This document shows, in pieces, positions 1 through 46,427 of a stretch of 46,427 nucleotides of DNA. The stretch is from Synechococcus sp. M44_DOE_062 (GTDB lineage Bacteria; Cyanobacteriota; Cyanobacteriia; Thermostichales; Thermostichaceae), in NCBI GenBank assembly GCA_015295985.1, contig DVDX01000081.1:1-46427 (forward strand), in the 5' to 3' direction. The notes beneath the pieces are model-generated. The model saw only the letters and a list, made by a program, of their open reading frames with translations, ran no database searches and had not been told where the DNA came from. The number at the start of each line of letters is the position of its first letter. Positions within the stretch are counted from its first letter, which is position 1. The position numbers and the translations under genes were made by a program.

Positions 1-72
1 CTCCCAGATACTTGCTTGAGCTAACGTTGCGCCATACCCTAGCTGGCGGAACTCATAATAAATTGTAACAGA

Positions 73-96
73 AAGCCGCCGTAAACGGCGAGGCTT
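73..96. repeat. Hairpin resembling an IS200/IS605 end
   Basis: Two five-base-pair stems (AAGCC/GGCTT outside, GCCGT/ACGGC inside) are separated by a two-base GA bulge and closed by an AA turn. Read on the minus strand, the hairpin and its flank look like the 3' end regions of TnpB-type IS200/IS605 elements of cyanobacteria. No tnpB reading frame is present beside it, so it could be a remnant or a stand-alone palindromic element. The hairpin is directly visible; the family assignment is a guess. Confidence 0.35.
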
Positions 97-161
97 GAAA
101 CCCAATTCTTAGGTCAGCAGCGTGGAGCTTTGGGGGAAGGGTCTCAATCTTGTGCTTACTT

Positions 162-210
162 ATATTGAGAATATTGAGATATTGAGAATATTGAGAATGT
201 ATTGAGAATG
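162..210. repeat. Short tandem repeat, unit ATATTGAGA
   Basis: Five copies of TTGAGA occur in about 50 bases, spaced 8-12 bases apart, as an imperfect 9-base unit (ATATTGAGA and variants). A reverse-complement half unit (TCTCAAT) lies just upstream at 142-148. This AT-rich block contrasts with the GC-rich surroundings. Nothing else is recognised in the gene-free stretch 1-320 apart from the hairpin at 73-96. Confidence 0.6.
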
Positions 211-320
211 GCTGTATATCCGGTGATCCCTGCAGCAACTTGATGAATCATCCGAACGATGGGATGTGAATCTAATTTGCGTTTCACTACACTTCATCTT
301 GAGCTACTTGAGAACAAACC

Positions 321-1751
321 TTGCTCTTGCCAACACCACCTCATTTTGCTCGTCCTCCTCTGGACTTTATCCCTCCGGCCTACAGTGGCTGGGTATTGCG
401 CTTTGTACACGGGATCCTGCCCCTGCTCTTGCGGGTGAGGGTGTGGCGCTGGCTTCCTTCCGGAATTGCGAAGATAGAGGTTAAGGGTATCGATACCCTG
501 GCGCAGCTCTATCACCAGTTCCAAGAGGGTCAAATTCGCCTAGTCTTGGCTTTTCGGCATGTGGAGGTGGATGACCCGCTGGTGGGTTTGTACGTCCTCT
601 CTCGTCTGGTTCCCCAGGCAGCCCGCCGCCAAGGGATTCCCCTCCGAAAACCTGTTCACGCCCACTTTCTTTGCGACCGGGGCATGCCGCTCTGGGGAGG
701 AGAATGGCTGGGGTGGGTTTTGTCTTGCCTGGGCGGGATCCCTATACGCCGCGGTCGGAGGGTGGATCGGGTGGCGCTAAAAGCGGCCCGGCAACTGCTC
801 CTGGATGGGCAATTTCCCTTCGCAATCGCACCGGAAGGAGCCACCAATGGCCACAGCGAACGGGTCAATCCCCTAGAGCCGGGAGCGGCTCAACTGTGCT
901 TCTGGTGCGTCGAAGACCTGGCCAAAGCTGGTCGCTCAGAGGCCGTCATTTTGCTGCCCATCGGCATTCGGTACTACTATACGGATCCCTCCTGGAAAAG
1001 GCTGGAGCGCCTGCTGGGGCGCCTTGAACACCTGAGTGGGTTGACCCCTCCAAAGCCAGAGCCTGGATCCCCCAAGAGCCCTAACCTTCGCTACGCCCAG
1101 CGGATTTGTCGCTTGGCCCAGCACCTTCTGGGACAACTGGAAGCCTTCTACGACCTACCTCCCCTTATCTCCGCAAGAGATGATAAAGAACCACCGCTAG
1201 AGCAGAGGCTAGCCCCTAGCCACTTCAACGCTCGCCTGGGGCAGCTGCTCCACAAAGCCCTGGAAACTGCTGAGACCTACTTTGGCTTACCCCCACAGGG
1301 AGATTGGAACAGCCGTTGCCGCCGCATTGAAGAAGCCGCCTGGATCCAGATTTACCGAGAGGAATTGCGGCAGCCTGGATCCCTGTCTCCCCTGCAGCGG
1401 GGCTTGTTGGATTGGAAAGCGCACCAGGCAATGCTCCACCTACAGCACATGCGCTTGGTGGAAAGCTGCGTGGCGGTGGAGGAAGAATATCTGCTGAGCA
1501 AACCCTCCTTTGAGCGGCTGGCGGAAACCGCCCTCATCCTATTCGATGTGCTGGCCCGCCTCCGAGGGGAATCCTATCCGGCCCGACCCCGCCTAGGTTG
1601 GCGGGGGGTTCATGTAACCGTTGGGGATCCCATCTCCGTTAGCGAGCGGTGGGAGCAGTACCGCCAAGGCCGCGAGGAAGCTAAGCAAGCGGTGTTGGAG
1701 TTGACTCAGGACTTGCATTTCCAGTTCCTGGGGAGCATTCCCGGTTTCTAG
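321..1751 (+). CDS. 1-acylglycerol-3-phosphate acyltransferase-like (PlsC fold) protein
   Basis: Predicted 476-residue lysophospholipid acyltransferase-like protein. The N-terminal third carries the acyltransferase HX4D-type motif (FRHVEVDD, near residue 78) and a PEGATNG segment near residue 171 matching the EGT/PEG substrate-binding motif. An IPIRRG block lies between them, as expected of the PlsC fold. The C-terminal 250 residues are helical and charged with no domain I can name, so the protein is about twice the length of a minimal PlsC. The start is TTG; no better ATG lies near the conserved N-terminus. The likely role is acyl transfer to a membrane lipid precursor on the cytoplasmic face, but the true acceptor cannot be read from sequence. 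It stands alone on the plus strand. Confidence 0.7.
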   Translation: MLLPTPPHFARPPLDFIPPAYSGWVLRFVHGILPLLLRVRVWRWLPSGIAKIEVKGIDTLAQLYHQFQEGQIRLVLAFRHVEVDDPLVGLYVLSRLVPQAARRQGIPLRKPVHAHFLCDRGMPLWGGEWLGWVLSCLGGIPIRRGRRVDRVALKAARQLLLDGQFPFAIAPEGATNGHSERVNPLEPGAAQLCFWCVEDLAKAGRSEAVILLPIGIRYYYTDPSWKRLERLLGRLEHLSGLTPPKPEPGSPKSPNLRYAQRICRLAQHLLGQLEAFYDLPPLISARDDKEPPLEQRLAPSHFNARLGQLLHKALETAETYFGLPPQGDWNSRCRRIEEAAWIQIYREELRQPGSLSPLQRGLLDWKAHQAMLHLQHMRLVESCVAVEEEYLLSKPSFERLAETALILFDVLARLRGESYPARPRLGWRGVHVTVGDPISVSERWEQYRQGREEAKQAVLELTQDLHFQFLGSIPGF

Positions 1752-1794
1752 GGATCCTCCGAAGGGAGAACCGGTTTAGGTGAGAAGCTTGGCA

Positions 1795-2703
1795 CTACTG
1801 CCGAGAGACTGCTGAAAGATAAACCACCTTCCCGTCATAGAACAGAGCTGAGCCTTGGTCGCCTCGCTGGGACTCTGCCCGGTACTCCTGACCTTCGCCC
1901 ACTGTAGTCACGGCTTCCCAGGGCCATTGAGTTACGTCAGTCCAGTACTGGAGAACATCCTCAACAGTGGCCTTGGTTGGCGAACTCGTTTTGCGGAGAG
2001 CCTCTAGGGACAGCCCAGCAACCAGGCGAGGCCACAGCCGGCTGCAGGTTTGCGCCGTTCCAAAGAGATCCAGCGAGCCCACACGGCCATCCAGGGCAAT
2101 GGCTAGGCCAGTTGCTCCCTCAACGTAGGTGATGTCCTTGCAGAACTCTTCGATCTCCTGCTCGTAAGCCTCATAGGCATCGCTGAGGGCGCTGGTCGGG
2201 GAGATGATATTAAGCTCCTCGTGAAGATGGGCAACAGTGTCCCATACCTCTCCTTGGTTGGAGCGATGACCCATCTTCTTTTTCAGCGACTCGTAGACAC
2301 CCCTCTTCAGTTTGTACCGCAATTTGTTGGCGACAAAGCGCTCCGCATCCCTCATCTCGCGAGACAGGAAGTGCCACCTCCCAGCTTCTACACAGGAAAC
2401 GGGTATTGTGATCTTGCTTTTCGGCTTGATCAGAACGGTGGTATTCAGGACACGGTTTTGTTTAGCCCCTATCAGCTCCTGGCCCTCTATCAGCAGCAAG
2501 AGAGACTCACTGTGGTTTTCCACAACCAGGTGAGGCACTGCCCCAGCCTCGCTTACCTCAGTGATGGTCGCTTCCTGGGTTCGCAGTTCCGGAAGGCGAT
2601 AGGCAACTTCCTGCTCTTCCTCTAAGAAAAGAGGGAAAACCTAGAAACTGCCCTCTTGAATGGGATCCCCAATACGCAGGGTTGGAAAGTTAAGGCTGGC
2701 CAT
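1795..2703 (-). pseudogene. ARPP-1 family protein with in-frame TAG at codon 21
   Basis: The frame from ATG 2703 encodes about 302 residues of the ARPP-1 domain family (ARG and rhodanese-phosphatase-superfamily-associated protein). The characteristic block EGQELIGAKQNRVLNT is intact, followed by TIPVSCVEAGRW. An AGGAGG Shine-Dalgarno sits 5 bases before the ATG, so this is the native start. Codon 21 is TAG (2643-2641): the frame reads MASLNFPTLRIGDPIQEGSF, stop, then VFPLFLEEEQEVAYRL, which continues the family pattern. Between the stop and the GTG at 2538 there is no ATG, GTG or TTG in frame, so a restarted product would lose about 55 residues. The molecular function of the family is unknown. 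Likely a recent nonsense mutation, a base-calling error, or a readthrough case. Confidence 0.75.
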
Positions 2704-2890
2704 CGACTCCTCCTTCTGATGGTTGAAAGGTGTTGCGGAAGCTGCCCTTTTCCTTGTGGCATGGGATCAGCTCCCTGGATCCCGCTCCAATCTAAAGTTC
2801 TTTGGAAGTTTCCCCTTCCTAAACAGAGAAGAAGGGCGGCCTTCGCCTTTCGGGATTCTGGCAGCGCGGATGGAAATTATCCTGCCAACG

Positions 2891-2920
2891 AAAAGAGGGA
2901 TCCCCGAAAAAGGGATCCCT
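2891..2920 (-). terminator. Candidate psaL-psaI terminator built from two GGGATCCC palindromes
   Basis: Downstream of psaI on the minus strand, AGGGATCCC and GGGATCCCT can pair over nine bases around a 7-base loop, followed by CTTTTCG. Each arm is itself the genome's over-represented palindrome, so two neighbouring copies form the terminator-like stem. The T-run is short, so efficiency is uncertain. Confidence 0.45.
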
Positions 2921-2990
2921 GCCTCACCATCTGGGGTTGATCTCTATCCTGAAGTCAATCGGCAGCAGCGAGGTTCAAAACACGCCGAGC

Positions 2991-3104
2991 TTAGTCGCGC
3001 TCAATATACAGAAAGAGCACTGCCATGCCCACCGCAGGAAGCAGCCAGCCGACAATGGGGACAAAGATCCAAGGAAGATAAGCAGCAGCGTAAGAACCGG
3101 TCAT
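2991..3104 (-). CDS. psaI: Photosystem I reaction centre subunit VIII
   Basis: A 37-residue single-span membrane protein beginning [20 protein letters not shown] and ending IERD. This is the PsaI pattern: short stromal ends around one hydrophobic helix with a conserved PWIFVP motif. PsaI helps hold PsaL at the trimerisation face of photosystem I. The ATG at 3104 is preceded by a GAGAGGAG ribosome binding site, and the gene lies 38 bases after psaL on the same strand, so the two are almost certainly co-transcribed. Confidence 0.93.
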
Positions 3105-3142
3105 GATTTTGCTCCTCTCAAGTGATGTGACAAACTTGACAA

Positions 3143-3613
3143 CTAATTCACCAACCCTCGAAAGATGGCGTCGATCCCGGCAAAGTTCTCCAGCAGGAAG
3201 TAGGCAGCAAACACTCCACCCATACCTCCCAAGAAAAATCCTGCCGTCAGATCCCCCCAACCCCGAGCTGTAGCCAGAGGAGCAGCCCCCGGTGTTTCCG
3301 GCTTGTTTCCGAAGGTAACGCTGCCATAGGCCGACATGCAGGCAGTTCCCAACAGCACAATTGCCATCGCCGTGACCAGCCCACCCAAGTTAGCTGCCTC
3401 AGGATAGTCGCGCAGCGGCCCCAACACAATTTCCGGCCCCACCAAGAAATAGCCGTGGGCCAGCCCAATTTCCAAACCCCGCAACAGCGGCGATAAGCCA
3501 GGGCGGTTGATGGGGAGATTGTTGATAAACAGACGGGTGACAGGAGAATCGCTGATGGGCGTCGAAAGATGCCCCTCGCAGGGATCGTCGTTAAAGGTGC
3601 GAATGTAATCCAT
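3143..3613 (-). CDS. psaL: Photosystem I reaction centre subunit XI
   Basis: A 156-residue PsaL, the subunit through which cyanobacterial photosystem I complexes associate into trimers and which binds several chlorophylls. The N-terminal segment ([14 protein letters not shown]) and the [26 protein letters not shown] region are diagnostic. Two to three hydrophobic spans follow, the last at [24 protein letters not shown]. The length is normal for the family. It is the first gene of a psaL-psaI pair. The 475-base region upstream (3614-4088) holds its promoter, but I could not fix a convincing -10/-35 pair. Confidence 0.96.
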
Positions 3614-3992
3614 GTCCGAAGGTCCTGCCTGGAATTTTGCGATTCATTCTACGGGGCTCAAGTGATCCTCTCGGCAACTGCCACCCGGATCGTTAAAAAA
3701 GTTCATGCTCGCTTAACACAGAGATAGCTCTTCTAAACGAGTTCGAGACATTTCCTTGCAAGACCTGTCCCTAGCAGTCGGTGCTGCTGCTGATCCCTAA
3801 CCCGCTAACACAACCCCCACCCTTTCCAGGGGGAGAGGAGGGAAATTTAGATGCTCCAACCCGCGGTGAAGAATAACGGCAGCCTTTTCTAAGCTGCGTG
3901 TAAGGTCTGCGATGAGATGGAATCCTTGCTGGGCAATGGATCGACGCTGCGCTGTGATGGGCAGCGCCGGAAGAAGCGCCAGATGCAGTAGG

Positions 3993-4022
3993 AAAAAAGA
4001 GCCTAACTGAATTCAGCTAGGC
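3993..4022 (-). terminator. Rho-independent terminator of the psbEFLJ operon
   Basis: On the minus strand, about 65 bases after the psbJ stop, GCCTAGCTGAATTCAGTTAGGC folds on itself as a near-perfect palindrome with one mismatch and runs into TCTTTTTT. The hairpin plus T-run is canonical. The rest of 3614-4088 contains no gene I can support. Confidence 0.8.
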
Positions 4023-4088
4023 CATAAAATCTACACAGCTTTGTACCCCTCCCTCTTGCGGGCTACTACCAGACCAAGAACCTCGAAC

Positions 4089-4208
4089 TTACAGGCTCGA
4101 GCCCAAGCCCACATAGGAGCCATAGAAGAAAAGCCCAACCACCGTGATCACACCCAAACCGACAACCACAGCCACTATCCACAAAGGGATCCTTGCTTGA
4201 CTGGTCAT
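4089..4208 (-). CDS. psbJ: Photosystem II protein J
   Basis: A 39-residue single-helix protein, [20 protein letters not shown] onward, ending [10 protein letters not shown]. The sequence and last position in the psbE-F-L-J order identify PsbJ, a small subunit near cytochrome b559 that affects plastoquinone exchange and PSII assembly. The gap to psbL is 152 bases, wider than the tight spacing usual for this operon, and nothing recognisable lies in it. Transcription probably ends at the hairpin at 3993-4022. Confidence 0.93.
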
Positions 4209-4360
4209 AGCAACTGGTCTCCAAAAGAACTAAAGAAACTAAAGACAGAACTAGCAGCAATTACATCTCCGGTAAAAAGGGAACAGGAGCTGGCCAAAAG
4301 CCAACTGTGTTCCTTGCCAGCCTCTTTCAACTCTAAGAAGAGCAGAGTGGGATCCTGGCC

Positions 4361-4486
4361 TCAGTTGAGAAAATAGCTGGAGAACAACAGCCCAACCACA
4401 AACACCAGCAGCAAACCCAGGTAAAGGGAAGTGCGGTTTAGCTCCACCGGTTGGGAGTTGGGATTCCTTTCGGGTTGATCAGCCAT
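4361..4486 (-). CDS. psbL: Photosystem II protein L
   Basis: A 41-residue single-span protein, [20 protein letters not shown] followed by [21 protein letters not shown]. The N-terminal polar arm and [11 protein letters not shown] core are diagnostic of PsbL, which sits at the PSII dimer interface and supports QA function. Its start lies 5 bases after the psbF stop, consistent with coupled translation. Confidence 0.96.
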
Positions 4487-4491
4487 TGGGT

Positions 4492-4623
4492 TCACCGTTG
4501 AATAAACTGCATTGCAGCAATGGCTCCCAAGAAGAAAACCGTTGGGATCGCCAAGGTATGCACCGCCAGCCAACGGACGGTAAAAACAGGGTAAAAAACG
4601 GGTTCATCAGATTTACTGGCCAT
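4492..4623 (-). CDS. psbF: Cytochrome b559 beta subunit
   Basis: A 43-residue protein, [20 protein letters not shown] followed by [23 protein letters not shown]. The [17 protein letters not shown] segment carries the single histidine that ligates heme b559 together with PsbE. Heme-bridged PsbE/PsbF is essential for PSII assembly. The gene lies 76 bases after psbE in the psbE-F-L-J operon. Confidence 0.97.
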
Positions 4624-4699
4624 AGATATCACCCTACGCAAAAAGCTCAATCAATTTACAAATTACAGCAACGAATGGCCCACTTGCCCAGAGACACTC

Positions 4700-4945
4700 C
4701 TAGCGAGTCAGCCTCTCCAACTCCTCCAGAGCATTGAAGCGATCGCTGACGATCGGCAGCTCTTGCCGCTCTGCCGTGAAATACTCATTGGGGCGTGGGG
4801 TGCCGAAAATATCATAGGCCAAGCCGGTGCTCACAAAAAGCCAGCCTGCCAAAAACAAAGCGGGAATGGTCAGGGCGTGAATGACCCAGTAGCGGACACT
4901 GGTGATGATATCGACAAAAGGTCGCTCTCCGGTGCTGCCAGCCAT
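4700..4945 (-). CDS. psbE: Cytochrome b559 alpha subunit
   Basis: An 81-residue protein starting [20 protein letters not shown] and continuing [25 protein letters not shown]. The [11 protein letters not shown] motif supplies the second heme-ligating histidine of cytochrome b559. The C-terminal lumenal tail ([20 protein letters not shown]) is typical. The frame stays open upstream, but ATG 4945 is chosen because GGGAGGAG precedes it and the family begins with [10 protein letters not shown]. It is the first gene of psbE-F-L-J. Confidence 0.97.
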
Positions 4946-5005
4946 GAAACTCCTCCCTAGGGTAGGGGCAAAAGTGCTTTCTGAACTTTCTGAGTCTATA
5001 ACACA

Positions 5006-5034
5006 ATGATAAGGATTTGGATGCACAACTACAA
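5006..5034 (-). promoter_or_regulatory. Candidate sigma-70-type promoter of psbEFLJ
   Basis: On the minus strand, TTGTAG (5034-5029) and TATCAT (5011-5006) are separated by exactly 17 bases, about 60 bases upstream of the psbE ATG. A second possible -10, TATAGA, lies just downstream. The remainder of 4946-5260 shows no gene. The boxes are seen; the function is inferred. Confidence 0.5.
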
Positions 5035-5260
5035 GTTGCAAGACATTCGCTTAGCCCCTTTGCTGCCAAGCCGGATCCCAATCTTGTCTTGGATAAGTAA
5101 AATCTCCTATGGGGTTCCTGTGACCAACCTCCTCACCCAAGTTTTCGGAATCCCACTGCCAAAGGGCGCAATCCCAACGGGTATCGAGGGCTTGAGGATG
5201 CGGTGGAAGTTTGAGATAAGCTGGCCCTGAGGGGATGTTGTTGGAACAGGAGTGACAGCT

Positions 5261-6952
5261 ATGCGGTGCTCGTGGCCCCTAGCTCTAAGCTTGTGTTGGA
5301 CGCTGGGCTGGTCGGCTGTCAGCTTGCCGGCTTGGTCGCAAGGGGTGGAGCAGCAAGCCTCGCTGGCCTGGGCCGACGCCTATGTGGCGGCTCTGGAACG
5401 TCAGACGGATGTGGTGATTACCCGAGAACCCCTATCGGCCACCCTGACCCGTTTGGAATTGGCCCAATGGCTGACGGAGTTTTTCGGCTACATTCCCAAT
5501 CCCAACCAGGTGCAGGCAATTCGCGATCTGGAGCCCAACACCCCCGACTATTGGACTGCCCAAGCTGTGCTCCAGGCGGGGGCCATGCGCCTATACGAGG
5601 GCAACGAGTTTCGCCCGCAAGGGGACATCACCCACCTAGAAGCCCTGGCCATTTTGGTGCGGGCTCTGCAGTTGCCTGCTCCCACCCAGGCTGACATTGA
5701 GCGCTGGATGGCTCTGTACACCGATGCGGCTGATGTGCCGGAGGTAGGGCGGGCTTTTGTGGCCATGGCCGGCGAAGCGGGGCTGCTGGTCAATGTGCCG
5801 GATCCGGCCCGTCTTCAGCCCAATCGCGTCCTGAGGCGGGCAGAAGGGGCGGTGTTGCTGCATCAGGCCCTGGTGTATCGCGGTCAGCTTCCGCCTTTGC
5901 CACCCCCCGTGGCCCAGTTGCGTCCCTCCCCAGCCCCGGTGGCCGAGACCGTCCAACCCGAAATCTTCCGAACGCGGATTACTCCCGAAGAAGGAAGTGT
6001 TCCTGCGGGGGGAACTCTGACCATTGAAGCGCAGGCCACTCCCAACGGCAGGGCTACGGTCGATATCGGCGGCGTGGTTCAGGGTCTGCCGATGCAGGAG
6101 GTGCAGCCTGGCTATTACCGCGCAGTTTACAGCCTTAGCCCTCAGGATACCGTCTTTGGCCCCGACATCAGCATTCAGTTGACCCTCAATGGCGTCAGTA
6201 CCCGTGTTCAACGGCGGCTACCTCAACTGGCCTTGGGGAATGTCGCTCCCCCGCCGGTGGAATCGGTGTTTCCGCCCCCGGCTCCTCTGCCGCAGCCGTC
6301 CCCTGCCCCTTTGACTGCAGCCGGCAATCGCTATCCGCACATTGCGGCCATTCGCTTGGATCCCCAGCGCGACTTGGTGGAAGGGGATATTCTCACCATT
6401 GCTATTTGGGGGGAATCTGGAGGGATCGCCCAGTTTGATCTGGGGAATCTGGTTCTGAACCAGCCGATGCGGGAGGTACGACCCAACCACTACGAAGGTA
6501 CCTATGTGGTGGCTCCCACCCACCAGGCCAACAATCCCACCTTGCGGATTGTGCTCACCAAGGACGGCCTCAGCCAGGAACATGTGGAGATCTTTCCCTT
6601 TTCCATCGATGGCTCCAGAGGAACCCGCTCCACCATTCAGCCGGTCTCCGCACCTGTTGCCGTGGGGCCGCCCCGGATTTTCAGTGTCACCACCAACAGC
6701 ACCAACCTGCGCATGGGAGAAATTCTCAAAGTCACCATGCGAGGGGATCCGGGAGGGCGAGCTGCTTTTCGGATTGTTGGGGTAACGCCGGAAGTTGAAA
6801 TGCGGGAGGTGGCACCGGGCCTATACGAAACCCAGCAGCAACTGCCCTTCAACATGCAGCCGGTTAACAACGGCATCATCGAGGTGATTTTGCAAAGAGG
6901 GGGCCAAAAGACTACCCAAACCAGCCCCTCGCCCATTACCATCGCCCCTTAG
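5261..6952 (+). CDS. Exported SLH-like protein with three repeated beta-sandwich-like modules
   Basis: A 563-residue exported protein. Residues 1-30 form a signal peptide ending SLPAWSQG. Residues 35-210 look like diverged SLH repeats (TRLELAQWLTEFFGY, ITHLEALAILVRALQLP), which usually anchor to the cell wall. A proline-rich linker (LPPLPPPVAQLRPSPAPV) leads into three similar modules of about 95 residues, each with a core like MREVxPxxYEGTY: MQEVQPGYYRAVY, MREVRPNHYEGTY and MREVAPGLYETQQ. These suggest tandem Ig-like or filamin-like folds. ATG 5261 is chosen over the upstream in-frame GTG at 5252 because ACAGGAG lies 7 bases before it. Probably a cell-envelope structural or adhesion protein; the exact role is unknown. 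Confidence 0.7.
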   Translation: MRCSWPLALSLCWTLGWSAVSLPAWSQGVEQQASLAWADAYVAALERQTDVVITREPLSATLTRLELAQWLTEFFGYIPNPNQVQAIRDLEPNTPDYWTAQAVLQAGAMRLYEGNEFRPQGDITHLEALAILVRALQLPAPTQADIERWMALYTDAADVPEVGRAFVAMAGEAGLLVNVPDPARLQPNRVLRRAEGAVLLHQALVYRGQLPPLPPPVAQLRPSPAPVAETVQPEIFRTRITPEEGSVPAGGTLTIEAQATPNGRATVDIGGVVQGLPMQEVQPGYYRAVYSLSPQDTVFGPDISIQLTLNGVSTRVQRRLPQLALGNVAPPPVESVFPPPAPLPQPSPAPLTAAGNRYPHIAAIRLDPQRDLVEGDILTIAIWGESGGIAQFDLGNLVLNQPMREVRPNHYEGTYVVAPTHQANNPTLRIVLTKDGLSQEHVEIFPFSIDGSRGTRSTIQPVSAPVAVGPPRIFSVTTNSTNLRMGEILKVTMRGDPGGRAAFRIVGVTPEVEMREVAPGLYETQQQLPFNMQPVNNGIIEVILQRGGQKTTQTSPSPITIAP

Positions 6953-6971
6953 TTAGGATCCCTGCAGAGGC

Positions 6972-8699
6972 CTAGACTGCTGCCTCAAAGGGATTTGAGC
7001 TGCCCTCGATCTGAGTGGATAATTTGGGGATCACCTGCAGCTTGAACTGCTGCTCGAAGACTTTTTTCTTCTCGTTCAAGCTCCACAGCTCCAAGGCGCA
7101 GTCATCGTTGGGATGCTTGGGATCCAAGATCAGCTCCATTTGTCGGGGGCCTTTTCCCAGGAGCTGAAAACGGCAGTGCAGCGCTTGGATGGCTTGCAGA
7201 CGGCGACGATCCAGGGCACAAGCCATGCGCAGCAAGGGGCTCAGTTCCAGGACGATTTGGCGATCCCGTTCGTCGGTGAGGCGCTGAAAGTTTTCGTGCT
7301 TCTTCTTGGGGGGGGACTTGCGGTGGTAGCGGGCCAAGTTGGCAATCACTTCCACCTCTTCTTCGTTGAAGCCCAGCAGTTCCCCATGGCGAATGAGGTA
7401 GTAGGAGTGTTTGTGGTGGGCGGCATGGCTGATAAAGTGGCCGCAGTTGTGCAACATAGCCGCTGCCCAGAGAAGGGCCCGCTCGCGGGATCCCCAACCA
7501 TGCAACAGGCCGCGAGTCTGGTCGAAGAGGCTGAGGGCAAACTCGGCCACCCGTTCGGCATAGGGCAGCTCCACCTGATATTTTTCCGCCAGCTTGAGCA
7601 CACTGCGCCGCCGCACCGAGCTGTGGTAGCGCAGCCGATCCTCAATTAAGCCTTGGCCGATCATCCAATCCACGATCAGCCCTTCCCGCAAAGCCCGTTC
7701 GCAAAATTGAATCCGCTCCACCCCCAGCAGGCTCATCACTGCCTCTAGGATCAGGGCGCCGGCCAGGATGATTTCCCCCCGTCTTTCCCCCAGGCCGGGA
7801 AGTTTTTGCCGTTCGGCCACCGTCAGGGATCGCAGTTCTTTGATGTAGCCGCGCAAGGCTTCCAGGCTGAACTCATACCCCTGTAGGCGGCTGGGGGGAG
7901 CCCCCAAACGACGACGGGCATCCCACTGGGCCAGGCTCTCGACGGTGCCGGAGGTGCCCACCAAAGGCAGGGATCCCTGTTGTTGTGAAGAGGCGACGAT
8001 CCGTTTCATCTGCTCGATGGGAGACTCCAGCATGCCGCGGATGTGCTGGCGTAGGGCCTGCAGTTCGGCAGCCGTGGGCGGATCGTGGTGCAAAAAAGCC
8101 TGGGTTAGACGCACAGCTCCCACCTTGATGCTGCGCAGAAACTCCGGCTCTTGGCCATTGCCCAAGATCAGCTCTGTGGAGCCACCGCCGATATCCACCA
8201 CCGCGTGCATCCGGTTGTGGAACTCCATCGCCGAGAGCACTCCCAGATAAATGCGGCGGGCCTCTTCTTGCCCTGAGATCAACTCCACCCGCAGGCCCAG
8301 CTCCCGTTCAATCCGCTTCAAAAACTCCAGCCCATTGGGGGCTTCACGCACAGCACTGGTGGCCACCGCAACAATGGAATGCACCTGAAAGCTCTCAGCA
8401 ATGCGGCAAAACCGTTCCAGGGCTACTTGAGCTCGCTCCATGGCTGCAGGGGTAAGGGCACCCGTCTGGTTGCAGTATTCCCCCAGCCGCACGGTGGCTT
8501 TTTCGCGGGAGATGATGGTGAAGCTGGGGATACGGGGATTGATGCGCACCACCACCATGTGGAGAGAATTGCTGCCCACATCGATGGCGGCCAGAACGGG
8601 GGCAGCCCAAGATTCAGGACGAGCAGCCGGGCCGGTCTCGGAAACTGGGGGATCAGAGGCGAGAGAGCGTTCCGTGAAGTGGGTGGGCGAAGAGATCAT
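6972..8699 (-). CDS. ppx: Exopolyphosphatase / guanosine pentaphosphatase (Ppx/GppA family)
   Basis: A 575-residue Ppx/GppA enzyme that processively removes phosphate from polyphosphate, and possibly from pppGpp. The actin-like phosphatase fold begins with AAIDVGSNSLHMVVVRI (phosphate-1 loop, residue about 37), continues through VATSAVREAPN, then VVDIGGGSTELILG (phosphate-2 loop) and LVGTSGTVESLA. The second half is an HD-like helical domain (LLWAAAMLHNCGHFISHAAHHKHSYYLI), as in long Ppx proteins. It is convergent with the gene at 5261-6952 and divergent from thrS. Ppx and GppA activities cannot be told apart from sequence alone. Confidence 0.9.
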   Translation of the reverse strand: MISSPTHFTERSLASDPPVSETGPAARPESWAAPVLAAIDVGSNSLHMVVVRINPRIPSFTIISREKATVRLGEYCNQTGALTPAAMERAQVALERFCRIAESFQVHSIVAVATSAVREAPNGLEFLKRIERELGLRVELISGQEEARRIYLGVLSAMEFHNRMHAVVDIGGGSTELILGNGQEPEFLRSIKVGAVRLTQAFLHHDPPTAAELQALRQHIRGMLESPIEQMKRIVASSQQQGSLPLVGTSGTVESLAQWDARRRLGAPPSRLQGYEFSLEALRGYIKELRSLTVAERQKLPGLGERRGEIILAGALILEAVMSLLGVERIQFCERALREGLIVDWMIGQGLIEDRLRYHSSVRRRSVLKLAEKYQVELPYAERVAEFALSLFDQTRGLLHGWGSRERALLWAAAMLHNCGHFISHAAHHKHSYYLIRHGELLGFNEEEVEVIANLARYHRKSPPKKKHENFQRLTDERDRQIVLELSPLLRMACALDRRRLQAIQALHCRFQLLGKGPRQMELILDPKHPNDDCALELWSLNEKKKVFEQQFKLQVIPKLSTQIEGSSNPFEAAV

Positions 8700-8888
8700 G
8701 GCTTGGGCAAGGGGGTCAACCCCTTTAGGATACTGTGTACTTTCCCCCCTTGTTCCGGGCCGAGTTATCAGGTTCGCAGTTGACTCGGCAAATCGGGGAA
8801 TTGCCCCAGCTTGCGATCCCTGCTGTTCTCGCCCCAGCCTAAGATAGGGACACAGTATTTGATTTGTTTGTTGTCGAAGTAGGTTCCG

Positions 8889-10700
8889 ATGTCTCAGCCA
8901 GCCGAATCACCTCAGAAGGCCAACAGCACCCTCAAACTGCTGCGCACTCACGAGTCTCCCAAACTGGAGCGCATCCGCCACACCACTTCCCACGTTCTGG
9001 CTATGGCGGTGCAAAAGCTGTTTCCTAAGGCCCAGGTGACCATCGGCCCCACCACCGACTACGGCTTCTACTACGATTTTGACCATCCCGAACCCTTTAC
9101 GCCTGAGGATCTCGACCGCATCAAAAAAGAGATGCAGGCGATCATCAAGAAAGGTTTGCCGGTGATCCGCGAGGAGGTGAGCCGGGAAGAAGCCAGGCGC
9201 AGAATCGAAGCCCTCGGCGAACCCTACAAGCTGGAGATTTTAGACAGCATTCCCGAAGGGGAGGTCATCAGCATTTATCACTTGGGGGATGAATGGTGGG
9301 ATCTCTGTGCTGGCCCCCACGTGGAGAACACCCGAGATCTCAACCCCAAAGCCTTTGATTTGCTCAGCGTGGCCGGCGCCTATTGGCGGGGGGATGAAAC
9401 CAAGCCGCAGCTCCAACGCATCTACGGCACTGCCTGGGAAACCCCAGAGGAGCTGAAGGAATACAAACGGCGCCTGGAAGAAGCCAAACGGCGGGATCAC
9501 CGCAAGCTGGGTAAAGAACTGGGCCTATTTTTGTTCTCGGATGAAGTGGGGCCAGGGCTGCCTCTCTGGACACCCAAAGGTACCCTTCTGCGCTCGGTGC
9601 TGGAGGATTTTCTCAAGCAGGAGCAGCTCAAGCGGGGCTACCTGCCGGTGGTTACCCCTCATATTGCCCGTGTGGACTTGTTCAAGATCTCCGGCCACTG
9701 GCAAAAGTATCGGGAAGATATGTTTCCCATGATGGCAGAGGATGAGCAGGCGCGCGCGGCTGAACAGGGCTTTGTCATGAAGCCGATGAACTGTCCTTTT
9801 CACATCCAAATCTACAAATCCGAGCTGAGATCCTACCGAGATTTGCCCCTACGATATGCCGAATTTGGCACCGTCTATCGCTATGAGCAATCGGGGGAAC
9901 TGGGGGGTCTGACACGAGTGCGCGGCTTTACGGTGGACGATGCCCATTTGTTTGTTCGCCCTGATCAATTGGAGGAGGAGTTTCTCAAGGTTGTCGATCT
10001 CATTTTGGTGGTTTTCGACAAGCTCAAGCTCAAGGATTTTCGCGCCCGCCTCAGCTTCCGGGATCCCAAGTCGGACAAATATCTGGGATCCCCTGAGGAT
10101 TGGGACAAAGCGGAAAATGCCATCCGCCATGCTGTGGAGAAGTTGTCGATGCCCCACTTTGAAGGGATCGGAGAGGCAGCCTTCTATGGGCCAAAGCTGG
10201 ATTTTATTTTCCGGGATGCACTGGATCGGGAGTGGCAACTGGGCACGGTTCAGGTGGACTACCAAAACCCACAGCGCTTTGATCTGCAATACGTAGCTGA
10301 GGATGGATCCCGGCAGCGTCCGGTGATGATTCACCGTGCTCCCTTTGGCTCGCTGGAACGACTCATTGGGATCCTGATTGAAGAATACGCTGGGGATTTT
10401 CCCTTCTGGCTGGCCCCGGAACAGGTGCGCATTTTGCCCGTTTCCGATCAGTATCTGGGCTATGCCACCCAAGTGCGGGATCAACTGCGAGAACACGGGA
10501 TCCGCATCCACATCGATGCCGACAGCGATCGTTTGCCCAAAAAAATCCGCAATGCCGAGAAGGCCCGGATCCCTTTTATGTTGATCGTGGGAGAACAGGA
10601 ACAAACGGCAGGAACAGTGAGCGTGCGCCAGCGCCATGGGCAAGAGCTGGGATCCCTGACGGTAGCAGAGTTCCTAGCCCAGCTACAGGCACTCGACTAG
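8889..10700 (+). CDS. thrS: Threonyl-tRNA synthetase (TGS-less cyanobacterial form)
   Basis: A 603-residue class II aminoacyl-tRNA synthetase charging tRNA-Thr. There is no N-terminal TGS domain: the protein opens directly with the editing domain, containing the RHTTSHVLAMAV and CAGPHVENT zinc/editing motifs (residues about 30-190). The catalytic core follows with PKGTLLR, FVMKPMNCPFHIQIYKSELRSYRDLPLRYAEFG (split here across motif 2), and motif 3 near PVMIHRAPFGSLERLIGIL. The anticodon-binding domain ends the protein (VRILPVSDQYLGYA). The missing TGS domain is normal for cyanobacterial ThrRS. The ATG at 8889 follows a weak AGGTT ribosome binding site. Confidence 0.96.
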   Translation: MSQPAESPQKANSTLKLLRTHESPKLERIRHTTSHVLAMAVQKLFPKAQVTIGPTTDYGFYYDFDHPEPFTPEDLDRIKKEMQAIIKKGLPVIREEVSREEARRRIEALGEPYKLEILDSIPEGEVISIYHLGDEWWDLCAGPHVENTRDLNPKAFDLLSVAGAYWRGDETKPQLQRIYGTAWETPEELKEYKRRLEEAKRRDHRKLGKELGLFLFSDEVGPGLPLWTPKGTLLRSVLEDFLKQEQLKRGYLPVVTPHIARVDLFKISGHWQKYREDMFPMMAEDEQARAAEQGFVMKPMNCPFHIQIYKSELRSYRDLPLRYAEFGTVYRYEQSGELGGLTRVRGFTVDDAHLFVRPDQLEEEFLKVVDLILVVFDKLKLKDFRARLSFRDPKSDKYLGSPEDWDKAENAIRHAVEKLSMPHFEGIGEAAFYGPKLDFIFRDALDREWQLGTVQVDYQNPQRFDLQYVAEDGSRQRPVMIHRAPFGSLERLIGILIEEYAGDFPFWLAPEQVRILPVSDQYLGYATQVRDQLREHGIRIHIDADSDRLPKKIRNAEKARIPFMLIVGEQEQTAGTVSVRQRHGQELGSLTVAEFLAQLQALD

Positions 10701-10919
10701 CTTGGGCATTCGGGATCCCTAGCTTGCGGCAACTGGGTTTTTAGAACTTGGAGCTCAAGAAAGAGCCTGAGTTTCCCTTTCTCAAGGGAAGCCAAGGGGG
10801 CTCATTGAAATCAGGATTTGGCCGACAACCCACCATGTTCTCTAAGGATTTTCTGGAGAGGATCCTGCAAAGCTTTAGGAGCTGACGGCTAAATCGATCT
10901 GTCGCCGAATGGATGGACA

Positions 10920-10952
10920 GTTACTTTGGTGAATTGATTGATGGTTACTTTG
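10920..10952. repeat. Direct repeat of GTTACTTTG upstream of fmdA
   Basis: GTTACTTTG occurs at 10920-10928 and again at 10944-10952, each preceded by GATGG or GATGGACA and followed closely by GAATTG. The spacing is 24 bases, a little over two helical turns, so both copies face the same side of the DNA. It lies about 80 bases upstream of the NtcA-like site and could be a second operator. The rest of 10701-11122 holds a small hairpin at 10773-10790 (TTCCCTT, TCTC loop, AAGGGAA) after thrS, and no gene. Confidence 0.45.
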
Positions 10953-11028
10953 AATTGCAGTGAAATAGCCTGTCGATCTAAGCTCCTCATCTCCCGCCCT
11001 GCGATTGTCGATAACAGCACTATGAATT

Positions 11029-11071
11029 GTAGCTCTTACTACAGTATTAGCTTCTCCATTGGAGATAGGCT
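11029..11071 (+). promoter_or_regulatory. NtcA-activated promoter in front of fmdA
   Basis: The sequence has an exact GTA-N8-TAC NtcA box (GTAGCTCTTACTAC, 11029-11042), then 23 bases, then a TAN3T-type -10 box (TAGGCT, 11066-11071). NtcA class II promoters place GTAN8TAC about 20-24 bases upstream of TAN3T, replacing the -35 box. The predicted transcription start is about 45 bases before the fmdA ATG. This makes fmdA likely to be induced under nitrogen limitation. The motif is seen; the regulation is inferred. Confidence 0.75.
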
Positions 11072-11122
11072 TTTGTGCGTTCAAAGTCTGACCGCAGAGT
11101 GATGACTTAAGGATAGGATCCC

Positions 11123-12328
11123 ATGCCCAAAACGCTGTTTAAAGTTGACCTGACCAAGCCAATGGATCAACAGGATCTACCGGGTCACAACCGCTGGCAT
11201 CCTGACATTCCCGCTGTGGTTTCTGTAAATCCTGGTGAAGTCTTCCGAATTGAGTGTAAAGACTGGACGGATGGGCAAATCAAAAACAACGATGATCCTT
11301 CCGACATTGAGCAGGTTGACCTAAGCGTTGTCCATGTTTTAAGTGGGCCTATTTGGGTTAACGGTGCCCAGCCTGGAGATATCCTGGTTGTCGATCTGTT
11401 GGACATTGGGCCGCTGCCGGGGGACGAGTGGGGGTTTACAGGTATTTTTGCCAAAGAAAATGGAGGGGGATTCCTCACCGATCATTTTCCCAACGCAGCC
11501 AAGGCTATCTGGGATTTTCAAGGCATTTACACCACTTCTAGACACATTCCCCATGTGCGCTTTGCCGGCATTATTCACCCCGGCCTCATTGGCTGTGCCC
11601 CATCTCACGAGTTGTTGGCGACTTGGAACAAGCGGGAAGCTGAGCTGGTTGCTTCGGCTCCCGATTTGCGCACTTACGGCGCAGGGCTATCCGGCAATCA
11701 ACCTGTGCTGGCCGCTTTGCCCAATCCCAAGAACGCAATTTTAGGAACTTTGCCCAAGTCAGAGTATGAGCGGGTTGCTGCCGAAGCGGCTCGGACGGTG
11801 CCCCCGCGGGAGCATGGCGGTAATTGCGATATTAAAAACCTATCTAAAGGAACACGGATCTACTTCCCGGTTTACGTGGAGGGCGCCAAGCTGTCGATGG
11901 GAGATATTCACTTCTCGCAAGGGGATGGCGAGATCTCTTTTTGTGGCGCCATTGAGATGTCGGGCTACATCGATCTCCACGTCGATCTAATTAAGGGTGG
12001 TGTTGAGAAGTACGGATTGGTTAACCCCATTTTTAAGCCCGGCCCTGTTGAGCCGCGCTATTCAGAATACCTTGTGTTTGAGGGCATTTCTGTGGACGAG
12101 TTTACAGGCAAGCAACATTATATGGATGTTCACATCGCCTATCGACGTGCCTGCTTAAACGCCATCGAATATCTGAAAAAGTTCGGCTTTACGGGAGAAC
12201 AAGCTTATCTGCTGCTCAGTTCTGCACCGGTGGAGGGCAGGGTAAGCGGGATCGTCGATATTCCCAATGCTTGCTGTACGGTGGCCATTCCTACACAAAT
12301 TTTCGACATCGATATTCTCCCTAGGTGA
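11123..12328 (+). CDS. fmdA: Formamidase (acetamidase/formamidase family)
   Basis: A 401-residue enzyme of the FmdA_AmdA family, hydrolysing formamide (and possibly other short amides) to ammonia and formate. Diagnostic stretches include the N-terminal LPGHNRWHPDIPAVVSVNPG, the internal GDEWGFTGIFAKENGGGFL, HPGLIGCAPSH, REHGGNCDIKNLSKGTRIYF and VEGAKLSMGDIHFSQGDGE, with full family length. It would act in the cytoplasm to release nitrogen. An NtcA-type promoter at 11029-11071 and a following fmdB support a nitrogen-scavenging role. ATG 11123 follows AAGGATAGGATCCC, where the ribosome binding site overlaps a GGATCC element. Confidence 0.93.
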   Translation: MPKTLFKVDLTKPMDQQDLPGHNRWHPDIPAVVSVNPGEVFRIECKDWTDGQIKNNDDPSDIEQVDLSVVHVLSGPIWVNGAQPGDILVVDLLDIGPLPGDEWGFTGIFAKENGGGFLTDHFPNAAKAIWDFQGIYTTSRHIPHVRFAGIIHPGLIGCAPSHELLATWNKREAELVASAPDLRTYGAGLSGNQPVLAALPNPKNAILGTLPKSEYERVAAEAARTVPPREHGGNCDIKNLSKGTRIYFPVYVEGAKLSMGDIHFSQGDGEISFCGAIEMSGYIDLHVDLIKGGVEKYGLVNPIFKPGPVEPRYSEYLVFEGISVDEFTGKQHYMDVHIAYRRACLNAIEYLKKFGFTGEQAYLLLSSAPVEGRVSGIVDIPNACCTVAIPTQIFDIDILPR

Positions 12329-12368
12329 ATGTTATCTGATGTCTCGTTCAAGGGGGTGGAATAGGAAG

Positions 12369-12644
12369 ATGCCGCTGTATGAGTTTAAGTGTCAAACCTG
12401 TGGGGAGTTTGAGGTGTGGCGGCCCTTATCTCAATATCGAGACCCGGCCTATTGTCCTTCTTGCAATCAGGAAGGGAAACGTCTCATTTCAGTTCCCACG
12501 GTTCAGCTTTCCAGCTCTTTGCCCGTTTCAAAGGGAGGGAAAGAACCCAAGCTTATCAAGCGGGAGCAGCACTCAAATTCTGATCCAAACTCGCCAAAAT
12601 ATCGCGCTCAATCCTGTGGGCGACCTTGGATGTTGCACCATTAG
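12369..12644 (+). CDS. fmdB: FmdB family zinc-ribbon regulator
   Basis: A 91-residue FmdB-type protein: MPLYEFKCQTCGEFEVWRPL opens the zinc ribbon, and CPSCNQEG supplies the second CxxC pair. The C-terminal tail (GRPWMLHH) is polar. FmdB was first described as a putative regulator beside formamidase genes. Here it lies 40 bases after fmdA on the same strand, so both are probably one transcript. The frame is open further upstream, but ATG 12369 with AGGAAG before it and the conserved MPLYEFKC start fix the beginning. Confidence 0.88.
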   Translation: MPLYEFKCQTCGEFEVWRPLSQYRDPAYCPSCNQEGKRLISVPTVQLSSSLPVSKGGKEPKLIKREQHSNSDPNSPKYRAQSCGRPWMLHH

Positions 12645-12725
12645 TTAATAGTTAGATAGTGTTTAGAAAAAGACTCTCACAATACCCCCAGAAATGCTTT
12701 CCTCTGGCATGGCGGTTCGTAGCCT

Positions 12726-14299
12726 ATGCTGGAAGAGGCGTTCAAGAAGCACCTCATGAGTGGGCCTGATCCTTCCTTGGCAGAGGGATCCCATCGCAGC
12801 GATATCGCCCTTCGTTTACAGGGGATCACCAAGCGTTATCCTCTGGTGTTGGCCAACGACCACATCGATCTGGAGGTGCGTTGGGGAGAGATTCTGGCGC
12901 TGATGGGGGAGAACGGGGCGGGCAAGTCTACCCTGATGAAGATCGTCTATGGGTTGGTCAGCCCGGACGAGGGATCCATTCAGGTGGATGGACAAGCGGT
13001 CAGGATCCACAGTCCCGCCGATGCCATTCGGTTGGGAATTGGGATGGTGCACCAACACTTTATGTTGGTGGATCCCTTGACGGTTGTGGAAAACGTGGTT
13101 CTTGGAGCTGAACCCGGCCATCTTTTTCAGGTCGATTTCCGTCGGGCCAGGGCTGAGGTGGCTCAGTTGATTGCCGAGATGGGCTTCCATCTGGATCCCG
13201 ATGCCAGAATCGAGGATTTGCCAGTGGGCCTGCAGCAGCGGGTAGAGATCTTGAAAATGCTCTACCGCAAGGCCCGCATCTTGATTTTGGATGAGCCGAC
13301 GGCAGTGTTGACTCCACAGGAGGCAAGCGAGCTGTTTGCGTTTTTGCGTCGCTTTGCCCGGCGGGGGGGAGCTGTCATTTTCATCAGCCACAAGCTGAAG
13401 GAGGTGATGCAACTGGCCGACCGCATCACCGTCATTCGGGATGGCAAGGTGGTGGCGACGTTGCCCACTGCCCAAACCAATGCCCAGGAACTGGCACGGC
13501 TGATGGTGGGGCGGGAAGTCAGTCTGACTGTTGGAAAAAAGGCCGCTACCCCTGGGGAGGTGTTGCTGGATGTGCGAGATCTGTGGGTGGACATACCGGG
13601 GCGGAAGCCAGCAGTGGCAGGGGCAAGCTTCCAGGTACGTGCCGGCGAGATTGTGGGCCTTGCCGGTGTGGAAGGAAACGGCCAAACAGAATTGGTGGAG
13701 GCCATCACCGGCTTAAGAGGCTACCGCGGCCACATTCGCTATGGGGCCGGATCCCTGTCTGCCTCAGCCCGACAGGTGCGCTGCTGGGGTCTAAGCCACA
13801 TCCCGGAAGATCGCAATGTGAGAGGTTTGGTGCTGGATTTCCCCACCCGCGACAACCTGATCCTAGGGGATCACCACCAAAAGCCATATACCGGCTGGTT
13901 GGGATTTTTCCAGGAGGAGGCCATTGACCAGCATGCCCGGCAAGTGGTGGAGAGCTTCGACGTTCGCCCCCGCAGCATTTCCCTGACGGCCCGCCGCTAT
14001 TCTGGAGGGAATGCCCAGAAGATCGTTGTGGGGCGGGAGCTTTCCTGTGGATCCAAGGTGCTGGTGGCTGCCCAACCGACGCGGGGGGTGGATGTGGGGG
14101 CCATTGAGGCCATTCATCGCCGCATTCTGCAGGCACGGGATCAGGGCATGGGGGTGCTGCTGGTATCGGCGGATTTGAATGAGGTCATCAACTTATCGGA
14201 TCGCATTTTGGTGATCCATGAGGGCCGCCTGGTGGGAGAACTCACGCCTGAAGAAGCCACCGAAGACCGGCTCGGACTGCTGATGGGCGGGATCCGGAA

Positions 14300-14303
<4 letters not shown>
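12726..14303 (+). CDS. BMP-type nucleoside/sugar ABC transporter ATPase (tandem domains)
   Basis: A 525-residue protein with two ABC ATPase domains, as in ribose- and nucleoside-type importers partnered with BMP/PnrA lipoproteins. The first half has a canonical Walker A (GENGAGKST, about residue 61), the Q-loop in GMVHQHFML typical of this subfamily, the signature region [12 protein letters not shown] and Walker [11 protein letters not shown]. The second half has a weaker Walker A ([10 protein letters not shown]), the signature [15 protein letters not shown] and [11 protein letters not shown]. The permeases and binding protein are not in the window, so the ATPase is an orphan here. It is 81 bases downstream of fmdB and may belong to the same nitrogen-scavenging group. 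Its stop TAG overlaps the malQ stop codon from the other strand. Confidence 0.9.
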
Positions 14304-15901
<1,598 letters not shown>

Positions 15902-16016
15902 GGCCAAGCCCTTTTGCCCTAGGTGGTTTCACCGCCTATGCTGTCACTTCTGGAGCCACGGTGGACAGCTCCGGACAAGACAAAATCAGAACAAAGTTAA
16001 AAAAAAAATGAGCAGG

Positions 16017-16055
16017 ATCCAAGGCCAAGAGGCGCTTTTCCCTCTGGCCAGGGGA
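16017..16055 (-). terminator. Candidate terminator after the deacetylase gene
   Basis: On the minus strand, GGCCAGAGG and CCTCTTGGCC form a 9-base stem with one bulge around a purine-rich loop. A 10-base T-run follows some 18 bases later (plus-strand A-run near 15997-16007). The distance is longer than ideal, so it may be an inefficient terminator between the deacetylase gene and malQ. Confidence 0.35.
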
Positions 16056-16060
16056 TCCCG

Positions 16061-16933
16061 TCAGGTCATCTCAGGAGCAGGGCAGGCTTGGGCATACCAG
16101 GCGTAGAGGCCATCACCGGTGGTGAGCCAAGTCTGAGGGCGAGATTGGATGTGCTGCAAGGCTTTTTTCAGGGATCCCATCCGCAGAGGCTGCCCGACAA
16201 TGAAAGGATGCAGGCCGATGGCCATGACGCGGGGGGAGCGTTCCCCATCTTGCCACAGTTGATCAAACTGGTCGATGAGGGCTTGGGCAAAGGCTTCTGC
16301 CGGCAGGCGGGCGCTCAGACAAAGGCTGATGTCGTTGGCCTCTAGAGTGTAGGGGATCCCCAAGAGAGGGCCAGCGGCGGTCTGCAGCCAGTAGGGTTGG
16401 TCGTCGTTCACCCAGTCGGCTGTATAGCGGATGCCGGCAGCCTTGAGCAGGTCAAAGGTGTTCTCGCTAACGGAAAACCCCGGCGTCAGCCAGCCCCAGG
16501 GACGGGATCCCGACACCTTCTCCAAAAGGGACAAGCTGCGCTCAATCAGCTCCTGTTCGGCGTCACGGGCTAGGCCGCTGTGGCCGGTGGAGTTGTTCCA
16601 GCCGTGGGCCAGCACCGACCAGCCGTATTGGCGGATCCCGTCGATGATGGGGGGGTAAAGCTCCACCATTTCCGCGTTCACAGCAGCAGTCACCGGGATC
16701 CCCAGCTCGGCAAACAGCTCAAACAAGCGCCAAATGCCCACCCGATTGCCGTAGTCCCGCCAGCCATAGTTGGCGATCTCAGGGGAGCTGGTGAGATGGG
16801 GTTGAATGGCCGTGCCCAGCTTGCCAAAGGTGAAGTGCTCGATGTTCATCACCACGTACACAGCCACCCGTGCCCGATGCGGTAGGCTCGGCAGATTTCG
16901 GCTGGGCAGAGCTGAGTAGGCAGGGGGCAGCAT
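16061..16933 (-). CDS. Polysaccharide deacetylase family protein, PuuE-like
   Basis: A 290-residue NodB-fold hydrolase. The N-terminal VAVYVVMNIEHFTFG, the DYGNRVGIWRLFELFAELGI block and VLAHGWNNSTGHSGL resemble the subgroup of PuuE-type enzymes (metal-independent allantoinase) rather than chitin or peptidoglycan deacetylases. The WLTPGFSVSENTFDLLKAAGI segment is the usual second motif. No signal peptide is visible, favouring a cytoplasmic role in amide or ureide breakdown. pyrE lies 40 bases upstream on the same strand, so they may be co-transcribed. The substrate is uncertain: allantoin and N-acyl-sugars are both possible. Confidence 0.7.
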   Translation of the reverse strand: MLPPAYSALPSRNLPSLPHRARVAVYVVMNIEHFTFGKLGTAIQPHLTSSPEIANYGWRDYGNRVGIWRLFELFAELGIPVTAAVNAEMVELYPPIIDGIRQYGWSVLAHGWNNSTGHSGLARDAEQELIERSLSLLEKVSGSRPWGWLTPGFSVSENTFDLLKAAGIRYTADWVNDDQPYWLQTAAGPLLGIPYTLEANDISLCLSARLPAEAFAQALIDQFDQLWQDGERSPRVMAIGLHPFIVGQPLRMGSLKKALQHIQSRPQTWLTTGDGLYAWYAQACPAPEMT

Positions 16934-16973
16934 GTCCGCTCTCCAAAGCTTTGATGCCCACCAAGGGGGCAGG

Positions 16974-17591
16974 CTAGTCCTTTGATTTTCCTGAGGTCAA
17001 GGCCCGATGGCAAGCCTGCACTTCTGGAAGGGTGAATAGGCGACGAAAGGGGATCCCTGCTTCTTGGCAGCGGTCTTCTGCCCCTTCCAGCCGATCCACC
17101 AAAGCCAGGATCCCTTCCGCCCGATAGCCGGCTGCCCGCACCCGTTCGACAGCCTTTAAAGCAGAACTGGCGGTGGTCACTACATCTTCCAAGATCCACA
17201 CCCGACTGCCTGTCGGCAACTCTGGCCCCTCGATCCAGGCTTGTGTGCCGTGCCCCTTGGGCTCTTTGCGTACGATTAGGGCGGCTAGGTTGGCAGGCTC
17301 AGCCCTCAAGGAGGCCAAACTCACTGCCGTCACCAGGGGATCTGCCCCCAGGGTCATCCCGGCCACTGCCCCGGTTTCGGGCGGCAACAGCCGGTGCAGC
17401 AGGGATCCCACCCAATACGCCCCCTGAGGGTGGAGGGTGACTGGCTTGCAGTTGATGTAGTAGGGGCTCTTCCGTCCAGAAGTGAGGGTAAAGGAGCCTT
17501 CTCGGTAAGCCAGTTGGGCAAGGAGATACAGCAGTTTCTCCCGTGCTTCCTCTGGGGAAAGGGTCAGGGGAGAGCAGTCGAGAAGCAACAC
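16974..17591 (-). CDS. pyrE: Orotate phosphoribosyltransferase
   Basis: A 205-residue type I phosphoribosyltransferase making OMP from orotate and PRPP in pyrimidine synthesis. FTLTSGRKSPYYINCKPVTL is the classic N-terminal orotate motif, GMTLGADPLVTAVSL is the mid-domain loop and VWILEDVVTTASSALKAVER is the PRPP-binding signature. The conserved KEPKGHGTQAWIEG flexible loop is present. The first codon is GTG. The adjacent PuuE-like gene also acts on nitrogenous compounds, but a functional link is only inferred. Confidence 0.94.
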   Translation of the reverse strand: MLLLDCSPLTLSPEEAREKLLYLLAQLAYREGSFTLTSGRKSPYYINCKPVTLHPQGAYWVGSLLHRLLPPETGAVAGMTLGADPLVTAVSLASLRAEPANLAALIVRKEPKGHGTQAWIEGPELPTGSRVWILEDVVTTASSALKAVERVRAAGYRAEGILALVDRLEGAEDRCQEAGIPFRRLFTLPEVQACHRALTSGKSKD

Positions 17592-17779
17592 AGCAGGGAT
17601 CCCCTTGGTTCAATGGCCGGCCAGAAAGAGCACCCAAGATATCTTATTATCCGACAAATCTCCACGGAATCCAATCTTGTGTTTTCCGGCTTTGCGGGAG
17701 GGATCCCTGTTACGCCAAAACCCGTCTGTGTTGGTTAGGGCCGATGTTGCTGAAGGCTGTAGCTTGCCAGATATCTGAT

Positions 17780-18325
17780 TTAAACAACCACCTGAGGCAT
17801 CATTTGCTCAACCAGCAGAAGCAATGTGTTGGCAACAGAAGCCGGCTCCTGAGCATTCAAAGTGGTGTGAGGAATCGCACCGTCTTGATTCCCCAAAACT
17901 AACAAAATGTCTTCTGGATCCCAGGCATTGGGTTGATCAACGTGGGTGATCCCAATCACGCAAGGAGCACTTGTCCTGGCCTTCATAAAAGCTTGAATAG
18001 CTTGGGCATTGCGAAATTGACCTGGCAGGTGCGCAGGCACCAGGAGGATATAGCCGTGGGCGCGCTTAATCAAGATATCCCACATAAAGTTAAAGCGAGA
18101 CTGGCCGGGAGTGCCATAGAGATGCAGCCACATCTCTTCTTCATCCGCTCCAATCCTCAAACGGCCAAAATCTATGCTTACCGTTGTGGTTTTCTTCAGT
18201 TCTGCCACCTCGTCTGTTGCTTTGCAATCGGTGTCCACGACCTCGATCTCGCTAATCGTGCGAATAAAGGTAGACTTTCCAGCTCCCACCGGCCCTGTTA
18301 CAACAATTCGCAAGATATTTCCCAT
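17780..18325 (-). CDS. Small Ras/MglA-like GTPase
   Basis: A 181-residue GTP-binding protein. The P-loop is GPVGAGKSTF (residue about 11), the switch region includes TTTVSIDFGRL, the G3-like motif is LYGTPGQSRFNFMWDIL (Gly replacing the usual DxxG start) and the G4 equivalent is GITHVDQP. This matches the bacterial COG2229-type GTPases that pair with Roadblock/LC7 proteins as polarity or motility switches, as MglA does with MglB. It lies downstream of a Roadblock protein and a globin gene on the same strand, with a 240-base gap (18326-18565) that holds no recognisable gene. The binding partner is inferred from context. Confidence 0.85.
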   Translation of the reverse strand: MGNILRIVVTGPVGAGKSTFIRTISEIEVVDTDCKATDEVAELKKTTTVSIDFGRLRIGADEEEMWLHLYGTPGQSRFNFMWDILIKRAHGYILLVPAHLPGQFRNAQAIQAFMKARTSAPCVIGITHVDQPNAWDPEDILLVLGNQDGAIPHTTLNAQEPASVANTLLLLVEQMMPQVVV

Positions 18326-18565
18326 AAACTAGCCTCAGACTAAGCTCTAGCGACAAAGCTGAATAAAGCCTTGAGGAACTGCACCACATGTGCCCCGTGG
18401 GAGGTAAAACTATCTCCAGCTTGTTTCTCAGATAATCCTCAGATAATTTGAATAGGGATACTGACAACAGCTTTACTTCGTGGAGATTCCGGAAACCCAG
18501 ATGCCTCAGCCCAATCAGAAGTCAGAGAAATTAAGCAAGTAGAGCAAGCAAGGGTCTACTCTAAC

Positions 18566-19117
18566 TCAAATTAAACTGTTAGCACCATTGGCGATTAATC
18601 GTTTGAACAAAGCCTCGCTCATGCCTGTTTCCTGTTGCACTGCATTGTAGGCCACCTCAAGGTAGGCTTGCTCAATAAAGGAGAGGTCAATCATACAGAC
18701 CTTGCTCAAGCTGGTGCGCAACTGCTCAGGCTTACCTTCTTTCACCAACCGCCGACTGACCTCCTGCACAACTGTGGCCATAGCAGGCACAACATGTTGG
18801 GGGCCGATCCCAACGCGCACATGAACTATGCCAATCTTCCAGCGCCGCTCAGCGTATTGTGGCCCCCAGTTATCCATGCCCGTGAACATTTCCTTGAACC
18901 AGTCGGCAAAGGTTTGGCCCAGCCGCTGCCGGTTGTGTTTGGCTATCACTGCCGCCATTTCGGCATCGCGATCCAGATAGCCGTAAAAGGCGTCCGACAT
19001 TTCTGCCGCGATACTGCTGCCCCAGTCGGCACTTTGCTGCGAAACTTTCTTGTCATCATCTGTGAATTACGTGCGCGAGATCAGGACTTGGAGCAGCTCC
19101 GAAGGTTTAATCGCCAT
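18566..19117 (-). pseudogene. Protoglobin-like sensor with in-frame TAA at codon 17
   Basis: The frame from ATG 19117 encodes about 183 residues of a single-domain globin sensor. Helix-rich DAFYGYLDRDAEMAAVI is followed by RRWKIGIVHVRVGIGPQHV, where the histidine in IVHVRVG is the likely proximal heme ligand. GAGG sits 6 bases before the ATG, and the first 16 codons (MAIKPSELLQVLISRT) look coding, but codon 17 is TAA (19069-19067); the frame continues FTDDDKKVSQQSADWG. ATG 19000 could restart translation, giving 144 residues that keep the heme pocket but lose the first helices. Either a recent pseudogene, a shortened sensor, a base error or readthrough. It lies between Roadblock and GTPase genes, suggesting heme-gas input to that switch. 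Confidence 0.7.
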
Positions 19118-19171
19118 AGTTCCCTCAACGTCAGGATAGGATCAAAAACTTAGCTTCCGCATTTGGTTTTC

Positions 19172-19531
19172 CTACTTCATCGCCTCTGCAATGCTTGCCG
19201 CGACTCGCTTAATTTCCAAAAAAAGCAAGCCCTGCTTGACTTCATGACTGGCAATCGTCAGCAAGACGGCATCGGGGCTACAACTGGCCAAAACCCCGTA
19301 CCCTTTTTCCCCCTGTACAAAAACTCTTTCTAAGGCTCCGCGCCCCAGCTCTTTTCCAATCCGTTCGCCCAAGGAAAGCATGGCAGCCGACATAGCAGAG
19401 GTTCTCTCTTCATCCATACCCGCAGGCAATGCGGAAGCTAAAGGCAACCCGTCAGGGGTGACTACTGCTGCTCCCTGGACTTCTGGCGTATTGGCAACGT
19501 AGTTCTGGAGGATCGCCTGCAAAAATGCCAT
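19172..19531 (-). CDS. Roadblock/LC7 domain protein (MglB-like)
   Basis: A 119-residue single Roadblock/LC7 domain. GAAVVTPDGLPLASALPAGMD is the typical first beta-hairpin (split here: VVTPDGLPLASAL), with the helix ERTSAMSAAMLSLGERIGKEL and the strand GYGVLASCSPDAVLLTIA. Such proteins dimerise and control small GTPases as activators or scaffolds. It begins a minus-strand cassette with the globin gene 54 bases downstream and a GTPase after that. In myxobacteria the MglA/MglB pair sets polarity; in cyanobacteria similar pairs are linked to motility and signalling, but the role here is inferred. Gene-free 19532-19914 upstream shows an AAGGAGG-like motif near 19704 with no ORF after it and nothing else I recognise. 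Confidence 0.85.
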   Translation of the reverse strand: MAFLQAILQNYVANTPEVQGAAVVTPDGLPLASALPAGMDEERTSAMSAAMLSLGERIGKELGRGALERVFVQGEKGYGVLASCSPDAVLLTIASHEVKQGLLFLEIKRVAASIAEAMK

Positions 19532-19914
19532 TGGGAGCCCAAATGGACAGTTGACCTGTTTTTCTACCCCTCTCTATGAGAGATGTAGCAGATCGCATAG
19601 GGAAAATTCCTGAAGGTTACCCACCATGGCCATGTTTCTGCCCTCTCTTGTGCTTTCTTTGCCGACCAGCTTTCTCAGTAATTGTACGGGTTTCCTTTTG
19701 CTAAGGAGGTAACTGAGTGCGAAAGCTTTGAGTTAAATTGGCTCAATTCTACACCGAGGTTACAAAAAGTCAAAGCTAGTTAACGTTGTCAGGCAAGCTC
19801 GATCGAAAATAGCCGGAACTCCTCTTAAGGTTTGGCAAAGATGTTTAGGAGATTCAGTGAAACTTCGGAAACAGCAACAAACCTTGCCGGAAGATTCGCA
19901 ATTTTTGATAATCC

Positions 19915-22494
19915 TTAGCACGAGATTTGAGGGGATCCACTGAATACAAAAGTTCGCCTCAAAAGAAGTGAATTGAGGACTACACTGAGGGAACTTAAGG
20001 CCATGAGGCCCCCAGCAATGGCTGGGCTGAGCCCAATGCCAAAGGCGGGCAAGAGCGCACCTGCTGCCACCGGGATCCCCACCAGGTTGTAGCCGACAGC
20101 CCAGAAGAGATTTTGCTGGATCTTGCGGAAGGTGGCGCGGCTGAGGCGGATAGCTTCCACCACATCCCAGAGGCGGTTGCGCATGAGGATGATATCGGCG
20201 GTTTCTAAGGCCGCGTCAGTGGCTGAGTGCAGGGCGATGCCCACATCGGCTTGGGCCAAAGCCGGAGCGTCGTTAATGCCATCTCCCACCATGGCAACTC
20301 TCTGGCCTTGGGTCTGCAGGTCGCGGATGACTTGAGCTTTGTCTGCCGGGTGAACCTCGGCGATAACGCGGATCCCGGGCACTTGCAAAGCTTCGGCCAC
20401 CTGCTTAGCCACTTCGGCTCGGTCGCCGGTGAGCAGCATCACCTGCAAGCCCATCTTTTGCAGGTGTTGGAGTGTTGCCTGCGCATCAGGCCGCAAGGGA
20501 TCCTGGGCTGCCAGCAACCCCACCAGGGATCCCCCTAGAGCCACGCCCACCACCGTTTTGCCGGCTGCCAATAGCGCCTCGGCCTGGGCTTGAGCTTCCT
20601 GGGACAGCGGGATCCCCAAAGCAGCCAGCCCATCCAGGGATCCCAATACCACTTCCTGTCCCTCCACTTGGGCGGCGACTCCTATCCCCGGCTGGGTTTG
20701 AAACTCACCAGCAGAGAGCAACGGTAAACCCTGGGTGCGGGCGGCTTGCAAAATGGCTTGTGCCAGCGGATGGCGAGTGCCGCTTTCCACCGTGGCCGCC
20801 AGTTGGAGTAGGCGATTGGGATCCAGAGATGGGTCAAGGCTGAGACAGTCCGTCAGGTGGGGATCCCCTTGGGTAAGGGTGCCGGTTTTGTCGAAGACCA
20901 CCGTTTGCAAGCGATGGGCTTTCTCCAGAACATCTCCCCCTCGGATGAGCAAACCCCGCTCCGCTCCCAAGCCGGTACCCACCAGGATGGCCATCGGCGT
21001 AGCCAATCCCAAAGCACAGGGGCAGGCCACCACCAAAATGGCAATGGCCATCTTGAGGCTGTTGAGCAGGGGTGTGGGGTGAGGGGGATGGTCGCCCAAA
21101 TGCAGGTGGGAGTACAGGACAAAGTGCTCCGCGCCGCCGCTCCCCCAAAGCGGGATCCCAATCCAGTACCAGAACCCAAAGGTGAGAATGGCCAGCGTCA
21201 CCACCCCATAGGTAAAGTAGCCCGCCACCTGGTCGGCTATCCCTTGGATGGGGGCCTTGCGAGCTTGGGCCTCTTCCACCAGGCGGATGACCTGGGCCAA
21301 GGTGGTGTCTTTCCCGGTGCGCGTTGCCCGGCACAGCAGCAACCCCGATTGGTTCAGCGTCCCCGCCACCACGGGATCCCCCACTTGTTTCAGCACTGGC
21401 AAGGGTTCCCCTGTCAACATCCCCTCATTGACCGTGGCCTGGCCGGCAACGACCTCTCCATCCACCGGGATCTGCTCGCCGGCCCGCACCTGGAGCCAAT
21501 CCCCCACCCGCACCTGCTCGATAGGGCACCATTCTCCTATCTGGGATCCCAGATCCAGGTTCCCCTCTGGGCCAGAAGCAAGAGATCCCGCCTTCTCTGC
21601 AGGCTGAACCCGCCGAGCCAAACTGGGACACAAGCTCACCAGCGATTGCAGGCTACTGGCTGCCCGCAGACGGCTGTGCTGTTCCAAGGCCCGTCCCAAC
21701 AGGATGAAGCTGAGCATCATGACGGGCTCGTCGAAAAAGCACTCCCAGCCCACCTGAGGGGCCAACAACCCCACCAGACTGGCCAGGTAGGCCGACCCGG
21801 ATCCCAGGGTGACCAAGGTGTTCATGTTGGGGGCCAGTCGCCGCGCCCCTCTCCAACCATCCAGGACAATGCCGCGAGCTGGGCCAACAAAAGTTAAGGT
21901 TGCCAAGCCCCAGTGCAGCCAGACATCATTGAGGAGGGGTAAGCCCAGACGGGCGAAGAGATCCAAGTGTCCGGCGGCGGAAATCAGCAGCAAAAAAGCA
22001 GCAGTGAGCGCTTGGCGAATGTGGTGTCGAGTCTGCTGTCGCTGCCGAGAGAGGGGATCCGCAGGCGCATCCAAGGCATCTTCCCACCCACCGAGAGGGG
22101 AAGGGCGATCTTGAGAGGGCTCCGCATTGCTGACGCCAACAGAACTCCCGCTGAAGAGGGCCTCACCCTCTGGACTGTAACGGCTGGGAAACCCTGCCTC
22201 TGTTAAAACCTGAGCCAAGTGCTGCGGGTCGGGCCGGATCCCGGGGGCAAACTCCACAAGGGCTGACTCGGTAACCAGGTTAACGCTGGCCTTAACCACC
22301 CCCGGCTGTTTCAGTAGGGCCTGCTCGACGGTGCGAACGCAGCCGGCGCAACTCATGCCCCCCACGTGGAGAATCAGGGACCCCGCCTGAGAAGGCGCTG
22401 TGGGCCCATCCTGGCCAGCCGGATCCGTTGGCCTGTCTGCTTTATGGGTCAAAGTGCTCCGCACTGCTGACGCGAATGCATCTGTAATGGCCAT
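19915..22494 (-). CDS. Copper-translocating P1B-type ATPase
   Basis: An 859-residue heavy-metal P-type ATPase. A single HMA domain with GMSCAGC lies near residue 47. The transmembrane metal site is [12 protein letters not shown] (CPC), the phosphorylation motif is [11 protein letters not shown], the actuator motif is MLTGEPLPV and the hinge is [20 protein letters not shown]. This set indicates Cu(I) transport, as in cyanobacterial CtaA or PacS, which feed plastocyanin and cytochrome oxidase or export copper. Which one cannot be decided here. Two dispersed repeats (22118-22140, 22451-22478) encode parts of the flexible segments before and after the HMA domain, and a third (21121-21140) falls in a loop between membrane spans; none breaks the frame. 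Confidence 0.93.
21121..21140. repeat. Dispersed short repeat, GTGC-type, inside P-type ATPase gene
   Basis: AAAGTGCTCCGCGCCGCCGC matches the first 20 bases of the GTGC subtype (GTGC-TCC-GCAC mini-hairpin, here with one wobble pair). It encodes part of a variable loop of the ATPase in frame. Confidence 0.4.
22118..22140. repeat. Dispersed short repeat, degenerate GTGC-type
   Basis: GGCTCCGCATTGCTGACGCCAAC is a diverged copy of the GTGC subtype. It lies in frame in the linker after the HMA domain of the copper ATPase. Confidence 0.45.
22451..22478. repeat. Dispersed short repeat, GTGC-type, near start of P-type ATPase
   Basis: AAAGTGCTCCGCACTGCTGA followed by CGCGAATG. The hairpin GTGC-TCC-GCAC is perfect. 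It encodes part of the extreme N-terminus (ASAVRSTL) of the ATPase on the opposite strand. Confidence 0.7.
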
Positions 22495-22608
22495 GTTTGT
22501 CCTCCCATGGTTGACAGCCCCCTCGCCCTACTGGCTGGCCTCATGTAGCGGTAGGCCAGGGCTCTACATCCCATTTTTCGCCAAACTCAATCCTAGGATC
22601 CCGGCGAC

Positions 22609-22635
22609 AAAGTGCTCCCCACCGCTAACGCCAAC
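22609..22635. repeat. Dispersed short repeat, GTGC-type, intergenic
   Basis: AAAGTGCTCCCCACCGCTAA followed by CGCCAAC, between the copper ATPase and aldo/keto reductase genes. One mismatch in the mini-hairpin. It shows the element also occupies non-coding DNA. Confidence 0.55.
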
Positions 22636-22659
22636 GGCAAGGGGATGGAAAGCAATGGG

Positions 22660-23655
22660 TTAGGCAGTGCGGGCAGGCGGGGACATGAAGCTGGGAGGAA
22701 TGGACTCGGGCACATACCTTTGCAAAATATCCTCGATGGTCTGCATCGCTTCCGCATCCAACGACCAGCCCCAAAGGCCGGATATTGCCTCCAGATGATA
22801 GGGTTTGCGCGCCCCCCACAGCGCCACACTCACCCCCGCTTGATCCAGCAGCCAGCGCACCGCCAACTGAGCCAAGGTCTTGCCATAGCGATCCTGAGCA
22901 AACTGGCTCAATGCCTCTGCCGCTTTTAGGTACTGGAAGTAGCGCGGTTTAACAAACTTGGGATCGATCCCGGCGCGCATGTCTCCTGAGGGGAAGGTGG
23001 TTTGCGGCGTCATCCGTCCACTCAGCAGACCTCGGCAGAGGGGACTGTACACCAAGGTGTGAATGCCGTGCTCTCGACAGTAGGGCAAGACATCTGCTTC
23101 GATCTGCCGCTCGAACAAGTTGTAAGGGGGCTGGGCGGTGTGCAGAGGAGCCACCTGACGAAACCGATCCATCTGTTCGGGGGAAAAGTTGCTGACCCCA
23201 ATGGCGCGGATCTTGCCCTGCTGCAGCAACTGCCCCAGAAACGCAGCGGTTTCTTCAATCGGTTCCAAGGGATCCGGCCAATGAATTTGGTAGAGATCGA
23301 TTACATCTGTTTGCAAGCGGCGCAGAGAATCCTCCAGTTCTTGGGCCAAGCGAGGCAGGCTGGAGTTGCGCACCACTTTGTTGCCCACCCACTCCAGGCC
23401 AGCCTTCGTAGCAATCACCACCCGATCCCGGCAGCCCGCATCTCGAATAGCCCGTCCCAGGAGCTCTTCCGAGAGGCCACGTCCATAAGCGGGGGCCGTG
23501 TCAAAGAGGGTGAGGCCCAGATCAATGGCTTTGCGAAGGGTGGCATAGGCCTCCTCAGGATCCGCAGGTCCCCACCAGTCGCCGGTCATTCCCCAGGTGC
23601 CCAGGGCCACCCGACTTAACTTCAGCTCTGTATCTGTGAGGGTGATGAACTCCAT
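22660..23655 (-). CDS. Aldo/keto reductase
   Basis: A 331-residue NADPH-dependent oxidoreductase with the AKR TIM barrel. VALGTWGMTGDWWG and DTAPAYGRGLSEELLGRAI carry the catalytic Asp and Tyr, VVIATKAGLEW holds the catalytic Lys, YQIHWPDPLEPIEET the catalytic His, and AIGVSNFSPEQMDRF is the barrel core. The frame is open 29 codons further upstream, but ATG 23655, preceded by AGGAGCAG, begins the conserved sequence MEFITLTDTELKLSRVALGT. The substrate is not predictable. It lies upstream of the copper ATPase on the same strand with a 165-base gap, so co-transcription is possible. The 286-base gap 23656-23941 is a divergent promoter region with no gene. Confidence 0.9.
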   Translation of the reverse strand: MEFITLTDTELKLSRVALGTWGMTGDWWGPADPEEAYATLRKAIDLGLTLFDTAPAYGRGLSEELLGRAIRDAGCRDRVVIATKAGLEWVGNKVVRNSSLPRLAQELEDSLRRLQTDVIDLYQIHWPDPLEPIEETAAFLGQLLQQGKIRAIGVSNFSPEQMDRFRQVAPLHTAQPPYNLFERQIEADVLPYCREHGIHTLVYSPLCRGLLSGRMTPQTTFPSGDMRAGIDPKFVKPRYFQYLKAAEALSQFAQDRYGKTLAQLAVRWLLDQAGVSVALWGARKPYHLEAISGLWGWSLDAEAMQTIEDILQRYVPESIPPSFMSPPARTA

Positions 23656-23941
23656 AGCTGCTCCTGTTGAGCAATGACCTCCCCCCAGCCAGAGATCTGA
23701 AGCTTGCAGCACAAGGGGTCTGCAAGGCTTTGACCCTCCCACTGTGGCCAGGGACCCTCTCCAAAAATCTAACAGACCTTACCGACGGCAGCCGAGGTTG
23801 CGTAAACAACCCAAGCCCATAGCCGGGGTTGGAAGGAGAGGAGAGGCTTTTGACTCTGCTGTTGTGAGGAACTGAATCGATAGGATCCCATTCGAGAGCT
23901 GCAGCGTCTCTCCATCCAGAACTTTTGCGAGGAATGGCTCT

Positions 23942-24469
23942 ATGAAGCCCACTTTTGTTGTCTCTACTGTCAGCTCCGTCGGTATGGCTCTCCTGTGGGG
24001 ATCCCTTCTGGCTGGAAGGGCTGCCCAAGCGCAGGTGATCACCCCTCTTTTCCCCTCTGGAACTCCCATCCCCGTCGAACCCTTGCCCCCCAGCCCGGAC
24101 ATTCCCACCTTGCCCATTGTGCCGGATCCCCGGCCTGTGCCGGCAACCCCTGCTCCCCAGCGACCGCTGCCCAGGGGGAGTTTTGAGGAGATCAGCCGCT
24201 ACTTCCGGGATCTCAACCGCGCCAAAAACCTGGCCCGTCAAGCTGCCGAGATCGCCAATGGGGGCCTACAACGCTATCGCGCCGAAGCTTCCATGCACGG
24301 GGCAGCCATCGACTCGCCGTTTGAAGAGTTTGAAGATGCTTGGATCTTCACCTTCCGGGGGGGAGAGCCCGGCTTTATCCGGCCCAGCATTGAAACCCAG
24401 GTGCGGGTGGACAGGCGCACCTTTCAAACCACCATCCTCTACAATGGCCCCATCCGCTCTCTGCGCTGA
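23942..24469 (+). CDS. Small exported proline-rich protein, function unknown
   Basis: A 175-residue protein I do not recognise. Residues 1-30 form a signal peptide (ALLWGSLLAGRAAQAQ, cleavage after AQA likely). Residues 35-80 are strongly proline-rich (PVEPLPPSPDIPTLPIVPDP). The C-terminal 95 residues are a compact domain with RYFRDLNRAKNLARQAAEI and SPFEEFEDAWIFTFRGG, conserved-looking and probably periplasmic. It starts 47 bases upstream of pyrG on the same strand and may share its transcript. Loss of base bias or frame breaks is not seen. Confidence 0.65.
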   Translation: MKPTFVVSTVSSVGMALLWGSLLAGRAAQAQVITPLFPSGTPIPVEPLPPSPDIPTLPIVPDPRPVPATPAPQRPLPRGSFEEISRYFRDLNRAKNLARQAAEIANGGLQRYRAEASMHGAAIDSPFEEFEDAWIFTFRGGEPGFIRPSIETQVRVDRRTFQTTILYNGPIRSLR

Positions 24470-24485
24470 GGGATCCCTGGCATAA

Positions 24486-26150
<1,665 letters not shown>

Positions 26151-26271
26151 CTGACAGATCCCTTGTCCAAAAGTGGGAGCACACCCCTAGTCCTAGTTCT
26201 GCAGAGCTTTGCTGAACATAAACTGCTACGGAATCCTAGGTTTCGCCTGTGGAGCAGCCGTGGCCTACTGC

Positions 26272-27234
26272 CTAAAACGAGGTCATCCAATCTGCCAAAA
26301 TTTCCTGTCGGCGTGGATGGCGCAGTTTGCGCATGGCTCGTGCTTGAATTTGTCGGACGCGCTCTCGAGACAGGCCGAAGAGCTGACCAATTTCGGAGAG
26401 AGTGTGCAGGTGGCCATCTTTCAGCCCATAGCGGAGCTTGAGGATTTCTTGCTCTCGGAGGCTGAGCTGCTCCAGCATTTCTTCCAGTTGGGCAGACAGC
26501 AGGTGCAAGTCCATTTGCGATTCGGGAGTGGGGCCATTGGCGGCCTCGATAAGCTGCATCAGCTCCGTATCTTCCTCTTTGCCGACCGGAGTATGCAGCG
26601 AAAGAGTTTGGCGACCGGCTTCCAAGAGGGTTAAGAGAGCGTCCAGCTTGTCGGGGGAAATCTCCAGAGCTTTGGCAATCTCTGCTTGGGTGGGGCGACG
26701 GTTTAGGGCTTCGGTCAGCTCCCGCCGGATCCGCTTCACCTGGTTGAGCTTTTCTACCATGTGCACCGGGATCCGCACCAGGCGTCCCTGATTGGCAACG
26801 GCGCGGGTGATCCCTTGGCGAATCCACCAGTAGGCGTAGGTGGAAAACTTGTAGCCGCGCTCGTACTCAAATTTTTCTGCGGCTCGGATCAGGCCAATGG
26901 TGCCTTCTTGAATCAGATCCAGAAACGGCACACCGCGATTTAAGTACTTTTTGGCAATCGAGACCACCAGGCGCAGGTTGGCCCTAACCAATTCCCGTTT
27001 CGCCCGTTCCCCGGCGGCTCCCCCCTCTGCGATCAGCCGTCCCAATTTCACTTCCTGCTCGGCATTGAGGAGTGGGTAGCGAGCCATTTCCCGCAAAAAT
27101 ACGCCCACTGAGTCTTCCGAAAGCGAGGCTTGGGTCGCTCGGTTGCCGGGTTTGCTGAGCCGTACCTCAACCCGCTTCAGTGGAGGAGGAGAGTTCTGAA
27201 CAGCTACATTCGTCCCATTCGGTTGAGATTTCAT
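26272..27234 (-). CDS. Group 2 sigma-70 factor
   Basis: A 320-residue sigma factor. Region 1.2 is [21 protein letters not shown], split as [15 protein letters not shown]; region 2 includes [17 protein letters not shown] and [20 protein letters not shown]. The -10 recognition helix is [16 protein letters not shown], region 3 begins [12 protein letters not shown] and region 4 has [13 protein letters not shown] and [17 protein letters not shown]. It lacks the long region 1.1 of the primary factor, so it is one of the non-essential SigB-E type factors for stress, dark or nutrient response; the exact letter is not safe to assign. It is convergent with pyrG. The 278-base region upstream of its start holds a GGGATCCC element but no gene. 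Confidence 0.92.
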
Positions 27235-27512
27235 ACAAACTCAAGCTCAAGTCCACAAGCGGGTGTTAAGAACTTTACTCAGTACAGGATGGAGGCGGCT
27301 AACCCTTCAGCAAACCCAACTTCTTTCAGGGATCCCTGCAGACACAGGGCAGAGATCTCGCCGGATTTCAAGAGGCTACTCGATGTCTCTAGGTTCAGAC
27401 TTCAGCTTTTGCTAAGGTGGGGCGCAGACTAAACACTTCCGTGATGGTAACGGTCAGCATCCGGTAGGATTGTTAAACTGACTACAGAGTTGACCTTGTT
27501 TTGCAGTACACC

Positions 27513-27698
27513 ATGCCACGCCAACGGAAGAAGTCGGATTTGCCCAGCAAAATTTGTCTTACCTGTCAGCGGCCTTTCACCTGGCGCAAGAAGTGGGCCA
27601 ACTGCTGGTCGGAGGTGAAATATTGTTCTGAGCGGTGTCGCAATCATCGCCCCAAGGGATCCCTGCCTGCTTCCCGGCAAGACGGTTGGGACGGATAA
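27513..27698 (+). CDS. DUF2256 zinc-binding small protein
   Basis: A 61-residue DUF2256 protein. CLTCQRPFTWRKKW gives the first CxxC and the family core, and YCSERCRNH the second Cys pair. Such proteins are conserved in cyanobacteria, often beside photolyase-like genes, with no known biochemical role. ATG 27513 (MPRQRKKSDLPSKICLTC) is chosen over the upstream TTG 27501. The last 12 residues (GSLPASRQDG) fall on a GGGATCCC element. Confidence 0.85.
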   Translation: MPRQRKKSDLPSKICLTCQRPFTWRKKWANCWSEVKYCSERCRNHRPKGSLPASRQDGWDG

Positions 27699-27747
27699 TG
27701 TTGTCTCAGGATCAGGACATAAGGGTTTGGATCTGTCGGGGTTGGCG

Positions 27748-28224
27748 ATGCGGTTTCTCAAGTGGCTGTTGCACAATCCCCACGAGACGGAAGAGGAGGA
27801 TCCCTTTTTGCGGGCCATCGCCCGCATAGAAAGCCTGATCTCGAAGCTACTGTCAATTTTGATGGTCGGGCTAATTGTAGTGGCAGTGGTGGATCTGGCC
27901 CGGTTCTTGGTGGCAGATTTGTTGACGGAGCCAACTGGGTTTTTCTCCACCACTTTGATCGAGATCTTCGGTCTCTTTTTAAATATTTTGATTGCGCTGG
28001 AAATTCTGGAGAACATTACCGCCTACTTGCAAAAGCAGGTGGTACAGGTGGAGCTGGTGATCGTCACCTCTTTGATTGCGGTGGCGCGCAAGATCATCAT
28101 TTTTGATTTCGAGAAGCTGGGGGGGTTAGAGCTCATTGGGTTGGGGGCGGCGACGTTGGCCCTCTCGGTGAGTTATTGGCTGGTGCGGCGAGCCAAGCCC
28201 CCATCCCAGTCCGGGGAAGATTAA
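27748..28224 (+). CDS. PsiE-like membrane protein
   Basis: A 158-residue protein of the phosphate-starvation-inducible PsiE-like family, with four hydrophobic spans. After FLKWLLHNPHETEEEDPFLR come LLSILMVGLIVVAVVDLARF, then IEIFGLFLNILIALEILENI with the conserved ITAYLQ that follows, VELVIVTSLIAVARKIIIFD, and ELIGLGAATLALSVSYWLV. It is an inner-membrane protein of unknown function. ATG 27748 has a weak ribosome binding site; TTG 27727 preceded by AAGGG would add seven residues. It is 49 bases after the DUF2256 gene. Confidence 0.75.
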   Translation: MRFLKWLLHNPHETEEEDPFLRAIARIESLISKLLSILMVGLIVVAVVDLARFLVADLLTEPTGFFSTTLIEIFGLFLNILIALEILENITAYLQKQVVQVELVIVTSLIAVARKIIIFDFEKLGGLELIGLGAATLALSVSYWLVRRAKPPSQSGED

Positions 28225-28274
28225 GCTCGGACAGAATCCTAGTAGGATAGGGGTGGAGCTTTCTTGCAAAGAAC

Positions 28275-28934
28275 GTGCGTGTGCGATCTGAGGTGTCCCG
28301 CCTGGTAGGGTTAGCTGTGCTGACAGTGGTGCTTTGGGTGGGGTTGAGGGATCTCCCTGTCTTGGCCCGTCCGCATGCTTCTCATGCTTCTTATGATTTG
28401 CTCCTGGCACAACAATTGGGCAAACCCGTGAAAATCTACAACAGTCCCCCCCCAATGGTGATCGACCCGGCTAAGTCCTACACGGCCACCATGGAGACCA
28501 CTGCCGGCACGATGGTTTTGGAGTTGTTCCCCCAAGAAGCTCCCCTCACCGTCAACAATTTTGTCTTCTTGGCCAATGATCACTTCTACGATGGCGTGAT
28601 TTTTCACCGCGTGATTCGGGGCTTCATGATCCAAGGCGGGGATCCCACCGGTACAGGGCGGGGCGGGCCGGGGTACCGCTTTCCCGATGAACCGGTGCAA
28701 CGTCCCTACAGTCGCGGCACTTTGGCGATGGCCAATGTCGGCCCCAACACGAACGGCAGCCAGTTTTTTATCATGCATGCCGACTATCCGCTGCCTCCCA
28801 ACTACACAATCTTCGGGCAATTGATCGAGGGAGAGGATGTGCTGGACAAAATTGCAACGGCTCCCACCGGCCCCCAGGATCGCCCGCTGAATCCGGTGGA
28901 GATCAAGTCCGTTCGCATCTCGGAATCCAACTAG
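28275..28934 (+). CDS. Cyclophilin-type peptidyl-prolyl isomerase, exported
   Basis: A 219-residue cyclophilin. Residues 1-32 form a signal sequence (LVGLAVLTVVLWVGLRDLPVLA), placing it in the periplasm or thylakoid lumen. The catalytic core has FHRVIRGFMIQGGDPTGTGR, where the Arg of VIFHRV and the FMIQGGDPTG loop are active-site features, and MANVGPNTNGSQFFI. It assists proline isomerisation in exported or lumenal proteins. The start is GTG. Standard length for an exported single-domain cyclophilin. Confidence 0.92.
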   Translation: MRVRSEVSRLVGLAVLTVVLWVGLRDLPVLARPHASHASYDLLLAQQLGKPVKIYNSPPPMVIDPAKSYTATMETTAGTMVLELFPQEAPLTVNNFVFLANDHFYDGVIFHRVIRGFMIQGGDPTGTGRGGPGYRFPDEPVQRPYSRGTLAMANVGPNTNGSQFFIMHADYPLPPNYTIFGQLIEGEDVLDKIATAPTGPQDRPLNPVEIKSVRISESN

Positions 28935-29020
28935 CTTGGGGCAACCCAGTGGAACAGTTTGGTTAAATTAACTTGGCCTCTGGCCTCATTTTTGCAACTT
29001 GCTCTTAGGGGGACTCAGGT

Positions 29021-30319
29021 ATGGAGTTCGCTAGGCCCCGGCGAATGTCCCCCCGCATTCTGGTTCTGGATTTTGATGGTGTGCTCTGTGATGGGCGGGC
29101 GGAGTACTTTGCCTCTTCCTGCCGCGTTTGTGCTCAGGTGTGGGGCTTGGCTCCTACCCAGCTAGAGCCGCTGCGTCCTGCCTTCGACCGTCTGCGCCCG
29201 CTGATCGAGACCGGCTGGGAGATGCCTCTGCTGTTGTGGGGGCTGCAGCAAGGGATCCGGGAGGAGGACTTGCGCCAGGACTGGCCCGGCTGGCGTCAGC
29301 GGTTGTTGCAGCAGTCGGGGATCCCTGCCCCTTCTCTGATCCAAGCGTTGGATCAGGTGCGGGATCGCTGGATCGAGGCGGATCTGCAGGGGTGGCTGGG
29401 GCTACACCGCTTTTATCCGGGGGTGGCGGCTTGGTTACGCCAGGTTCAGGCTGCAGGGGAGCCGCGCTTGGCCATCCTCAGCACCAAAGAGGGACGGTTC
29501 ATTCAGCAGCTCTTAGGCCGAGAAGGGATCCAACTGCCACGCCACCGCATTCTGGGCAAGGAGGTGCGCGCCCCCAAGGCCACCACTTTACAGCGGCTGC
29601 TGGCTGCCGCTCAACTGCCGGCTGAGGAGCTGTGGTTTGTGGAGGATCGCCTGCAAACGCTGCGCCAGGTGCAGAGGGTGCCGGAGCTGGAACAAGTTCT
29701 CTTGTTTTTGGCCGACTGGGGCTACAACCTGCCGGAGGAAAGGGAAGAAGCTGCCCGAGATCCCCGTCTCCGTTTGCTCAGCCTGGAACAGCTTTGTCAG
29801 CCCTTCGACTGTTGGATTGCCCCTTCTCCCCCACCGCGCCTTTCTATCAGTCCTGCCAGCTCGGAAGACTTGAGCCAGGCTCGGCCCACCCCTGGCCGGA
29901 AACGCCCGGAAGCCGGTTTGGCCTCTCTGGTGCTGACCTTGGTGGAGCTGTTGCGGCAGTTGATGGAGGCGCAGGTGGTGCGGCAAATGGAGGCCGAGCG
30001 CCTTTCTGCAGAGCAGATCGAGCGGGCCGGCAGCAGCCTACAAGCCTTGCGGGAGCAAATTCGACAAATCTGCAGCCTGTTGGAGATCGACCCGGCGGAT
30101 TTGAACCTGGAGCTTGGAGATCTGGGCACCCTCCTGCCCCGCCAGGGGGACTACTACCCCGGACAACCCCATCGCGAGGGATCCCTGCTGGAGTTGTTGG
30201 ATCGGCTGATCCACACCGGCATCGTCATCGATGGCGAGATTGACCTGGGGCTGGCGGACTTGGATCTCATTCACGCCCGCCTGAAGCTGGTGCTCACCTC
30301 CAGCGCCAAGCTCTACTGA
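29021..30319 (+). CDS. HAD hydrolase fused to gas-vesicle protein GvpK
   Basis: One uninterrupted 432-residue frame. Residues 10-265 are a HAD hydrolase: LDFDGVLCDG (nucleophile Asp17, Asp19), AILSTKEG (motif II Ser/Thr near 154), APKATT (motif III Lys187) and WFVEDR (motif IV Glu208/Asp209). A proline/serine-rich linker (266-296) leads to residues 297-432, which match cyanobacterial GvpK along its full length: GLASLVLTLVELLRQLMEAQ, then IDPADLNLELGDLGTLLP, YYPGQP, and a GvpA-like tail LLELLDRLIHTGIVIDGEID ending LIHARLKLVLTS. No other gas-vesicle gene is in the window. ATG 29021 is preceded by GGGGGACTCAGGT. The HAD half resembles stand-alone cyanobacterial hydrolases. The joint function is unknown. 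Confidence 0.85.
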   Translation: MEFARPRRMSPRILVLDFDGVLCDGRAEYFASSCRVCAQVWGLAPTQLEPLRPAFDRLRPLIETGWEMPLLLWGLQQGIREEDLRQDWPGWRQRLLQQSGIPAPSLIQALDQVRDRWIEADLQGWLGLHRFYPGVAAWLRQVQAAGEPRLAILSTKEGRFIQQLLGREGIQLPRHRILGKEVRAPKATTLQRLLAAAQLPAEELWFVEDRLQTLRQVQRVPELEQVLLFLADWGYNLPEEREEAARDPRLRLLSLEQLCQPFDCWIAPSPPPRLSISPASSEDLSQARPTPGRKRPEAGLASLVLTLVELLRQLMEAQVVRQMEAERLSAEQIERAGSSLQALREQIRQICSLLEIDPADLNLELGDLGTLLPRQGDYYPGQPHREGSLLELLDRLIHTGIVIDGEIDLGLADLDLIHARLKLVLTSSAKLY

Positions 30320-30443
30320 GCCCGCGGATTGAGAGTGCTGATGGAGACGATTGGGAGAAGAGATGCCAGAAGCGGGAAGAGAGACCGGAAATCGCGGTAT
30401 GCTGGCTGTGGATCCCCCTCATCTCTCTTGGTCGTCTTCCCCT

Positions 30444-32027
30444 ATGGATGTTTTTGCCCCAACCGGAAACTTGTATGCCGGTGCCATTTGGCCGGAAGTG
30501 GTGGTTACCCTCACCCTCTTGCTCGTCTTGGTGGTGGATTTGGTTGGCGGGTCGGCGGCGCGCAAAAGTCTTCCAGCCCTCTCCATCTTTGGCTTAATTG
30601 GGGCCTTGGTGACCTTGGTGCTGCAATGGCAGCAGCCCCAGTTGGAGAGCTTCTTGGGCAGCTTTGCGGCGGATCCCATCAGCATTCTCTTCCGTGGCCT
30701 GGTGGTGGGGACGGCGGTGCTGACCGTGATGATGGCAGAGCGCTACATCGCCCAGTCGGGAGCGCCCACAGGCGAGTTTTATGTGTTGCTGCTCACCGCC
30801 ACCTTGGGGGGCATGTTCCTTTCCGGGGCGACGGACTTGATCCTGGTGTTTGTATCTTTAGAAACACTGGGCATTGCCAGCTACCTGATGGCCGGCTACA
30901 CCAAGCGGGATCCGCGTTCTTCGGAGGCAGCCCTGAAATATCTCTTGATCGGGGCCAGCAGCACGGCCATTTTCCTCTACGGCATGTCCCTGCTCTATGG
31001 CCTTTCCGGCGGGCAAACGAAGCTGGAAGCCATTGCCTCATCCATGGGGGATGCCGGCTTGGCAGGGATCATTGCTTTGGTGCTCTGCATTGGTGGCATT
31101 GGGTTTAAGTTGGCGGCGGTGCCCTTTCACCAGTGGACACCTGATGTCTACGAGGGATCCCCTACGCCGGTGGTGGCCTTTTTGTCAGTGGGATCCAAAG
31201 CAGCAGGCTTTGCCTTGGCGGTGCGCTTTCTGGCCACTGTATTTCCGGCCATGACGGAAGAGTGGCGGGCGGTGCTTTCGGTGTTGGCCATTCTGACGAT
31301 GATCTTGGGGAACGTGGTGGCGATTGCCCAAACCCGCCTCAAACGGCTGCTGGCCTATTCTTCCATTGGACAGGCAGGCTTTGTTTTGATCGGCTTGGTG
31401 GCGGGCACTGAGGCCGGCTACGCCAGCTTGATCTTCTACCTCATGGTCTATTTGGTCATGAACCTGGGGGCCTTTTTGTGCGTCACCCTGTTCAGCCTGA
31501 AGACTGGTACCGATGAAATCAGCGAATACAGCGGCCTCTACCAGAAGGATCCCTTCCTCACCCTGTGCTTGAGCATTTGTCTGCTCTCGTTGGGTGGATT
31601 GCCCCCTCTGGCGGGCTTCTTCGGCAAGCTGTATCTGTTCTGGGCCGGCTGGCAGGCAGGGGCCTATACCTTGGTCTTGGTAGGGTTGGTCACCAGTGTT
31701 ATCTCCATCTACTACTACGTGCGGGTGGTGAAAACCATTGTGGTGAAAGAGCCCCAAGAGATGTCGGTTTCGGTGCAAAATTACCCTGAGACCAATTGGC
31801 AGGCGGAAGGCATGCAGGCTCTACGGGTGGGCCTGGTGTTGACTCTGGTGGCCACCATCTTTGCCGGGATCCTCTCCAATCCCCTCTTTACCCTCTCCAC
31901 TCAGGCAGTAGAGCAAAGCCCCTTCTTGGGGTTCCCAACTGCACAAGCATTCATTCCGCAGTCGGCAAGACTTCAGGTGGCAGTCAAGGGATCCCTGGGT
32001 TCGTCTGCTCAGACTGGCGAAGGATAG
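30444..32027 (+). CDS. ndhB: NAD(P)H-quinone oxidoreductase subunit 2
   Basis: A 527-residue polytopic membrane subunit of the cyanobacterial NDH-1 complex, one of the antiporter-like proton-pumping subunits used in respiration and cyclic electron flow. About fourteen spans are visible. Conserved stretches include [40 protein letters not shown] and [17 protein letters not shown]. The frame is open from 30351, but [20 protein letters not shown] at 30444 fits the family's N-terminus; no strong ribosome binding site marks it. Stand-alone, as in other cyanobacteria. Gene-free 32028-32387 downstream has only a short direct repeat at 32306-32334. Confidence 0.94.
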
Positions 32028-32305
32028 TTTTTGAGATTCTCTCCACCTCGAAGTTTTGGAAAGCAATGCTGGGCAGCGGGTGGACAGAACCTCAGTTCTG
32101 CGGATATCTCTCCGATCGGAGCAGTTCTCAGGATCTTCTCCCTTGCTGCGGAAGGGTGCTTGGCTGTGGCTGAGTTTGCACCAACAACTCAGAGGTGAGA
32201 AGCGCCCAGCGCTTTGGAGTAATGCCTCTAACTGATTCTTCGGACTGGGGGCAGCCGGAGAGATGGCTGAACCTGTTGCAATGTCGTCACACCTTTGAGC
32301 ATCAT

Positions 32306-32334
32306 CGCTTAATCAAGATCGCTTAATCAAGAAG
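32306..32334. repeat. Short direct repeat ATCGCTTAATCAAGA
   Basis: ATCGCTTAATCAAGA appears at about 32306-32320 and is followed immediately by TCGCTTAATCAAGA, with a further ATCAAGAAG after it. It looks like slipped-strand duplication of a 14-base unit in the gene-free stretch between ndhB and the PotD-like gene. Confidence 0.6.
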
Positions 32335-32387
32335 ATCAAGAAGGGGGTCTCCCCAGAGGAATCCGGGATCCCTTCAAGGTCGGCCTA

Positions 32388-33620
32388 CTAGCGCCCACCG
32401 ATCACAGCAATGTAGTTGGTCACCCATTCGTAGTAGGGCACGCAATCCATACGTCCATCGCCACAATCGGCCACAGGAGTTTTCCAGAAGAAGATGCGCT
32501 CAAAATTGTCGATGCCATTGATCTTGCATCCCTCTGGCCCCAGCAGCTCGCTGGCCTGACAAGCGGCGGGCACCACCGGCACCGAGCCAAACCAAGCCGC
32601 CAGATCCCCCTGCACCTTCGGGTTCAGAGAATGTTCCATCCACAGGTAGGCACAGTTGGGGTGTTTGGCAGTGGCGCTAAGCATGGTGGTATCTGCCCAG
32701 CCGGTGGCTCCCTCTTCCGGTATCACGCTGGCGACAGGTTGCCCTTCGGATCGCAACAGATTGACCTGGAAGGGCCAAGAGCTGGAAGCCACCACCCCTT
32801 CGTTGACAAAATCATCCACTTGCACCGCCGCATCATGCCAGTAGCGCCCAACCAGTTGCCGCTGCTGTCGCAACAGAGCTAGGGCAGCATTGAACTGTTC
32901 GCGGGTTAGCTCGTAGGGATCCGTGATGCCCAATTCTGGGCGGTGGGCTTTCAGGTAGAGGGCGGCATCGGCAATGTAGATGGGGCCATCGTAGGCTTGG
33001 ATGCGGCCTTTGTTGGATTTGCCGTCTGGCAGGATTTTTTCTTCAAACACCACATCCCAACTGGTGGGGGGCTCCGGGAAAACCTTTGTGTTGTACATCA
33101 ACACGTTGGATCCCCATTGGTAGGGCACGCCGTAATGCTTGCCATCCACGGTATGCCAGGGAGCATCCCGCAGGCGGGGGTCGATGGTCTCCCAACTGGG
33201 GATCAGGCGGGGGTTAATCTGCTGTACCCGTTCCCCTTTGATCAAGCGCAGGGTGGCATCGCCGGAGGCCGTTACCAGATCAAAGCCGCCCTCATTCATC
33301 AGGGCTACCATCTCATCGGAGGTTGCCGCCACCTTAACGCTGACTTGGCAGCCGGTTTCTTTCTCAAACTCGGTCACCCAGTCATAGGCCGGATCCGTTT
33401 CCCCCCGTTCGATATAGCCCGCCCAGGCCACAATCGAGACCGCCCCCTCTGGGCGACCTAAGCGATACAGGGGCCCGCGAGCAGCATGGGCGGAATGGGA
33501 GGTCAGCAGCAGCGTGAGCAAGGCCAAGCCCAACGAGAGCAGAAGAGTTAGCCAGAGGCGAAACAGAACAGACCCCAGCCTTTTGGCCTGTAGGGGAGTG
33601 AAGGGGTTCAGGTTGGCCAT
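32388..33620 (-). CDS. PotD-like periplasmic substrate-binding protein
   Basis: A 410-residue type 2 periplasmic-binding-fold protein of the spermidine/putrescine family. Residues 1-47 form an export signal (LWLTLLLSLGLALLTLLLTS, ending AHA). The mature protein opens with VSIVAWAGYIERGETDPAYD and carries FDLVTASGDATLRLI, GVPYQWGSNVLMYNTKVF and TGWADTTMLSATAKHPNCAYLW, typical of PotD/PotF. Two Cys pairs near the C-terminus are unusual and may form disulfides. ATG 33620 is chosen over the GTG just before it. No permease or ATPase is adjacent, so its importer must be elsewhere. The ligand could be a polyamine or another small cation. Confidence 0.85.
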   Translation of the reverse strand: MANLNPFTPLQAKRLGSVLFRLWLTLLLSLGLALLTLLLTSHSAHAARGPLYRLGRPEGAVSIVAWAGYIERGETDPAYDWVTEFEKETGCQVSVKVAATSDEMVALMNEGGFDLVTASGDATLRLIKGERVQQINPRLIPSWETIDPRLRDAPWHTVDGKHYGVPYQWGSNVLMYNTKVFPEPPTSWDVVFEEKILPDGKSNKGRIQAYDGPIYIADAALYLKAHRPELGITDPYELTREQFNAALALLRQQRQLVGRYWHDAAVQVDDFVNEGVVASSSWPFQVNLLRSEGQPVASVIPEEGATGWADTTMLSATAKHPNCAYLWMEHSLNPKVQGDLAAWFGSVPVVPAACQASELLGPEGCKINGIDNFERIFFWKTPVADCGDGRMDCVPYYEWVTNYIAVIGGR

Positions 33621-33831
33621 CACAGGCTTCTCCCAGGCAACAACTGCACTGGCACTAAGGGTAGATCATTCCTCAAAGAGATCCCGCTACATTGAAAACA
33701 ATCTCGACAGCTCTCTATTCGACTCCACAGTTCTGGATCCCCCTCAATGGTTTCACTGTTGCCCAAGGATGGGATTCTGTCTCGCTCAAGCGACCAGCAG
33801 GGCGAGGTCAAAGCAATGGCACCGCAGGGAA

Positions 33832-34443
33832 TCAAATGCCCTCTAAGCTGACGTTGAGAAAGCGGGCGATCTCGGCTGCTTGGTTTTCGATCTCAGTTAG
33901 GGAGGGAGGCTGGCCCACTCCGGTGAGGGGGATGTCACCGCGTCCTTTCACCCGCAAGTAAATGGCTCGGCGGGGGTTAAGTCCCTCTCTCAGCTCCACC
34001 CGCAGGCTCTGCACTTCGGCAAAGTCATACTCCAGGCGAACTTCGCGGTTTTTGCCTGGAAAGCCCTGCCGTACCAGGGTTATCTTCTGCGTGCGCCGGT
34101 CAAACTCGTTGTAGCCGCCCCCCAGGTTCCAATACAAACTCAGCCATTGGTACAGCCCCGCCAGGGATCCCAGCACCCCGTAAAAGAGCATGGCAATGCC
34201 TTGGGGAATAAACACCAGGCTGGCGGGATCGGAAAAGGGGAGGAGATTGCGGTGGAGATAGCTGGAAAGGCCGGCCAAGGTAAAACCCAGCCCTCCCCCC
34301 GTCAGCGCCACCGCCCAGAAGTACACGCTGGGCCGCCGTGACCCAATCACGGTGTAGCGCAGCAGATCTGCAGAACGGATTTCAGGAACAATGGCGGACA
34401 CAGTTGGGATCCCTGCAGGTTTTCCGAGGTTGGCTTCTCCCAT
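33832..34443 (-). CDS. ycf4: Photosystem I assembly protein Ycf4
   Basis: A 203-residue thylakoid membrane protein helping assemble photosystem I. RYTVIGSRRPSVYFWAVALT leads into the first span, LVFIPQGIAMLFYGVLGSLA is the second, and LYQWLSLYWNLGGGYNEFDR plus VRLEYDFAEVQSLRVELREG form the cytoplasmic domain. Length and motifs are standard. It is not linked to psaL-psaI. The gap 33621-33831 holds no gene I can support. Confidence 0.95.
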   Translation of the reverse strand: MGEANLGKPAGIPTVSAIVPEIRSADLLRYTVIGSRRPSVYFWAVALTGGGLGFTLAGLSSYLHRNLLPFSDPASLVFIPQGIAMLFYGVLGSLAGLYQWLSLYWNLGGGYNEFDRRTQKITLVRQGFPGKNREVRLEYDFAEVQSLRVELREGLNPRRAIYLRVKGRGDIPLTGVGQPPSLTEIENQAAEIARFLNVSLEGI

Positions 34444-34602
34444 TTTATAGGCGGCAAGGGTTCTCCCTGGCAGAGGGGCGCTCAGGGGACTGTCAAGAGC
34501 TAGATTTGCCCAAGGAATGGCAGCGGAAGTCTTCCACGCCGCATAGCCTTCACCCCTGGATCCTCTCCCGAAGAGAGATACGCCGATGGGATCCCTCTCT
34601 CT

Positions 34603-35718
34603 TTAGGATTGGGTTTGACGTGGGGTGACAATCCTACCCTCCCCTGGGGCGACTTCTGGGGGGTTGGGCCGGATCGGCCCAACAGCATCCGAGGGAGAGG
34701 CAGAGGTGGGATCCGGCTCAGGAGAGGCCGTTTGTTGGGGTTCTGCGGCAGGGGGAGAAGGCTGAGGCTCAGGGGTTGGGTCTGGCAGGGCTGGCGGCTG
34801 GGGTAGGGCGTCTTGGGCTGTTCGTTCCCCAAAAGCCGATAAGGCAATGGCGGCTTCCCCGCGGCTGACCGGCTCGAAGGGGTTGAAGGTGCGGATGGGG
34901 CCAAAGGTGCGCAGCACGGTGGAGGCATTCTCCAGACTGCGATCCGCTACCAGAGCAGGAACAACCTCAGGAGGAATTTGCGCCGCATCGGTAAACCCCC
35001 AGCGCTCTTCCAGCTCTGCTCGGGATCCCTTGATCTGGCCGGGGGGTAAGTCCAGAGGCACCTTCATGCGGATCAGCTCCGCCCGGGACAGCAGGCTGTT
35101 GGGGCGAAACTCTCGATTGGCATCCCCGGTAATTAAGCCGGCAGCTCCCAGGGCTTGAATGTAGCGAAAATGGGGATCCTCTTCCGGCACATCCAAAAAG
35201 AGGGGGCGCTCTGAGGGGGATCCCAGGCGGATCTGCCGACTGGGCTCGTCGGCGTGGATGGCGTTGTTGGCCAGCACCAGCCAACGGGCAAATTCTCCGC
35301 GACGAACGCTGCGCTGCGGCTGAAATTCGCTGCCGGAGATATCGGCAAAAACTCCCAACCGATCCAGGTATCCCACCGAACGAGCCACCAGAGATCCCGG
35401 CTCCAGGTCTGCAAAGCGGCTGCTGTCCGGGCTAGGCCGGGGTGAGGACGGGGTGGGAGCAGGGGGGGCGGAGATAGAGGGCGGGATGGATCCCGGCAGA
35501 GGTTGAGGCGAGGGAGATGCCGGCAGCTCAGGTTGGGCTGTGGGCAGACCTACTGGGCGTACAGCGTGCTCCAGCCGTTCTCCCCACTCGGTTCCCTGAC
35601 AAGCCGACAGCAGCCAGAGTAGCGGGATGAAGCTGCCGAGCTTGAGCCAGAGGCCGGGCCAGCATCGCACAGGTTTAGGCTGGTGATGCACCACTCTACC
35701 TTTCTCTATGGAGCCCAT
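34603..35718 (-). CDS. Lipoprotein with SLH-like repeats
   Basis: A 371-residue exported protein with a lipobox-like LLSAC at residues about 37-41 after a hydrophobic segment (LWLKLGSFIPLLWLLSAC). A proline-rich stretch (residues 60-100) precedes SLH-type repeats: RSVRRGEFARWLVLANNAIH, FLDVPEEDPHFRYIQALGAA, FRPNSLLSRAELIRMKVPLD and FEPVSRGEAAIALSAFGE. The tail is again proline-rich with glutamates. It probably anchors to peptidoglycan or its secondary polymer. The ATG overlaps the end of the DUF3181 gene by 13 bases, suggesting translational coupling. Confidence 0.8.
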   Translation of the reverse strand: MGSIEKGRVVHHQPKPVRCWPGLWLKLGSFIPLLWLLSACQGTEWGERLEHAVRPVGLPTAQPELPASPSPQPLPGSIPPSISAPPAPTPSSPRPSPDSSRFADLEPGSLVARSVGYLDRLGVFADISGSEFQPQRSVRRGEFARWLVLANNAIHADEPSRQIRLGSPSERPLFLDVPEEDPHFRYIQALGAAGLITGDANREFRPNSLLSRAELIRMKVPLDLPPGQIKGSRAELEERWGFTDAAQIPPEVVPALVADRSLENASTVLRTFGPIRTFNPFEPVSRGEAAIALSAFGERTAQDALPQPPALPDPTPEPQPSPPAAEPQQTASPEPDPTSASPSDAVGPIRPNPPEVAPGEGRIVTPRQTQS

Positions 35719-36020
35719 TTGCGGCTGAACTCCTCCAGCACGTCCAGCAGGTTAAGCAGGCTTTGCATCGGCAGCAGATCGGCTAGGGGCAATTCTCTGC
35801 GCCCACCCCCCACTTTCACTGGGATCCCTTGCAAGATCTCTGTGACGGCGTCCTCATCCACCTTGCCTGCCATCACCTGGGGTGCCAGTCGCTCCGCCAA
35901 AAGGGTATGCAGGTGGGCATCGCGCAGGTAAAGATGCCAGCGGGCTACATCAATGTAAACTTCTTTGCCAATGGCAGCGGCCAACTGCTCAATGTCTGGG
36001 TTGCTGGGCACTTTGGCCAT
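35706..36020 (-). CDS. DUF3181 family protein
   Basis: A 104-residue cyanobacteria-specific protein of the DUF3181 family. IGKEVYIDVARWHLYLRDAH and LAERLAPQVMAGKVDEDAV are the recognisable core, and it ends PMQSLLNLLDVLEEFSRKWA. No signal peptide or membrane span. The function is unknown. It overlaps the SLH lipoprotein gene by 13 bases. Confidence 0.8.
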   Translation of the reverse strand: MAKVPSNPDIEQLAAAIGKEVYIDVARWHLYLRDAHLHTLLAERLAPQVMAGKVDEDAVTEILQGIPVKVGGGRRELPLADLLPMQSLLNLLDVLEEFSRKWAP

Positions 36021-36083
36021 CGCTCAGCTCCGTTGGGGGTTGCGTCTGCCCTTGCTCAATCATAGCCTGAACCCAAGGGATCC

Positions 36084-36740
36084 TCAGGGAGAGCTGGCAG
36101 CTGAGCGGTCGGGTAGAGGTAGGGCGAAGTTCTCTTGCAACTGCCGCAGCATCAACAGGTGCTCTAGGGCCAAGCGATCCCGTTCTGTCCGCAGCCGGCT
36201 CAGTTGGGCCTGAATTTGACGAATATCGGCCTCATCGGAGTCCCAGCTTTGCAAGAGGCGGTAGAGGCGCTCTTGTTGGTCGGCAATTTGCCGGTTTAGG
36301 CGGGCTAGGCGGCGGCTGAACTCCACATCCATTTCCTCTGCCAGCTCGGGATCCGGCAGCAGGGCCAGGCGATCCCAATGGATGCCCACGTCGGCCAAGC
36401 CTGGCGGGGACGGATCCAACTCCTTGAGGAGGGGGAAATCGGGAAAAAGCAATGGATCTGTCTGATCGGGGGTGGGGGGTTGAGGGCGAGCCACCGAAGG
36501 GGTGAGACGGGATCCGGGCGAAGGCAGGTTCGTGGGTTGGGGGGCGGGCTTCTGTGCATTGGGAGAGGGGCGCAACTCCTTCGGACTCTGTCCCGCTGGC
36601 GCGAACGGCGCTGCCAGATGGCTACCGCTGGGATCTGCCTGGGCCGACAGGGATCCCAGACTGCATAGCCAAAGGCAGACTCCTAGCCCACAAGCCCGGC
36701 GAACTGCTTTTTCCACCCTGCACTTCCCAGTCTTTCTCAA
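36084..36740 (-). CDS. Exported Spy/CpxP-like helical protein
   Basis: An approximately 218-residue exported protein downstream of a sigma/anti-sigma pair. A signal peptide lies at residues 9-36 (VCLWLCSLGSLSAQA). A proline-rich spacer follows, and residues 130-210 form a long amphipathic coiled coil (FSRRLARLNRQIADQQERLY, LRTERDRLALEHLLMLRQLQ) like the Spy/CpxP and periplasmic metal-sensor families. The first codon is TTG 36740; GTG 36716 would fit a signal peptide better. A dispersed repeat (36581-36606) encodes FAPAGQSPKEL in the spacer. It is probably the third gene of the sigma-factor operon, sensing or chaperoning in the envelope. Confidence 0.6.
   Translation of the reverse strand: MRKTGKCRVEKAVRRACGLGVCLWLCSLGSLSAQADPSGSHLAAPFAPAGQSPKELRPSPNAQKPAPQPTNLPSPGSRLTPSVARPQPPTPDQTDPLLFPDFPLLKELDPSPPGLADVGIHWDRLALLPDPELAEEMDVEFSRRLARLNRQIADQQERLYRLLQSWDSDEADIRQIQAQLSRLRTERDRLALEHLLMLRQLQENFALPLPDRSAASSP
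36581..36606. repeat. Dispersed short repeat, GGAC-type, in Spy-like gene
   Basis: TCGGACTCTGTCCCGCTGGC followed by GCGAAC. The mini-hairpin GGAC-TCT-GTCC is perfect. It is in frame within a proline-rich spacer. Confidence 0.65.
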
Positions 36741-36751
36741 GCCTGCTCAGG

Positions 36752-37360
36752 TCATTCCCAGCCCACCCAGGACTCCGTGCGAGTATCGCGACCGGCTCCG
36801 GTTTCATTGGCGGGGCGAGATCCACGGTCGGGCATTGCCTCAAACAAAATCGAGTAGGCATCTTGTTTTTGCCCCGGCTCGAAGAGATAGCGTTGGGCAA
36901 CACGAGCAGAGGCAGGCACGATAGCCACACGCACCGGCGGATCTTCCAGCGATACCAAAGGCTGGGGATGAGACCAACGCCATCCCGCCCAGCCCGCCCC
37001 TGCCAAGGCCACCACAGCCGCTGCCACCTGTCCCCAAGGGGTGCCCTTGCGTCGCCGCCAGCCCAGGCCGAGCACTGGCCTTCGATCCAGCTCATCGAAC
37101 ACACGGCTAATCAACAGCTCCGTCTGGATGGAATCTAAGGTTGGGGCCTTGAGATTGGCCAGACCAGCCTGTAAAGCTGCCAGTTGGCTGTACAGTTGCC
37201 GCGCTTGGGGATCGCTGGCCAGCCAATCTTCCACCTGCCGCGCTTCCTGGGACGACAATTCCCCATCCAGGTAGGCGCTCAACTGTTCAAAGCGCTCATC
37301 CACCACCGGCAGCTCTTGCTGGGGATCCCTGGGGTCGGGGTTGGGGTTGCCGCGAACCAT
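36752..37360 (-). CDS. Membrane anti-sigma factor
   Basis: A 202-residue RseA-type anti-sigma factor. The N-terminal LSAYLDGELSSQEARQVEDW is the sigma-binding domain; its usual zinc-binding Cys/His residues are absent. One membrane span follows (GQVAAAVVALAGAGWAGW), then a short external domain. ATG 37360 lies 2 bases after the stop of the sigma-factor gene, so the two are translationally coupled. It should hold the ECF sigma factor at the membrane until an envelope signal releases it. Confidence 0.82.
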   Translation of the reverse strand: MVRGNPNPDPRDPQQELPVVDERFEQLSAYLDGELSSQEARQVEDWLASDPQARQLYSQLAALQAGLANLKAPTLDSIQTELLISRVFDELDRRPVLGLGWRRRKGTPWGQVAAAVVALAGAGWAGWRWSHPQPLVSLEDPPVRVAIVPASARVAQRYLFEPGQKQDAYSILFEAMPDRGSRPANETGAGRDTRTESWVGWE

Positions 37361-37362
37361 GG

Positions 37363-38031
37363 TCACTCACCATTGAGGTAGGGTTTCAGGGTGGATTGTA
37401 AGCGGGCGCGGGCGCGGGCAATGCGGGACTTAACAGTGCCCAAAGACACCCCTGTGATCTCGGCAATTTCCTCATAGGCCATCCCCTGAATTTCCCGCAG
37501 CAGGATGGTCTGGCGAAAGGCCTGCGGCAGGTCACGGACAGCTTGGTGCAATCGCTCGTAGAACTCACAGGTGGCGAGGTGCTCATGGGGGCTGGGGCTC
37601 TCGCTGGGCAGCTCCCATTCCATCTCGTTATCCCGCATTTGAATTGGCGCATCCAGGGAAAGGGGCTGCTGCTGCCGTTTGCGCTTGCGCAGCTCGTCGT
37701 AAAACAGGTTGGTGGCAATCCGCCCCAGCCAACTGCGAAATTTTGCCGGCTCCTGTAGGCGTTTCAGGTGGCGGTAGGCTCGGATCCAAACTTCCTGGGC
37801 CAAATCATGCCGGTCGTGCCAGTCCGGGGCAAGATGGTAGAGCACCTTGTCCACATGGGCTTGGTGGCGACGCATCAACTCGGCAAAAGCCTCCCGGTGG
37901 GGCTGGGATCCCTGCTGACAGAGCAGCACCAGATCCGCATCAGCGAGCTTTTCGGGCCGCACAGGCACGTTCTTCACCAAGACCGACCAGCGCTGGCCAC
38001 TGATGTCGCTGAGGGCAGCATCCATAGGCAT
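37363..38031 (-). CDS. sigG: ECF sigma factor (SigG/RpoE-like)
   Basis: A 222-residue extracytoplasmic-function sigma factor. Region 2 is LMRRHQAHVDKVLYHLAPDW through DLAQEVWIRAYRHLKRL, and the -10 part is FRSWLGRIATNLFYDELRKR. Region 4 is LPQAFRQTILLREIQGMAYE and EIAEITGVSLGTVKSRIARA. A short extension precedes region 2. An anti-sigma factor gene follows directly. The pairing and length fit SigG-type factors of cyanobacteria, which respond to envelope or photooxidative stress. Confidence 0.88.
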   Translation of the reverse strand: MPMDAALSDISGQRWSVLVKNVPVRPEKLADADLVLLCQQGSQPHREAFAELMRRHQAHVDKVLYHLAPDWHDRHDLAQEVWIRAYRHLKRLQEPAKFRSWLGRIATNLFYDELRKRKRQQQPLSLDAPIQMRDNEMEWELPSESPSPHEHLATCEFYERLHQAVRDLPQAFRQTILLREIQGMAYEEIAEITGVSLGTVKSRIARARARLQSTLKPYLNGE

Positions 38032-38276
38032 CCATAGGTTGTAACAACAACAGCGGAGGGATCCCCTCCCAGGCAGAACCTCTACTGCCCAGACGAAATG
38101 GCAGAGTTTGGGTTCCCCCCGCCCTCAAACCCAGGGTAGCTCCAGAGGCTCTGAGGGCCATACCGGCAAGACCGCCTCCTCATTGGATATTGGCGCACAT
38201 GGCAGGACGGTGGGCATAGGAGCACCATTGCAGGATAGCTCTTGAGTTGATAACTGGGCTACAGTGGGCTTGCGGT

Positions 38277-39005
38277 ATGGTAAAATCCCGACCCGGCATG
38301 ACTTCCGATGCTCCTGCTGCTGTCCTCTCCGAGCTCAAGGCGGTGCCAACGCTGGCCGAACTCTCAGCAACGTCCTTGCAATGGCTGGGATCCCAGGTCA
38401 AGCTGCGGGATATCCCGGCGGGACAGGCGCTCTTTATGCAAGAGGCCTGGGGCAGCGTGGTTTACCTGATCCTAGCTGGTTGGGCTAAGGTGCGGCGGGC
38501 TTTGCGGGCGCAAGACAGCACCAAAACCCTTGCCTTGCTGGGGCCGGGTGCTTGGGTGGGGGAAATGGCGGTACTGGATGAAGCTCCCCGCTCCCGAGAT
38601 GTGCTGGCCTTAACCCCGGTGCGAGTGGCCGGGATCCCAGCGGCAACCTTCAAAGCACTGATGCTGCAGGAGCCGCAACTGTGCTACCAACTGGCCTGCA
38701 GCCTCTCCCGTCGCCTGCGCCTGGCCAACTTGCAGGCGGATCTTGACCAGCAGAGCCCCCCGGTGCGGGTGGTGCATACGCTGGTGCAACTGGCGGAAGC
38801 TTTTGGCGAGAAGACCGCCCAGGGGATGCGCATTGTCTACCCTCCCCCCCAGGATTTGGCCGATCTCAGCCAGGTTAGCCGGGAGACAGCCACGGCGGTG
38901 CTCGACCGTCTGCAGCAGCAGGGGGTTGTTCAGCCGTTGCCGGAGCAACAGTCTTTGCTGCTGATCCAGTACGCCAAACTGGTAGAGGCCACCCGTCTGC
39001 TTTAG
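38277..39005 (+). CDS. Crp/Fnr family transcription regulator
   Basis: A 242-residue regulator with an N-terminal cyclic-nucleotide-binding-fold domain and a C-terminal winged helix. The beta-roll contains LRDIPAGQALFMQEAWGSVV and LLGPGAWVGEMAVLDEAPRS (the position where CRP binds cAMP reads GEMAVLDEAPRS, with Arg and Ser kept). The recognition helix region is DLADLSQVSRETATAVLDRL. No FNR-type cysteine cluster is present, so it is not an iron-sulfur sensor. The start may instead be ATG 38298. It is divergent from sigG. The target genes cannot be read from the window. Confidence 0.85.
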   Translation: MVKSRPGMTSDAPAAVLSELKAVPTLAELSATSLQWLGSQVKLRDIPAGQALFMQEAWGSVVYLILAGWAKVRRALRAQDSTKTLALLGPGAWVGEMAVLDEAPRSRDVLALTPVRVAGIPAATFKALMLQEPQLCYQLACSLSRRLRLANLQADLDQQSPPVRVVHTLVQLAEAFGEKTAQGMRIVYPPPQDLADLSQVSRETATAVLDRLQQQGVVQPLPEQQSLLLIQYAKLVEATRLL

Positions 39006-39015
39006 ATATTGACCC

Positions 39016-39510
39016 ATGTTTCCCCAACCGATTTCCCCTCATCCAGGACAAGAATCTGTCTGGGACTATCCGCGCCCGCCTCGTCTGGAGCCCACCACAG
39101 AACTGGTGGAAGTTCTCTTCAATGGCGAGCTCATTGCCCAAAGCCGCCGTTGCTACCGTGTCCTGGAAACCAGCCACCCGCCTACCTACTACATTCCCCC
39201 CACCGACGTTCGACTGCAGTATCTCCGCCCCAGCTCCCGCACCTCTTTCTGTGAGTTCAAAGGAGCTGCCCGCTACTGGACAGTTCAGGTCGGATCCCAG
39301 ACAGCCGTAGACGCTGCCTGGAGCTATCCGGAGCCCAGCCCGGCGTTTTTGCCCATCCGCGACTACCTTGCCTTTTATCCAGGCTGTGTGCAGGAGTGCC
39401 GGGTAGATGGAGAACGAGTCCGGCCTCAACCCGGAGGTTTCTACGGCGGTTGGATTACCTCGAAGGTCGTAGGCCCTTTCAAAGGAGAGCCGGGTAGCTG
39501 GAACTGGTAG
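39016..39510 (+). CDS. DUF427 domain protein
   Basis: A 164-residue protein of the DUF427 family: ESVWDYPRPPRLEPTTELVE, VLETSHPPTYYIPPTDVRLQ, TSFCEFKGAARYWTVQVG and FYPGCVQECRVDGERVRPQP are the usual conserved blocks, ending GGFYGGWITSKVVGPFKGEP. It is a soluble beta-rich protein of unknown biochemical role. It starts 10 bases after the Crp/Fnr gene on the same strand, so the pair is probably co-transcribed. Confidence 0.88.
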   Translation: MFPQPISPHPGQESVWDYPRPPRLEPTTELVEVLFNGELIAQSRRCYRVLETSHPPTYYIPPTDVRLQYLRPSSRTSFCEFKGAARYWTVQVGSQTAVDAAWSYPEPSPAFLPIRDYLAFYPGCVQECRVDGERVRPQPGGFYGGWITSKVVGPFKGEPGSWNW

Positions 39511-39590
39511 GGGTAGAGCAGCGATTTCCGAGAGGGGATCCCTTTTACCGGGGAAAAGGACTACAGTTAAGTCGATGCGGGTAAGTTGTC

Positions 39591-39617
39591 CAAGGACTCC
39601 GTCCCGCTAGCATGAAC
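39591..39617. repeat. Dispersed short repeat, GGAC-type, overlapping an ATG
   Basis: CAAGGACTCCGTCCCGCTAG followed by CATGAAC. The mini-hairpin GGAC-TCC-GTCC is perfect. The variable last part supplies an ATG (39612) in frame with the downstream ARC6-like gene, although ATG 39639 is the more likely native start. Confidence 0.7.
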
Positions 39618-39638
39618 AGGAGAGCGCGGACAAAAACC

Positions 39639-41750
39639 ATGACGGTGCGGGTGCCCCTCGACTACTACCGGGTTTTGATGCTCTCGGCACGAGCAGATGA
39701 GCATCAGATTGAACAGGCATACCGGGAGCGGATCGATCTCAAGCCGGGCGAGCGCTCCTGGCTGCTGGGGTTCTCGCCACAGGCTGTGGAAGCTCGCGCT
39801 CAGATGATCCAAGAGGCGGCTTCCATACTGCTTAACCCTGAGGCACGACGAAACTACGACGAACACCTTATGCCGGCGGATCCCACCTTGTCAGTGGAGG
39901 AGGCGCACCTGCCGGGAGTGCTGTGCTTGTATTGCGAAGCCGGAGAGTACCAGGCTGCGCTGGACTTGGCTCAACAGATGTTGGAGCAGGGTCACCCTGC
40001 TCGTTCCGATGCCATTTTGGCGCGGGCCATCGCCCGTCTGGAACTGGGTCGAGAAGCCTGGCAACAGGGATCCTACGAAGAGGCGGCGCATTCTTTACAG
40101 GCAGGCTTAGCAGAGCTGGAGGAGTATCAGGCCTTTCCGCAGATGCAAGCGGAAATTCGCATTGACTTAGGCAAGCTGCGCCCCTATCGCATTTTGCAAC
40201 TCCTCAGTCATGAGGCCCATACTCCTGCCCAAGCTGGAAGAGAGGCTCCTGCGTTCCACACCGCTGATGGGAACGGGGAGCGACAGCAAGGACTGGCTCT
40301 CCTCAAAGCCATGCTGGACGAACGGGGCGGCATTGAGGGGGTGGGACAAGATGGCTCTGGCCTCAGCACCGAAGATTTTCTGCGCTTTATCCAACGGGTA
40401 CGTCGCCACCTCACCCTCAAAGAACAGCAAGAGCTGTTCGAGCGGGAGGCTGAGCGTCCCTCGATGGTGGCCGCCTACTTGGCGGTGCAAGTGTTGCTAG
40501 CGGCAGGTTATCTGGAAAATCGTCCAGCCCTGGTGCGACGTGCTCGCGGCTACCTGGTTCGTCTGGCGCAGCGGCAAGATGTGCATCTGGAGCAGGCCAT
40601 CTGCAGTCTGTTGCTGGGGCAGACCGAAGAGGCGCTCGCCCATCTGCGCTCTACCCAAGAAGTAGAGGTCTTGCAGTTTATCGAGGAACACTCCACCGGC
40701 TCCCCTGACCACCTGCCAGGTCTGTGCCGCTTCACAGAAAAATGGTTCCAGGAGGAGGTGTTCCCAGAATTTCGCGGTCTGGAAGCCGCCCAAGTGACGT
40801 TGCAAGCCTACTTCGACAACCCCCAAGTCCAGGCTTACCTAGACGAGATGCCCAGTTGCGAAGACCCGCCGGCAGGGACGCTCTCTCCTAGTGCTCCGCA
40901 CCGCTGTCGCGAACAAGCCCCCCATCCCCCGCCTCATTTGCCTGCCGTGGTGGGTGGTCCGCGCCCGCCTGAGCCAACCCAAGAATTGCAGCGCCCCCCT
41001 GCCCCTTGGCAACGGGGAGTGCCAGAACCCCCGCGTCTCTCGGATTTGCCCTCCTACCAGAGCACCCTCAAGCCAAGTGCATCTTCCCTTGCCGATGAGG
41101 GTTCTAGTGCTCCGCACCGCTGTCGCGAACGTGCCCACGACCGTTTTCCTCAGGGGGACGGAGTCCAAAGCCTACGGCCTGCTGGCGCGAACAGTTTGCA
41201 GGATGTGGAACGTTACCGCCGCAGCCGCCTGGGAGCCCGTAAGCGTCCTGCTTTTCCTATTGGCCTTCGTTTGCGCTCTGACCCGCTGACGCGAATGGCC
41301 GCGGTGGTCAGTGTGGGCATCCTCTCCCTGTTGGTCATCTGGCAAATGTTGCGGGGCCTCTTCACGCCGCCACCGGCACCACCGCTGGAGCAGCCGCAGG
41401 TGCAAATTGAGCAGCCGCCGGTTGACCTATCGCTACGCGACGCTTTCGCGAACAACGATCCCGGCCAGACGGAACCCATTTCCCCGCCTGAGCTAACCGG
41501 CCCTCTAGCGGAGTGGCAAGGAGTACAACAGGTGCGGGTGGTCTCCAACGATGGCCTCAACATTCGCCAGCAACCCAGCTTGACAGGAGCCATTGTCGGC
41601 ACAGCCCCACGCCAAGCCCTGCTGCGGGTGGTGGAAGTACAGGCCGGAGAGGGACAGGTGCCTGTCTGGCTGCGCATTGAGCGAGATGGGGCTCCCGGGG
41701 GATGGGTCGCCGCCCAGTCGGGCTCTACCCGTCTGGTGGAACGGCCCTAG
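39639..41750 (+). CDS. ARC6/Ftn2-like cell-division protein with C-terminal SH3-like domain
   Basis: A 703-residue protein whose N-terminal 400 residues match cyanobacterial Ftn2/ZipN and plastid ARC6: a J-like domain (LDYYRVLMLSARADEHQIEQ, EAASILLNPEARRNYDEHLM) followed by helical repeats (YCEAGEYQAALDLAQQMLEQ). A proline-rich segment and one membrane span (AAVVSVGILSLLVIWQML) come next, then an SH3-like domain (VVSNDGLNIRQQPSLTGAIV). The C-terminal DUF4101 (IMS) domain usual in ARC6 is not seen. ARC6/Ftn2 tethers FtsZ rings to the membrane. At least four dispersed repeats are translated in the linker (SAPHRCRE appears twice). ATG 39612 upstream is also in frame but lies in a repeat. Confidence 0.75.
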   Translation: MTVRVPLDYYRVLMLSARADEHQIEQAYRERIDLKPGERSWLLGFSPQAVEARAQMIQEAASILLNPEARRNYDEHLMPADPTLSVEEAHLPGVLCLYCEAGEYQAALDLAQQMLEQGHPARSDAILARAIARLELGREAWQQGSYEEAAHSLQAGLAELEEYQAFPQMQAEIRIDLGKLRPYRILQLLSHEAHTPAQAGREAPAFHTADGNGERQQGLALLKAMLDERGGIEGVGQDGSGLSTEDFLRFIQRVRRHLTLKEQQELFEREAERPSMVAAYLAVQVLLAAGYLENRPALVRRARGYLVRLAQRQDVHLEQAICSLLLGQTEEALAHLRSTQEVEVLQFIEEHSTGSPDHLPGLCRFTEKWFQEEVFPEFRGLEAAQVTLQAYFDNPQVQAYLDEMPSCEDPPAGTLSPSAPHRCREQAPHPPPHLPAVVGGPRPPEPTQELQRPPAPWQRGVPEPPRLSDLPSYQSTLKPSASSLADEGSSAPHRCRERAHDRFPQGDGVQSLRPAGANSLQDVERYRRSRLGARKRPAFPIGLRLRSDPLTRMAAVVSVGILSLLVIWQMLRGLFTPPPAPPLEQPQVQIEQPPVDLSLRDAFANNDPGQTEPISPPELTGPLAEWQGVQQVRVVSNDGLNIRQQPSLTGAIVGTAPRQALLRVVEVQAGEGQVPVWLRIERDGAPGGWVAAQSGSTRLVERP
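40889..40914. repeat. Dispersed short repeat, GTGC-type, in ARC6-like gene
   Basis: TAGTGCTCCGCACCGCTGTC followed by GCGAAC. Translated in frame as SAPHRCRE. The mini-hairpin GTGC-TCC-GCAC is perfect. Confidence 0.75.
41105..41130. repeat. Dispersed short repeat, GTGC-type, second copy in ARC6-like gene
   Basis: Identical to the copy at 40889-40914 over 26 bases and translated in the same frame, giving a second SAPHRCRE peptide. Confidence 0.75.
41155..41192. repeat. Dispersed repeat, inverted GGAC hairpin plus CTGGCGCGAAC tail, in ARC6-like gene
   Basis: GGACGGAGTCC (41156-41166) is the reverse complement of the GGAC hairpin. It is followed after a 15-base spacer by CTGCTGGCGCGAAC in the direct orientation, so the copy is composite. 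In frame as GDGVQSLRPAGANS. Confidence 0.55.
41429..41453. repeat. Dispersed repeat, CGCGA-type arm, in ARC6-like gene
   Basis: TATCGCTACGCGACGCTTTC followed by GCGAA. CGCGA-CGCTT-TCGCG can form a five-base-pair hairpin. The same arm occurs in the composite copy at 42151-42216. Translated in frame between the membrane span and the SH3 domain. Confidence 0.65.
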
Positions 41751-41807
41751 TTTTTCCTTACAGTCCTGCCCTTTTAGGGGGTATAGCCTGCTTCCTTCCC
41801 AACTGTT

Positions 41808-42824
41808 GTGGATATTCTGCGCAATGCCCCGCTGGGGATTTATCTGGAAGAGCCTCGTACCTGGCTACATTGCCTGGATCCGCGGGTTAAGCTGGCCTGG
41901 CTGCTGAGCTTTCTCCTCAGCCCTATTCTGGCCGGCAATGGCTGGCGCTTGGCCGTGGTGGTGGCTCTTCTGTTGCTGACTGTAGCGGCCCGTCTGCCGC
42001 GCCGGGTTTGGTCGGGCCAACTCTCCCTGGTGCTGGCCCTGAGCCTGCTCACCTTTGGGATCACCAGCTTGGCGCCGGATGGATTGGGGGTTTTTCCCCA
42101 GCCGCAACGGCAGGATATGCAGGTGGTAGGCTATGGGCTGATTCCCGTTAGCGGTGCAGAGCGCTCTGATATCGCTACGCGACGCTTTCGCGAACGCGAC
42201 AGCGGGACGGAGTCCTTTTTGGCTGTAGAACAGGGATCCCCAGACCGTGCCTGGCGGGAGCAAACCCGTGCTTGGCAAACCCCTTACCGCTACCGCCTGG
42301 TTCAATTTTCCCTGTTGGGGCGAACCTTTCAGGTCTCCCGCCGTTCTCTATCGGTGGCGCTGCGGCTGGGCACCCTCATTTTTACGTTGCCCTACGCCAC
42401 CCATTTGTTTTTGTTGACCACGGCCCCCGAAGAAATTGCCGAAGGGATCGGCCAATTGTTGCAGCCTCTCCGACGTTGGAGCTGGCCGATTGCCGAAGTG
42501 ATTCTCACCCTCACCTTGGCGCTACGCTTTTTGCCTCTGGTGATGGAAGAGGTGCAAAACTTGGCGCGGGCAGTGCGAACTCGGGATGTGCGCTGGGGAT
42601 CCCTGAGTTTCCGGGGCGGGATCCAAACCCTGCTGGCTTTGGTGGAGCGCTTTTTTGAAAACTTGCTCCTGCGTGCGGAACAGACGGCCATGGCGATGCA
42701 AGCCCGTGGGATGACCGGCCCAGACCATCCCCTGCGCTGGCACCGCCTACAACTGCGGCGGCTGGATCGCGGTTTACTGGCCCTATTGCCCCTGTTTTGG
42801 CTGCTCAGAACCTTGTCCCACTGA
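41808..42824 (+). CDS. Energy-coupling-factor transporter T component (CbiQ family)
   Basis: A 338-residue membrane protein of ECF vitamin/metal importers. It spans the membrane at AWLLSFLLSPILAGNGW, VVVALLLLTVAARL, LSLVLALSLLTFGITSL and later LGTLIFTLPYATHLFLL. The coupling helices carry the Ala-Arg-Gly signatures: AVRTRDVRWG and AMQARGMTGP. It connects the substrate-binding S component to the two ATPases, none of which is in the window. A composite dispersed repeat (42151-42216) inserts about 22 residues (AERSDIATRRFRERDSGTES) in a loop between two spans. The start is GTG. The transported ligand is unknown. Confidence 0.88.
   Translation: MDILRNAPLGIYLEEPRTWLHCLDPRVKLAWLLSFLLSPILAGNGWRLAVVVALLLLTVAARLPRRVWSGQLSLVLALSLLTFGITSLAPDGLGVFPQPQRQDMQVVGYGLIPVSGAERSDIATRRFRERDSGTESFLAVEQGSPDRAWREQTRAWQTPYRYRLVQFSLLGRTFQVSRRSLSVALRLGTLIFTLPYATHLFLLTTAPEEIAEGIGQLLQPLRRWSWPIAEVILTLTLALRFLPLVMEEVQNLARAVRTRDVRWGSLSFRGGIQTLLALVERFFENLLLRAEQTAMAMQARGMTGPDHPLRWHRLQLRRLDRGLLALLPLFWLLRTLSH
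42151..42216. repeat. Composite dispersed repeat inside the EcfT gene
   Basis: The longest copy in the window, about 66 bases: a degenerate GTGC arm (GCGGTGCAGAGCGCTCTGAT), the CGCGA arm (ATCGCTACGCGACGCTTTCG), then an inverted GGAC arm (GCGACAGCGGGACGGAGTCC). Length divisible by three, with no stop, so the host frame survives. It suggests the shorter copies are fragments of a larger mosaic element. Confidence 0.75.
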
Positions 42825-42875
42825 GGTGACCTGACCGGCGAGGATGGCTGGGTGTGGGTCGGCAATAGCTTTTTC

Positions 42876-45800
42876 CTACCGAGGGGGATGGGGCTCGTCG
42901 CTGCCCAGCGGCATGAGCAACCGAGAGACACAACGCCCATCGGAAGAGGGGTAAAAGGAGAGCTGACCCCCCATCCGTTGCACCACCCGTTGGCACAGGC
43001 TGAGTTCCAAACCAGGACTCACCGATAGAGGCGATTTGAGGAGAGGATCCGCGTAGATCACCTGCTCGGGAGCCAACTGAAGGGCGGCCATTAGGTGAGG
43101 GTCGAAGCTGCCCTGATCCACCACCAGCAGCTCTGCATAGCCAAAGTGCAAGGACTCCGTCCCGCTGGCGCGAACCGCACCGCTGTCGGATTCGCTGGCT
43201 TGGCTCCACAGATCCAGCCGCCCCCCTTCCGGGCTGCGCAAAACAGCGGCTGCCAACACCTCCCAGAGCACCATCTCCAGTCGTTCCGGATCCCCCTGGA
43301 TGGCAATGCTCATGTCCCCATGGGCCCGCGGCCACAGCTTGCGTTTTTGGGTCAGGCCCTCCACCCGGCGCAGGGTTTTGCGCACCAGGGTTGCCAAGGG
43401 CACCGACCGGGACTGCGGCTGCACCTGCCAGGCTTCGGACTGCAACAACAATCCTGTGGAGACGGTTAGATCCCGCAGCCCTCTGCCAATCTCCACCACC
43501 TTTTGCCAGCGGGTGGCTTCGTCTCCAGGGATCTCCGGCACCTGACCCAGGCGGCGCAGGCTGTCCAGAAGGGCATTCTGCAGATCCAGCAGGCGGCGGT
43601 GCTTGTACCAGTTCAACTCCCTGAGCACTTCCTGCCCCTCTTGCAAGGTTTGCATCCAGAGCAAGCGCCGCAGCGTCCAGCCGCAGGTCTGGGCAATCAA
43701 CATCACAGCCGCCCGCTCGTCGGGATCCCAAACCTTGCCCGCTTCTGCCCCCAAGATCAAAACTCCCAAAGCTCCCGCCTGAGATTCTGCTGGGACAGTG
43801 TTGACCAGCAGCCAGGATCCCAGGCTGGTAGCAAAGTGCTCTGCACCGCTGGCGCGAATGAGCCAGGTGCGGCTAGCAGAGGGGATCTGCTCCTGGGTAA
43901 GCGGGAGAGGTTCTGCTGACTGCAGCGCGTAGGCCAGTAGGGGATCTTGCAGATCGATCTCGGTGGGGCCAGTCTCCGTCCCGGCAGCAAAAGATGGCTG
44001 GAGCTGAGCCCGGCTCTCCCCTGGCTGCCAACTAACCATTAGGGCCAGAGGGATCCCCAGCAATTGGGCCGTTTGTCGAGTGGTGGTGGTGTACAGATCT
44101 GACAAGGTGGCCGAGTTTTGCAAGGTTAAACAAGCGGTGATCAGGCCCTTGAGCAATTGCTCTTGTCGTTGTCGGCGTTGTTCTGACCGAATTTGCCGCA
44201 GGATCACCCCCACCTGTTGGGCGATCCCCCGCAGCAGTTGCCGATCTTCCCGGCTCCAGGCCCGTAGCTGGGGATGCAACACCAAGAGCAGCCCTTCCAA
44301 AGTGCTCTGCACCGCTGGCGCGTTCGCGGAAGTGTCGCGTAGCGATATGGGTGTGTTGGCAGTACCACCGACCCCCGTATGGGTCAGCATCAGGGAACGA
44401 ACTCCTGCCAGTTCCTGCCGCCAAGAGAGCAGGCGCAGATCTTGGTCGTAGTTTTCTGCCACCACCACCTCGCTGCGCATGAGATCCTGCCAGTCTCGGT
44501 CGCTCAGAGGGCTGAACTGCTGCGGCAAAGTCTGCTTGCCCTGTTGCTCCGCAACGCTGCGGTACTCGTAGAAGAGGCGGGGGATAGAGCTGTCGGGATC
44601 CACCGTCAACACGGCTACTGCACCAACTTTCAGACGCTGGCCTAGACCGACAATGGCTTGCTGGAGAGCCTGTTGCAGCTCTGCCGGGTTGTAAGCCGAG
44701 CGGCCCACCTGTTGCACAAACTCTTGGTCATCGGTCAACTGGCGAATGCGGCAATCCAGATTTTCCAGGGGTCTGGCTAAGGCCAACCCATTGGCGGCAG
44801 CAGCCACCAACTGTCGCTCAGCGGCTTGCCAGGTACGGGGCACATCCGATTGCACCCAGATCAACCCCAGCAGATCCTTCTCCAGCAAAATCGGGGCCAC
44901 CAAAACAGCCTGGGCCCGCAACTGCTGCATCAACTTGGGGGGAACCTCAGAGCGAGTCGTCCCTGTGCCGCCCACTACGACCTGGCCATCGGCGAGGGCG
45001 TAGTATATGTCCCCCAATTCCCGCAGCGAAAGGCTGATCTCTCCTGTCGGCCCTGCTCCAACTTTAGCCCCTTTGGGAACAGGCGGCTGAGAGGACTCCG
45101 TCCCGCTGTCGCGGTCGCAAAAGCGTTGCGTAGCGATAACGGCTTTGGGGGCACTCCCGTGGGGGACGAACTGCCCCTGGCTACGTTCATGCCAATACAC
45201 CTGAATGTGGACAGCACCCAGGAAAGACTGTAGCTCTTGCCTCACCAAGCTGACCCGTTCCTGCAGGGATCCCACCTGGCGCATCGCTGTTCCCAACCTC
45301 AGGAGTGGATCCTCAAGGCGCTTTTCGGTCTGCTGTTGCCAAGCGTTTTCCAACTCTTGCAGAGAGGCTGCCAACTGCCCCAGCAAAATCCCCAGAAGGG
45401 CTTTTTCGTCCTCACGGGGGGTAACCCCCCACATCTGGGATCCCAACATCAGGATCCCCAAGCAGCGCCGCCGTCCCACTGCCGTTCGCGACAGCGGGCC
45501 GTAGGCCGAGAAGGGGTAAATGAAACAGCCCTGGATCCCACCCAGTCGCCTGGCCTCCCGCTGCCAAATGCCCATGCGCGGCTCCTGAGAGAGGTCGGGC
45601 AGGCTGATCGGTCGCTGCTCGATCACCACCTGCTCCAGGATCTCCCCCGGCTGTAGAGGATGTACTGCTCGCAATAGAGTTTGATCCTCAAGAAGGGTCA
45701 CCCCCCCCTGGCCCACCAACTGGTGATTGTGATAATCGTAAAAGGCTAGCCAGATCAGCGGCGCCCCAAACACCGCCCCGACATAGTCGAGGGTGAGCTG

Positions 45801-45938
45801 AATCAGCCCCTTGGCATCCGTTTGCTCTCGCATCTGTTGCAATGTCGCTTGCAGGGCCACCAGGGGAGAGACGGACCCAGCTCTATCCGTTTGCGTCAGG
45901 GGGACGGAGTCCTCTGAGGGGGGAACAGACTGAGCCAT
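42876..45938 (-). CDS. Multi-GAF sensor with degenerate kinase-like ATPase end
   Basis: A 1020-residue cytoplasmic sensor with several GAF-like units: residues about 25-200 (GLIQLTLDYVGAVFGAPLIW, CLGILMLGSQMWGVTPREDE), 230-390 (HIQVYWHERSQGQFV, AVLVAPILLEKDLLGLIW), 420-580 (VGAVAVLTVDPDSSIPRLFY, LLLVLHPQLRAWSREDRQLL) and 600-770 (LALMVSWQPGESRAQL, ALGVLILGAEAGKVWDPDE). The last 200 residues resemble a histidine-kinase ATPase, but no convincing phospho-His box is present and the N-box position reads MVLWEVLAAAVLRSP, without the usual Asn. It may be a pseudokinase. At least five dispersed repeats are translated in frame. ATG 45938 is chosen over the upstream start at 45977. It is convergent with the EcfT gene. 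Confidence 0.78.
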   Translation of the reverse strand: MAQSVPPSEDSVPLTQTDRAGSVSPLVALQATLQQMREQTDAKGLIQLTLDYVGAVFGAPLIWLAFYDYHNHQLVGQGGVTLLEDQTLLRAVHPLQPGEILEQVVIEQRPISLPDLSQEPRMGIWQREARRLGGIQGCFIYPFSAYGPLSRTAVGRRRCLGILMLGSQMWGVTPREDEKALLGILLGQLAASLQELENAWQQQTEKRLEDPLLRLGTAMRQVGSLQERVSLVRQELQSFLGAVHIQVYWHERSQGQFVPHGSAPKAVIATQRFCDRDSGTESSQPPVPKGAKVGAGPTGEISLSLRELGDIYYALADGQVVVGGTGTTRSEVPPKLMQQLRAQAVLVAPILLEKDLLGLIWVQSDVPRTWQAAERQLVAAAANGLALARPLENLDCRIRQLTDDQEFVQQVGRSAYNPAELQQALQQAIVGLGQRLKVGAVAVLTVDPDSSIPRLFYEYRSVAEQQGKQTLPQQFSPLSDRDWQDLMRSEVVVAENYDQDLRLLSWRQELAGVRSLMLTHTGVGGTANTPISLRDTSANAPAVQSTLEGLLLVLHPQLRAWSREDRQLLRGIAQQVGVILRQIRSEQRRQRQEQLLKGLITACLTLQNSATLSDLYTTTTRQTAQLLGIPLALMVSWQPGESRAQLQPSFAAGTETGPTEIDLQDPLLAYALQSAEPLPLTQEQIPSASRTWLIRASGAEHFATSLGSWLLVNTVPAESQAGALGVLILGAEAGKVWDPDERAAVMLIAQTCGWTLRRLLWMQTLQEGQEVLRELNWYKHRRLLDLQNALLDSLRRLGQVPEIPGDEATRWQKVVEIGRGLRDLTVSTGLLLQSEAWQVQPQSRSVPLATLVRKTLRRVEGLTQKRKLWPRAHGDMSIAIQGDPERLEMVLWEVLAAAVLRSPEGGRLDLWSQASESDSGAVRASGTESLHFGYAELLVVDQGSFDPHLMAALQLAPEQVIYADPLLKSPLSVSPGLELSLCQRVVQRMGGQLSFYPSSDGRCVSRLLMPLGSDEPHPPR
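43150..43175. repeat. Dispersed short repeat, GGAC-type, in GAF sensor gene
   Basis: AAGGACTCCGTCCCGCTGGC followed by GCGAAC. The mini-hairpin is perfect. Encodes VRASGTESL on the opposite strand, in the kinase-like ATPase region. Confidence 0.75.
43833..43860. repeat. Dispersed short repeat, GTGC-type, in GAF sensor gene
   Basis: AAAGTGCTCTGCACCGCTGG followed by CGCGAATG. The loop base differs (TCT instead of TCC) but the GTGC/GCAC stem is kept. Encodes IRASGAEHFAT in frame on the minus strand. Confidence 0.75.
44299..44348. repeat. Composite dispersed repeat in GAF sensor gene
   Basis: The GTGC arm (AAAGTGCTCTGCACCGCTGG) is joined to an inverted CGCGA-type arm (GTCGCGTAGCGATA) over about 50 bases. 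In frame on the minus strand as ISLRDTSANAPAVQSTL. Confidence 0.7.
45092..45139. repeat. Composite dispersed repeat in GAF sensor gene, second copy
   Basis: The GGAC arm (AGGACTCCGTCCCGCTGTCG) is joined to an inverted CGCGA-type arm (AAAGCGTTGCGTAGCGATAA). In frame on the minus strand as VIATQRFCDRDSGTES, the same peptide pattern as IATRRFRERDSGTES in the EcfT protein. Confidence 0.75.
45902..45912. repeat. Fragment of GGAC-type repeat near start of GAF sensor gene
   Basis: GGACGGAGTCC is the inverted GGAC mini-hairpin alone, translated as EDSVP near the N-terminus on the minus strand. A related fragment lies at 45484-45502 (GTTCGCGACAGCGGGCCGT). Confidence 0.45.
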
Positions 45939-46098
45939 ACCGTGTGGATCTACTCCGCAGGTTCCTCTGCAAGTCAATGCCGTATCAGCCAGACCTCAGC
46001 TTGTCTCTGGTGTGAGCCTTCTCGTCTCCCTGCTTCCTTGTTGCTGGGCAACGCTGAAGCGAACAAGCGAGCCTGGACTTGTTGCTGTTTGGAACAAC

Positions 46099-46135
46099 TT
46101 TGGCATACTCCCCACCCCAAAAGGCAAGGATTCTT
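46099..46135 (-). mobile_element. Degenerate IS200/IS605-type right-end motif
   Basis: On the minus strand the sequence reads AAGAATCC, a short imperfect stem, then GGGGAGTATGCCAA. This is the same layout as the better copy at 46292-46326 (AAGAATCCCC, stem, GGGAGTGTCAA). It looks like an older, diverged TnpB-element end. No tnpB frame is recognisable next to it. Confidence 0.4.
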
Positions 46136-46219
46136 GACGCTTCAACGAGAACTGCCCATCCAGGTTGGTCTTATACTCCCTCCACGTCCGGCTTAACGTC
46201 GGGCGTTCGCCCCATCCTC

Positions 46220-46243
46220 AGTGCTACGCACCGCTGACGTGAA
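46220..46243. repeat. Dispersed short repeat, GTGC-type, intergenic
   Basis: AGTGCTACGCACCGCTGACG followed by TGAA. The GTGC/GCAC stem is kept while the loop changes to TAC. It lies between two IS200/IS605-like end motifs. Confidence 0.65.
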
Positions 46244-46291
46244 GGACAAGATGAAAGACTCGGCTCTTATCTCTCACCCAGCTCCCGTGTA

Positions 46292-46427
46292 TTGACACTC
46301 CCACTGACTACAGTCGGGGGATTCTTACGCAGCCCAGAAACGAACTCGTAACGGCGCTGTCAAGACGCCTCTACACATTCGGATAGCTTGGTAGCCCCGT
46401 ACTTCAGTACGGGGTGGAAAAGCCCGC
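46292..46427 (-). mobile_element. Probable right end / omega-RNA region of an IS200/IS605 TnpB element
   Basis: Minus strand, 5' to 3': a perfect hairpin CCCCGTACT-GA-AGTACGGGG (about 46390-46410), some 70 structured bases, then AAGAATCCCCCGACTGTAGT followed by CAGTGGGAGTGTCAA. The terminal AAGAATCC...GGGAGTGTCAA layout is characteristic of the 3' ends of cyanobacterial IS200/IS605 OrfB elements, which encode the omega RNA that guides TnpB. The tnpB gene itself, if present, lies beyond the end of the window; the flank reading TACACGGGAGCTGGGTGAGA would be the guide. It could also be a gene-less derivative. Confidence 0.5.

Follow-up and report, generated by a model that had tools for sequence, protein, structure and literature searches.

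A HAD-superfamily hydrolase fused to the gas-vesicle protein GvpK in one cyanobacterial genus with a dispersed gvp gene set

Introduction

A single gene of Synechococcus sp. M44_DOE_062 raises the question of what GvpK, a protein of gas-vesicle assembly, does when it forms the C-terminal half of a hydrolase and is encoded far from all other gas-vesicle (gvp) genes. GvpK was reported to be indispensable in each of the four types of gas vesicle investigated, with its role unexplained; it is apparently soluble, is absent from purified gas vesicles, and is required for the contact between GvpA2 and GvpL (PMC11445434). The haloarchaeal GvpK binds GvpL (PMC7688916). An earlier note on this DNA proposed that the fused GvpK had been recruited to a task outside gas-vesicle formation. 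The analysis presented here covers the stretch of 46,427 nucleotides that carries the gene (the window), which is the entire contig C82 of a 2.93-Mb genome, and extends to related genomes and to the phylum. It points to a different answer, namely a lineage-specific fusion in which both halves probably keep their ancestral functions.

The fusion gene and its surroundings

The gene occupies positions 29021-30319 of the forward strand and consists of one frame of 432 codons for amino acids, which runs from an ATG at 29021 to a TGA ending at 30319 without an internal stop. Its first part (residues 1-265, 29021-29815) is the HAD hydrolase half, identified by a Pfam match (PF00702, residues 12-211; 31.1 bits, cut-off 26.4), its orthologues, the structure model, and the predicted fold. 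A linker follows (residues 266-292, 29816-29896), which is fast-evolving, contains in-frame indels, and is predicted to be disordered. The GvpK core domain (PF05121; residues 293-372, 29897-30136) matches profile positions 6-85 of 85 with 104.5 bits (cut-off 25), and the GvpA-like C-terminal part of GvpK (PF00741, Gas_vesicle; residues 388-426, 30182-30298) matches with 49.2 bits (cut-off 25). The earlier description of one open frame that joins a complete HAD protein to a complete GvpK with its GvpA-like tail is thus borne out.

A Shine-Dalgarno-like motif, AGGGGGA (29007-29013, forward strand), precedes the ATG by 7 nt, and two other genomes of the genus (G006 and G007) carry AGGGGG(C) at identical spacing. 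In two further genomes (G004 and G005) the frame opens at a TTG 16 codons upstream of the ATG used here (locus L116, position 10064, and locus L117, position 7414). The ATG with its Shine-Dalgarno-like motif looks the likelier start. A scan for promoter-like sequences gave no signal above chance.

The neighbouring genes, identified by Pfam and all on the forward strand, encode a cyclophilin-type peptidyl-prolyl isomerase (PPIase; 28275-28934) upstream and NdhB, subunit 2 of the NAD(P)H-quinone oxidoreductase (30351-32027), downstream. The six genomes of the genus all have these two neighbours beside the fusion, and in none of them is the gene part of a gvp cluster. Among the open reading frames scanned in the window no gvp gene besides the fusion was recognised, in agreement with the earlier note, which had seen none for at least 17 kb on either side. 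The window also contains two long frames (321-1751 and 5252-6952, of 476 and 566 amino acids) without a Pfam match at E 1e-6, and a small protoglobin-domain gene (144 amino acids; 18566-19000, reverse strand).

Conservation and selection

Each of the remaining five genomes in the genus encodes a single GvpK, which is fused to the same HAD protein in a frame of 436-470 codons. The gene order PPIase, HAD-GvpK, NdhB is common to all six genomes, two of which (G004 and G005) are single-contig assemblies, and indels in the linker between species comprise whole codons only, so that the frame is never interrupted. The dN/dS ratios are 0.095-0.16 for the HAD half and 0.02-0.12 for the GvpK half, as compared to about 0.2-0.65 for the linker where a ratio was computable. 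Judged by these ratios, purifying selection is acting on both halves. Because the same fusion occurs in six genomes, the linker changes by whole codons, and both halves are constrained, the linker can for all practical purposes contain no missed stop, frameshift, or assembly join, which the earlier note had named as points to be checked.

The properties of the linker also bear on whether the two halves act as separate proteins, released by cleavage of the linker or by translation from an internal start. The disordered model and fast evolution of this segment would suit such a scheme. However, the six genomes share no internal start codon, and their frames are unbroken throughout; we regard a separation of the halves as highly improbable.

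The HAD half

All four HAD motifs reported earlier are present. Motif I (D17-F18-D19, 29069-29077), motif II (T155, 29483-29485), the lysine taken as motif III (K186, 29576-29578; K180 is invariant too, and the motif III assignment is tentative), and motif IV (E208-D209, 29642-29647), all on the forward strand, are invariant across 36 aligned sequences. The fused HAD proteins moreover retain 52 of 53 columns that are invariant in 30 standalone HADs. The model of this half is of high quality (pLDDT about 94) and predicts a Rossmann-like core with a cap, probably of the C1 type as judged by the helices that separate motif I from motif II. A structure search with Foldseek returned 83 PDB matches at E values up to 0.001, and those listed are almost all HAD proteins; the hits include C1-cap HADs resembling phosphoglycolate phosphatase, and predicted phosphatases. 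NCBIfam names no substrate: the best match (HAD-IIIA) reached 17.1 bits against a cut-off of 44.6, and the phosphoglycolate phosphatase family 16.5 bits against a cut-off of 225. A sequence search found no solved structure for this HAD family.

Standalone orthologues are common. A sample of 386 genomes spread across the phylum yielded orthologues of the HAD half in 184, mostly as single copies, and nearly all members of the cyanobacterial class listed have one, including those with small genomes of 1.6-1.8 Mb. The standalone proteins mostly share 42-52% identity with the fused half over the full domain, most of those of 257-294 amino acids 45-52%, with lower values in the small-genome family. 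By its catalytic residues and full-domain similarity the fused half thus belongs with a single-copy cyanobacterial HAD hydrolase of C1-cap, phosphoglycolate-phosphatase-like fold, which elsewhere is standalone and often lies near a gene with a NurA (nuclease) domain, whereas here it is fused to GvpK. A NurA-domain gene was found near the standalone HAD at 56 of 88 loci (L135-L213, for example L167:4866-6065) in a sample rich in Nostocales; this neighbour is a possible clue to the ancestral role of the enzyme.

The distribution of the enzyme is informative with respect to a coupling of its activity to gas-vesicle assembly, in which GvpK would recruit the phosphatase to a vesicle in formation, or else would itself be controlled by the substrate state of the HAD domain. 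The retention of the fusion in 6 of 6 genomes, the intact catalytic residues, and the constraint on both halves speak for such a coupling. Against it stand the many genomes of the phylum sample that have the single-copy HAD orthologue and no GvpK, three genomes (G200, G289, and G351) that have GvpK without this HAD, and the absence of GvpK from the stretches of 9-16 kb that were inspected around the standalone HAD genes. Nothing here points to a functional link before the fusion. A coupling is therefore unlikely. The same low probability applies to the more specific proposal that control runs from the phosphatase to GvpK, or the other way, when gas vesicles are seeded, and we are equally doubtful of its corollary that buoyancy responds to a metabolite.

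The GvpK half and the dispersed gvp genes

In all six fusions the GvpK half retains 37 of 38 columns that are invariant in 29 standalone GvpKs. The exception, at residue 32 of this half, is an arginine invariant in the standalone proteins that is replaced by glutamine in every fusion. The GvpA-like tail is a normal feature of cyanobacterial GvpK and not special to the fusion, as three standalone cyanobacterial GvpKs of about 150 amino acids that were tested gave the same pair of Pfam matches. The fusion thus shares full length and both Pfam domains above cut-off with cyanobacterial GvpK (PF05121, about 150 amino acids), and differs in the position of GvpK behind a HAD domain, its location away from gvp genes, and the common arginine-to-glutamine change. 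The structure model is poor for the linker and for the C-terminal part of GvpK, its alignment having contained two GvpK sequences only, and in a search for solved GvpK structures the match was limited to the GvpA-like part, against structural proteins of gas vesicles.

The fusion is the only GvpK encoded in its genome, and the same is true of each of the six genomes of the genus. A whole-genome search recovered the other gvp genes on five other contigs: gvpA, gvpC, gvpN, and gvpJ lie together on contig C26, gvpF on C48, a second gene of the GvpF/L family on C12, gvpG on C53, and a weak GvpV-like match on C28. The products of gvpF and the second F/L gene score above the Pfam cut-off and below the stricter cut-offs of NCBIfam. 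Because the single-contig genomes G004 and G005 also carry these genes at distant sites, the scatter is real and not an effect of draft assembly. Across the genus the gvp set, consisting of A, C, N, J, F, a further F/L gene, G, and the V-like gene, is essentially complete yet dispersed, with A-C-N-J alone remaining together; for gvpC and for the V-like gene this is based on three genomes out of six. In Anabaena PCC 7120 the cluster has the order A-C-N-J-K-F-G-V-W (PMC7204071). Compared with the cyanobacterial cluster, as found in this strain and on a plasmid of Nostoc sphaeroides, the components here are the same, with the exception of gvpW, which the analysis did not tell apart from the second gene of the GvpF/L family. 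A-C-N-J are likewise together, whereas K, F, the second F/L, G, and the V-like gene are on separate contigs. A published description of gas vesicles in the fusion genus was not found in the literature search.

These data speak against the earlier proposal that GvpK no longer serves gas vesicles and has taken on the tethering, regulation, or assembly of the enzyme. The earlier note had named as a refutation a complete gvp cluster elsewhere in the genome in which this gene fills the normal GvpK role, and in essence, though in dispersed form, such a set is what the genome contains. The proposal drew on the distance of the gene from other gvp genes and on its fusion to an enzyme. The distance is not specific to gvpK, because all gvp genes except A-C-N-J are dispersed. 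Furthermore, the fused protein is the sole GvpK in genomes that retain the other gvp genes, and it preserves nearly all invariant positions of the family. A second GvpK that could have freed the fused copy from gas-vesicle duty was sought and is present neither in the genome nor elsewhere in the genus. A recruitment to another task is thus very unlikely.

Distribution and origin

The survey for the fusion covered 9 genomes of the order and the 386 of the phylum sample. GvpK is present in 55 of the 386 phylum genomes, and GvpK frames longer than approximately 225-230 amino acids occur only in two of them, both of the fusion genus. In a scan of a collection of named genomes, which was ranked by score with the best 80 loci kept and hence contains no GvpK-only loci, one locus (L134) matched the fusion at full length and the other 79 matched the HAD half only; L134, from a metagenome-assembled genome, probably represents the same genome as G007. 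No phage gave a match and the viral contigs contained no GvpK relative, which rejects a phage origin of the fusion, and a plasmid-borne fusion was likewise rejected, as the plasmid search returned a standalone Nostoc GvpK only. No published HAD-GvpK fusion was found in a literature search that left out many subscription journals, and within this scope the arrangement is undescribed, as the earlier note had suspected. HAD-GvpK joins two known families in a domain arrangement that is new and that, in this survey of the phylum, occurs in one genus.

The sister genus (G003) has a standalone gvpK directly 3' of a gvpF/L gene, and this arrangement looks like the older state. The N-terminal stretch of its GvpK, MQITAAQPQDWGQ, aligns with the linker of the fusion in G006, LSITPAQPEELSQ; this similarity is suggestive only, and would mean that the linker consists in part of the old GvpK N-terminus. 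In the GvpK tree the G003 protein branches as sister to the fused GvpKs, a moderately supported placement (89/86, as compared to 99/97 for the fused clade itself) such as vertical descent would give. In a related genome (G002, 91% complete; locus L123, G002:C201 5413-7923), gvpA, C, N, J, F/L, and G are present and no GvpK was found. In G002 a distance of 1.3 kb separates a gvpF/L gene from the PPIase gene, which in the fusion genus is the neighbour of the fusion; this is a hint that the site once belonged to a gvp neighbourhood.

Function of the fusion protein

The most probable explanation, in which we have good though not complete confidence, is that two unrelated genes were fused in this one lineage, in which the gvp cluster has become dispersed, and that the product retains the ancestral function of each. 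A common cyanobacterial gene for a phosphatase-like HAD protein would have been joined to the only gvpK of the genome in an ancestor of this genus, and the product would be a two-domain protein on a flexible linker. The GvpK half would act as GvpK ordinarily does, at an early step of gas-vesicle assembly where it brings GvpA into contact with GvpF/L proteins, and would do so together with the products of the other gvp genes, which are spread around the chromosome. The HAD half would retain the housekeeping hydrolase activity, whatever it may be, of its standalone orthologues. No link between the two activities is required, and the sole direct consequence of the fusion would be their joint expression from one gene. 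That the fused GvpK most likely does its normal job follows from its being the only GvpK in a genome with a scattered gvp set. We infer the retention of both activities, and likewise the formation of gas vesicles.

The invariant columns kept in both halves support retained function. The arginine-to-glutamine change common to all six fused GvpKs counts against it, and the genus-wide occurrence of the fusion could mean that a physical link between the enzyme and GvpK is useful. The explanation fits the published picture of GvpK as an essential, soluble protein whose fusions to luciferase fragments have mostly left gas-vesicle assembly undisturbed (PMC11445434). Should gas vesicles be formed in the genus, this natural fusion, which is stable across it, would show that GvpK accepts a sizeable soluble enzyme of 265 residues at its N-terminus, and it offers a natural anchor point for tagging. 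Should the unlikely coupling nevertheless be true, a metabolic enzyme would be wired directly into gas-vesicle assembly in one cyanobacterial genus. A genus with a complete but dispersed gvp set can also serve to test to what extent gas vesicles need clustering and co-transcription of their genes for assembly.
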